From contig JARGPH010000003.1 of assembly GCA_029213065.1 (NCBI GenBank), positions 104,590 to 145,345 on the forward strand: 40,756 nt of DNA, in the 5' to 3' direction. The notes beneath the pieces were generated by a model. It ran no database searches and was not told the DNA's origin. It saw nothing but the letters and a program-made list of their open reading frames with translations. This document shows, piece after piece, positions 1 to 40,756 of the stretch. The stretch's first letter is position 1. Each line of letters begins with the position of its first letter. Source of the stretch: Verrucomicrobiales bacterium (lineage in GTDB: Bacteria > Verrucomicrobiota > Verrucomicrobiia > Verrucomicrobiales > DEV007). The position numbers were made by a program, and so were the translations under genes.

Positions 1-660
1 GTCACCTCCGAGGGCGGCAAACCAGTCGACGAAGCGCAGCTGGTTGTCTGAGGCGAGTTGTTTGATTTGGTCACGAAAGACAGCGAGTCGGGCGTTGTTC
101 TCTGTCTGGTCGGGGAGGGGATCTCCGAGGTTTTCGAGGGGCGGCGGGGAAATGAGGACGATTTCCCGAAGCGAGCCGCCTGCCGCGGAGCGGAGCCGAT
201 CGATCTTTTCCTGATAGCCTTTGATGAAAATCTCGAGGCTGCTCTGAAGCCCGTTCGCGGAGGGCTCACTGTAAATCGGCTCGTCGGTCCAGCCCTGGTC
301 GACAGACATGGCCGCTCCGGTGCCGTAGCAAAGGAAAATGACCTGTGGTTTGAACTCTGAAATCACTGAGGAAAGACGTTCGCGACCTTCCTGCGGAGGC
401 CCGAAATAGGAGCGGGAATCGCCAAAGACAGAGTCGCCGCTCCAGCCGAGATTCCGGATCGTGAGATTCTTAACTTCGGGGCCTGCTGCGAGTTGCAGTG
501 ATTCCTCAATATGGCCGTGAAGGCGGGCACGCTCGATGACAGTGTTGCCGATGAGCGCGATGCGGTCACCGGACTTCAGGAGCGACTCCTCGCCATTCGC
601 TGATGATGCGAGTGAAAACGCGAGGCAGCAGAGGAGGATTCGAACGGAGGTAGGCTTCAT
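1..660 (-). CDS. SGNH/GDSL-hydrolase-like secreted protein, C-terminus cut off by window edge
   Basis: The reading frame starts at ATG 660 on the minus strand and is open to base 1, giving 220 residues without a stop. The first 24 residues form a signal peptide (basic start, hydrophobic stretch, small residues before GEES). The following GDRIALIGNT and GWSGDSV segments match the first blocks of the SGNH-hydrolase fold as found in planctomycete and verrucomicrobial secreted proteins, often fused to sugar-dehydrogenase or haem domains. In block I the usual catalytic Ser of GDS is replaced (GNT), so esterase activity is doubtful from what is visible. The fold is fairly clear. The substrate cannot be told, and later domains, if any, lie outside the window. 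Confidence 0.75.
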   Translation of the reverse strand, partial: MKPTSVRILLCCLAFSLASSANGEESLLKSGDRIALIGNTVIERARLHGHIEESLQLAAGPEVKNLTIRNLGWSGDSVFGDSRSYFGPPQEGRERLSSVISEFKPQVIFLCYGTGAAMSVDQGWTDEPIYSEPSANGLQSSLEIFIKGYQEKIDRLRSAAGGSLREIVLISPPPLENLGDPLPDQTENNARLAVFRDQIKQLASDNQLRFVDWFAALGGD

Positions 661-1006
661 AGAAAGATCGTTTAAAGGTCGGACGGGATCGTATTTGCGG
701 CCAGTCCTCATACACGCTAGGCATGTGCCATAAGAAGCATTGGTTGTATCGCATTGTCGGGAGGCTGCCTAGAGATTTGAACAGAAAAAGTAACGATGCA
801 GCGGCCTGATCGAGGCTTCCTCGAGGTTGCGTGGCGTGGTGATGCAGTTCCTCCCTGTTTCCTGACACTGCCAGTCGCTCATTTTGCGATAAATCCTGAC
901 GAATGATTCGTTTCGAGCGTATCAGGTCCGGATATCGAGGTTGCAGGCACCCCGATGACAGCGTAATTCAGGCATGTCGGCGTATTGCCGGGAAAAGGAA
1001 CCACTT
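661..1006. other. Intergenic region, no gene recognised
   Basis: These 346 bases separate the divergent SGNH and DUF4199 genes. Short frames here lack coding character or family likeness. The only structure seen is a small perfect palindrome, ACGAAT-G-ATTCGT, at 899-911. It could be an operator for the downstream pair, but a 6-bp arm may be chance. Confidence 0.5.
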
Positions 1007-1510
1007 ATGAGATTATTAGAGCTGAAATGGGGCTGTCTGATCGGTCTGGCCGGATTGATTTGGTTGTATGCCTCGTATTTTCTGGGGCTTCACACAAACG
1101 GGATTGGAAAAATCCAGTTGATGGCCGGCTTGAGTTTTATAATTTCTCTGGTCGCCTACGGGTTCGCTTTACTGGCTGTGGTCAAAGTCGAGCCGGAAAC
1201 CTCTTTCGCGGAAGGATTGAAGTCGGGCGGAATCATGGCCGTGATCGCTGCAGTGATCGCGGTTGTCGCGCAGTTCGGTTATTTTCACTGGATTAACCCT
1301 GACTGGACTGATTACATGATGGAGCAGACACGGCTGCATTTTGAAGCTGCGGGGATGTCCAACGAGCTGGTTGAAGAGCAGGTGAAATGGGCTTCGATGA
1401 ACTTCAGTTTGAAAAGCTATGCGATGCAGGCCGGACTGGGGGCGCTCGTGTCGGGCTTCGTGTTTTCCGCGATTCTCATGGGAATGATCCGTTATTTTAA
1501 AACTCGATGA
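1007..1510 (+). CDS. DUF4199-like four-helix membrane protein
   Basis: A 167-residue integral membrane protein of unknown function. Hydrophobic segments lie at about residues 8-27, 34-58, 70-90 and 140-162, and the loop before the last helix carries WTDYMMEQTRLHFEAAGMS. The helix pattern, the length and this Glu/Met-rich loop fit the DUF4199 family, found mostly in Bacteroidetes and PVC bacteria. I chose ATG 1007 over the in-frame ATG at 974 because a purine-rich GGAAAAGGAA (991-1000) sits six bases upstream. The stop overlaps the next start by four bases (ATGA), so the two genes are very probably translationally coupled. No catalytic residues are apparent. Confidence 0.8.
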   Translation: MRLLELKWGCLIGLAGLIWLYASYFLGLHTNGIGKIQLMAGLSFIISLVAYGFALLAVVKVEPETSFAEGLKSGGIMAVIAAVIAVVAQFGYFHWINPDWTDYMMEQTRLHFEAAGMSNELVEEQVKWASMNFSLKSYAMQAGLGALVSGFVFSAILMGMIRYFKTR

Positions 1511-2082
1511 AAAAATTCACCCGCACTCAGGTTCTCATTGTGGCGACCTTGTCGCTTATACTGCCGTTTCTCGGCTGGATTGGTCTCGTTAAATTAGGGC
1601 ATCTCGGCACGCCGGGGCAACCCATCGCTCCGCCCTTCAACTTGTCTGACCGAATTTCGACGATTGAAGTCAATACCAGCGAGGAAGGAGAGCGAACCGC
1701 GCGTTTTCACGGGTGGAAGCCGGGTGCTCCGGAATTGACTGGTGACGCCTTTCTCGAAGAAATAGAACGACGCAGAGAGGCGCTCCCCTGGATCTACAGT
1801 TTTCTGGACGTCACCTCGGTTACCGGTGTGCTCTGGGTCGCTTTCGGCTTTGCCGGCCAGGCTGTTTTTATGGGACGGATGGTCGCTCAGTGGCGAGCCA
1901 GCGAAAAAGCAAAATCTTCGGTCGTCCCTCCCGTTTTCTGGTGGTTGAGTCTCCTCGGATCCTCCATGCTGATGGTCTATTTCCTCTGGCGGAAAGAGAT
2001 CGTCGGATTCCTCGGGCAGAGCACCGGTTGGTTCATCTACATCCGCAACCTGTGGTTCATCTACGGGAAGGCGAACCGTTAA
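1507..2082 (+). CDS. LAB_N (lipid A biosynthesis N-terminal domain) membrane protein
   Basis: A 191-residue protein. An N-terminal helix (about 8-28) is followed by a periplasmic-type loop of roughly 70 residues, then three hydrophobic segments in the second half. The stretch GFAGQAVFMGRMVAQW, followed by PPVFWWLSLLGS and the closing STGWFIYIRNLWFI, is the hallmark of the LAB_N domain, found free-standing or fused to lipid-A disaccharide synthase and glycosyltransferases. The free-standing form is thought to act in envelope lipid or sugar-lipid handling, but its chemistry is not settled. It is coupled to the upstream DUF4199 gene by a 4-bp overlap, which suggests a shared envelope role. The extra N-terminal helix and loop are unusual for the domain. 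Confidence 0.85.
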   Translation: MKKFTRTQVLIVATLSLILPFLGWIGLVKLGHLGTPGQPIAPPFNLSDRISTIEVNTSEEGERTARFHGWKPGAPELTGDAFLEEIERRREALPWIYSFLDVTSVTGVLWVAFGFAGQAVFMGRMVAQWRASEKAKSSVVPPVFWWLSLLGSSMLMVYFLWRKEIVGFLGQSTGWFIYIRNLWFIYGKANR

Positions 2083-2086
2083 TGGA

Positions 2087-2845
2087 TCACAATCCTTCGC
2101 GGGTCCCGGTGAGAACTTCTTTCCGGGCTTCCTCGTCGAGGTCTCCGACCCGGGTGTAGGTGCCTCCGAAATAGGCTCTTACCCCGTGGTAATACATCGT
2201 GTTGACTCCGCGGACCGTCAGTCGCGGTCCTGTATTGGCCTCTTCGAAAATCAGCCAGGTCTCGGGATCATCCTCTCCTTTTTCGTCGGTTCCCGCGTCG
2301 GTGAAAAATGCCATGGATTCGTTGGTTTTAGCCTGTCCGGTGAGCATGCCGAGATGGTAGGTGGGACCCCTTACCACTTCGATAAAGAAGCGGAAAGTCC
2401 CCGTGTCTTTATCCTCTAAAATTCGCAGCCATCCGCCGTAGCCATCGGTCCATTCTCCGTCCCAGATGCTGTCGCGTTCAGAGCCTTTGACCCAGCCTTC
2501 AACGATTCGGGTGCGTGTTTGTGTGAGGAACTTCATGGTGCGCCAGTAGGCGGTTGATGATTCTTCACGTTCTTCGAACTCCGGCCCGTCATCGTAGATC
2601 GCTGACGAGAGTGAACTTGCGTCGCGGAACTCAATCCATTCCCGCTGGTCTTCCTGCAGCTCGGTAAACTCCCATTCGTCGAGGGCTTCCCTCGCGGATT
2701 GGTAGGCTTTGTTCAGCGCTGCGTCGGCGGTTTTAAAACCGGCCTTCTCCTGTGCGAGTGTGAGAGGTTTCTCCTCCTGCGCCTGCACTGTTGGTAGCGG
2801 ACAAACGAGGTAGGTCAGGGCGAAGAAGAGCGGTAACGATCTCAT
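2087..2845 (-). CDS. Secreted LprI/DUF1311-like protein
   Basis: A 252-residue protein from ATG 2845. A longer TTG-started frame from 2881 exists, but the signal peptide (MRSLPLFFALTYLVCPLPTVQA, cut before QEEK) begins at this ATG. Residues 25-110 carry the charged helical pattern of the LprI N-terminal/DUF1311 family: FKTADAALNKAYQ, then LQEDQREWIEFRD. The second half (about 115-250) has WDGEWTDGYGGWLRI and later beta-rich strands that could be a lipocalin-like barrel. I do not recognise it as a named domain. The family includes lysozyme inhibitors, but a role in lysozyme resistance here is only a possibility. The gene converges on the LAB_N gene, with four bases between the two stops. Confidence 0.75.
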   Translation of the reverse strand: MRSLPLFFALTYLVCPLPTVQAQEEKPLTLAQEKAGFKTADAALNKAYQSAREALDEWEFTELQEDQREWIEFRDASSLSSAIYDDGPEFEEREESSTAYWRTMKFLTQTRTRIVEGWVKGSERDSIWDGEWTDGYGGWLRILEDKDTGTFRFFIEVVRGPTYHLGMLTGQAKTNESMAFFTDAGTDEKGEDDPETWLIFEEANTGPRLTVRGVNTMYYHGVRAYFGGTYTRVGDLDEEARKEVLTGTREGL

Positions 2846-2921
2846 GCCGGTTAATGTGCTTGAGAATAGGAAATCTGGCAAGCCGTTGCAGCGCTATTGC
2901 GCTGCCTGAGATGAAATCGCT

Positions 2922-3320
2922 TCATTCGGAAAAGAGTGAACCCTCGATTGGCTTCAGTCCCAGTTTGGTTTCAGGCTCCCATTTCAGTCCCCATTTCAGC
3001 ATCTCAGTGAGGACAGGTTTGAGCGCTTTCCCTTTGGCGGTGAGATGATACCCGTAGCGTTTCCCGCCCTCAGTGAGAGGTCTTTTCTCCACCACATTCG
3101 ATTCGACAAGCCGCTCGAGACGGTCTGTAAGAATGTTAGTAGGAACGTTTTCCGGAGATTCGCAGAACTCTTTGAACCTCGTTCTCCCCAGCATGAGATC
3201 CCGGACGACAAGCAAGGTCCAGCGATCCCCGAAGAGATCCAGCCCGCATGACAGGGGGCAGGGGGAGCGCCGCTCAGGCCCCGGGTTTTGTTTCAGGGGA
3301 GATTTTTCCTTATGAGACAT
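2922..3320 (-). CDS. HxlR-family transcriptional regulator
   Basis: A winged-helix DNA-binding protein of 132 residues from ATG 3320. An in-frame TTG at 3356 lies inside the operator-like dyad and is a less likely start. The family signature is plain: a Cys shortly before the first helix (CPLSCGLDLFGDRWTLLVVRD), then RFKEF, NILTDRLERL and the wing YGYHLTAKGKAL. HxlR regulators commonly respond to electrophiles, quinones or redox change, sometimes through the N-terminal Cys. Here there are two such Cys three residues apart. It is divergent from a DUF1569 gene and the shared intergenic region holds matching half-sites, so it probably represses both genes. Confidence 0.92.
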   Translation of the reverse strand: MSHKEKSPLKQNPGPERRSPCPLSCGLDLFGDRWTLLVVRDLMLGRTRFKEFCESPENVPTNILTDRLERLVESNVVEKRPLTEGGKRYGYHLTAKGKALKPVLTEMLKWGLKWEPETKLGLKPIEGSLFSE

Positions 3321-3347
3321 CTCTGAAAAGGTATCGCCATATTTTAA

Positions 3348-3388
3348 TACTTGCAAAAGACAAGTAAAACACTTTTAATTTGCAAGTA
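3348..3388. promoter_or_regulatory. Probable HxlR operator: dyad half-sites in divergent promoter
   Basis: Three half-sites lie between the divergent genes: TACTTG at 3348-3353, CAAGTA at 3361-3366 and CAAGTA at 3383-3388. The first two form TACTTG-N7-CAAGTA, resembling the TACT/AGTA dyads described for HxlR-type regulators. The outer pair forms a perfect 10-bp inverted repeat (TACTTGCAAA / TTTGCAAGTA). The two CAAGTA copies are 22 bp apart, about two helical turns, so two dimers could bind one face. The right half-site abuts the DUF1569 start codon. Confidence 0.65.
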
Positions 3389-3985
3389 ATGAAAGAAGAC
3401 ACATTTGGAGAAACGTCGCAGCCTCAGTTGGATCGACCCGGTGCCGGGCTTCCGGCGATTGAGCTTTTTATCGCAAAACGGATCGTTGCGGCAAAGTATC
3501 GAAAGATGAGCCGGGACGAGGTCATTGCAGATTTTGAGAGAGAGCGGGTCCTCATCAGCGGGATCGCCTCGCGTGTGGCACCGGAAATTGGATCAAAACG
3601 GGTTCTCGTGAAGCGGCAGCGGGGAATGGAGGACAGTAGCCGGTTCTGGTCAATCTACATGGTGTTGGATCACCTCCGGATTGTGAACGAAGCGGTTTCG
3701 AGCTTTATCGGGTTGTTAGGGGAAGGGAAATGCCCTCATGATCAGGCGGATACGGCGAAAGTTAAACCTGCCGCGGGGGTGGGGCCTGAAGTGATTGATG
3801 TTTTCAATGCCACCTGTCGCGACTTGGCCGGGGTGGTGGCATCGATTGATCGTCTCGATACCCGGGTGAAGCATCCTCACCCCTGGTTCGGCCCCTTTGA
3901 TGCCGGGCAGTGGCATCACATGGCGGCGTTCCATATGACGCTTCATCGTAAGCAGATCGAGGCGATTCTGCGAGAGTTGAGCTGA
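3389..3985 (+). CDS. DUF1569 / DinB-like four-helix protein
   Basis: A 198-residue cytoplasmic protein. The closing HPWFGPFDAGQWHHMAAFHMTLHRKQIEAI is typical of DUF1569, a branch of the DinB/YfiT-like metal-binding four-helix bundles. The His in VLDHL (about residue 95) and the later WHHM and HMTLHRKQ histidines could form the metal site. Family members include thiol-dependent transferases, so a detoxification role under an electrophile-sensing HxlR regulator is plausible but inferred. ATG 3389 is chosen over the in-frame TTG at 3380, which is part of the operator dyad. No good Shine-Dalgarno sequence precedes it. Confidence 0.75.
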   Translation: MKEDTFGETSQPQLDRPGAGLPAIELFIAKRIVAAKYRKMSRDEVIADFERERVLISGIASRVAPEIGSKRVLVKRQRGMEDSSRFWSIYMVLDHLRIVNEAVSSFIGLLGEGKCPHDQADTAKVKPAAGVGPEVIDVFNATCRDLAGVVASIDRLDTRVKHPHPWFGPFDAGQWHHMAAFHMTLHRKQIEAILRELS

Positions 3986-4260
3986 TTTCCCGGCGGCTTC
4001 GTTTAGTTGGATTGTTCGAGTGATAGAGTAAAGTTAACTATTTAATTATATGTAAACAATTCTACGTTAGTAGTTTAACGGGTATGCGCAGGTGGAGAGC
4101 GGTGCGTTCGAATCGTATAGCATTAAAAAGATGACGATATTGTCATTTGAATTTGCCGGAGTGGCCTGCAAATTGCTTTGGGATCGGGACTTGATTCAGG
4201 TTGCCCGCGACAGTGGCGATCCCTGCCGGAGTGGCGTTCTTCGCTTGCTCAATACAACTG

Positions 4261-5163
4261 ATGAACAGAGAAGGAATAAGAGACAAGGGGGCGGGAGGCG
4301 TTGTAAAGAGTCTTTCAATTCTCGTATTTGTCTTTGGTGTTGCTTCCGGGAAAGTTCAAGCTGCGGTTCCCGCCAATAATCTCAATTACCCTGTTTTGAT
4401 TGAGGTGGCTTCGGGAATGACTGGTTCCGGTTTTTTTCTCGAGGCCGGGAGAAGTATTTATTTAGTCACCGCGCGCCATGTCCTCGACCCCGGGAAGGAA
4501 ACCGGGGAGATCACCGTCTATGCTCAGACAATCAATCGTGGATACCCGGATCGGCTGAAGCTGACGCTCGACACCGGGGTTTTGCATGAGAACGGGCATA
4601 TCCTCGTTCATCGCGGGCGTGACGTTGTTGCCATCAAAATCGGAAAGATGGAGGGAGACGGGGATTTTGCGCCATTTGTTTATCACGAGGGCGTCGAGCT
4701 GGCACAAAAAGGAACCCTCACTGCCGTTGCTGAGGTAAACACTGTTTCGTTTCAGGATATCGGTGTTACCAACCGGGTTTATGTGATGGGATATCCCGTC
4801 TCGGTCGGGGTGGCCAGTGCGAAACAACTGGATTACCGGACCCCGCTGGTGAGGACGGGGATTGTCGCGGGAAAGAATCTACAGGATGGCGCCGTCATTC
4901 TCGATTGTCAGGTGGATGGCGGGAATAGCGGTGGCCCCGTCATTCAAATGTCAGAGGATTCCAACGGAAAGCGGCACTATCACGTGATCGGAATGGTCAG
5001 TGAGTTTGTTCCTTCGGCTGAAGAGTGGGTCAGTCAGTCAAGAGGTCAGGTAGCCGTGAATATTTCCAATTCGGGGTATTCAGTGGTGGAGCCAATGGAT
5101 TCGATCTGGCAGTTGATTCAGTTTCCCGAATTGTCCCTTTCGCAGGATGCCGGAAAGCGTTGA
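4261..5163 (+). CDS. Secreted trypsin-like serine protease
   Basis: A 300-residue protein from ATG 4261. An in-frame TTG at 4201 would put 20 extra residues before the signal peptide. Residues 17-34 form the signal (SLSILVFVFGVASG, cut after VQA). The chymotrypsin-fold triad is visible: His73 in TARHVL, Asp121 in DVVAIKI and Ser223 in DGGNSGGPV. There is no PDZ domain, unlike DegP/HtrA. The protein should act in the periplasm or outside the cell. It converges on the NMT1-type hybrid kinase, with 15 bp between the stops. Its substrate is unknown. The long insert between Asp and Ser (about 100 residues) is within the family's range. Confidence 0.88.
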   Translation: MNREGIRDKGAGGVVKSLSILVFVFGVASGKVQAAVPANNLNYPVLIEVASGMTGSGFFLEAGRSIYLVTARHVLDPGKETGEITVYAQTINRGYPDRLKLTLDTGVLHENGHILVHRGRDVVAIKIGKMEGDGDFAPFVYHEGVELAQKGTLTAVAEVNTVSFQDIGVTNRVYVMGYPVSVGVASAKQLDYRTPLVRTGIVAGKNLQDGAVILDCQVDGGNSGGPVIQMSEDSNGKRHYHVIGMVSEFVPSAEEWVSQSRGQVAVNISNSGYSVVEPMDSIWQLIQFPELSLSQDAGKR

Positions 5164-5178
5164 ATTCCGCAGGCTTGA

Positions 5179-8100
5179 TTAAGCTGTCAAAGCGACCCCG
5201 TCGAGAACGGCCCGGACTTCGGCGAGGAGGTGTTCGGGCAGGTAGGGTTTTCCGATGAACGAGACGTCTTCAGGAAATACCGCGTTACCCCGGAAGATTT
5301 CGGCGGTGTATCCGCTGGAGTAGATCACCTTCAGTGATGGTTTTTCCGCCTGGAGTCGAACTGAGAGCTCGTGTCCCGACATGCCTTCCGGCATCACGAT
5401 ATCGGTGAGGAGGAGGTCAACATTGGCTCCGAACTGTTCCCATACCCCGAGCGCCTGTTGGCCGCTGTGGGCCTCAATGACATGATAGCCGTGCTTGGTG
5501 AGAATCTTCTTTGCGACGAGACGCAGACCGTCTTCATCCTCGACGAGGAGAATCGTTTCTCCGCCGCGACTGGCGGGGCGTGTCTTGTCGGCAGGCTCCA
5601 GCACCTGAAGGGGGGAATCGGGAGCAACGTTGGTGATCGGGAGCCAGACGGTGAATATGGTTCCTTTACCCACCTTGCTGTCGACGTCGAGCCAACCGTT
5701 GTGTTGATCCATAATACCGAACACGGTGGCGAGCCCCAGCCCGGTTCCTTTACCGACCTCTTTCGTGGTGAAAAACGGTTCAAAAATGTGAGGAAGGTCT
5801 TCTGCAGGAATTCCTTTTCCCGTGTCTTTGATGTCGATGCGGACAAACTCGCCGGGTTCGAGTGAACGGGGGAGCGCTTCCGAGTTTCTCTGCAGTTCGA
5901 CGACACTGGTTTTAATCGTTAAGAGGCCTCCGTCCGGCATGGCATCTCGACCGTTCACGGCGAGATTCAGGATAACCTGTTCCAGCATTCCTTTGTCGGC
6001 CCGAATGAAAGTAGGCTCCGGGCAAAGCTCGGTTCGGAGTTGGATGTCTTCCCCGATGAGGCGGGTCAACATGCTGATGACACTTTCCGTGCTTTCGTTG
6101 ACCTGGAGGGTTTTAAACTGGATTGCCTGCTGGCGGCTGAAAGCGAGAAGCTGGCCGGTGAGACTGGCTGCGCGTTCGCTTGCGTTGGTGATCTCAGTGA
6201 CGGCATGAAGGCATTGTGAGCTGTTGTTGCTCCCGTTTGAGCCTTTGACGTGCTCGTCCCATTCGTCTTTTACAATGCTCGCATTCCCTTGAATGACGGT
6301 GAGAAGATTGTTGAAGTCGTGAGCGACACCTCCGGCGAGTTGACCGATTGCCTCCATCTTCTGCGACTGGCGCAGTTTTTCCTCCAATCGATGATGCTCA
6401 GTGACATCGCGGACAAAGAAATTGAAGGCGACCTGGTGACCTTCCGGAAGGATTGAGAGCGAGATCTCAGCAGGGAAGCTCGACCCGTCGGAACGAAAGG
6501 CGTCCATCTCAAATCGAAGTTCGTTTGATTCCTCTTTATCGGCATCAAAGAAGTCGTCCAGTTGCGGAAACATCTTCTTCACGGGAGCGCCTATCGCTTC
6601 GTTCTCCGGGTATCCGAAGACATCGACTGACTGGCAGTTCCAATGCACGACTTCACCTTTCGAATTCACTCCGATGACGGCGTCGAGTGCGCTGTCGAGA
6701 AGAAGCTGATTGAGTTCGGCCGTTTGCTGCAGAACTTCCGCGGAGCGTTTTCGCTCGCTGATATCAAACTCGAAGACGGTCACGCCGGCGATTTGTTTGT
6801 CCTGTGAGATTGAGTGGAACGAGGCTTCGTGGACTTGTCGCCCCGTAGGATCGGGAACTGTAAACTCCGCGGTGAACCGGTCACCCTGGAGGGCTCTCTC
6901 AAAATAGAGCTCCCACTGACGCCGTTCATGTTCCTCGAAGAAATCAAAGACAGAATCCCCCTCGGCGATTGTCTTTCCGGTGCGGCGCCAGAGAGCCTGG
7001 CGGAACTGGGTGTTGGAGCTGATAAGAATACCCTCCCGATCCACAGACCAAATCAAACCACGGGTGTGTTCAACGAGTGAGGAAAGGCTGCTACGCGACG
7101 TTTCGAGATCAAAGGCGACTGCCTTCTGCTCGGTAATATCGATTCCCTCGGCGACGATAAACTCCAGCGAGTTGTCCGCCCGGGAAACCGGCCTGAGAGA
7201 AAAGTCCAGGGTTCGAACCTTCCCTTCGGAGGTTGTTAGATCTGTCTCAAGGCGGATCCCTTTACCTCCGTTTTGAATGCGTTCGATGCCTTTCGAAATT
7301 TCACTCGAGGCGACCGAGGATGTCTCCCAAAGAGGCGTGTCTGAGAAGTCGACACCGAGAACCTCTGAGCGGTTTACTCCGGTGAATTCAATCGCCCGCC
7401 GGTTCAATTCCACCAACCGGCCATCGTTTGAAAGGAGGGCGAGGACATTGTTCGAATTGTTGAGGATCGCATGAAGCTTCCGTTCGCCCCTGAGCATTGC
7501 CTCGGTTCGTTGGTCGACCTTTCGGCGAAGGAGGATGTTCCAGAAGAGAACCATGAGTCCCGAACCTGCGATACAGGCGAGTGTAAAGATCCATTGCTGA
7601 AGGCTGTAGGAATGAGCGTCGGGATCGTAGATGAAATCATCAAGCCAATCTTCATTCTTCGGCGCTTCTGCTATTCCGGCTCCTGCAAACGTGTCGGCTA
7701 TCTGCGACCAGCGCCCCGGGTTCATGTGCCCGATTTCGACGAGGTCCGGCAAGATCAGGTTTTGCATTTCTGCTGCTTCGAATTCGAGATTTGCCCGCTC
7801 AATACCCCGTTCGCGGACCCCGGGAAGGGTGAGAATGTGGTCGATTATCTCATCGGGGTTTTGCATTGCGTACTTCCATCCGCGGGAAGTCGCTCGAATC
7901 ATTGCCTCGACCTCTGATTTGCGATTTTTGATCATCGCTTCGGTTGTGAACAGAGTGTCACCGTAAAAATCGACGCCGTAGTCGGATATTCTAAGGACAG
8001 TGGGCTTAATTCCGCGGGCCTCGAGTTGGAACGGTTCCGCCGTCGTGTAGCCGGTCATTACGTCCACTTTCCCTGAGATGAGATCGTCAAGCTGCCATGA

Positions 8101-8625
8101 ATGGGGAACGAAGTTGATCCGGTCTTTAGGCAATCCTTCCCGTTTCAGCAAGGCGTGCATTTGAGCCGCGCCCTGATCTCCTGACAGCATCATCGTTCTA
8201 TCAATCAAGTCCGAAGGACGGGAGATGGGTGAATCCCCGGTGCTGATCAGCGCGTAGGGGGAGTGCTGAAAGACCGCAAGACAGGCCACAACGGGTTTGT
8301 CATTCATTCTTGCGAGCAACAAATCTCCAGCCGAAACCCCGAAATCAGCACGCCCCGCGAGAACACTGTTCAAGGGGGGCTTTTCAGGGGTACTTTCGAA
8401 AATCTCAACTTCAAGGCCTTCCTCAGCAAAGAAGCCTTGAATCTCCGCCGCATAGTAGCCGGCGAACTGAAACTGGTGCCTCCACTTCAACTGAAGGGAT
8501 ACCTGACTTTTGTCTGTACTGTCAGCGAAAGAGAATTGTCCGAAAAGAGATAAGAGCACAACACTTAGCGTGTTGTGCAGGAAGCCTCGCGGGGAGAGAG
8601 GGAAGCTGTAGTTTGGCACCGACAT
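5179..8625 (-). CDS. Hybrid histidine kinase with periplasmic NMT1/THI5 binding domain and three PAS domains
   Basis: An 1148-residue one-piece sensor. The order is: signal anchor (about 15-34); an NMT1/THI5/SsuA-like solute-binding domain (42-320, opening VSLQLKWRHQFQFAGYYAA); a membrane helix (344-366); PAS domains at about 383-500, 510-628 and 638-745; HisKA with phosphoacceptor His769 in AHDFNNLL; an HATPase (875-995, with DTGKGIP and GKGTGLGLA); and a receiver (1024-1145) with EDED, Asp1075 and Lys1126. The binding-domain family recognises pyrimidine precursors of thiamine and sulfonates, so the kinase probably senses a small nitrogen heterocycle or similar solute. The ligand is not known. 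All core kinase and receiver residues are present. No response regulator gene is adjacent, so output must go through another protein. Confidence 0.93.
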   Translation of the reverse strand: MSVPNYSFPLSPRGFLHNTLSVVLLSLFGQFSFADSTDKSQVSLQLKWRHQFQFAGYYAAEIQGFFAEEGLEVEIFESTPEKPPLNSVLAGRADFGVSAGDLLLARMNDKPVVACLAVFQHSPYALISTGDSPISRPSDLIDRTMMLSGDQGAAQMHALLKREGLPKDRINFVPHSWQLDDLISGKVDVMTGYTTAEPFQLEARGIKPTVLRISDYGVDFYGDTLFTTEAMIKNRKSEVEAMIRATSRGWKYAMQNPDEIIDHILTLPGVRERGIERANLEFEAAEMQNLILPDLVEIGHMNPGRWSQIADTFAGAGIAEAPKNEDWLDDFIYDPDAHSYSLQQWIFTLACIAGSGLMVLFWNILLRRKVDQRTEAMLRGERKLHAILNNSNNVLALLSNDGRLVELNRRAIEFTGVNRSEVLGVDFSDTPLWETSSVASSEISKGIERIQNGGKGIRLETDLTTSEGKVRTLDFSLRPVSRADNSLEFIVAEGIDITEQKAVAFDLETSRSSLSSLVEHTRGLIWSVDREGILISSNTQFRQALWRRTGKTIAEGDSVFDFFEEHERRQWELYFERALQGDRFTAEFTVPDPTGRQVHEASFHSISQDKQIAGVTVFEFDISERKRSAEVLQQTAELNQLLLDSALDAVIGVNSKGEVVHWNCQSVDVFGYPENEAIGAPVKKMFPQLDDFFDADKEESNELRFEMDAFRSDGSSFPAEISLSILPEGHQVAFNFFVRDVTEHHRLEEKLRQSQKMEAIGQLAGGVAHDFNNLLTVIQGNASIVKDEWDEHVKGSNGSNNSSQCLHAVTEITNASERAASLTGQLLAFSRQQAIQFKTLQVNESTESVISMLTRLIGEDIQLRTELCPEPTFIRADKGMLEQVILNLAVNGRDAMPDGGLLTIKTSVVELQRNSEALPRSLEPGEFVRIDIKDTGKGIPAEDLPHIFEPFFTTKEVGKGTGLGLATVFGIMDQHNGWLDVDSKVGKGTIFTVWLPITNVAPDSPLQVLEPADKTRPASRGGETILLVEDEDGLRLVAKKILTKHGYHVIEAHSGQQALGVWEQFGANVDLLLTDIVMPEGMSGHELSVRLQAEKPSLKVIYSSGYTAEIFRGNAVFPEDVSFIGKPYLPEHLLAEVRAVLDGVALTA

Positions 8626-8641
8626 GGGGAAGAATAAATCA

Positions 8642-8660
8642 TAGATTTATCATAAATCTA
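8642..8660. promoter_or_regulatory. Perfect 9-bp-arm palindrome upstream of the NMT1-type kinase
   Basis: TAGATTTAT-C-ATAAATCTA is perfectly symmetric with a one-base centre and ends 16 bp before the kinase ATG at 8625, in an AT-rich 239-bp intergenic region shared with the divergent GAF kinase. The position suits a repressor operator in the 5' untranslated or promoter region. AT-rich palindromes also arise by chance, and the factor is unknown. Confidence 0.45.
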
Positions 8661-8864
8661 ACTTTTATTGAAAATATGAAATATTTTGTAATATTGAGTA
8701 AGCGTTCGTGATCTCTCAGGAGAGGCGGTTCACTGGTGAGACGGGAAAAACGCTCTCCTGAAACCGAGTGAATCTTCATTGTGAATAATTCTAAATTTTA
8801 TGGTAATTTTATCTTCATGATGAATATTGGGTGGTTTAGACGTGGTTTCTCAGGCTGAATTTTC

Positions 8865-11800
8865 ATGACAAACAATCCAGAGATAAGAATCGTAGAAGAA
8901 AATTCTGCGGGGAATCCCGCCGGGGGAGGTCAGTGCTGTCCCGGTTCGAAGGAGGCGGCGCATTCTCATGTCGGTTCGAGAGACTGGGAGCTGGACGCTA
9001 TTTTCGATTCGAAGCACGATGTGGCATTGGATAACTTTCTGAAGTTACTGGAGGGGGTCCTGGGTTCCGTCATTATTCGCATTGGCATTATTTCGGGGGA
9101 TTACCTGCTCGCGCGCAGGGCGAATGTGACCGACTGCGGGGTGCCTGATAGAATGCTTATGGATCACTATCCCTGTGGTGCTGCGGTTAAAAGTCGAGTC
9201 GCCGTTATCTGCCGGAATGTGCAGGAGAATCACGATCTTATGCGACTTCCCAAAGTGGTTGAGAGCGGGGCCAAATACTACGGAAGCCAATTTATCACGG
9301 TGCAGGGAGGTCGGATCATCGGCATGGTGTGCACGTTTGCGAGAGAGGAAAGGTCGCTCACAGAGAGGCAGCGGGCCCAGTTTACGGGGCTTGCTGAATC
9401 GATCGGATACCTCATGCAGAATATTATCGAGGCGGCGAAGGCGAATCACACTGCTGCTGAGACGGCGGTGCCCTGTCCGACGATGGATTTCTCGACGATC
9501 TTTGATTTGAGCCCGGTCCCGACAGCGGTGATGGCGTATCCTGAGTTTGAGTATGTCGCCGCCAACGAACCGATGTCGAGGGAGTTGGGAGTCTTTTTCG
9601 ATCAGCGACTGGTGTCCCATGACCATGATTGTAGGGAATGGGTAGCCGGGTTTCGTCGGAAAATGGAGTCGCAGGGTTCTGTGGCCGGCTTCGAACTTGA
9701 GGTGCCGGGAGCGGACGGGACGCGTCGCCATTTTGTGATGGACGGTCGTTTCCTGCATTGCGAGGGCCATCAGAATGTTCTCGTGACGGCGCGGGATATC
9801 ACGCGGGAAAGAAGAAGAGAGGACAAGCTCAAGCTGCTGCTCGAGGGCGCTAAGGGGGGGGTGGGGGACAATTGGTTTCAGGAGGCTGCCAAAGCATTGT
9901 CTGAGATTGCGAAAGTCGACTATGTCGCGATTGCCGAGTGCTGCCTCGAGCGTCGCATGGAGTCCCACGCGGTATGGCGTCGGGGGCATTTTGAAGAGAA
10001 TTTCACCCTCGATGATTCAGAACATCATCTCGAGGTCCTCTCCGAGGGAGGGGGTGTCACTGTTGCTGAGAGCGTTCTTTTAGAGCATTCTCCGTTTCGA
10101 GTTCCGGAGATTGAATATCTCCAGGGGGTTCCGGTCATCGGCCGCTCTGGAAAGCCGGTTGGATTGGTCGTCCTCGGAGGAGCGAAGCCGGTTGATTATA
10201 CTGAAGATACCAAAACTGTCTGTGAGATTTTTGCGACACGGATTGCCGCAGAGATTGCCCGACTGCACTTTGACCGTTCGAGAGAGTCTGAGCTGCAGCG
10301 CATTTCGATGCTGCAGCGAATCTCTCAGGCCATTTCCAGATGCGCTGATCCGGACAAAGTTTTAAGTATTGCCGCTGAGGAGATCGGCAAGGTGTTCGGC
10401 GTGTCGAGGTGTGTCATTCACAGGAAGAAGCCGGGAGGCGGGTTTCCCATTGTCGCTGAATATGTGGAGGAGCGTTTCGAACCGATGATCAATGTGCGCG
10501 TGCCCCGATCCGGCAATCGGCATGCCGAGGAGGTGATGTCGAGTGACGACGTCGTCGCTGTCGACGACGCGCTTGAGGATGCCAATTTTGCGAGCACGAT
10601 CGGTATTCTGAGAGAATATAAAATTCGATCAATGCTGTCAGCTCGTACCTCATTCGAAAACGATGCGAACGGAGCAATCAGTCTGCATCACTGTGGTGGT
10701 AGAGTTAGAGTCTGGACAGAAGATGAGAAAAGTCTTCTCGGAACACTCGTGGCCAATCTCGGAGTGGCCATTGCCCAGGCGGGGCTGAAGGAAAGGGATA
10801 AGCATCAGCGGAAGGTGATCGAAGAAGCGCTCAGAAAAGCGAAAGCGGCAAGCGAGGCTAAGAGTGAGTTTCTTGCGCGTATGAGTCACGAATTGCGCAC
10901 CCCGATGAACTCCATTCTCGGGTTCTCGCAACTGCTCAGCGTTGATGAGGACTTGAACCCGGAACAACGTGAGACCTTGAAGATCGTGAATCGCAGCGGG
11001 GAACATCTCATGCTTCTGATCAACGATGTTCTCGAAATGTCGAAAATCGAATCAGGGAAACACGATATCAACCTATCCCGGTTTTCTCCGCGCAAGCTGG
11101 TTACAGGGCTTTCGGAACTCTTCGCCATCAGGGCGGATTCCAAGGGGCTCACCCTTCGGATCGATATGGGGGAGAGACTTCCGGAATGTGTGGAAGGCGA
11201 CGAAAGCAAGCTGCGCCAGATTATCACCAATCTGGTGGGCAACGCGATCAAGTTTACCTCCGACGGGGAAGTGGCACTTAAATGTTGGTATTTTAAGAAG
11301 GACGAGTCGGATCATGAGAACGGCGTCCTCGCCTTCTCGGTGGAGGATTCAGGATGCGGAATGTCCGACGAGGATCAAAAGGCTCTCTTTACTCCCTTCG
11401 TTCAGGCCAAGGCGGGGATCCGATCGAGTGAAGGCACCGGTCTCGGGCTTGCCATCAGTAAATCCTTCGTTGAACTTCTGGGCGGTGAGCTTGAAGTGAA
11501 CAGTGCCCCGGGAGTTGGCAGCAAATTTACTTTCTCGGTTTCCTGTCGTGAAGTCAGTGGGGGGGAGGTGAGCTCGCAGGTGGCGGTTCATGCGCTCCCG
11601 AAATCAGTTTCCTCCGCAATCGACAACGCTTCTGAGCCGGTTCCGATTCCGGTTAAAGAAACTCAATGTTCCGGAAAGCCGACCGTGATTATTGCGGACG
11701 ATCAGCCTGAGAATCGTCTTCTTGTTGTGAAGCTGCTGAAGTCGGCGGGTTACAGGTTCGTCGAAGCGGTCGACGGGCAGGATGCGATCGATAAGTGCAA

Positions 11801-12068
11801 AGTTTGCAGCCCTGACGCTATCCTCATGGATGTTCGAATGCCGGGGACGGATGGTCTTGCCGCGACACGGACGATACGGAAAATGGCTGAGCTTGAGCAG
11901 CAGCCCTTCATTATTGCTCTCACTGGAAATGCATTCGAGGAGGACAGGGAGTTGGCAAAAAGCGCCGGTTGTGACGGTTTTCTCGCGAAGCCGTTTCGAC
12001 TCGAAGAATTGCTGGAGATGCTCACGAAAGTGATCTCTCCGAAGGTGGCCGCTTCACCTGCTATCTGA
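8865..12068 (+). CDS. Soluble GAF-PAS-GAF-GAF hybrid histidine kinase
   Basis: A 1067-residue kinase with no signal peptide or membrane helix, so it is cytoplasmic. GAF-like regions lie at about 50-190, 335-465 and 495-640. A PAS domain lies at 208-315 ([20 protein letters not shown]). A coiled stretch leads to HisKA with His675 in SHELRTP. The HATPase spans about 770-895 ([21 protein letters not shown]). A receiver at 940-1055 has ADDQ, Asp989 in [11 protein letters not shown] and Lys1042. The first GAF region has HYPCGAAV and a Cys at 116, but no clear chromophore motif. It is transcribed away from the NMT1-type kinase, so the two may share control and signal into one phosphorelay (inferred). 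No output domain is present. Confidence 0.93.
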
Positions 12069-12100
12069 GAAGGAGCACCGCTATTGGCGTGGCGATACGC

Positions 12101-12141
12101 GATTCAACCCTGTCAGGTCAATGATTCAACCCTGTTGAATC
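12101..12141. repeat. Tandem 13-bp repeat ending in a hairpin between convergent genes
   Basis: GATTCAACCCTGT occurs at 12101-12113 and again at 12123-12135, 22 bp apart. The second copy also forms a stem, GATTCAA-CCCTG-TTGAATC (12123-12141). It lies 33 bp after the GAF kinase stop and before the convergent AstE-like gene stop at 12208. It could act as a bidirectional, weak transcription end or an mRNA 3' stabiliser. No T-run follows on either strand. Confidence 0.45.
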
Positions 12142-12207
12142 ACCGAAAAGCAGCGTATTCGCGAGAGACGTTTTCCACCGGAAAGGAAGCTGTTAAAGGT
12201 GGCGATG

Positions 12208-13245
12208 TCAGTGAAGAGGATCGGCGTGTTCTTCAAGAATCGCGTCGCTGTGTTGAATGTGTTCTTCGGCTTTTTCAGCATTTTTTGTGGAGGCGATGTG
12301 AAAAAGAGCATCGCCTTCGTCGGCTGTTCCTTCACAGGAAAGACCGATGATGATTCCTTCCATGTCGCTGATTACGGGCGTCTCCTTACGGCCAAACGGA
12401 TCGGCGAGAATGCCCAGTCTGTCGCCGGGAACAACTGCTTTTCCGAGCCCTTTCTGAGAAGTGAAGATTCCCCCCTGTGAGGCGCGAATCCACTTGGTTG
12501 AACTGGATACGACTGTTCTGGCCCTGGGAGGTTTTTTTGCTTTTGGCAGCTCGGTGAGCATACCGAGATGTCGCATCACGCCGTAAATTCCGTGGAGCGC
12601 GTAACGGATTGCAGAAGGATCGAGGCGAAACGCTTCGCCTGCTTCATAGAGAAGGGCGGGGACATTGTTGGCCGCGAGGTGACCGCGTATCGAGCCGTCG
12701 CGAACGCTGGATTCGATGATCGCAGGAGGATCAAATGCTTTTGCCATCTCCACCGCTTCACTGTCTCCCGGAGTGACTCTGATTTGAGGAAGGTTAGGAC
12801 GGCCAACCGCTCCGGCGTGAAAGTCGATCGAGTGGGTGCAATGCGGAACAATCTCCTGAACAAACGTGGCGGCGAGCCGCCCTCCGAGAGAGCCCTCAGG
12901 CGATCCGGGAAAGAGACGGTTCAAGTCGCGGCGGTCGGGGAGGTAGCGCGTGCGACTCAGAAAGGCCGGCATGCAGACAACGGGGACGATGATGAGATCG
13001 CCCTTCATGTTTTGAAGCTTGCGCGACTTGAGCATCCGGCGGAGCACCTCCATTCCGATAATTTCGTCACCGTGGATTCCGGCAGTGAGCAGCAGGGTCG
13101 GTCCCGCCTCTTTGCCCCGTCGAACGTGGACGGTCATGGTGACCGGTTGGTAATCGATCAGTGATCCAATAGGGAGGTCGACGACGCCTTTTCTTCTGCG
13201 TTTAAAAGATGTGCCTCCGATGTTGAGAATATCAGACTCGCTCAA
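12208..13245 (-). CDS. Succinylglutamate desuccinylase/aspartoacylase-family metallohydrolase
   Basis: A 345-residue zinc enzyme of the AstE/ASPA branch of the M14 carboxypeptidase fold. Zinc ligands are visible as His58 and Glu61 in GIHGDE and His143 in IDFHAG. The substrate-binding DLNRLFPG (R110) and a candidate catalytic Glu201 in LLYEAGE are also present. A C-terminal beta-rich domain (about 245-330) with FTSQKGLGKAV and GDRLGIL is normal for the family. Family members near rimK-type genes are thought to trim or deacylate amide-linked amino acids. The next gene upstream on this strand is a RimB-like protease, 91 bp away, so the two are probably one operon. True arginine-catabolic AstE is unlikely, because no other ast gene is present. 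Confidence 0.88.
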   Translation of the reverse strand: MSESDILNIGGTSFKRRRKGVVDLPIGSLIDYQPVTMTVHVRRGKEAGPTLLLTAGIHGDEIIGMEVLRRMLKSRKLQNMKGDLIIVPVVCMPAFLSRTRYLPDRRDLNRLFPGSPEGSLGGRLAATFVQEIVPHCTHSIDFHAGAVGRPNLPQIRVTPGDSEAVEMAKAFDPPAIIESSVRDGSIRGHLAANNVPALLYEAGEAFRLDPSAIRYALHGIYGVMRHLGMLTELPKAKKPPRARTVVSSSTKWIRASQGGIFTSQKGLGKAVVPGDRLGILADPFGRKETPVISDMEGIIIGLSCEGTADEGDALFHIASTKNAEKAEEHIQHSDAILEEHADPLH

Positions 13246-13336
13246 TGTGGTTTAACTGGGGAAAATAAAGGGGTAGAAGGAAACCGGTTTTCATTCGGCT
13301 GCCAACTGAAAAGTGCACTCGAAAGAGGAATCTGTC

Positions 13337-13795
13337 TTAGCTCTTTTTGGGAGGAGTGCTCGAAAGGTAGGAGCCGATCGGATCGACGAGGAAGCGGTTC
13401 TCCATCGCCCTCCGGCCCAGAAGCATACGGAATTTCATGTTGTCTCGATTGGTGAGACTGAACTGAATCTTCCAGCTGTGTTCGCCCAGTGTTACCGGAA
13501 TATTGATAAAAGGGCGGATTTCCTCGTGCCCGCCTGAGTCCCTTACCGATTTGTGTGTCGCCACGGGCCAATCACAATCAATCACCCGGGCGACGGAATT
13601 CTGGTCGGGGTGAACCTGAAATCTCACCCGCTCTTCGCCCGCTTCGCCTGTGTAGATCTCCAATCCAGCGGTGTGCAGGCAGGAGGTCCGGGCGCCGGTG
13701 TCCACCTTGGCTTTGATGTGCGGGATGTTCAGATCGGGAATGGAGAGCCATTCTCTCCAGCCGATGACGGGTAGTCTGTAATTTTCCTGAGTCAC
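13337..13795 (-). CDS. RimB-like retropepsin-fold protease (ATP-dependent zinc protease family, PF05618)
   Basis: A 152-residue protein. VIGWREWLSIPDLNI followed by IKAKVDTGARTSCLH gives the single DTGA active-site motif of this family, and MLLGRRAM closes the fold. Such proteins were named zinc proteases but have a retropepsin-like aspartic fold. In pseudomonads RimB works with RimK, the ATP-grasp enzyme that adds glutamates to ribosomal protein S6. The start must be GTG 13795: an in-frame TAA lies three codons upstream and no ATG comes earlier. AAGGG directly precedes it, closer than usual. RimK itself is missing between or beside these genes. The 91-bp gap to the AstE-like gene holds no frame. 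Confidence 0.85.
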   Translation of the reverse strand: MTQENYRLPVIGWREWLSIPDLNIPHIKAKVDTGARTSCLHTAGLEIYTGEAGEERVRFQVHPDQNSVARVIDCDWPVATHKSVRDSGGHEEIRPFINIPVTLGEHSWKIQFSLTNRDNMKFRMLLGRRAMENRFLVDPIGSYLSSTPPKKS

Positions 13796-13956
13796 CCCTT
13801 GAGTTTACCCGTGCGACACTCCTTGCCAACTGCTTTCGGCATAAACTAGCCCCCTGCGAAGTTGTGGAATCGCCTCTGTCAGAGGCAACATCAGGGACGG
13901 CTGATACTCGTATCGAGGTTGAAATGGCAGTTTTGAACGTTTAGACTGAATCAGCG

Positions 13957-14526
13957 ATGAAACTCGAAGAATCCAGTGTCGGACCATACACCAGCTCGAA
14001 TTTGCTGAAGAAGGTCATCAATCTTGGATTGGAGATTCCCGGTGATCTTGAGAAGCTCGCCGTGGTTCGTGGTTTGCGATACTACGATACCGGAAATGAA
14101 GGTGATCAACTGCGGCAGATCGCAGCATTGCAAGTGCCTACCGACAGGTTGAGTAATGCGGAATTGGCCATTGCGATGCTGTCTCCCGATTTACCGAACG
14201 AGAATGCCGCGGCCGTTCAAATGCGCCAGCGAATCGCCGCAGCGGTCCTGAGCGCCAGTGATGTGGATGTCGCCGATCTCGCGGCCCTGGCAATCGAGGA
14301 GCGCTGTGTTCCCATCGTCGTTTGGATAGCAACCTGCGGAGCCGACGTGGAGCCTGAGAATGAATTCTGGTCAGAGCTGACTGAGAGGCTGCCTGAGCCT
14401 GAAGTTGTTTTGACAGCCCCGCATCCGACCCGGTTTGTTGCCATGTCAGGGATTGACAGAGGAGCAAAACGAACCACTCGACAGTGGATTCGACTTTTTA
14501 ACCTCGACCCTGCTGGTAACTGCTGA
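13957..14526 (+). CDS. Unknown protein paired with a nucleotidyltransferase-like gene
   Basis: A 189-residue soluble protein I do not recognise. The N-terminal third is basic and helical (LLKKVINLGLEIPGDLEKLAVVRGLRYYDTG), resembling a small DNA-binding or leader helix region. The middle (50-115) is acidic and Ala/Leu-rich with LSNAELAIAMLSPDL. The end carries PHPTRFVAMSGIDRGAKR. There is no signal peptide or membrane helix. The stop overlaps the next start by one base (TGATG), so the two proteins are probably made together. An antitoxin or regulatory partner of the nucleotidyltransferase is possible, but this rests on gene order alone. Confidence 0.6.
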   Translation: MKLEESSVGPYTSSNLLKKVINLGLEIPGDLEKLAVVRGLRYYDTGNEGDQLRQIAALQVPTDRLSNAELAIAMLSPDLPNENAAAVQMRQRIAAAVLSASDVDVADLAALAIEERCVPIVVWIATCGADVEPENEFWSELTERLPEPEVVLTAPHPTRFVAMSGIDRGAKRTTRQWIRLFNLDPAGNC

Positions 14527-15092
14527 TGGACAATCCATCAGAGATCCTTGAAACTCTGGACAAGCATCTTGATCATGAGGTTCGCCTCGTGCTTTACGGT
14601 AGAGGCGGTTTGCACTTGGGATTTGAGAATTCGCCAACCGCCTGGGCTAACACACAGGATGTGGATGGAATTATTGAGGCGACCCTCTGGGAGGAATTAT
14701 CCGAAGATAAACAGTTTTGGGAGTCGATTGAAGCGACCAACGAAGAGCTTTCCGACAAAGGTCTCTACATCACTCATCTTTTTGGAGAAGAGCAGGTTTT
14801 TCTCAGACGCGACTGGACCGAGCACCTGGTGCCGGTTTTACGCCCTCCTACGAAATATCTGAACCTGTTCCGACCAGCCACGATTGACCTTGTTCTCACC
14901 AAAATGATGCGTGGCGATGACCCTCAGGACATGGAGGATGCTGCATTCCTGATTCGCCACGACCGGATCTCTACTGAGCAATTGGAAGCGGCTTTTGCCT
15001 GTGCGAACCTCACAGATATCGTGGAACTTCACGGTGCCTTTGATCGTGCCAAACCGTTGGTCTTGGAAATGGCGTCGTCTAATACTCTGTAA
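14526..15092 (+). CDS. DUF6036-like nucleotidyltransferase-fold protein
   Basis: A 188-residue protein with pol-beta-type nucleotidyltransferase features. LVLYGRGGLHLGF (22-33) corresponds to the Gly-rich turn, and TQDVDGII (43-50) gives Asp45 and Asp47 as metal ligands. The helical segment DLVLTKMMRGDDPQDMEDAAFLI (121-143) has the K-x-x-R/D-x-x-D pattern seen in DUF6036 and AbiEii-like proteins. These enzymes transfer nucleotides to RNA or protein targets, and several are toxins of two-gene modules. The third catalytic acid is not certain. It is coupled by a one-base overlap to the unknown gene upstream, and a terminator-like hairpin follows its stop. Confidence 0.7.
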   Translation: MDNPSEILETLDKHLDHEVRLVLYGRGGLHLGFENSPTAWANTQDVDGIIEATLWEELSEDKQFWESIEATNEELSDKGLYITHLFGEEQVFLRRDWTEHLVPVLRPPTKYLNLFRPATIDLVLTKMMRGDDPQDMEDAAFLIRHDRISTEQLEAAFACANLTDIVELHGAFDRAKPLVLEMASSNTL

Positions 15093-15104
15093 TAAAGATT
15101 ACGG

Positions 15105-15128
15105 CGAGCCAGCGAGTTGGGCTTTTTT
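15105..15128 (+). terminator. Weak Rho-independent terminator-like hairpin
   Basis: AGCC at 15107-15110 pairs with GGCT at 15120-15123, with possible further pairing on the flanks, and runs into six T residues (15123-15128). It lies 12-36 bp after the nucleotidyltransferase stop. The stem is short, so termination may be partial. Confidence 0.4.
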
Positions 15129-15170
15129 GCAGCGTTAATTCACCAGGGCCGGTTCTGATTTCCTGATTCT

Positions 15171-15515
15171 CTAGCCCGGAGGCCACTGCATCTGCCTTTC
15201 CGCGAGGAGATGAATATGAAGATGGGGAACTGCCTCGCCTCCGTTTTTGCCATTGTTAATGACGAGCCGGAAGCCTTCGTCAGTACTGTTGAAACCGAGT
15301 TCGCTGGCGACTTTTCCCGCAGTGAGGAGGAGATGTCCTAGCAACTCCTGATCCTCACTTTGTGCTTCCCCCACGCGTGGGATCGGCTTTTTCGGGATGA
15401 CGAGAATGTGCGTCGGGGCCTGCGGGGAGATGTCACGAAAAGCGAGGGCAAGCTCATCTTCGTAGACGATATCCGCAGGTATTTCGCGGGCTATGATTTT
15501 CTCGAACAAGGTCAT
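15171..15515 (-). CDS. HIT-family (HINT-like) purine nucleotide hydrolase
   Basis: A 114-residue protein of ordinary HINT length. FEKIIAREIPADIVYEDE is the family opening. The histidine triad HLHIHLL gives His98, His100 and His102, the middle one being the usual nucleophile. HINT enzymes hydrolyse aminoacyl- or phosphoramidate-linked AMP in the cytoplasm. It is the third gene of a minus-strand run, nrdR - unknown - HIT, starting 33 bp after the stop of the unknown gene. The pairing with nrdR may be only transcriptional. Confidence 0.95.
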   Translation of the reverse strand: MTLFEKIIAREIPADIVYEDELALAFRDISPQAPTHILVIPKKPIPRVGEAQSEDQELLGHLLLTAGKVASELGFNSTDEGFRLVINNGKNGGEAVPHLHIHLLAERQMQWPPG

Positions 15516-15548
15516 GGCTTCTTTGGCGGGAGGCAGTTCCCTAAAAGG

Positions 15549-16112
15549 TTAAAAGATGATCTCGAGGGTCACATCGGGATGCATCCAGGCGAGTCGCTCT
15601 TTCGTCTGATCGAGGAACTCGTTGATCTCATCGCGGAGATGGTCGCATTTGATCGACCACTTCTTGGCGCCTGAAAGTCGGCGGACACAGGAATAGAGAC
15701 CGTGGCATTCGATGCGGGCGGCACCTCCAGTGGTCGCTGAGTTGAGCTGGTCGCGGAGGAGATGGAAAAAGATCAGTTCATATCCGGCTCCGGCGCGGCG
15801 CGACAGTTCGTTCAGAGAGATGCGAACCGGCGGGGGCGTCTTGTCGATTTTCTCAGCGACATGTTTGAGCCCGAGGGATGACAGGGTTTTCTCAATCCGG
15901 TCAAAGAGCTCGTCGGAGTCAATGACGGAGCCTTTGTAGTGATTGATGAGAAAGCTTTCAACTCCGCGGGAGATGTCTTCTGCCATCCAGGTGGGAACAT
16001 CGGTTCCGTCGGCGGCATTGGTGAGCGTTTCTTTGAGCCAGTCTTTCTGGCATAGGGCGAGGCTTCCGGCTCCTATGCGTATGTAGGGTAATGGTGTGGG
16101 TAGAGCAATCAT
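15549..16112 (-). CDS. Uncharacterised protein downstream of nrdR
   Basis: A 187-residue protein from ATG 16112. The longer frame to 16190 adds a His/Thr-rich stretch with no likely function. I recall similar genes beside nrdR in other Verrucomicrobia, but no function is known to me. The opening PTPLPYIRIGAGSLALCQKDWL and the helical segment at about residues 45-90 (EDISRGVESFLINHYKGS, then DELFDRIEKTLSSLGL) are the most conserved-looking parts. The latter reads like the helical half of an ATP-cone: short basic and acidic helices in the same order as in NrdR. That likeness is by eye only. The C-terminal part has scattered Cys (ECHGLYSC, IKCDHL) that could bind metal. Confidence 0.75.
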   Translation of the reverse strand: MIALPTPLPYIRIGAGSLALCQKDWLKETLTNAADGTDVPTWMAEDISRGVESFLINHYKGSVIDSDELFDRIEKTLSSLGLKHVAEKIDKTPPPVRISLNELSRRAGAGYELIFFHLLRDQLNSATTGGAARIECHGLYSCVRRLSGAKKWSIKCDHLRDEINEFLDQTKERLAWMHPDVTLEIIF

Positions 16113-16194
16113 GACGATTACATTCTCGGTGTGCGTTGGGTGGTGTGTGTTTTGTGCGTGGTGTGCTCTCGTGAAAGAGCGTTTGATCAAACGG

Positions 16195-16692
16195 CTATTT
16201 TGTCGTCTCGAAAAGATCCGGCTGATGCAGATCGGACAATGGCGTGTTTTCCAATGACTCGATCACATCGCTGAATTCTCCTACGTCCTGGAACTGACGA
16301 TAAACGGAGGCATAACGGACGAATGCCACAGGATCGATCTTTTGAAGGTGTTCCATTACCTTCGGGCCGATCATGCGGCTTGGCAGTTCTTTCAAACTTT
16401 CGGCAGTGAGATCGTTCACGATCCGGTCGACAGCCTCTTCGAGGGTATCGAGCGAAACGGGACGCTTTTCACAGGCTTTGATGAGCCCGCTTAAAAGTTT
16501 CTCACGCTTAAACGGTTCCCGCGTTCCATCCCGCTTGATGACAAGCATATCGCGGCGTTCAACTTGCTCATACGTCGTGAATCGATGCCCACATTCGAGG
16601 CATTCGCGACGTCGGCGAATCGAAAAGCCGTCCTTGGAGACGCGTGAATCAATCACTTTGTCTTCAAGGCTGTTGCATTTGATACAGCGCAT
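16195..16692 (-). CDS. nrdR: Ribonucleotide reductase regulator NrdR
   Basis: A 165-residue repressor from ATG 16692. A zinc ribbon with Cys3, Cys6, Cys31 and Cys34 (MRCIKCNS, RRECLECGHRFTTYE) is followed by an ATP-cone at about 48-138 (VIKRDGTREPFKREKLLSGL). NrdR senses the ATP/dATP balance and represses ribonucleotide reductase genes. The in-frame start at 16731 would overlap the -10 box of the promoter described here, so the internal ATG beginning with the zinc ribbon is chosen. No nrdA/B/J gene is in the window. The protein has normal length and all four Cys. Confidence 0.97.
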   Translation of the reverse strand: MRCIKCNSLEDKVIDSRVSKDGFSIRRRRECLECGHRFTTYEQVERRDMLVIKRDGTREPFKREKLLSGLIKACEKRPVSLDTLEEAVDRIVNDLTAESLKELPSRMIGPKVMEHLQKIDPVAFVRYASVYRQFQDVGEFSDVIESLENTPLSDLHQPDLFETTK

Positions 16693-16730
16693 GGGGCGAA
16701 AACGGGAACAGTTGTGTTCTGTTCGTTGCA

Positions 16731-16759
16731 ATTATGCGACTCGCTTATCAGTCTTGCAA
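16731..16759 (-). promoter_or_regulatory. Sigma-70-type promoter of nrdR
   Basis: Read on the minus strand, TTGCAA (16759-16754) and CATAAT (16736-16731) are separated by exactly 17 bp, and transcription would start about 30 bp before the nrdR ATG. GTTGCAA (16725-16731) and TTGCAAC (16754-16760) form an inverted pair across the core promoter, a possible operator. Confidence 0.6.
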
Positions 16760-16896
16760 CAAGATATTGGGGTGTCTTTGAAAAAAGCACCACAACATGT
16801 AGTTGTTTGCCCGTTCTGCCTCGGTTTGAGGGGCCTTTAAGATTTTCAGAAATCTTTGAGAGTGCCCAAAATGATGGATTATCCGATCAAATAGCG

Positions 16897-19545
16897 TTAA
16901 ATATGATTTTTTGACTTTTGGATGAGGCGGCTTACGAGAGAGGTCCACCCGGTTTGATGGCTCGCACCCAGGCCCTCGCCGGTTTCCGCGTCAAAGAATT
17001 CGTAAAAGTGAATCAGTTCCTCGTCCGTGTGAATCTCCGACCGTCCGTGGGCAGGGCGTTTTCCCGAGGCGGGATTCACTGCGAAGAGTGAGATGACCCT
17101 TTCGCTGATAAGATCCGCGGCTTCCTTGAGATTTACGAGGTTTCCGGAGCCGGTCGGGAATTCGATCTGAAAATCATCGCCGAAGAAATGGTGGTAGCGC
17201 TCAAGTGCTTCGATGAGGAGGTAATTGGTCGGTAACCAGATCGGGCCGCGCCAGTTTGAGTTTCCGCCGAACATGGGGGAATTCGACTCGCCGGAGACAT
17301 AGGAGACGGTGTGCGTTCCTGTCTCGAGGTTGACTGAGAAGGGGTGCTTCTCGTGATACTTTGAGAGGGAGCGCAGACCGTAGGGTGAGAGAAATTCCTC
17401 TTCATCGAAAACGTATTTCAGAATCGTGCGGAGTCGTTCCTCAGAGCAGCAGGAGAGGAGGCGCATGTAGTTGGACTCGTTAACCGAGGAGACGATCTCG
17501 GCGAGGTGTGGCTTGTTTTTGATAAACCATTCAGTCCGTTCCGAAAATCCTGCGAGGGGTTCGATGTGTCTCGCGTCGAGAATGTCGACGGCAATGATGG
17601 GAAGCAGTCCGACGAGGGAGCGGATTTCGAGGGGGCGTCGCGTTCCGTGGCTGGAGAGCCAGTCGTAGTAAAAGCCGCTCTCTTTGCACCAGAGACCTTC
17701 GTGGCGCCCGTGTCCGTTCATCGCGAGAGTGATGGTGACGAAATGCTCGAAGAATTTGGAAGCGAGATCTTCGTAGGCCTTGTCTTCCTCGGCGAGTTCG
17801 ATCGCGATCGACATCATCGTGGTGCAGTAGAAGGCCATCCATCCTGTGCCGTCGGCCTGGTCGAGGTGAGACCCCATCGGCAGTCCGTGTGAGCGGTCAA
17901 AGACACCGATGTTGTCGAGCCCGAGGAAGCCTCCTGAGAAAAGGTTGTTACCATTCTCGTCTTTCCGGTTCACCCACCAGGTGAAATTCATGAGCAGCTT
18001 CTGGAAGCAGGAGGCGAGGAACGAGAGGTCGCGATCGCCGCGATCCGCCGCGATTTTGTAGACCCGCCAGACCGCCCAGGCGTGGACGGGAGGGTTCACG
18101 TCCGAGAAATTCCATTCGTAGGCGGGGAGCTGGCCATTCGGGTGCATGTACCACTCGCGGAGGAAGAGCTTCAGTTGGCGCTTCGCGAAATGAGGGTCGA
18201 TCTCGGCGAGGGGGAGCATGTGAAACGCGAGGTCCCAGGCCGCATACCAGGGATACTCCCATTTGTCCGGCATGCTCACGATATCCCGATTGAAAAGGTG
18301 GTTCCAATCGCTGTTGCGTCCCCGCTTTCGCTCGGGCGGGGCGGGGTTCTCGGGGTCTCCGTCGAGCCACTCGTTCACGACAAAATGGTAGAACTGTTTT
18401 GTCCAGAGAAGTCCGGCGTAGGACTGGCGCAGGATCGGGCGTCGGGCTTCTGTGAGGCCTTTCGGTTCACGATCCGCGTAAAATCGATCGGCTTCTGCGC
18501 ATCGTTTCTCCACGATTTGTTGATAGCCTTCTCCAAACGGCTCCCAGCCTTCGGTGACTTTTTTCGATTCGACCAGCCTCAGTCTGAGCGTGACCTCTTC
18601 TCCCGGGGCCAGTGTTCGCTTAAAAACGGCTGCCGCTTTGGTGCCTTTTCCGTCGGGTTTGAGGGCTGAGTGTTCCCCATGGATTAGGGCCCGGTCGAAA
18701 GCGTCCTTGGAGTAGACCTTTTTTGTGTCTTTGAGTTCTTTCTTCCACAACGCAGGATTGGTTTCGTTGTTCGTGAACCAGACCTCGGCGTCATCTTCGG
18801 CAAAGCAATGGTAGTCCGGCAGGGTGTCATGGCGGGTTTGGAGATGACCGCTTTTGAGCTCGATGAGCGGTTCTGAAGTGGAATCTTCGGTATCATTTCC
18901 CCAGGCCCAGGTGTTGCGAAACCAGATCGTGGGAAGAATCGTAAGCGGGGCTTCGAGGTCACCACGGTTGGTTGCTTTGATTTCGATGAGGAGATCGCCC
19001 GGCGACGCTTTGGCGTAGGTCGTTTCGACATCGAAGTAGCGATCGTTGTCAAAAACGCCGGTATCCTCGATCTCGTATTCAGGTTCGTCGCGGGTTCGTT
19101 TCCCGTTTGTTTTGATGATATCCTCGTAGGGGAATGCGGCCTGCGGGTACTTGTAGAGCGAACGGGCGTATGAGTGGGTCGGCGTCGAGTCGAGGTAGTA
19201 GTAGAGCTCTTTTACGTCCTCCCCATGGTTGCCTTCGTGGTTGGTGAGGCCGAAGAGGCGCTCTTTTAAAATGCTGTCATTCCCATTCCAGAGTGCGACC
19301 GAAAAGCAGAGACGGCACTGGCGGTCGGTCCATCCCATGAGGCCGTCTTCGCCCCAGCGGTAGGCGCGCACCGGAGCCTGTTCGCGGGGGAAGGCCCGCC
19401 ACGCGTCGGAGTTGGCGGAGTAATCTTCGCGCACCGTTCCCCATTGCCGTTCAGACAGGTAGGGCCCCCAAAGCTTCCAGTTGGTGCGTTTAATCGGATC
19501 GGTTTTGAGACGTTTTGATTCGGGATCGTTGTGCGATTGGGTCAT
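16897..19545 (-). CDS. GH63-family glucosidase
   Basis: An 882-residue cytoplasmic glycoside hydrolase of the bacterial branch of GH63 (mannosyl-oligosaccharide glucosidase-like, (alpha/alpha)6 barrel). Landmarks in order are WGPYLSERQWGTVREDYS near the N-terminus, GGFLGLDNIGVFDRS in the barrel, NSNWRGPIWLPTNYLL at about 762, and GEGLGASHQTGWTSLV at the end. Related bacterial enzymes cleave glucosylglycerate, mannosylglycerate or kojibiose-type linkages, and the exact substrate cannot be read here. Length is full. The MFS gene upstream shares one base with this start, so the two are probably an operon. No signal peptide is present. Confidence 0.92.
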   Translation of the reverse strand: MTQSHNDPESKRLKTDPIKRTNWKLWGPYLSERQWGTVREDYSANSDAWRAFPREQAPVRAYRWGEDGLMGWTDRQCRLCFSVALWNGNDSILKERLFGLTNHEGNHGEDVKELYYYLDSTPTHSYARSLYKYPQAAFPYEDIIKTNGKRTRDEPEYEIEDTGVFDNDRYFDVETTYAKASPGDLLIEIKATNRGDLEAPLTILPTIWFRNTWAWGNDTEDSTSEPLIELKSGHLQTRHDTLPDYHCFAEDDAEVWFTNNETNPALWKKELKDTKKVYSKDAFDRALIHGEHSALKPDGKGTKAAAVFKRTLAPGEEVTLRLRLVESKKVTEGWEPFGEGYQQIVEKRCAEADRFYADREPKGLTEARRPILRQSYAGLLWTKQFYHFVVNEWLDGDPENPAPPERKRGRNSDWNHLFNRDIVSMPDKWEYPWYAAWDLAFHMLPLAEIDPHFAKRQLKLFLREWYMHPNGQLPAYEWNFSDVNPPVHAWAVWRVYKIAADRGDRDLSFLASCFQKLLMNFTWWVNRKDENGNNLFSGGFLGLDNIGVFDRSHGLPMGSHLDQADGTGWMAFYCTTMMSIAIELAEEDKAYEDLASKFFEHFVTITLAMNGHGRHEGLWCKESGFYYDWLSSHGTRRPLEIRSLVGLLPIIAVDILDARHIEPLAGFSERTEWFIKNKPHLAEIVSSVNESNYMRLLSCCSEERLRTILKYVFDEEEFLSPYGLRSLSKYHEKHPFSVNLETGTHTVSYVSGESNSPMFGGNSNWRGPIWLPTNYLLIEALERYHHFFGDDFQIEFPTGSGNLVNLKEAADLISERVISLFAVNPASGKRPAHGRSEIHTDEELIHFYEFFDAETGEGLGASHQTGWTSLVSRLIQKSKNHI

Positions 19546-20768
19546 TAAGTCTCGATGAGGGATTCAGTTTTTCGAAAAGAGCGCGCCGCGACAAAGGCTG
19601 CAAGCACGACGAGTGTAGCGCTGAAGAAGAAAGGTGCTCCAGGTAGCAGAATAGGTGCCTTTTCGCTGATGAAAAATCCGAAGAGACCGGTCGCAAGCGG
19701 GGGACCGGCGAATCCTGCAACACTTTGAAGGCTCGTTAGTGAGCCCTGAATCCCTCCCTGTTCGTTGTCGCCGACAGTGCGTGAAATGCGCCCCTGAATT
19801 GCGGGAGTGGAGAGCCCTGACAATGAACCTAAAATAATAATGGGGTAGACCATCCAGCCTTCCGTGGCGAGCCCGTATCCGGTCAGGGCGACAACCATGA
19901 TAAGGAGGCCTCCCACGGCGGCGTTCCGGTCACCGATTTTTGGAACGATGATGCGACCGATTACTCCCTGAACAATCGCGGCCATGAGTCCTACCAGTGC
20001 CAGGGAAAGGCCGGTCTGCTTCGTGGTCCAGTCGTATCGGTAGCTGGTGTAGAGCACCCAGATGCTGGGATAGACCTGGTGGGCGATGCTGCTGATAAAG
20101 TAGCTGATCGAAAGGCCGAAAACGATGGCATGTTTCTTCAGCGCGAGAAGAGCGTTGATGGGGTTGGCGTTGGTGAATTTGAATTCCCGCCGGTTCTCCT
20201 CTTTGATCGATTCCGGTAAAATGAGAAATCCGTAGAGCCAGTTTAAGAGTGTGAGACAACCTGCGGCAATGAAGGGAATTCGCAGTCCGTATTCCCCGAG
20301 CCATCCTCCGAGGGCAGGGCCGAAAATGAATCCGAGCCCGAAGGCAGCCCCGATGATACCGAAATTTGCAGAGCGTTTTTCCGGCGGGCTCACATCGGCG
20401 ATGTAAGCGGCCGCGGCGGAGAAATTAGCTCCGGTGATTCCCGACACGATTCGACCGAGGAAAAACCAGGCGAGGGTGGGGGCCCAGGCGAGAAGGAAGT
20501 AATCGAGCCCCGATCCGAAGAGCGACAGGAGAATGACGGGGCGGCGCCCGAAGCGATCTGAGAGACTCCCGATGATGGGAGCGAAGATGAATTGCATCAG
20601 CGAGTAGAGCCCCGCGAGCATGCCGTAAATGTAGGAGGCGGAATCCATTCCCCCCACGACGAGGGTTTCAACCAGCTTGGGCAGAATCGGCACGATGAGC
20701 CCGATCCCCAGTACGTCGAGAAACAAGGTGATGAAGATGAAAATGAGAGCTGGCTTTCGTTTTGCCAT
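19545..20768 (-). CDS. TetA-like MFS transporter
   Basis: A 407-residue 12-helix major facilitator from ATG 20768, where the first helix begins. The longer frame to 20834 adds a polar stretch. The loop 2-3 motif GSLSDRFGRRPVILLSLFGSG and the motif-C-like GPALGGWLGE are those of the TCR/Tet group of drug:H+ antiporters. Such proteins in environmental bacteria export many amphipathic compounds. Tetracycline resistance cannot be assumed. Its stop overlaps the GH63 start by one base, which could mean sugar or glycoside transport, but the sequence itself looks like a drug-exporter type. Confidence 0.9.
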   Translation of the reverse strand: MAKRKPALIFIFITLFLDVLGIGLIVPILPKLVETLVVGGMDSASYIYGMLAGLYSLMQFIFAPIIGSLSDRFGRRPVILLSLFGSGLDYFLLAWAPTLAWFFLGRIVSGITGANFSAAAAYIADVSPPEKRSANFGIIGAAFGLGFIFGPALGGWLGEYGLRIPFIAAGCLTLLNWLYGFLILPESIKEENRREFKFTNANPINALLALKKHAIVFGLSISYFISSIAHQVYPSIWVLYTSYRYDWTTKQTGLSLALVGLMAAIVQGVIGRIIVPKIGDRNAAVGGLLIMVVALTGYGLATEGWMVYPIIILGSLSGLSTPAIQGRISRTVGDNEQGGIQGSLTSLQSVAGFAGPPLATGLFGFFISEKAPILLPGAPFFFSATLVVLAAFVAARSFRKTESLIET

Positions 20769-20861
20769 CGGAATGATGTGAAGCCAGCCTGCTACCTTCG
20801 GGCCGGATTCTCTTATTGTCTGAGGTTGCAGCAACGCAGGCTCTCCTGAAGGAGCGCGGCG

Positions 20862-21665
20862 TCACGCGTGTTCACTTGCCGATTTGGCCTTTGCGGCCTG
20901 CTCGGCGAGTAATCTCCGCTGATAGCGTCCCTGGACGACATCGGTGAGAACGAGCACGGCGATCACAAAGTAGAAGGTCGTTTTCGTCATCTGATGCACT
21001 TCGTGACCGAAGAATTTCAAATGCGCGAGGTGTCCGCCTTCCGTGAGCAGCATGACCCCGACGATGAGGAGGATGAAGAGTCCGAGGACTTCATACATCC
21101 GGTTTTTCTTCAGGAAATTTGCCACCTTGTCCGCAAGCAGGATCATGAGAAAGCCACCGATAACAATCGCGGTGGCCATGACAAGAAAGTTCTTCGTCAG
21201 TGCCATTGCGCTGAGAATGGAATCGAACGAGAAGACAAGGTTCATGAGGACGATCCATGTTACGACCTGAGCGACGGATTTAGGTTTCTTCTCGTCATCG
21301 CCATGCCCGGCAGTCTCGAGGGCGATCATGTGGAAGATCTCTTTCATCGCCGTATACATGATGAAAATACCACCGACTAAAACGATGAGACTGTGGAGGT
21401 TGAATGCACCGGATAGGTAGGGAGTATCGATGCTGAAGAGCGTCGATTTCACCTTTTCGATGACGCTGACGAGCACAAAGAGGAGGCAGATGCGAAGGAG
21501 CACCGCGAGGCCGATTCCGAGTTTCCTCACAAAAGCCTGTTTTTCAAGTGGAGCACGTTGTGACTCCAGTGAGATGTAGAGCAGGTTATCGAAGCCGAGG
21601 ACCGCCTGCAGCAGCACCAGCATCATGAGAGTGAAAAGATTTTCGATGGTGAAGAGATCGGCCAT
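20862..21665 (-). CDS. TerC-family membrane protein
   Basis: A 267-residue protein with seven or so membrane helices. The family's paired metal-binding motifs are clear: GFDN at 24-27 in the first helix and FSFDS (Asp148) in a later helix. TerC/Alx/YkoY proteins handle manganese or other metal ions, and several support metal loading of exported proteins or resistance to tellurite-type stress. The loop HGDDEKKPKS at about 121-130 is cytoplasmic. The C-terminal tail is Ala/Lys-rich. It is followed 94 bp later by the MFS gene on the same strand. Confidence 0.92.
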   Translation of the reverse strand: MADLFTIENLFTLMMLVLLQAVLGFDNLLYISLESQRAPLEKQAFVRKLGIGLAVLLRICLLFVLVSVIEKVKSTLFSIDTPYLSGAFNLHSLIVLVGGIFIMYTAMKEIFHMIALETAGHGDDEKKPKSVAQVVTWIVLMNLVFSFDSILSAMALTKNFLVMATAIVIGGFLMILLADKVANFLKKNRMYEVLGLFILLIVGVMLLTEGGHLAHLKFFGHEVHQMTKTTFYFVIAVLVLTDVVQGRYQRRLLAEQAAKAKSASEHA

Positions 21666-21719
21666 GAGGTTGCTGGAAAGGTTGGGGGTGGAAAACAGTA
21701 TCGCTAAAGGAACATGAAA

Positions 21720-21739
21720 GAGGCAAATCGCGCTGCCTC
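21720..21739 (-). terminator. Hairpin terminator after the Gfo/Idh gene
   Basis: On the minus strand GAGGCA pairs with TGCCTC across an 8-base loop, followed by TTTC. It begins 9 bp after the stop at 21749. The T-run is short, so the call is moderate. Confidence 0.45.
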
Positions 21740-21748
21740 AAACGAAAA

Positions 21749-23071
21749 TCACTGAGAATCTTCGCTGAGAGGGTGGAGTCGGTTTGCGAGAGGGAAATAG
21801 GCCCGCTTCATTGTCGTTGCGGCCTGCCAGACACCGTGGACCATTTCGAGTGCCTTCATCGCATTTTCACCACTGCAGAGCGGCGCTCGATCTTCGTCTA
21901 TTGAAGCGATGATATCCGAAAGGACGAGTCGATTGCAGGCGTCGAGTCCGTTGAGTTTATCGATCGTGGGGTGGTAATCGCCTTCGGTTTCAGGCCACTG
22001 CTTCCAGACTTCGGTGCGATCCGGCTTGTCCGCTCCGCTGTCCTCGACGAGGAGAGAGAGGGTGGCAGGAAAGTCTGCAAACAGCCTCGCCTTTGCTTTG
22101 GAGCCGATGAACTCGATCCCGGCGGCTCCGGAGAGAGGCTGAAATCGATTGTCGGAGACAAATGAAACTTTGACGCCGGAGCTCGTTGAGAACTGGGCGT
22201 GGATCGCGTCTCCCAGAATCGGACCGAGCCCGTTTTCGGATTCTTCCGCGTCCTCAGCCAGTGCGATTTCCCCCTCGAGGAGGACCGATGCGGTGCAGTA
22301 ATTCATCTCCCCGGCAAACCAGCGGACGACGTCGAAAAGGTGCAGCCCTGAAGTGAGAAGGTCTTCGCCACCGACGCTGTCGCCCATCGCTCCGTATACC
22401 CGCATTTCGAGAAGCTCTCCGATCAGTTCCGGAAACTGCTCGTGGAACTGCACGAGATTCGGGTCGCAGCGAAGCTGGTTGTTCACCGCGATTTTGAGGC
22501 CCTTTTGGTTGGCCAGCGCAAGCAGCTCATCGGCTTCTTTGAGCGTGCGGGTGAAGGGAACCTCGAAGAAAAGGTGGGCATCGGAGTTCAGTGCCTCAAG
22601 CCCCATCGGCAGTCTCTCCCCGGTCCACGATGAAGCGACCACGACGAGATCAGGGGATTCGTCGCCGATCATCCGCTGATAGGCGTGATAAACGCTCTTC
22701 GCGCCGGACTTGATCTGAGAGTCTTCGGCCTTCTCTGCGTTAATGTCAGTGAGCGCGATGAGACGGGCGCCGCTGATGCGCTGAAAGGCCCGGTCGAGGC
22801 CGCGTCCAAAATCTCCGGATCCGGTATGGCCAATCACAGCTGCTTTAACGCCCTGATAGGGAGCTTCGACGGGAGGCTCCGGTGGTGTTTCCTCCTCAGC
22901 GGGCGCTTCCACGACAGCTTCGATTTCTTCAGATTCCTCTGCTTCTTCCTCGTCCTCCTTCGGGGCGGCCGATTTTTTCCTGGCAGAAGGGATCATTCCC
23001 GCCGCTGCCATTCCCGCACTGCCATAAATGACGTGTCGCTTCGCAAAGTCTTCTGTACCTTCTTCTGCCAT
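21749..23071 (-). CDS. Gfo/Idh/MocA-like protein with acidic linker and replaced EKP lysine
   Basis: A 440-residue protein from ATG 23071. Residues 1-30 include AKRHVIYGSAGMAAAGM, like a Tat signal with KR in place of RR. Residues 38-71 are a Glu/Pro-rich linker. Then come a Rossmann domain (VIGHTGSGDFGRG, 79-91) and the C-terminal oxidoreductase domain (TSGLHLFDVVRWFAG). The usual catalytic EKP is EVP at 170-172, so the Lys that contacts the nicotinamide and substrate is missing. The HxxD pair of the second domain remains. It may be a non-catalytic or altered member, possibly exported and tethered through its linker. A divergent methyltransferase gene starts 137 bp away. Confidence 0.82.
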   Translation of the reverse strand: MAEEGTEDFAKRHVIYGSAGMAAAGMIPSARKKSAAPKEDEEEAEESEEIEAVVEAPAEEETPPEPPVEAPYQGVKAAVIGHTGSGDFGRGLDRAFQRISGARLIALTDINAEKAEDSQIKSGAKSVYHAYQRMIGDESPDLVVVASSWTGERLPMGLEALNSDAHLFFEVPFTRTLKEADELLALANQKGLKIAVNNQLRCDPNLVQFHEQFPELIGELLEMRVYGAMGDSVGGEDLLTSGLHLFDVVRWFAGEMNYCTASVLLEGEIALAEDAEESENGLGPILGDAIHAQFSTSSGVKVSFVSDNRFQPLSGAAGIEFIGSKAKARLFADFPATLSLLVEDSGADKPDRTEVWKQWPETEGDYHPTIDKLNGLDACNRLVLSDIIASIDEDRAPLCSGENAMKALEMVHGVWQAATTMKRAYFPLANRLHPLSEDSQ

Positions 23072-23208
23072 GATGATTAGTGGCAAAGTTAAGCCTTTCG
23101 CGACAGTCAGGCAATGCTCAATTTTTCAACCGTTTGAACAGGTGTATTCCGCGATCAGGCAACTTTCCGGCTTTTCACATGAATCCGCTCCCGTTATTGG
23201 TATCTGAA

Positions 23209-23943
23209 ATGAGGTATTTCTCCCGGTTGGTTTCCATTCTTGTAGTCGGTGTTTGTGCGGCGGGTGTTGCCCGGGCCGATGATGAGCACTATTCAAAAAA
23301 GGAGCCCTCCCGCGATGGTACGGGAAAGGTCTACATGGGCCGCGAAATCTCGCAGGTGGTGAGCCGGCACGCGATCGGCTGGCTCGAGAGACGTGACCGT
23401 GAAGGGGAGGAAAAGCCCTCCCTCGTTATCGAGCAGCTCGGATTGGAGTCGGATGATGTCGTCGCTGATATCGGTGCAGGGTCCGGGTATTTTTCCTTTC
23501 TGATCGCTCCTGCGGTTCCGGATGGAAAGGTTGTTTCGGTGGATATTCAGGAGGAAATGCTCGATTTCATTGAATCGAAAAAAAAGCTCAAAAATGTCTC
23601 TAACATTGAGACTCATCTCGGGACGATTTCGGATACGAAGCTTCCTGAGAATACCGTGGATCTGGCGATTCTCGTGGATGCCTACCATGAATTTTCCCAT
23701 CCACGGGAGATGGCGCAGTCGCTCGTGAAGGGGCTCAAGCCCGGAGGTCGCATCGTTTTTCTCGAATATCGGGGGGAGGATCCTTCGGTATCAATTAAGC
23801 CTCTCCATAAAATGACCGTTAAACAGGTGACCCGTGAAATGGAGGCGGTCGGCCTTGAATTCGTCGAAGTTCGCGATTTCCTCCCTATTCAGCATTTTCT
23901 TGTCTTTCGTAAACCAAATCCAAATTCCAATCCGAAACCTTGA
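23209..23943 (+). CDS. Class I SAM-dependent methyltransferase with signal peptide
   Basis: A 244-residue protein. The signal peptide MRYFSRLVSILVVGVCAAGVARA is cut before DDEH. ATG 23179, ten codons earlier, is an alternative that also gives a signal sequence. The SAM-binding motif I, VVADIGAGSGYFS (84-96), is followed by VVSVDIQ (acidic end of beta-2) and LKPGGRIVFLEY (post-motif III), so the Rossmann methyltransferase fold is complete. Exported proteins of this type recur in Planctomycetes, Verrucomicrobia and Bacteroidetes. Periplasmic SAM is not known, so the role is open. The PQQ-like propeller gene begins 3 bp after its stop. Confidence 0.85.
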   Translation: MRYFSRLVSILVVGVCAAGVARADDEHYSKKEPSRDGTGKVYMGREISQVVSRHAIGWLERRDREGEEKPSLVIEQLGLESDDVVADIGAGSGYFSFLIAPAVPDGKVVSVDIQEEMLDFIESKKKLKNVSNIETHLGTISDTKLPENTVDLAILVDAYHEFSHPREMAQSLVKGLKPGGRIVFLEYRGEDPSVSIKPLHKMTVKQVTREMEAVGLEFVEVRDFLPIQHFLVFRKPNPNSNPKP

Positions 23944-23945
23944 TC

Positions 23946-25199
23946 ATGTTCTTTCGAATTTTTGTCACTTTGTCAGTCGTTGTTTCAGCGATTCCGGCCC
24001 TTGCCGAAACCAATTGGTCGCAGTTTCGCGGACCAAACGGGCTTGGGCATTCAGAGGCAAGCGGTCTGCCTCAAAAGTGGGATGCTTCCAATGTTCTCTG
24101 GAAGACGCATTTGAAAGGTTCCGGCCAGTCCTCCGCCGTGAACTGGGGGGATCGTATTTTTATCACGAGTGCAAGCGACGACGGCAGTGAGCGATATGTC
24201 ATGGGTATTTCCGCGACTGATGGCAGCATCGTCTGGGAAAAGACGATTAAGAGCGGGAACCCTGAGGATGCTCATGCGATGAACAGCCGGGCGACGCCGA
24301 GTTGCGCGACCGATGGCGAGCACGTTGTCGCTTTCTTCGGTCCTGCCGGCATTCACTGTTTCGATCTCGATGGTGAAAAGCAGTGGTCGGTCGATCTGGG
24401 GATTTTCGCCGGTTCGTGGGGGATTGCCGCTTCACCGGTCATATATAAAGACACCGTGATTCAGAACTGTGACTCCATGGGTGTTTCGAGACTTGTCGCT
24501 CTCAGTTTGAAAGACGGAAGCGTTGTCTGGGATACGCCGCGTGAGGAAAAGCCCCGTGGCGGCTGGAGCACTCCCATTCTCATCGATCTCGACGGGAGGA
24601 AGGAAATGGTCCTCAATGGTGAATTCGGTGTGCGGGGCTATGATCCCGATTCCGGAAAAGAATTGTGGTTCTGTAAGGGGTTCAACGGGCGCGGCGCACC
24701 GGTGCCCGACTATGCGGACGGGAAGCTCTACGTCGTGAATGGAAAACCCGGTGATACTTATTGTGTGAAACCCGGAGGGGAAGGGGATGTGACGGCAACT
24801 CACATGCTCTGGCATGCGAGTCGCAAAGGGGGACGAGACCTGCCTTCACCTGCGGTGGTGGACGGGCATCTTTTCATTACCAGCATGAGTGCGATTGCGA
24901 GCTGCTACGATGCTGCGACCGGTGAAGTTCATTATGTGGAGCGCCTCGCCGATAAAATCGGCGGAGCCAAAGGGCTTGAAATTGCGGCGGCACCGCTTGT
25001 GGTGGACGGCTTGATCTACCTGCAGACTGTCAACGGAGGCGATGTCATTGTGGTTCGCCCCGGTAGAGAGTTGGAAGTGGTATCGGTGAATTCCCTTGGC
25101 GAGAGTGCGAAGGGTGAAACTTTCCGCGCTACCGTAGCTCCCATTGGCGGAAAGCTGTTCCTGAGATCGGGCGGGACTCTCTACTGCGTCGGCGGATAG
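23946..25199 (+). CDS. Secreted PQQ-like beta-propeller protein
   Basis: A 417-residue protein from ATG 23946. An in-frame TTG two codons earlier overlaps the upstream stop. Signal peptide MFFRIFVTLSVVVSAIPALA is followed by ETNWSQFRGPNGLG, a common opening of PVC PQQ-like proteins. Blade repeats of the type GSIVWEKTIKSG, LDGEKQWSVDL, DGSVVWDTPRE and SGKELWFCKG show the eight-bladed WD-like propeller. Quinoprotein catalytic ligands are not evident, so it is more likely a binding or scaffold protein, akin to BamB-type propellers, than a dehydrogenase. It is tightly linked to the exported methyltransferase. Confidence 0.88.
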   Translation: MFFRIFVTLSVVVSAIPALAETNWSQFRGPNGLGHSEASGLPQKWDASNVLWKTHLKGSGQSSAVNWGDRIFITSASDDGSERYVMGISATDGSIVWEKTIKSGNPEDAHAMNSRATPSCATDGEHVVAFFGPAGIHCFDLDGEKQWSVDLGIFAGSWGIAASPVIYKDTVIQNCDSMGVSRLVALSLKDGSVVWDTPREEKPRGGWSTPILIDLDGRKEMVLNGEFGVRGYDPDSGKELWFCKGFNGRGAPVPDYADGKLYVVNGKPGDTYCVKPGGEGDVTATHMLWHASRKGGRDLPSPAVVDGHLFITSMSAIASCYDAATGEVHYVERLADKIGGAKGLEIAAAPLVVDGLIYLQTVNGGDVIVVRPGRELEVVSVNSLGESAKGETFRATVAPIGGKLFLRSGGTLYCVGG

Positions 25200-25221
25200 T
25201 CGCATCAGGCGGTGAGAAAAA

Positions 25222-25251
25222 ATGACAGGCAGGTGAGATTTTTTCTATAAT
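25222..25251 (+). promoter_or_regulatory. Sigma-70-type promoter of the small membrane protein
   Basis: ATGACA at 25222-25227 and TATAAT at 25246-25251 have an 18-bp spacer. The predicted start of transcription is about 34 bp before ATG 25292 and just after the upstream stop at 25199. Confidence 0.6.
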
Positions 25252-25291
25252 TTCCATAAAATTGAGTGTAATTTTTGTAACTCTTTATTTT

Positions 25292-25675
25292 ATGGAATTT
25301 AAGCAAAAAGTTCTCCTTATCTCGATGGGATGTTCGTTCTGGGCCATTATCGTGTCCTGGCTTTCCTCGGTCGATGATTTGAGCAGGATCAATCACAAGT
25401 CGGAGATGCCGGGAGCTTACATCAGCTATGCGATGGAAGGCCCGCTTGAGCAGGAGTTTGAATCGATTTGCGCTATTCTAAATTATGCGCTCCCCACAGG
25501 CCTGTTCGGCATTGCTCTTCTCGTCATTATTTTCCGGCACGACAGGGCCGGGCTTGGCGCGATGATACTGGCTGGCGGCATTTTCCTTGTGGCTTACTCA
25601 GCCTCAATGAAGGCAGCCTCTGCGGTAGAATCATTCTCGCCTCTCAGTATGGATGAGCGGGTTTGGTGGATGTGA
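25292..25675 (+). CDS. Small membrane protein of unknown function
   Basis: A 127-residue protein from ATG 25292, with three hydrophobic segments: about 5-24 (VLLISMGCSFWAIIVSWL), 65-82 (LNYALPTGLFGIALLVII) and 88-106 (GLGAMILAGGIFLVAYSAS). The loop between helices 1 and 2 is acidic (LEQEFESICAIL). I recognise no family. It has its own promoter and sits 80 bp before the ClC gene on the same strand, so co-transcription is possible. The TTG-started longer frame (25262) would begin too close to the predicted transcription start. Confidence 0.6.
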   Translation: MEFKQKVLLISMGCSFWAIIVSWLSSVDDLSRINHKSEMPGAYISYAMEGPLEQEFESICAILNYALPTGLFGIALLVIIFRHDRAGLGAMILAGGIFLVAYSASMKAASAVESFSPLSMDERVWWM

Positions 25676-25755
25676 CCTCTTCTTTTTCAGCTGCTTTTTT
25701 CCCTTTGGCCATGGCATTGCTTGCAGTGCATGTCCGTAGGCCTTAGAGCACTGCA

Positions 25756-27663
25756 ATGGAATTACCACCTTCGTCTGAGCAAAGTGCTGTCCCCGGAAAA
25801 GGGCCGGCGGCTCCTGACGTACCGGCGGAGCTTCCCTTTTCGGAGCGAACCTTCGGCGACTGGCTGCGGACGCGGTTCTCAGAGGGACAGCGATTTATCA
25901 TCCTCTGCCTCCTCGTCGGTCTGGTCTGCGGACTGGCAGCGGTTGGGATACACATCGCAATTGAAGGTATCTTTCACGGTGTCTGGGATTTCTCACGCCA
26001 CTGGGAGCATCTCGGGATTCCCTGGTGGCTTGTCATGCCCTGGGTTCCCGCCCTGGCGGGATTGATTGTCGGGATCGCGGTGAATCGCTGGGCTCCCGGA
26101 GCGGTTGGGAGCGGGATTCCACAGACAAAGGCCTCATTTTATAACGAGTTTGGTCAGATTCCTTTCAAAACCGCGGTGTGGCGATTTCTGCTCACTTCGG
26201 TCTATGTGGGCGGCGGTAACAGTCTCGGCCGCGAGGGCCCGACGGTTCACATGTGCGCGGCGATCGCTTCGTCGATGGGACGTTCTTTTGGTTTAGCCAA
26301 ATTCCGGGTTCAGGCAATGGTGCCGGTGGGCGTGGCTGCGGGGATCGCGGCCGCATTCAATGCTCCGATTTCGGCGATTCTCTTCGTCTTCGAGGAGATT
26401 CTCGATGATTTCAGCAGCAAGGCTCTCAGTGGTATCGTCATCGCCGTTGTCGTTTCGGAAGCGGTAGCGCGGCTCCTACTCGGAGAGGATCCCATTTTGC
26501 AGGCCCGGCTCGGAGGGCAGCACGGGGTGCACTGGTGGATGCTCGTGGCAATCCCTCTCGGTTTGTCTGCCGCTGTCATAGGGCATTTCTTCGTGAACTC
26601 GCTTCTCGGTTTTCGACACTGGTGCGCAGAGTCGTTTAAGGTGCCGGAGGTTCTCAAGCCGGCTCTCGGAGGATTGCTGTTGGGGGTCATCGGAACCGGG
26701 GCCTACTTCGCGACCGGCCTCTTCGGGGATCCGCAAAACAGCATCTTCAGTATCGGATACGAAAGTCTTGAACTCGCCTTTGAATCGAAGCTCGTTGTCG
26801 GCGCGATCATCATTCTTCTCGTCGCAAAAATCATCGCCGTGGTGGTTTGTTATGGCACCAAAGGGAGCGGGGGGCTTTTCTCCCCGACGCTTTATTTTGG
26901 CGGTATGTTAGGTGCCTTGTGGGGGCTCTTTATCGTTCAGTTCTGCAACTGGACAGGACTCAACCCATACGAAGACGGCACCCGGATGGTGGGCGCTTGC
27001 GTTCTGCTCGGTATGGGCGCGATGTTTGCCGCAATAATTCGCTGCCCGTTCACCTCGTTGTTCATCATTTTCGAAATGACGGGGAATTACTCGCTGATTT
27101 TACCTCTCATGGTGGGGAATATTCTCGCTTACAGCGTTTCGGGCTGGCTGCGCAAGGTTCCGATCTACGATGCGATTCTCGTTCAGGACCGGGTTTCGCT
27201 CCGGAAAATGCCAACCTATCAGGGGGCGCGTGACTACCGGCATCTCCCTGTGAGCACGATCATGCATTACGATCTCATCTCCGTTTCCGCCTCGGAAACG
27301 CCTGCGATAGCGTTGGAGCGGCTGCGAAAGGACCCCTCACAGATGAGAAGAAGTTACCCTGTCGTCGATGGAGAGGCGGAGTCGAGGCGGGGATTCCTCG
27401 GGATGGTGATGCAGCACGAACTTGAAGAGTATCTGGACGGTGGCGTTGAGCGCACTGTCGGTGAACTGATTGCCGGTCAGAAGGTCCGTAAGATCACTCC
27501 GAATACGGTGATTCGCGATGCCGCGATGCAGATGGTGAAAGAGGACATCCGACAGCTTCCGGTCGTGAGCCCCGGTGATTCGACCCGGATCCTTGGTGTT
27601 CTCACCTTGAACGATATTGCCCGCCAGCAGAATGCCATGAGCGGGCATCTCGGACGGGAGTGA
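25756..27663 (+). CDS. ClC-family chloride channel/transporter with C-terminal CBS pair
   Basis: A 635-residue protein. After a 45-residue Pro-rich N-terminus, the membrane part (about 46-470) contains the ion-path motifs GSGIP (118-122), GREGP (158-162, gating Glu160) and [18 protein letters not shown] domain pair (about 490-630; [15 protein letters not shown] and [19 protein letters not shown]) could bind adenine nucleotides and tune transport. The gating Glu suits either a channel or a Cl-/H+ exchanger. A Glu in FVFEEI fits the inner proton-glutamate region of exchangers, which I cannot align exactly. The gene converges with the cyclase-fold gene. Confidence 0.93.
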
Positions 27664-27677
27664 TTTTATTCATGTGC

Positions 27678-28766
27678 TTATTTTCCCAGCGGGGATTCGG
27701 GTGCTCCGGGGAGTTCGTCGCACGCCTGCAGGGCCAGTATGACGTAAGAGGTTCCGATATTTGAAATGAGGTTGTTGGCATAGGCGACGGGAGACCGGGT
27801 GAACCACTTTCCGCCTTCCCGCTGGTTTGCTTTGATCCAGGTGATTCCATTCCGAATGCGGGGATCTTCAGCCGGTATGCCAAGCTCGCGTGCAATGATG
27901 ATGACGAGTGCGGTTCCATAACCGTCGCTGATTTCAGTTTTCAGAGGTTCGTCTTCTTCAGCGGTGAGCCCGTTCCAGTCCGTGAGGAAGCCGGAGGTAG
28001 ACCAGCCGCCGTCAGGCAATTGCAGTGCGAGGAGTTCGGCGAGGGTTTTCTCTCTTTGCGCTTCGGTCGCGATTCCTTCGATCCTGAGTGAACTCCACGC
28101 CAGCATGGCACGATGATGGAGTGACTTCGGCGGATCTGTTTTCAGGTAGTCTGTCAGCTTTCGTATTCCCTCCCGGGCCGCCGGAGTATTGGCATAGTCA
28201 TTTGGAGCGATTCCGACGGTTAGGGCGGCAAGAGTCACTCCGAAATGATCATCGATTTCCAAGGGGGCGTAGTCGCAATCGGGCCATCGCCAGCTCCCGT
28301 CTTCCCGTTGCGAGGTCCAGAGAAAATTAAGCACATCGCGGGAGATCTCGCTCAGCTCGCCGGTGGTTTGGAGATCGTTGAAGACCAGTCCGGTCGCGAC
28401 AACGATGGGCCAGAAACCCTGATTCTCACCAGGTCCTTTCTTCGCCCACCTGACTTTACGATAGTCTTCGAAAAAGGCCCGCACCTCGCCCGAGTCTTCG
28501 AGGACATTTCCGAGGGCTGGTCGGGCCATCATGTAGCTCATGTTGGTGTGGCAGGTGGCGCACTTCTTCTTTTTTTGCCATGTCAGCGATGCCTCATCGA
28601 GATAGCGGGCCGCCGCTTCCGGGGAGAACGTTTTCGCGAGCGGCTCGTCTTCGGATATTTCCTGCAATTCACCGGGAACCTGATCGAGCGTTACCGGTCC
28701 TTCCTGAGCGAACACCGACTGGATCGAAAAGAGAAGAACCGTGAGTAGATGGAGGGCGCGAATCAT
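27678..28766 (-). CDS. Exported CxxCH protein with squalene-cyclase-like (alpha-toroid) fold
   Basis: A 362-residue protein from ATG 28766. The 64 codons upstream in frame lie within the preceding gene and are not used. The signal peptide ends VFA before QEGP. KKKCATCHTN gives Cys69, Cys72 and His73, a c-type haem or metal motif. The rest has repeated QREDGSWRWP, QLPDGGWSTSGF and NQREGGKWFTRS segments, as in prenyltransferase/squalene-cyclase barrels, but without the DxDD acid motif. The ATGA overlap with the Tat BNR-like gene shows an operon. A haem-bearing enzyme or binding protein in the periplasm is likely, not a terpene cyclase. Confidence 0.8.
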   Translation of the reverse strand: MIRALHLLTVLLFSIQSVFAQEGPVTLDQVPGELQEISEDEPLAKTFSPEAAARYLDEASLTWQKKKKCATCHTNMSYMMARPALGNVLEDSGEVRAFFEDYRKVRWAKKGPGENQGFWPIVVATGLVFNDLQTTGELSEISRDVLNFLWTSQREDGSWRWPDCDYAPLEIDDHFGVTLAALTVGIAPNDYANTPAAREGIRKLTDYLKTDPPKSLHHRAMLAWSSLRIEGIATEAQREKTLAELLALQLPDGGWSTSGFLTDWNGLTAEEDEPLKTEISDGYGTALVIIIARELGIPAEDPRIRNGITWIKANQREGGKWFTRSPVAYANNLISNIGTSYVILALQACDELPGAPESPLGK

Positions 28767-30049
28767 GCAGGAGTTGACTTCGGCTTGATGAAAAGCACTT
28801 CGGCGCGGTTCATCCATTTTTCGCGCAGACACATCCGGAACCAGCCATCGGAGTTCCTTGGATTCACGCGGACGCCGGAACGGTCGCCGAACTCTTTGAG
28901 GTCGTATTGGCCCCAGGACTTTCCGAGATCGGGCGAGTAAAGAATCCCGCAGTCGCACGGATTGGCGTTACCGTATTCGGGAATGACGATGTGCTCGTCT
29001 TCAATTGTCATCACCGCAATTTCGTATTGAGCGGGGAAGAGCATGATGTGCTTTTCCTTCTTCGCGATGTCAGCAGGATCGCATTTGAAGACACCGCGGT
29101 CATAGGTCTCACGAATCGTTTTAGGGCCATTGGCATCAGCGACCCAGTAAACTTCGCCGTCGACGAAATTGATTCCCCCGGACTTGAATCGTGAGTTCGC
29201 ATCGGATGAGACCTGAACGTTCCACTCCCAGTGGTCGGCCTCTTTGTCGTAGGTGCCGCGGAGCCAGTGGCATTCGTCCCCATGGCCGTTCTTGCGATTG
29301 AGATCACCGGTGCAGGCCCAGAAGGCATTCTCCTCAGGGTTGTAGGAAACCGAGTGAATGTGCCTGCAGACGAGAGGATTCCCGGGGGCACCGAGGTAGT
29401 CAGCAGGATCGGCCCCTTTTTCCTGAAAGGCTGAATTCTGTCCGAAGGAATAGGCCAGCTTGATCGTCTCGCCGTGATCGGTTGAGTAGAAAATATTGAC
29501 GGGGACAGCACCTGTCCTGACGTTGCAATAATTTCCCCAGATCAGCATCTCCTGCCCTTCGACGTCATGTGTGTGAACGCCGTCGAGTGAATAAAAGTAA
29601 GAGCCCGGCAGGAGGGGATTCTTCGGAGTGTGAGGGAGGTAGTCGTTTCCGTTCCGGTCCTGAACGATAATCTCCCGGTAGGACTTCAGCCTGTCATCGC
29701 TCAGGTAGATTTTGGTGAGGGTGGCGAAAACAATGTTCCCGTTCCGGAGGATGCTGCTGAACATAATGTTCTCAGCGTCTTCGAAATCATTCTGATGAGG
29801 CCAGGTCTTACCATTGTCCTCTGAAAGAAAGATCTTTCCGTCTCGGAACCCGAAGGCATCGCTGCCTCGTTGTGTGTCAATGTAGGGGCCGTCGGCGGGC
29901 GCAAGGCGATACCAGAAGTGGTCTGTTTCTGCGATTTCACCGGGTGCAGCGAAGAGGACGTTACCGCCGGAGAAGAGCAGACCGCCGGCTCCGGCTGTGC
30001 TTGTTAAAAAATTGCGACGACTGAGGGAAGCGTTGGAAGGCAGTTTCAT
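28763..30049 (-). CDS. Tat-exported BNR/sialidase-like beta-propeller protein
   Basis: A 428-residue protein. SRRNFLTSTAGAGGLLFSG (10-28) is a classic twin-arginine signal. The mature part has Asp-box-like segments IFLSEDNGKTWP, IFYSTDHGETIKL and ILYSPDLGKSWGQ, typical of six-bladed sialidase/BNR propellers. The catalytic Arg triad of true sialidases cannot be confirmed by eye, and several PVC paralogues are annotated only as exo-alpha-sialidase-like. It heads an operon with the CxxCH cyclase-fold gene. Folding in the cytoplasm before Tat export suggests a cofactor or metal. Confidence 0.82.
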   Translation of the reverse strand: MKLPSNASLSRRNFLTSTAGAGGLLFSGGNVLFAAPGEIAETDHFWYRLAPADGPYIDTQRGSDAFGFRDGKIFLSEDNGKTWPHQNDFEDAENIMFSSILRNGNIVFATLTKIYLSDDRLKSYREIIVQDRNGNDYLPHTPKNPLLPGSYFYSLDGVHTHDVEGQEMLIWGNYCNVRTGAVPVNIFYSTDHGETIKLAYSFGQNSAFQEKGADPADYLGAPGNPLVCRHIHSVSYNPEENAFWACTGDLNRKNGHGDECHWLRGTYDKEADHWEWNVQVSSDANSRFKSGGINFVDGEVYWVADANGPKTIRETYDRGVFKCDPADIAKKEKHIMLFPAQYEIAVMTIEDEHIVIPEYGNANPCDCGILYSPDLGKSWGQYDLKEFGDRSGVRVNPRNSDGWFRMCLREKWMNRAEVLFIKPKSTPA

Positions 30050-30144
30050 TAGACCGGAAGACTCTCCCCCTGATCATTCCCATTCCCGAATCAATGCCCA
30101 GCCTATTTCGTGGCGCGATGGTGGATACCTCAACCTTCCGGCGC

Positions 30145-31911
30145 TCAATGTGGCGTCAGCTTCAAAACCCGGTCCTCGTCGAGATTGGGTGGGAGAAGGT
30201 GGGTGATGATGATGATCCCGGTTCCTTTGGCCCGCTCCTGTTTCATCGCTTTGATCACCAGTTCGATCGATTCCGGATCGAGCGCGGCAAAGGGTTCGTC
30301 CATGAGCAGGAAGGGGCGCCCGCAGACCAATGCACGACAGAGTGCGAGGCGATACTGTTGTCCCACACTGAGGTTGCGTCCGCGGTCACTGAGTAGATGA
30401 TCGATACCTCCGCGTCCTTCGATCGTTTTCGTAAGTCCGACCTCGTTGATGGCAGCATGGATCTCCTCATCGCTGATCGATTCGGATCCCAGGGCGATGT
30501 TGTCCCGAATCGTTCCCACGAACAGATAAGGCTGTTGCTCCACAAAAGCGGAGAGGAAGGTGGGCGCCTGCGGGTAGGAGGTTGTGCGGCCGTCTTTCAA
30601 GGTTACCTCGAAAGACCCTTTGCCGGGAACGCGGAGCCCGGAAAAGGATTCCACGATCGTTGATTTGCCGCAACCAGATGGCCCCATCACCGCGAGGATT
30701 TCGCCGCGGCTGAGAGTGAGTTCCCCGTTTTTAATCACGGGCGGGGCGTCTCCGTAGGCGATGCGAATACCCTGACCGCTCATGGACTGCACTTCGCTCA
30801 CCTCTGAGGAAAGGGTGCCGAAGAGTTCCTCGTGATTGCGCTCTTTTTTGCTGTCGTCATAGAGGAGGGAAGCGAGCCTTCCACCTTCGATGAAGAAGCG
30901 GTTCCAATCGTAGGCGGATCCAACGAGTGATTTTGCAGCCCCGAGAAAAAGGCCAATGTAGAAGGGGTAGACGAGGGCGTCGGTGGCGGTGAGTTCGCCC
31001 CCGCGAACCTGGTAGGCGACGAGAGTAAGAACTCCGGTGATGATGACCTGGCCGACGAATTCATTCACTCCCATGAGCAGCGCCATCGACTTCGTAATTT
31101 TCATTCCTGCATCGAAGAGATCTTTGAGCTGGGCCTCAATCCGCTGGAAGGTGAACCTCTCGCCGCCGTAGCTGCGGATCGTGCGAAGCCCTTCGAAGGT
31201 CTCGATCATGGATTGAAAGACGCCGCCTTCCATCATGCGGGCACGTCCGAGAGTGGGAGCCATTCTCCGCTGCACGCCAATGTTGATCCAACCGAGAAAA
31301 AGTGCCGCCACGAGGGGGATGAAGGCGATCGGTCCGCTGTAGTAAAAGAAGAGTGCGGCGGAGCCCACCAACATGGTGGCATTGGTAATCTGATCGGGGA
31401 GGGAACGGGTCAAAAACTCCTCTGCATTGTAAAGGTCGCCTGTCATCCGCGTCATCCAGTCTCCGCGTTGCGCGGAGTCGAGTTGATCAATTCGGGTCCG
31501 GCTGAGGCCTGCGACCGCGTCCTTTTTCAAACCGATGCTGACGGTGAGTCTGAGCCATTCGCTGAGGATGCTGTCGATCACGAGGGCGATCCACTGGCAG
31601 ATCGCGACGGCAATCCCAAACAGGACTAACATTCTAACAAAATTATCTGCCGGAGTCTCGGCGAGACGCTGTGTGCCTTCGGTGAAGAACTGCAGGAAAC
31701 GTTGTGGGAGAAGGTGGATCGTTGAGAGAAGAATCGCCGCCGGAATCCAGAGTTTGTATTTCCAACCCAGCTTTCCGGTGATCTCCCGAATCAGTTTGAA
31801 GCAGTACCCGCGCATCTCTCGCGGATCGAGATCGAAGTCGCCCGGAGGCCCCGGTTTGGCCCCGCCGGGAGCGAGTTCCTCGTTTTCTGTTTCGGGTGAT
31901 TCGGACGTCAT
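30145..31911 (-). CDS. ABC exporter, fused membrane and ATPase domains, probable RiPP exporter
   Basis: A 588-residue half-transporter. An acidic/Pro-rich N-terminus (1-30) and five or six membrane helices (about 52-340) precede an ATPase with Walker A GPSGCGKST (410-418), signature LSVGQ (514-518, in place of LSGGQ), Walker B LLMDEP with Glu539 and H-loop His571. There is no C39 peptidase domain, so it would export an already cleaved product. It is divergent from the radical SAM/precursor genes with a 187-bp shared upstream region, which is the reason to link it to that cluster. A general lipid or drug exporter is the alternative. Confidence 0.88.
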   Translation of the reverse strand: MTSESPETENEELAPGGAKPGPPGDFDLDPREMRGYCFKLIREITGKLGWKYKLWIPAAILLSTIHLLPQRFLQFFTEGTQRLAETPADNFVRMLVLFGIAVAICQWIALVIDSILSEWLRLTVSIGLKKDAVAGLSRTRIDQLDSAQRGDWMTRMTGDLYNAEEFLTRSLPDQITNATMLVGSAALFFYYSGPIAFIPLVAALFLGWINIGVQRRMAPTLGRARMMEGGVFQSMIETFEGLRTIRSYGGERFTFQRIEAQLKDLFDAGMKITKSMALLMGVNEFVGQVIITGVLTLVAYQVRGGELTATDALVYPFYIGLFLGAAKSLVGSAYDWNRFFIEGGRLASLLYDDSKKERNHEELFGTLSSEVSEVQSMSGQGIRIAYGDAPPVIKNGELTLSRGEILAVMGPSGCGKSTIVESFSGLRVPGKGSFEVTLKDGRTTSYPQAPTFLSAFVEQQPYLFVGTIRDNIALGSESISDEEIHAAINEVGLTKTIEGRGGIDHLLSDRGRNLSVGQQYRLALCRALVCGRPFLLMDEPFAALDPESIELVIKAMKQERAKGTGIIIITHLLPPNLDEDRVLKLTPH

Positions 31912-32098
31912 GGCTGGAGTGGTTTCCGGGAAAAAATGCGGGGTTGGCTGAATTGCTTTTGCATAAGTGGGACGATCACCGCGTCAACTTCATGAGCCTG
32001 AAACGCTCCGTTTCTATAAACAAGCCAATTCAGGTTTCAATCAGTTCCAGTGGGAGCTGCATTTTTACAATCCCTTCAATTTCCACCAACGAGAATAA

Positions 32099-32260
32099 AT
32101 GAATACCCCTTCCTTAACTGATCGCATTCGCAAAGTTCGTCTCGGTGCCCGGGCACAGCAGCCACTCAAATACCGGATCGAATTGGTTCGTTCACGGAGC
32201 AAAAAATCCGGCAACGGAGACGCTCTTAAAATGCAGGGAACGTTCGAGCACTCCAACTGA
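32099..32260 (+). CDS. Possible 53-residue basic peptide before the radical SAM gene
   Basis: ATG 32099 opens a frame of 53 residues ending at TGA 32260, 52 bp before the maturase start. The product is strongly basic, with Arg/Lys-rich RIRKVRLGARAQ and VRSRSKKSG, no Cys and one Met-rich turn near the end. It has no clear Shine-Dalgarno sequence and I recognise no family. It may be a small regulatory or chaperone-like peptide, a leader peptide that affects expression of the maturase, or not a gene at all. If it is not a gene, the 401 bp at 31912-32312 is the divergent promoter region of the cluster. Confidence 0.35.
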   Translation: MNTPSLTDRIRKVRLGARAQQPLKYRIELVRSRSKKSGNGDALKMQGTFEHSN

Positions 32261-32312
32261 AAAAGTTAAGAAAAATTTCATAGTCCCACCATTCACCCGT
32301 CACACAGATATC

Positions 32313-33587
32313 ATGACAACGACCCTCGAAGCTCCCGCTGCTGAACCTCAGAAAACGACCCGTTCGCTCTCTGAACTGAATCTAACCCCGCAGAATTCCG
32401 ACCGGATGGCGATGGGGCTTCTCGTGATTCAGCCGAGTCCATTTTGCAATATCAACTGCGACTATTGCTACCTTCCGAATCGCACGGACACCCGTCGCAT
32501 GGATCACGCAGTGCTCGAGCGGGTCATGGATAAGGTCTGGGACAGCGGACTTGTTGTTGCACCTTTCAGTTTGCTCTGGCACGCCGGTGAGCCTCTCGCC
32601 GTTCCAATCAAGTGGTATGAGAAAGCTTTCGAAATCATCGCCCGGTATCCCGAGGCTTCGAAGTATGTGATTCACTCGGTTCAGACAAACGGAACCCTCG
32701 TGAATGACAAATGGTGTGAGTTCCTCAACAAGCACGAGGTCGAAGTCGGGCTCAGTATCGACGGCCCGAGACACATTCACGATCACCACCGCAAGACGCG
32801 GAAGGGTGAGGGGACTTTCGATAAAGCGATGCGCGGAATGGAATGTCTCAAGAAGAACAATGTGCCTTTTGGTGTCGTCTCAGTGATATCGGATGTCTCC
32901 GTGGATCACCCCGATGAGATGTATGATTTCTACCGGGAGCACGGCATCACCGGGATCGGTTTTAACATTGAGGAAGTGGAAGGCGCCAACGAATCATCAT
33001 CGCTCAATGAGAATGGCGGGATTGAACGCATCCAGGCATTCCTTAAACAGTTTTACCTTCGTAACAAGGCGGATGGCTTTCCCCTGAACGTTCGTGAGTT
33101 TCAGATCGCGGAGCGCAACATCATGGAACCGGGATGGTGCTCCGACCCGAATGGGAAATACTACAATATGGAGTCCGATCCCTTCGGAATGATCAATGTG
33201 GATTGCTTCGGGAATTTCTCTTCCTTCTCACCTGAGCTGCTCGGTCAGCCGACTGAGAAATACGGCTCTTTCAATTTCGGAAACCTGCTCAGCGGTGGTC
33301 TTTTCGATGCGACTCTGAATGAGTCCTTCCAGAAAGTTCTCTCCGATATCGAGGCCGGTAATAAGAAGTGTGCCGAGACCTGTGCTTTCTACGACTATTG
33401 CGGAGGAAGCGCCCCCTCGAACAAGTATTACGAGAATGGGACCTTCGACTCCGCCGAGACCCATCAGTGCCGTTCGACGGTGCAGATTCCGATGCAAATT
33501 GTCCTCGAGGATCTCGAGGAGGACCTCGGAATCAATGATGAGGTTTCCCCGCTCATTGAACTACCGAAACCGGAACACGCGGCATAA
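32313..33587 (+). CDS. Radical SAM/SPASM peptide maturase, GrrM/OscB-like
   Basis: A 424-residue enzyme from ATG 32313. The radical SAM cluster motif is Cys45, Cys49 and Cys52 in PFCNINCDYCYLP. LLWHAGEPLAVP (87-98), QTNGTL (124-129) and SIDGPRHIHDHHR (148-160) match the GrrM/OscB branch. The SPASM region has Cys276, Cys298, Cys353, Cys357, Cys363 (CAETCAFYDYCGG) and Cys386, enough for auxiliary Fe-S clusters. That branch joins an aromatic ring to a residue two positions on, making cyclophanes in Gly-rich precursors. Its substrate here is most likely the peptide encoded 102 bp downstream. A frame extends upstream to 32145, but residues before MTTT look non-coding. Confidence 0.93.
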   Translation: MTTTLEAPAAEPQKTTRSLSELNLTPQNSDRMAMGLLVIQPSPFCNINCDYCYLPNRTDTRRMDHAVLERVMDKVWDSGLVVAPFSLLWHAGEPLAVPIKWYEKAFEIIARYPEASKYVIHSVQTNGTLVNDKWCEFLNKHEVEVGLSIDGPRHIHDHHRKTRKGEGTFDKAMRGMECLKKNNVPFGVVSVISDVSVDHPDEMYDFYREHGITGIGFNIEEVEGANESSSLNENGGIERIQAFLKQFYLRNKADGFPLNVREFQIAERNIMEPGWCSDPNGKYYNMESDPFGMINVDCFGNFSSFSPELLGQPTEKYGSFNFGNLLSGGLFDATLNESFQKVLSDIEAGNKKCAETCAFYDYCGGSAPSNKYYENGTFDSAETHQCRSTVQIPMQIVLEDLEEDLGINDEVSPLIELPKPEHAA

Positions 33588-33689
33588 GACTTTGCTGGCT
33601 CATGTCAACAAACCCTTTCATCTTCGGATTAGGATTTCCTGACGAGCCATCAACTAACAAAACAAAAAACCAAAACCAAGGATAATAAA

Positions 33690-34031
33690 ATGGCTATACT
33701 AAGAAGTAGTGACGGAAAGTTCTACGAAGTTGCGGATGAAGAGCTTGAGAACAAGCTCATCCCGGCTGAAGAGATCAAAGAGAAACTCGGAAACGTGGGC
33801 GTTGGCCCTGCACAGGGACCTGTTGGCCCCGGACCTGACATGGTCGTCCCCGGAACCGGTGGACAGGTTGTGATTCAGATCCACACCGGCCAGGGCGGTG
33901 GCTACGGCCCCGGACCTGAAGGTCCTCCACCGGAAGAAGGTGATGTCGAAGCACATGGATGGTGCTGGCGTCACAACCACTTCTGCAACCACTGGCGTCG
34001 CAACTGCTGGCGCAACCACTGCCACCACTGA
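33690..34031 (+). CDS. RiPP precursor-like peptide with Trp/Cys/His/Asn/Arg tail
   Basis: A 113-residue peptide with the best ribosome-binding site of the cluster (AAGGA at 33678-33682, seven bases before ATG). Residues 1-33 form a charged leader (RSSDGKFYEVADEELE, then IPAEEIKEKL). Residues 34-82 are Gly/Pro-rich. Residues 91-113 consist only of Trp (91, 93, 102, 107), Cys (92, 99, 106, 111), His, Asn, Arg and one Phe (98). Cys92, Cys99 and Cys106 are seven apart. F98-C99-N100 and W107-R108-N109 fit the aromatic-X-Asn pattern that cyclophane maturases accept, and the Cys are possible targets of the MNIO enzyme. No signal peptide is seen. His/Cys density also suggests metal binding. Confidence 0.88.
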   Translation: MAILRSSDGKFYEVADEELENKLIPAEEIKEKLGNVGVGPAQGPVGPGPDMVVPGTGGQVVIQIHTGQGGGYGPGPEGPPPEEGDVEAHGWCWRHNHFCNHWRRNCWRNHCHH

Positions 34032-34046
34032 TAGACAGTGATGGCG

Positions 34047-34064
34047 GCATCGGGAAACCGATGC
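34047..34064 (+). promoter_or_regulatory. GNRA-tetraloop hairpin 15 bases after the precursor stop
   Basis: GCATCGG and CCGATGC form a perfect 7-bp stem closed by a GAAA tetraloop. No T-run follows, so it is more likely an RNA 3'-end stabiliser or processing block than a terminator. It would raise precursor mRNA relative to the downstream enzymes. Confidence 0.6.
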
Positions 34065-34171
34065 AGCAACAACACCAAGGTAGTCCGGGCTTTCCAAATC
34101 GTTCATTCCAGCGCGATAAGGGAAGTCCGGATTTTCCCTTTAAAACCCTAGAACCGTTTTTCTTGTTTAAC

Positions 34172-34275
34172 CTTTTTCTTTTTCTTACTCTTGATCCTGC
34201 TCTTTTCAGTGTCCCCGGCCTGCTTGCGGATAGGCTTCGAACTGGATTAAGAAAAAGAGTAAGAAAAAGAAAAAG
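34172..34275 (+). repeat. 21-bp perfect inverted repeat with pyrimidine/purine arms
   Basis: The left arm (34172-34192) is C/T-only apart from one A. The right arm (34255-34275) is its exact reverse complement, with a 62-bp spacer. A transcript would form a long A-U-rich stem between the precursor and MNIO genes, 108 bp before the MNIO ATG. It may attenuate transcription, guide RNase cleavage, or be a remnant of a small mobile repeat. No protein is encoded in the spacer. Confidence 0.7.
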
Positions 34276-34383
34276 AATTCGGCCTCGATCTAACCCTCTT
34301 AAGTTACCGACCCAACCCTGTTTAGTCACTCCATAGCTTCATTCTCTCTACTTTCTACTCCCTCCTTTCTGCTCAGAAAAAAC

Positions 34384-35583
34384 ATGAATCACTCTCTCCA
34401 CGACAATCCCTACGGAGTCGGTCTTGCCTACCGGTTCAATGTTCATCACGAAGCGGTGCAGCATCGAAGTGAGATCGATCTTCTGGAGATTTCGACCGAG
34501 GACTATATCATCCGCGAACGTCGAACCTACAGTGATCCCGACGAACGTCTTCTCAAAGACGCTCTCGGAAAATTTCCCTGTGTTGCTCACGGGCTGAGCC
34601 TTTCAATCGGAACGGTTGGTACCCTCAATCAAACTTACCTCGATTCGACAAACCGCTTCATGGCGGAAAATGGCCTCAATGTTTTCAGCGAGCATCTCGC
34701 CTTCCACAGCGTCGACGGAAACGATCTTACGATGTTCCTTGCGATTCCGTTTGAGGAAGTCGCGGTGCAGTGGGTGAAGCAAAACTATTACGCGATTCGT
34801 CGTAAGCTCGGGAGACCTTTTGCTCTCGAGAATGTGACCTATTCATTTCCTGCTCCTCACAGTTCTCTGAGCGAGGCTGACTTTCTCCGGCGTATCTGCG
34901 AGGAAACCGATTGCACGCTGTTGCTCGACGTTACTAATGTCTTTAACAACGCGAAGAATCACAATTACGACCCCGTCGAATTCTTTGACCGCATCCCGAT
35001 GGACCGGGTTTCCCAGCTGCATCTCGCCGGAGGATTTCAAAGATCGGACGGGAGGTGGGAGGACAGCCATTCCGAACCGGTTATGGACGAAGTCTGGCCG
35101 CTCTTTGATGAGGCGGTGAAGCGGGCGGTAAATCTGAGGAATGTCATTCTCGAGCGCGACAGCAAGCTGAAACCTTTTGACTCGGTCATGGCCGATATTC
35201 GTAAAGCGCGTGAGATCTTCTACACCCACCGCTCGACTCTCGTTCCGGCGGTGGAAGCGATCGCATTCGATGGCCTCGGGGCGGAAGCGCCCGATCCGCT
35301 TGCTCCCGAGTTTGCGGGACTTCGAAGTTACCAACGCACCTTGATGGGGCGGATCGCGGATCCGGCGTTTCGTGCCGCGTTTTTAGCCAACGCACCGGAG
35401 GCGGTGAAGCGGTTCGATTTGACCGACCCTGAGTGGTTTCAAAAAATCATCGACTGTGACGGGGCGCTCGTTCATGAGTTCGAGGAAGCGTGGGATTACT
35501 TTCAAAAAGAGGACCGCGAGGTCGCCGAAGAATACGAAAAGCGCGAATGGGCCGCCTGGGCGAATCAACTCGGTGGATGGTGA
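34384..35583 (+). CDS. DUF692/MNIO multinuclear iron oxidase with C-terminal helical extension
   Basis: A 399-residue enzyme. Residues 1-285 are a TIM-barrel of the MNIO (DUF692) family, related to MbnB, TglH and BufB. Likely iron ligands and active-site residues are His69 (VAHGLSLS), Glu103/His104 (SEHLAFH), Glu149/Asn150 (LENVT), Asp182/Asn185 (LDVTNVFNN), His213 (LHLAGG), Asp227/His229 (DSHSEP) and Glu257 (LERDSK). These enzymes oxidise peptide Cys and usually need a separate partner protein. Here about 110 extra residues (RSYQRTLMGRIADPAFR and following) may replace that partner. The Cys-rich peptide 352 bp upstream is the obvious substrate. A weak ribosome-binding site precedes ATG. Confidence 0.93.
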   Translation: MNHSLHDNPYGVGLAYRFNVHHEAVQHRSEIDLLEISTEDYIIRERRTYSDPDERLLKDALGKFPCVAHGLSLSIGTVGTLNQTYLDSTNRFMAENGLNVFSEHLAFHSVDGNDLTMFLAIPFEEVAVQWVKQNYYAIRRKLGRPFALENVTYSFPAPHSSLSEADFLRRICEETDCTLLLDVTNVFNNAKNHNYDPVEFFDRIPMDRVSQLHLAGGFQRSDGRWEDSHSEPVMDEVWPLFDEAVKRAVNLRNVILERDSKLKPFDSVMADIRKAREIFYTHRSTLVPAVEAIAFDGLGAEAPDPLAPEFAGLRSYQRTLMGRIADPAFRAAFLANAPEAVKRFDLTDPEWFQKIIDCDGALVHEFEEAWDYFQKEDREVAEEYEKREWAAWANQLGGW

Positions 35584-35638
35584 TGGCATCCGATTTCGAT
35601 GGTGCTCTTTGGATGATTCTATGATTAAGTGATTTCGC

Positions 35639-36370
35639 ATGCCTGACCTTGAGACAGCTTTAAAACGCATTCGCGACCACGGCGATTCCATGATCGAAGG
35701 TGCTGCCGATATGTTGCGCCGACTCGTCCGCGATACGGGCGATGCGATCGGTGCCGCGGAGGGTTCGATTCTGGTTCCGTCAGAGGACAGGACTCATTTG
35801 AAATTCCTCGTTTCTGTCAATCCGGCTCTCGACGGGTCGGATGTCACCGTGCCGGTTGGTGAATCGGTTAGTGGCTATGTTTTCAGTTCGCGTCAGGCCA
35901 TGGCAAAGGTGAACCCGGAGAGTGTCGGCCGGTCGCGGGTTGATAAAATAGCGAACAACCAAACGGAGTTTCTCCTCGCCGTTCCGATCATGGATGATGA
36001 CGGCGTCTACGGGGTTGCCACCTTTGTGAATCGAAAGCCCGACACGGAGTGGGTTCCCTTTTCGGTTGAGGAGTTGAGGCTCGGTCAAAGTTTCGGTGAG
36101 ATTTATGCGACGGCGCTGAAGCTGTATCGAAAAATTGAGTTCAGTGTCGCTGTCGCGGGCATTGAGATATCCGAGCACGCCTCTGAATTCGGTTTGGGAG
36201 AGATTTCGGGAAATGATTCAGGGAGTGCCCTTGCAAGAAAATACCGCGTCCCTGCGTTGATCGCTGAGAAGTCATTGGTCCTGCCCGAACGCGAAAGAGA
36301 GATTCTCTTGAAGATGTCTGACCTCCTCGGCGAGTATGCGGTAAGTCCATCCCTTGAAGATGAAATTTGA
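35639..36370 (+). CDS. GAF-domain protein in the RiPP cluster
   Basis: A 243-residue soluble protein starting 55 bp after the MNIO stop. A GAF domain spans about 25-165: an AIGAAEGSILVPSED start, VPVGESVSGYVFSSRQ in the middle, then FLLAVPIMDDDGVYGVATFVNR. The rest (165-243) is helical, with ERERE and LLKMSDLLGEY, and lacks a recognised output domain. GAF domains bind small ligands or cofactors. Here it may sense the product or a metal, or hold the protease. The last 11 bp overlap the protease gene, so the two proteins are made together and may act as a complex. No chromophore Cys motif is seen. Confidence 0.85.
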   Translation: MPDLETALKRIRDHGDSMIEGAADMLRRLVRDTGDAIGAAEGSILVPSEDRTHLKFLVSVNPALDGSDVTVPVGESVSGYVFSSRQAMAKVNPESVGRSRVDKIANNQTEFLLAVPIMDDDGVYGVATFVNRKPDTEWVPFSVEELRLGQSFGEIYATALKLYRKIEFSVAVAGIEISEHASEFGLGEISGNDSGSALARKYRVPALIAEKSLVLPEREREILLKMSDLLGEYAVSPSLEDEI

Positions 36371-37115
36371 CGAAGTAGTCAATCATGAGAAGCTTCGCGA
36401 ATGTCTTGCCTCGGGAACGGGAAAAGGGGTTTCGATTGGCATTCTCGATTCAGGTGTTGCCTCTGATCTCCCCGCGCTGGGAGGAAAGGTGGTCTCCAAT
36501 TGCGAGGTGGTGGAAAGTCGCCAGCGCATGGCTCATGTCGTTCCGCTTCCGGTGGGCGAGGATGTGATTCAACACGGGACGGCGTGTGCCTACATTATTC
36601 ACAAGCACGCTCCTGATGCTGAACTCCACAGCATTCGGGTGATTGGTCAGTCTCACAGTTCGACGTCACAGAAACTGCTCGCCGCTTTGAAATTCGCGGT
36701 TGAGCAGGGATGGGATATTTTGAATCTCAGTCTCGGGACCGAGGCCAACTATGAGCAGATCTCCCGCCTTGCTGATGAGGCCTACTACAAAGGGATGCTC
36801 TGGATTGCAGCAAAGGACAACAAACGGAACAAGGTCGGTTATCCGGCCGGTCTCGCTTCTGTCGTCGGCGTGGACATGGATTATTTTGAAGATCCCTCAG
36901 TGTTCCGGTTTCATTCCGGAAACGTCACTGAGATCGAGGCAGGTGGCGTCTACGTGGATGCGCCCACACCCGACGGAGGCTGGCAGCAGTTCACCGGAAC
37001 GAGCTTTGCCTGCCCGCAGATCACGGGAATTACAGCGCGGTTGCGCGAGCACTTTCCCGACCTCGCGCCGTATCAGTTGAAAGCCGCCCTGGCGGCGCTT
37101 CGCGAAAACAGGTGA
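36360..37115 (+). CDS. Subtilisin-like (S8) protease, cytoplasmic, RiPP-cluster
   Basis: A 251-residue compact subtilase from ATG 36360. A TTG six bases earlier is a weaker choice. The triad is Asp30 in IGILDSGV, His72 in QHGTACA and Ser215 in GTSFACPQ, with Asn154 in IAAKDN as the oxyanion residue. Signal peptide and propeptide are both absent, and it is shorter than secreted subtilases, so it should work in the cytoplasm. In RiPP clusters such proteases remove leaders or cut cores (PatA/PatG type). The likely cut site in the precursor is in or after the Gly/Pro-rich stretch (about 83-91). This is inferred. It overlaps the GAF gene by 11 bp. Confidence 0.92.
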   Translation: MKFDEVVNHEKLRECLASGTGKGVSIGILDSGVASDLPALGGKVVSNCEVVESRQRMAHVVPLPVGEDVIQHGTACAYIIHKHAPDAELHSIRVIGQSHSSTSQKLLAALKFAVEQGWDILNLSLGTEANYEQISRLADEAYYKGMLWIAAKDNKRNKVGYPAGLASVVGVDMDYFEDPSVFRFHSGNVTEIEAGGVYVDAPTPDGGWQQFTGTSFACPQITGITARLREHFPDLAPYQLKAALAALRENR

Positions 37116-37131
37116 CTTGAGGGTGCTGCTG

Positions 37132-37626
37132 CTAGTCCGTTTCTCTCAGCGTTTCCGGATTGGAAAGTAATTCCCGCTTCGTTCCGGGGTAGGTATCGAA
37201 GATTCTGCGGTGGGCGGAGAGGGAGAACTCATCGGTTCGGGTCTCATAGTCGGCGACCCAGTTCAGAAGCATTTCGAGGTTGCTGTCCTGTTCCTCCTTT
37301 GATTGATATTTGTGGCTTTCCCAGGGCCTGGACCGGCAGTTCTCCTGACAGGTCTCCACTCCGGGATTGAGAAAGATCATTTCAGTCGCGGTGCTGGCGG
37401 CTTCGGTGATCAAGGAGCCGTAGCAGCCCTCGATGACCCATTCGCCGTGTTCTGCGGTAAAGGAGCGCAACGCTTTGATGCTTTCGGAGATATCTTTCCG
37501 GACCCCGGGTGATCGCCAGGCAATATCGTCGAGGTCGAGGTGCTGGAGCTTATGTTCCTTTGCAAGGTGTTTGGCTAAAGTCGATTTTCCCGAGCCGGAG
37601 TTTCCAAAGATGACGACGCGTTTCAT
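37132..37626 (-). CDS. P-loop nucleoside/small-molecule kinase-like protein
   Basis: A 164-residue protein from ATG 37626. GTG 37632 is in frame two codons earlier. The Walker A, GNSGSGKST (8-16), is followed by LDLDDIAWR and the helix-rich pattern of adenylate/shikimate-kinase-like AAA proteins often annotated as topology modulation or gluconate kinase-like. GEWVIEGCYGSL is the second nucleotide-pocket strand. No substrate-specific motif is clear. It converges with the subtilase gene (16 bp apart) and is probably not part of the RiPP unit. Confidence 0.85.
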   Translation of the reverse strand: MKRVVIFGNSGSGKSTLAKHLAKEHKLQHLDLDDIAWRSPGVRKDISESIKALRSFTAEHGEWVIEGCYGSLITEAASTATEMIFLNPGVETCQENCRSRPWESHKYQSKEEQDSNLEMLLNWVADYETRTDEFSLSAHRRIFDTYPGTKRELLSNPETLRETD

Positions 37627-37710
37627 TTTCACTAGAATGCCTGAGTCGGCCGCGTTGCGCTACCTGAAAAGTTCGCCGCGGGGATGGGGGAATGAGCCTT
37701 CTTTTACCAG

Positions 37711-38859
37711 CTACACTATTTCATCAAAACAGAGCGCTCCGCAAAGGGAGTGGTCGTGTCGGAAAACGGTTCCTCCGATCGGGCCGATTTCCTGATGGGT
37801 GAAAAATCCGGCAAGAGGAAATTCTCCGAGCTCGTCGCGGAAAGTGACGGCGTCCCGATCCGGTTCGCCATACAGTTGCACGCCGCGACTGCGGCCTCCG
37901 AAGAGTAACCCCGCAAAGGGCTCGCCGTGTTCTTCTTTCACTTTTCCGAGATGAAGGCGGAGATCGGCTTCGGCGATGGCCGGATCCCGCATCTGAAACT
38001 GGATTGTCTGGCCGGCCCGGGCGGGGCTGGAAAGTTTCAGCCGGCCGTCGGCGAGGTCTGCTCCGATGATCGGCCGAATCAGAAAATGTCCGGTTTCAAA
38101 ATTATCGACCGATTCGGTGGCTGCGATTCCTGCGAAAATGTTGCCGTCAGCCTGAATGCGATCACTCCAGTCGAGACGCTCGAAGGTTTCCTCGAGGACT
38201 GAGAATGCCTTTCTTCTCGCGATGGAAATCACTTCATTCTCGTCGACTTCGGTAACGACGAGAGGTTCTCCGATGGGTTTGCAGGACTGGCTGACGACGG
38301 GGATGATCCGGACCCCGCCGGTGAACGCAATCGAGAGCGAGGTTGATTTCAGTCTGCCGTTTTGGGTGAAGAGAAAGAGGTCTTCTTCGTCGGGACCTCC
38401 CGAAATGACGCCGCCAATGACGGGAACGCGATTGGCTTCAGTATTAAAGGATCTGAGGTCGGATTCAATCTTTGCCGGTGCCGCCTCTGCAGCTACGGGA
38501 TTGTAGAGGACGAGGTGACCTGCCGCCGCGATGTGGCTTTCGACATCTCCAGTGCTGATCGCAATCTGAGTTCGCGGGAGCGAAAGGAAAAGGAGGGAAA
38601 GTCCGCTCGCGTTTTCCGAGGTTCGCCCAACGCCGAAGTGGCCGCTTGCTGAGCCTCCGGCGATGCGAGTCGCATGCCCGTAGATTTGGAGGATTTCGAT
38701 GAGGTCGTCGAGGTGGTCTCCATAGTCCGAGCTGACCGCTGCTATGACCAGATCGGGATTGGCTTCCAGCTTTTCAAGGCAATCGGTAACGCCCTGGGTG
38801 ATGGTCGCTTCATCGAAGGGGGAGAGGATGAGGCAGGAGGCGGAAGCGTTTCGTTTCAT
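37711..38859 (-). CDS. FIST N/C-domain sensory protein
   Basis: A 382-residue protein from ATG 38859 (a longer frame reaches 38904). FIST_N spans about 15-190 (LILSPFDE, IAAVSSDYGDHLDDLIEIL, RIAGGSASGHFG) and FIST_C about 195-365 (GIAFTGG-like turns, then LLFGGRSRGVQLYGEPDRDAV). FIST proteins are thought to bind amino-acid-like ligands and are commonly linked to signalling, though this one has no kinase, GGDEF or receiver domain attached. It is divergent from the OmpH gene. Confidence 0.88.
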   Translation of the reverse strand: MKRNASASCLILSPFDEATITQGVTDCLEKLEANPDLVIAAVSSDYGDHLDDLIEILQIYGHATRIAGGSASGHFGVGRTSENASGLSLLFLSLPRTQIAISTGDVESHIAAAGHLVLYNPVAAEAAPAKIESDLRSFNTEANRVPVIGGVISGGPDEEDLFLFTQNGRLKSTSLSIAFTGGVRIIPVVSQSCKPIGEPLVVTEVDENEVISIARRKAFSVLEETFERLDWSDRIQADGNIFAGIAATESVDNFETGHFLIRPIIGADLADGRLKLSSPARAGQTIQFQMRDPAIAEADLRLHLGKVKEEHGEPFAGLLFGGRSRGVQLYGEPDRDAVTFRDELGEFPLAGFFTHQEIGPIGGTVFRHDHSLCGALCFDEIV

Positions 38860-39050
38860 AGGATTGGACCGGTTGAGCCGGGAAGGGCCGGGTGACGCAA
38901 GCAAGTGCGTATTGTCCGTTGATTTGACGTCCCGGAGTTGCTGGATATGCGCCGGATCCGGATATAGGGAATCCCGCAGGACCCTTAAAAAATCTGGACT
39001 TTCTGCCTCAATCTGGTCTAGGCTCTGCGACTCCTCGAAAATCGAGATTT

Positions 39051-39680
39051 ATGACTATGAAAAAATTGTTTTTGGCAACCCTCGCAACCTTCACCTTCGC
39101 CCTCATCGCAAACGCTGATTCAGGTGGCGTCGCCATCCTTGACATTGATGAAGTAGCCCGCCAGTTGGGCGTTGAAGAGAAAGTTCGTGTCGATCTTCTC
39201 ACAATGCAAAACACGCTGAACGCTGAGTTGCAGAAAACTCAGAGCAACTTGCAAAACCAGATGGCAGGTGTTGAGCAGGCCGCCGGTCAGAACCCCACCG
39301 AAGAGCAGCGTCGTCAGATTCTTGCAACGAATCAGCAACTCAATTCAGAGTTCAACCGTCTCAAGAGCCAGGCGCAGCAAACCCTTGCTAACGAGCGTGT
39401 TCGCCTCATTAACGAGTTCCGCATCAAGCTCGAGCCAATCGCTCTCGATGCGGCACGAGCTAAAGACCTTCACGTCGTCATGATGAAAGTGACTCCTCCG
39501 GTTTTTGCTTACGATCCGTCTGTAGACATCACTGCTGATACGGCAAAGCTCGCCATGGAGGCGGGAATGCAGGTGGAAGCACCGGCAGCTCCGGCCCCTG
39601 CCGCCACTCCGGTTGCGACACCTGCCGGTGACGACAAAGGAAAAGGCAAAGCTGACGCCAAGGGCAAAGGCAAAGAGTAA
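39051..39680 (+). CDS. OmpH/Skp-family periplasmic chaperone-like protein
   Basis: A 209-residue secreted protein. Signal peptide (MKKLFLATLATFTFALIANA) begins at the second Met, and either ATG (39051 or 39057) could start it. GGVAILDIDEVARQLGVEEKV, then a Gln/Asn-rich coiled coil (about 50-130; ALQKTQSNLQNQMAG-type heptads), matches Skp/OmpH, which carries outer-membrane proteins through the periplasm. The tail is unusual: Ala/Pro-rich, then Gly/Lys repeats (KGKGKADAKGKGKE), and could bind peptidoglycan or lipopolysaccharide. It lies 43 bp before the Gfo/Idh gene on the same strand. Confidence 0.87.
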   Translation: MTMKKLFLATLATFTFALIANADSGGVAILDIDEVARQLGVEEKVRVDLLTMQNTLNAELQKTQSNLQNQMAGVEQAAGQNPTEEQRRQILATNQQLNSEFNRLKSQAQQTLANERVRLINEFRIKLEPIALDAARAKDLHVVMMKVTPPVFAYDPSVDITADTAKLAMEAGMQVEAPAAPAPAATPVATPAGDDKGKGKADAKGKGKE

Positions 39681-39723
39681 TTCTATCTGGAAGAACTCAC
39701 TTAAGTGGTTTAAGGATTCGATT

Positions 39724-40756
39724 ATGGCAATCAAAGTAGGAGTTATTGGTGCTGGCGGAATGGCCAACTACCACATTGATGGATTCAGAAAAGCGGGGGC
39801 CGAGGTCGTCGCGATGGCTGATGTAAATGTGGAGGCTGCAACCGCCTTTGCTGCAGGACAGAAAATCGAAAAGGTATACGGAGACGTGGCTGAGATGCTC
39901 GCTTCGGATATCGATGCGGTTTCAATTATTGTTCCCAATAAGTTTCACGCTCCTCTCGCGATTGAAGCTCTCAAGGCAGGCAAGCACGTCTTTTGCGAAA
40001 AGCCTCCTGCGATAGCGGCGGCTCAGGTCGAAGAGATGATCGCGGCCCGCGATGAGGCCGGCAAGATGCTGATGTTCAACTTCAACAACCGCGCCCGTCC
40101 CGAGTCGCGTGAGATGATGAAGGCGATCAACGAAGGCAAGGTCGGAACAATTAATTCCGCTCAGGCAAAGTGGGCTCGCCGCACCGGTATCCCCGGTTTC
40201 GGCGGCTGGTTCACGACGAAAGCACTTTCCGGTGGCGGGCCTGTTATCGATTTGTTGCACATGCTGGACCTCGCGATGTATTTCATGGGGAATCCGAAGC
40301 CTGCGTATGTCGTCGGTAACATTTTCGACGATCACATCACTAACAAAGACTTCAAAGGTCCATGGGGAATCCCCGACCGCGAAGGCGGTGTTACTGATGT
40401 TGAATCAGCCGCTCACGGCTTTGTGACTTTTGAAACCGGTCAGGTGCTGAGTTTTCAGATGTCATGGGCAGAGATGGTGAAGCGCGAGGAAGTTTCCGTC
40501 GTTTTCCAGGGTGTCAAAGCCGGTGGAAAAGTGGAGCGACTTTTCGGTTCCGACGGAGATGATGCGACAGCGATCGACACCTGTGAGCTTTACGTTCAGG
40601 AAGATGGCAAGTCTGTCGACCTCACCATTGAAGTGGAAGAGTGCGAAGACATGGGGCGGATTAACTCTGCCGCCAACTTCATTGATGCGATCAACGGTGC
40701 TGCGGAACCTCTCAACAATGCTGAGCAGGGGCTTGCCTTGATGCAGATCATCGATG
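39724..40756 (+). CDS. Gfo/Idh/MocA oxidoreductase, C-terminus cut off by window edge
   Basis: The frame opens at ATG 39724 and runs to base 40756 (344 codons) without a stop. The Rossmann start is VIGAGGMANYHIDG (8-20). The catalytic EKP is intact (Lys93 in FCEKPPA). The second domain has GGGPVIDLLHMLDLAMYFMG, with the HxxD pair. No signal peptide is seen, so it is a cytoplasmic NAD(P)-dependent sugar or inositol dehydrogenase type. The substrate cannot be assigned. In contrast to the relative at 21749-23071, it has all core residues. Confidence 0.92.
   Translation, partial: MAIKVGVIGAGGMANYHIDGFRKAGAEVVAMADVNVEAATAFAAGQKIEKVYGDVAEMLASDIDAVSIIVPNKFHAPLAIEALKAGKHVFCEKPPAIAAAQVEEMIAARDEAGKMLMFNFNNRARPESREMMKAINEGKVGTINSAQAKWARRTGIPGFGGWFTTKALSGGGPVIDLLHMLDLAMYFMGNPKPAYVVGNIFDDHITNKDFKGPWGIPDREGGVTDVESAAHGFVTFETGQVLSFQMSWAEMVKREEVSVVFQGVKAGGKVERLFGSDGDDATAIDTCELYVQEDGKSVDLTIEVEECEDMGRINSAANFIDAINGAAEPLNNAEQGLALMQIID

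Follow-up and report, generated by a model that had tools for sequence, protein, structure and literature searches.

The window, a stretch of 40,756 nucleotides from a Verrucomicrobiales bacterium, contains a RiPP cluster of new composition, for which the genes, their motifs, their conservation, and their coinheritance were observed. Profile searches of the window proteins against Pfam and NCBIfam matched the named genes to their families far above chance, at positions 30145 to 37115, where a sequence-only reading had placed them. Together with conservation across genomes, these matches bear out that reading's proposal of a radical SAM (rSAM)/MNIO RiPP cluster with a precursor composed of leader, linker, and core.

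The core gene set was present in 17 genomes, Verrucomicrobiota MAGs among them, and the carriers are uncultured bacteria related to Verrucomicrobia. The set appears to produce a small peptide rich in Trp, Cys, His, and Arg and to modify it by means of iron enzymes of two kinds. The rSAM, precursor, and MNIO genes co-occur among the genus genomes and other loci, and they follow one another in that order (rSAM-precursor-MNIO) on every contig that extends far enough. As in a RiPP cluster, a conserved leader and core, modifying enzymes, a protease, and an exporter are inherited together, with the coinheritance of the protease confounded by lineage. A peptide kept without the enzymes would have spoken against the proposed cluster; none of the genomes examined, including the 14 peptide-bearing genus genomes, carried the precursor but not the rSAM. 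The sole rSAM-positive genome without the peptide is G023, in which the cluster is split across two contig ends. Across the phylum, an MNIO match (E ≤ 1e-45) and a TIGR04261 match (E ≤ 1e-60) each occurred in a single genome of 387, that of the window itself, in an even draw from which rare carriers can escape. No relative of the precursor was found in the viral contigs searched, and Pfam recognized no metal gene among the window neighbors scanned. A defense role was rejected, as PADLOC gave nothing beyond generic matches (ABC, viperin-like rSAM, and subtilase).

The precursor is a 113-aa ORF (positions 33690 to 34031, forward strand) without a family match in Pfam or NCBIfam; none of 14 precursors matched NCBIfam at E values up to 5, and a Gly-rich-repeat (GrrA-like) precursor was thus not recognized. 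Conserved copies of the ORF occur in 16 genomes (14 of the 33 genus genomes plus loci L045 and L048); it is laid out as a leader (residues 1 to 34), a variable Gly/Pro/acidic linker with a GQVVIQI stretch, and a core from about residue 88. Across the 16 full-length copies (the N-interrupted copy of locus L022 was left out), the median pN/pS was 0.16 in the leader, 0.32 in the middle, 0.60 in the linker, and 0.23 in the core. Given this conservation and the low pN/pS, the ORF is a real gene, with leader and core under purifying selection and a variable linker. That the core would align between genomes while the Gly/Pro linker varied had been anticipated and is what the alignment revealed, the L048 copy even lacking the GQVVIQI stretch. 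The proposed core, AHGWCWRHNHFCNHWRRNCWRNHCHH (residues 88 to 113; positions 33951 to 34028, forward strand), was delimited by conserved columns and a putative cleavage site and follows the pattern AHG[WY]CWR[RH]NxFxNxW[RQS]RNC[WF]RN. Unmodified, these 26 residues have a monoisotopic mass of 3489.48 Da. A column tally found A88, H89, C92, W93, R94, N96, F98, N100, W102, R104, N105, C106, R108, and N109 to be identical in 16 of 16 copies. Residue 107 is Phe instead of Trp in L045 and L048, so that an aromatic is retained, and the window core has WRH where the remaining 15 copies have WRR.

The rSAM/SPASM enzyme (positions 32313 to 33587, forward strand) matches Pfam Radical_SAM (1.9e-17) and scores 443.1 bits against the NCBIfam model TIGR04261 (cut-off 310), which places it in the GrrM/OscB subfamily. 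The gene itself had been called correctly from the sequence, but its start, given as 32145, is likelier to be 32313, where an ATG is aligned in the window and in 8 of the 13 other aligned loci. The rSAM matches listed with frame stops, in G025, G007, and G023, extend back to query residues 39, 3, and 41, respectively, all of which precede residue 57, the proposed start; the proposed rSAM of G025 and G007 (L023 and L024) translates without a stop. The CxxxCxxC motif is present in all 17 rSAM sources and a stricter SPASM pattern in 14 of them, and the SPASM residues C353, C357, C363, and C386 are invariant among 19 aligned sequences, including GrrM from Nostoc, Phaeobacter, and Streptomyces.

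In PMC11002830, OscB is described as forming Trp-Asn/Asp and Phe-Asn links and XncB as forming Trp-Arg/Asn links, each from i to i+2. Asn or Arg stands at i+2 of W93, F98, W102, and W/F107 in 15 of the 16 precursor copies and at three of the four positions in the window, where a His (H95) follows W93. The fifth conserved aromatic, W/Y91, is followed at i+2 by Trp and falls outside the pattern. Shuffles of 15 cores (without L045) reached the i+2 pattern at probabilities of 0.004 to 0.14, the window core at 0.13. Within single core sequences, the pattern is weak. Peptides adjoining GrrM on one Nostoc and one Phaeobacter plasmid also have W-x-N/D. We propose that the leader (approximately residues 1 to 34) recruits the GrrM/OscB-type rSAM, which would join the aromatic ring to the beta-carbon at i+2 (W93-R/H95, F98-N100, W102-R104, and W/F107-N109) and could thereby produce as many as four strained three-residue cyclophanes. 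The invariance of the Asn residues at i+3 (N96 and N105) equals that of R104 and exceeds that of R95; a link from W to N, or a different reaction, is therefore possible.

The MNIO (positions 34384 to 35583, forward strand), identified by Pfam and a structure model, scores 237.1 bits against PF05114 (cut-off 25; E = 2.7e-70) and carries a helical C-terminal extension of about 95 aa. The model (pLDDT 84) has a TIM barrel of the TglH/MbnB type, with TglH, 3bww, and MbnB as top PDB matches (8hci at E = 4.4e-17; 3bww at a target TM of 0.87). The motifs H69-G, SEH104, E149-N, D182, H213, D227-S-H229, and E257-R-D are invariant in 15 sequences and align with 3bww or TglH; we take the conserved motif residues to be metal ligands, presumably of iron. 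The protein lies below all NCBIfam equivalog cut-offs shown (BufB, 188.8 against 310; HvfB, 202.1 against 360; MbnB, 34.1 against 325) and comes closest to the HvfB and BufB models, for whose families Cys modification has been reported or proposed. Since the protein falls below these cut-offs and MNIO substrates include Asn, Asp, and Phe as well, a Cys target is a guess; on that guess, the MNIO would oxidize C92 and/or C106, probably in a four-electron reaction. For FonA, a loss of approximately 4 Da per Cys has been reported.

A Pfam scan of 10 window proteins matched no separate partner (DUF2063, Anthrone_oxyd, or MbnC), and the fused C-terminal helical domain therefore probably fills the partner role. 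One DUF2063 partner-type gene lies elsewhere in the genome, adjoining a second MNIO, and its product could act as the partner in trans, leaving no need for the fused domain. In 13 of 15 homologues, the extension bears a weak resemblance to NHLP leaders (NF038399 at E values of up to 5, with 1.8e-7 as the best), with the window copy at 22.3 bits, below the cut-off of 40, and it aligned to none of 15 plasmid MNIO matches. A fold claim for the extension alone was dropped (pLDDT 69; no PDB match at E ≤ 0.001), and Pfam LigA, matched by 4 of 15 extensions with a best E of 0.0046, was too weak.

Divergent from the remaining cluster genes is an ABC exporter gene (positions 30145 to 31911, reverse strand) encoding fused membrane and ATPase domains (ABC_membrane, 2.4e-29; ABC_tran, 1.1e-22) without a C39 peptidase match in Pfam (E ≤ 0.01). 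Its position and orientation are the same in L019 to L029, L031, L032, L045, and L048; in L030, with a contig that stops approximately 540 bases above the rSAM match, the gene was not seen. The peptidase-less protein would export the product. No clear regulatory motif was found between the ABC and rSAM genes, and the conserved block there is a basic 53-aa ORF (positions 32099 to 32260, forward strand; by alignment and pN/pS), which precedes the rSAM gene and was missed in the sequence-only reading. This ORF, with the pattern RI..VR....R....P...RI..VR and no Pfam match, occurs in the window and in 12 of 13 other aligned loci (a set without L028, L030, and L031) and is absent from L048. In residues 1 to 33, pN was below pS in 78 of 78 pairs; the tail is unconserved. 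By search, it was found in 11 of the 33 genus genomes, every one rSAM positive. A perfect 21-nt inverted repeat in the precursor-MNIO gap (positions 34172 to 34275, forward strand; arms 34172 to 34192 and 34255 to 34275), with an RNA fold z of -3.0 for the window sequence, is possibly a processing or attenuation hairpin.

A GAF-domain protein (positions 35639 to 36370, forward strand; PF01590, 7.4e-09) and an S8 subtilase (positions 36354 to 37115, forward strand; PF00082, Peptidase_S8, 1.3e-24) complete the cluster as an accessory protein and a proposed leader protease, respectively. The subtilase has the motifs LDSG, HGTA, and GTSFACP and no signal peptide evident by eye, and its nearest NCBIfam model is QhpE, with a score of 115.8 bits that is below the cut-off of 165. 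The pair had been regarded as a fixed part of the cluster, which did not hold: GAF is present in 12 of the 15 rSAM-positive genus genomes, adjoining the S8 gene in all 12, and is absent from the other 3, and the pair is sometimes distant from the rSAM. GAF is thus dispensable. It is somewhat unlikely that GAF and S8 are chromosomal neighbors with an unrelated role (e.g., stress proteolysis) while a housekeeping protease cuts the leader. The pair does stand apart from the cluster in four genomes, by approximately 11 kb in G025 and by lying on a separate contig in G001, G032, and G430 (the contigs of G012 end there), and S8 is away from the cluster in both G430 and G431. Co-occurrence with the rSAM (Fisher P of 1.3e-6 for GAF and of 1.8e-8 for S8, the latter present at ≥40% identity in 14 of 15 genomes versus 0 of 18) was rejected as proof of function, because a control neighbor gene, FIST, has an almost identical distribution (12 of 15 rSAM-positive versus 1 of the 18 remaining genus genomes; P = 1.4e-5), is also found in G430 and G431, and so points to confounding by lineage. 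Against an unrelated role, S8 immediately follows the MNIO in G004, G008, and G023, which lack GAF, and an S8 match was assigned as the orthologue in 15 of 15 rSAM-positive genus genomes, as well as in G430 and G431. QhpE is reported to cut a cross-linked peptide that the ABC protein QhpF then exports (PMC7876137), and AmyP, an S8 protease, to use a (T/S/A)EVE motif (PMC10885120). The QhpE-like subtilase may similarly remove the leader in the cytosol, at or near a putative site between [DEQ]-[VL]-[ET] and AHG (VE/AHG, E87 and A88 in the window).

Taken together, a hybrid pathway is probable, in which the rSAM would install cyclophanes, the MNIO would oxidize Cys, the subtilase would remove the leader, and the ABC protein would export the product; its chemistry, order, cleavage site, and function are what we infer. 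The His/Cys-rich, basic product is predicted most likely to bind metal; the metallophore or antimicrobial role suggested in the sequence-only reading would be a candidate function. More tentatively, the product may represent a new hybrid RiPP class, a multicyclophane scaffold holding MNIO-made Cys heterocycles as metal ligands, with the MNIO acting alone via a captured NHLP-type leader-like domain as its built-in partner. It is unlikely that the product is instead a triceptide whose MNIO acts on residues other than Cys, by N-C-alpha cleavage at an invariant Asn or by aromatic hydroxylation, leaving Cys as metal ligands or in disulfides. Asn96, 100, 105, and 109 are indeed invariant, an Asn-cleaving MNIO is known, MovX has an extra domain of its own, and PbsC hydroxylates Phe; yet all 16 copies keep C92 and C106 while the other Cys positions vary, and the nearest models, HvfB and BufB, again point to Cys. 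Most improbable is that the rSAM and MNIO belong together with only one acting on the peptide and the other on, e.g., the NHLP-like tail of the MNIO or the small-ORF product. The weak resemblance of that tail to RiPP leader domains and the presence of a second small conserved ORF would suit such an arrangement, but the tail ends without a Cys-bearing core and the precursor lies between both enzyme genes in every locus with all three.

Compared with known systems, the cluster shares with the triceptides (OscB, XncB, and GrrM) the curated rSAM subfamily and a core with aromatic-x-Asn and Trp-x-Arg, but it has no Gly-rich-repeat precursor match, its core is rich in Cys, His, and Arg, and an MNIO, a subtilase, and a fused ABC exporter are nearby. 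GrrM was found in six plasmid records (37.7 to 38.9% identity) and MNIO matches in 15; within incomplete gene tables, no annotated MNIO was present in the three GrrM neighborhoods read of the six, and no annotated GrrM in the one MNIO neighborhood read of the 15 (H7). Methanobactin, 3-thiaglutamate, and bufferin/captophorin pathways likewise have a PF05114 enzyme with a TglH/MbnB-like fold and an adjoining precursor with conserved Cys, whereas here the MNIO is below the equivalog cut-offs shown and has a helical C-terminal extension, and the cluster has no DUF2063 or MbnC partner gene. Aminopyruvatides and the biphenomycin-like pbs pathway also combine an MNIO and an rSAM enzyme within one RiPP pathway; their rSAM, however, is B12 dependent and methylates or joins aromatics, unlike the SPASM enzyme of a cyclophane subfamily here. 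The qhp operon (quinohemoprotein amine dehydrogenase) proceeds similarly from rSAM cross-linking to the QhpE subtilase and then ABC export, but with another rSAM subfamily, and an enzyme subunit takes the place of the short peptide; the S8 here is below the QhpE cut-off.

The cluster had been called undescribed, which agrees with the literature searched, as far as its papers were listed, and no MNIO paired with a SPASM cyclophane synthase was found there, the primary triceptide papers being outside its reach. Should the two enzymes share one core as their substrate, the cluster would be the first such pairing within that literature. The conserved cassette offers a ready test in Escherichia coli of the residues chosen by each enzyme and of their order, and the fused helical domain makes partner-free MNIO action directly testable by deletion.

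The sequence-only reading had proposed an undescribed RiPP cluster at 30145-37115, and all of the genes that it named were found where it had placed them, each except the precursor being backed by Pfam or NCBIfam. An ABC exporter (30145-31911, minus strand; Pfam and NCBIfam) lies upstream of a radical SAM/SPASM enzyme (rSAM) encoded by an ORF from 32145 (plus strand), which scores 443.1 bits against TIGR04261 (GrrM/OscB; cut-off, 310). The 113-aa precursor ORF (33690-34031, plus strand) has zero family matches in Pfam and NCBIfam and is followed on the same strand by an MNIO oxidase (34384-35583; PF05114, 237.1 bits; cut-off, 25), a GAF protein (35639-36370; Pfam), and a subtilase (Peptidase_S8, 36354-37115; Pfam) in which all three motif regions are present. 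The window's own genome encodes one GrrM and two MNIOs. An aligned ATG in the window and 8/13 other aligned loci suggests 32313 as the rSAM start. Between the ABC and rSAM genes, the window also carries a basic 53-aa ORF with a repeated RI..VR pattern (32099-32260, plus strand), which is present upstream of rSAM in 12/13 other aligned loci and has no match in a Pfam search. Its first 33 residues show pN < pS in 78/78 pairs, and its tail is unconserved. A perfect 21-nt inverted repeat (34172-34275, plus strand; RNA fold z of -3.0, window only) separates the precursor and MNIO genes.

Among 56 genomes around the window, the rSAM was found at E ≤ 1e-60 in 15, all within one genus (n = 33). The precursor is present in 14 of the 33 genus genomes, all 14 of them rSAM positive; in the fifteenth rSAM genome (G023), the cluster is split, with rSAM ending one contig and the MNIO and S8 genes close to the end of a second contig. 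Scanning contigs with the precursor alignment returned 15 loci, all bearing MAG titles (11 Verrucomicrobiales, 2 Akkermansiaceae, 1 Verrucomicrobiia, and 1 Verrucomicrobia), and added two loci (L045 and L048), so that the cluster is counted in 17 genomes and the precursor in 16. In an even draw across the phylum (n = 387), MNIO and GrrM were each detected in a single genome, the window's own. According to tblastn of the window proteins against loci L019 to L032, L045, and L048, the order rSAM, precursor, MNIO is kept wherever the contig extends (that of L031 stops before the precursor and that of L028 inside MNIO), and a divergent ABC gene lies upstream in all but L030, whose contig stops some 540 bases upstream of where rSAM matches. 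The N-interrupted precursor copy of L022 was excluded from the counts. One locus (L029, genome G032) holds two tandem precursor copies (7820-8170 and 8319-8666, minus strand) that differ in their C-terminal Gly/Tyr tails.

The 16 precursor copies share a leader start, MAILRS[ST]DG[KR]FY, and a core, AHG[WY]CWR[RH]NxFxNxW[RQS]RNC[WF]RN, in which 14 of the 22 columns tallied are invariant and G90 is replaced by Asn once. The linker is variable, and a GQVVIQI stretch is missing from L048. Median pN/pS was 0.16 in the leader, 0.32 in the middle, 0.60 in the linker, and 0.23 in the core, values that are rough because synonymous divergence is high (mean pS, 0.53 to 0.68). Both C92 and C106 occur in 16/16 copies, and Arg or Asn stands at i+2 of W93, F98, W102, and W/F107 in 15/16, the window copy having His at i+2 of W93; W/Y91, a fifth conserved aromatic position, falls outside this pattern. 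Shuffled versions of 15 of the cores match the i+2 count at a probability of 0.004 to 0.14, so the i+2 argument draws on conservation across genomes and on the W-to-F exchange (L045 and L048) rather than on one sequence. In excerpts of PMC11002830, the cross-links run from i to i+2 and join Trp with Asn or Asp, or Phe with Asn, for OscB, and Trp with Arg or Asn for XncB. Short ORFs with W-x-N/D runs likewise adjoin GrrM on a Nostoc plasmid and a Phaeobacter plasmid.

The predicted MNIO structure (pLDDT 84) resembles TglH, 3bww, and MbnB, and the same motif residues are kept by all 15 sequences compared; the nearest NCBIfam models are HvfB and BufB, with scores under both cut-offs. Residues from about 306 to 399 form a helical extension, covered by 0/15 plasmid MNIO matches. 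The NHLP-clan model NF038399 matches the extension in 13/15 copies (E up to 5, with 1.8e-7 the best); that of the window reaches 22.3 bits, under the cut-off of 40. In excerpts of PMC12452194, a partner gene of the DUF2063 type belongs to most MNIO clusters, and MovX appears partner independent and carries its own extra domain; by analogy, we propose that the extension may be a built-in partner. Against this proposal, a DUF2063 gene beside the genome's second MNIO might act in trans. That MNIO (371 bits) is accompanied by sigma-70, thioredoxin, and DUF2063 genes and by a Cys/Gly/Lys-rich ORF lacking a Pfam match, and the locus (L033 on G000:C21, 6857-10744, minus strand) looks like an ordinary bufferin-type cluster.

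An S8 match was assigned as the orthologue in 15/15 rSAM-positive genus genomes, at ≥53% identity in 13 (the G012 copy is partial, and that of G005 spans two contigs) and, in G008 (41%) and G023 (36%), from its location behind MNIO; among the 18 rSAM-negative members of the genus, no match exceeds 36% identity or 122 bits, and some give no match. GAF was found in 12/15 rSAM-positive versus 0/18 rSAM-negative genomes and adjoins S8 in all 12 and in G430. In G430 and G431, counted apart from the 15, S8 is 61% and 56% identical, and no GAF was found beside the S8 of G431. Lineage accounts for much of this co-occurrence, because a neighboring FIST-domain gene used as a control has nearly the same pattern (12/15 versus 1/18, and present in G430 and G431). 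The better evidence is the location of S8 immediately behind MNIO in G004, G008, and G023, which lack GAF. A related protease works ahead of ABC export in the qhp system (excerpts of PMC7876137), and the residues preceding AHG in the precursor are similar to (T/S/A)EVE, a motif that the S8 protease AmyP uses (excerpts of PMC10885120). The FIST-domain gene (37711-38904, minus strand) adjoins the GAF-S8 pair in many relatives. In some genomes, ORFs of 477 to 534 aa that are alike by eye (L021, 5573-7006; L024, 9998-11476; L110, 8595-10199) sit next to GAF or in the gap that separates MNIO from GAF; a Pfam search with them gave nothing above cut-off.

No pairing of an MNIO with a GrrM/OscB-type enzyme was found among the literature matches listed; the primary triceptide papers fall outside these results and may include this family in their networks. 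The pairing is absent from the excerpts of PMC12452194, PMC11002830, PMC12257519, PMC13097082, PMC12636437, PMC10885120, PMC7876137, and PMC10456417, of which PMC10456417 names DUF692 proteins and rSAM sactipeptide clusters separately. The combination of an MNIO with a B12-radical SAM enzyme is known. The genes of the cluster are certain, and we infer the chemistry of both enzymes on the core. The RiPP cluster is real and conserved, its composition is new, and the rSAM and the MNIO likely both act on one core.
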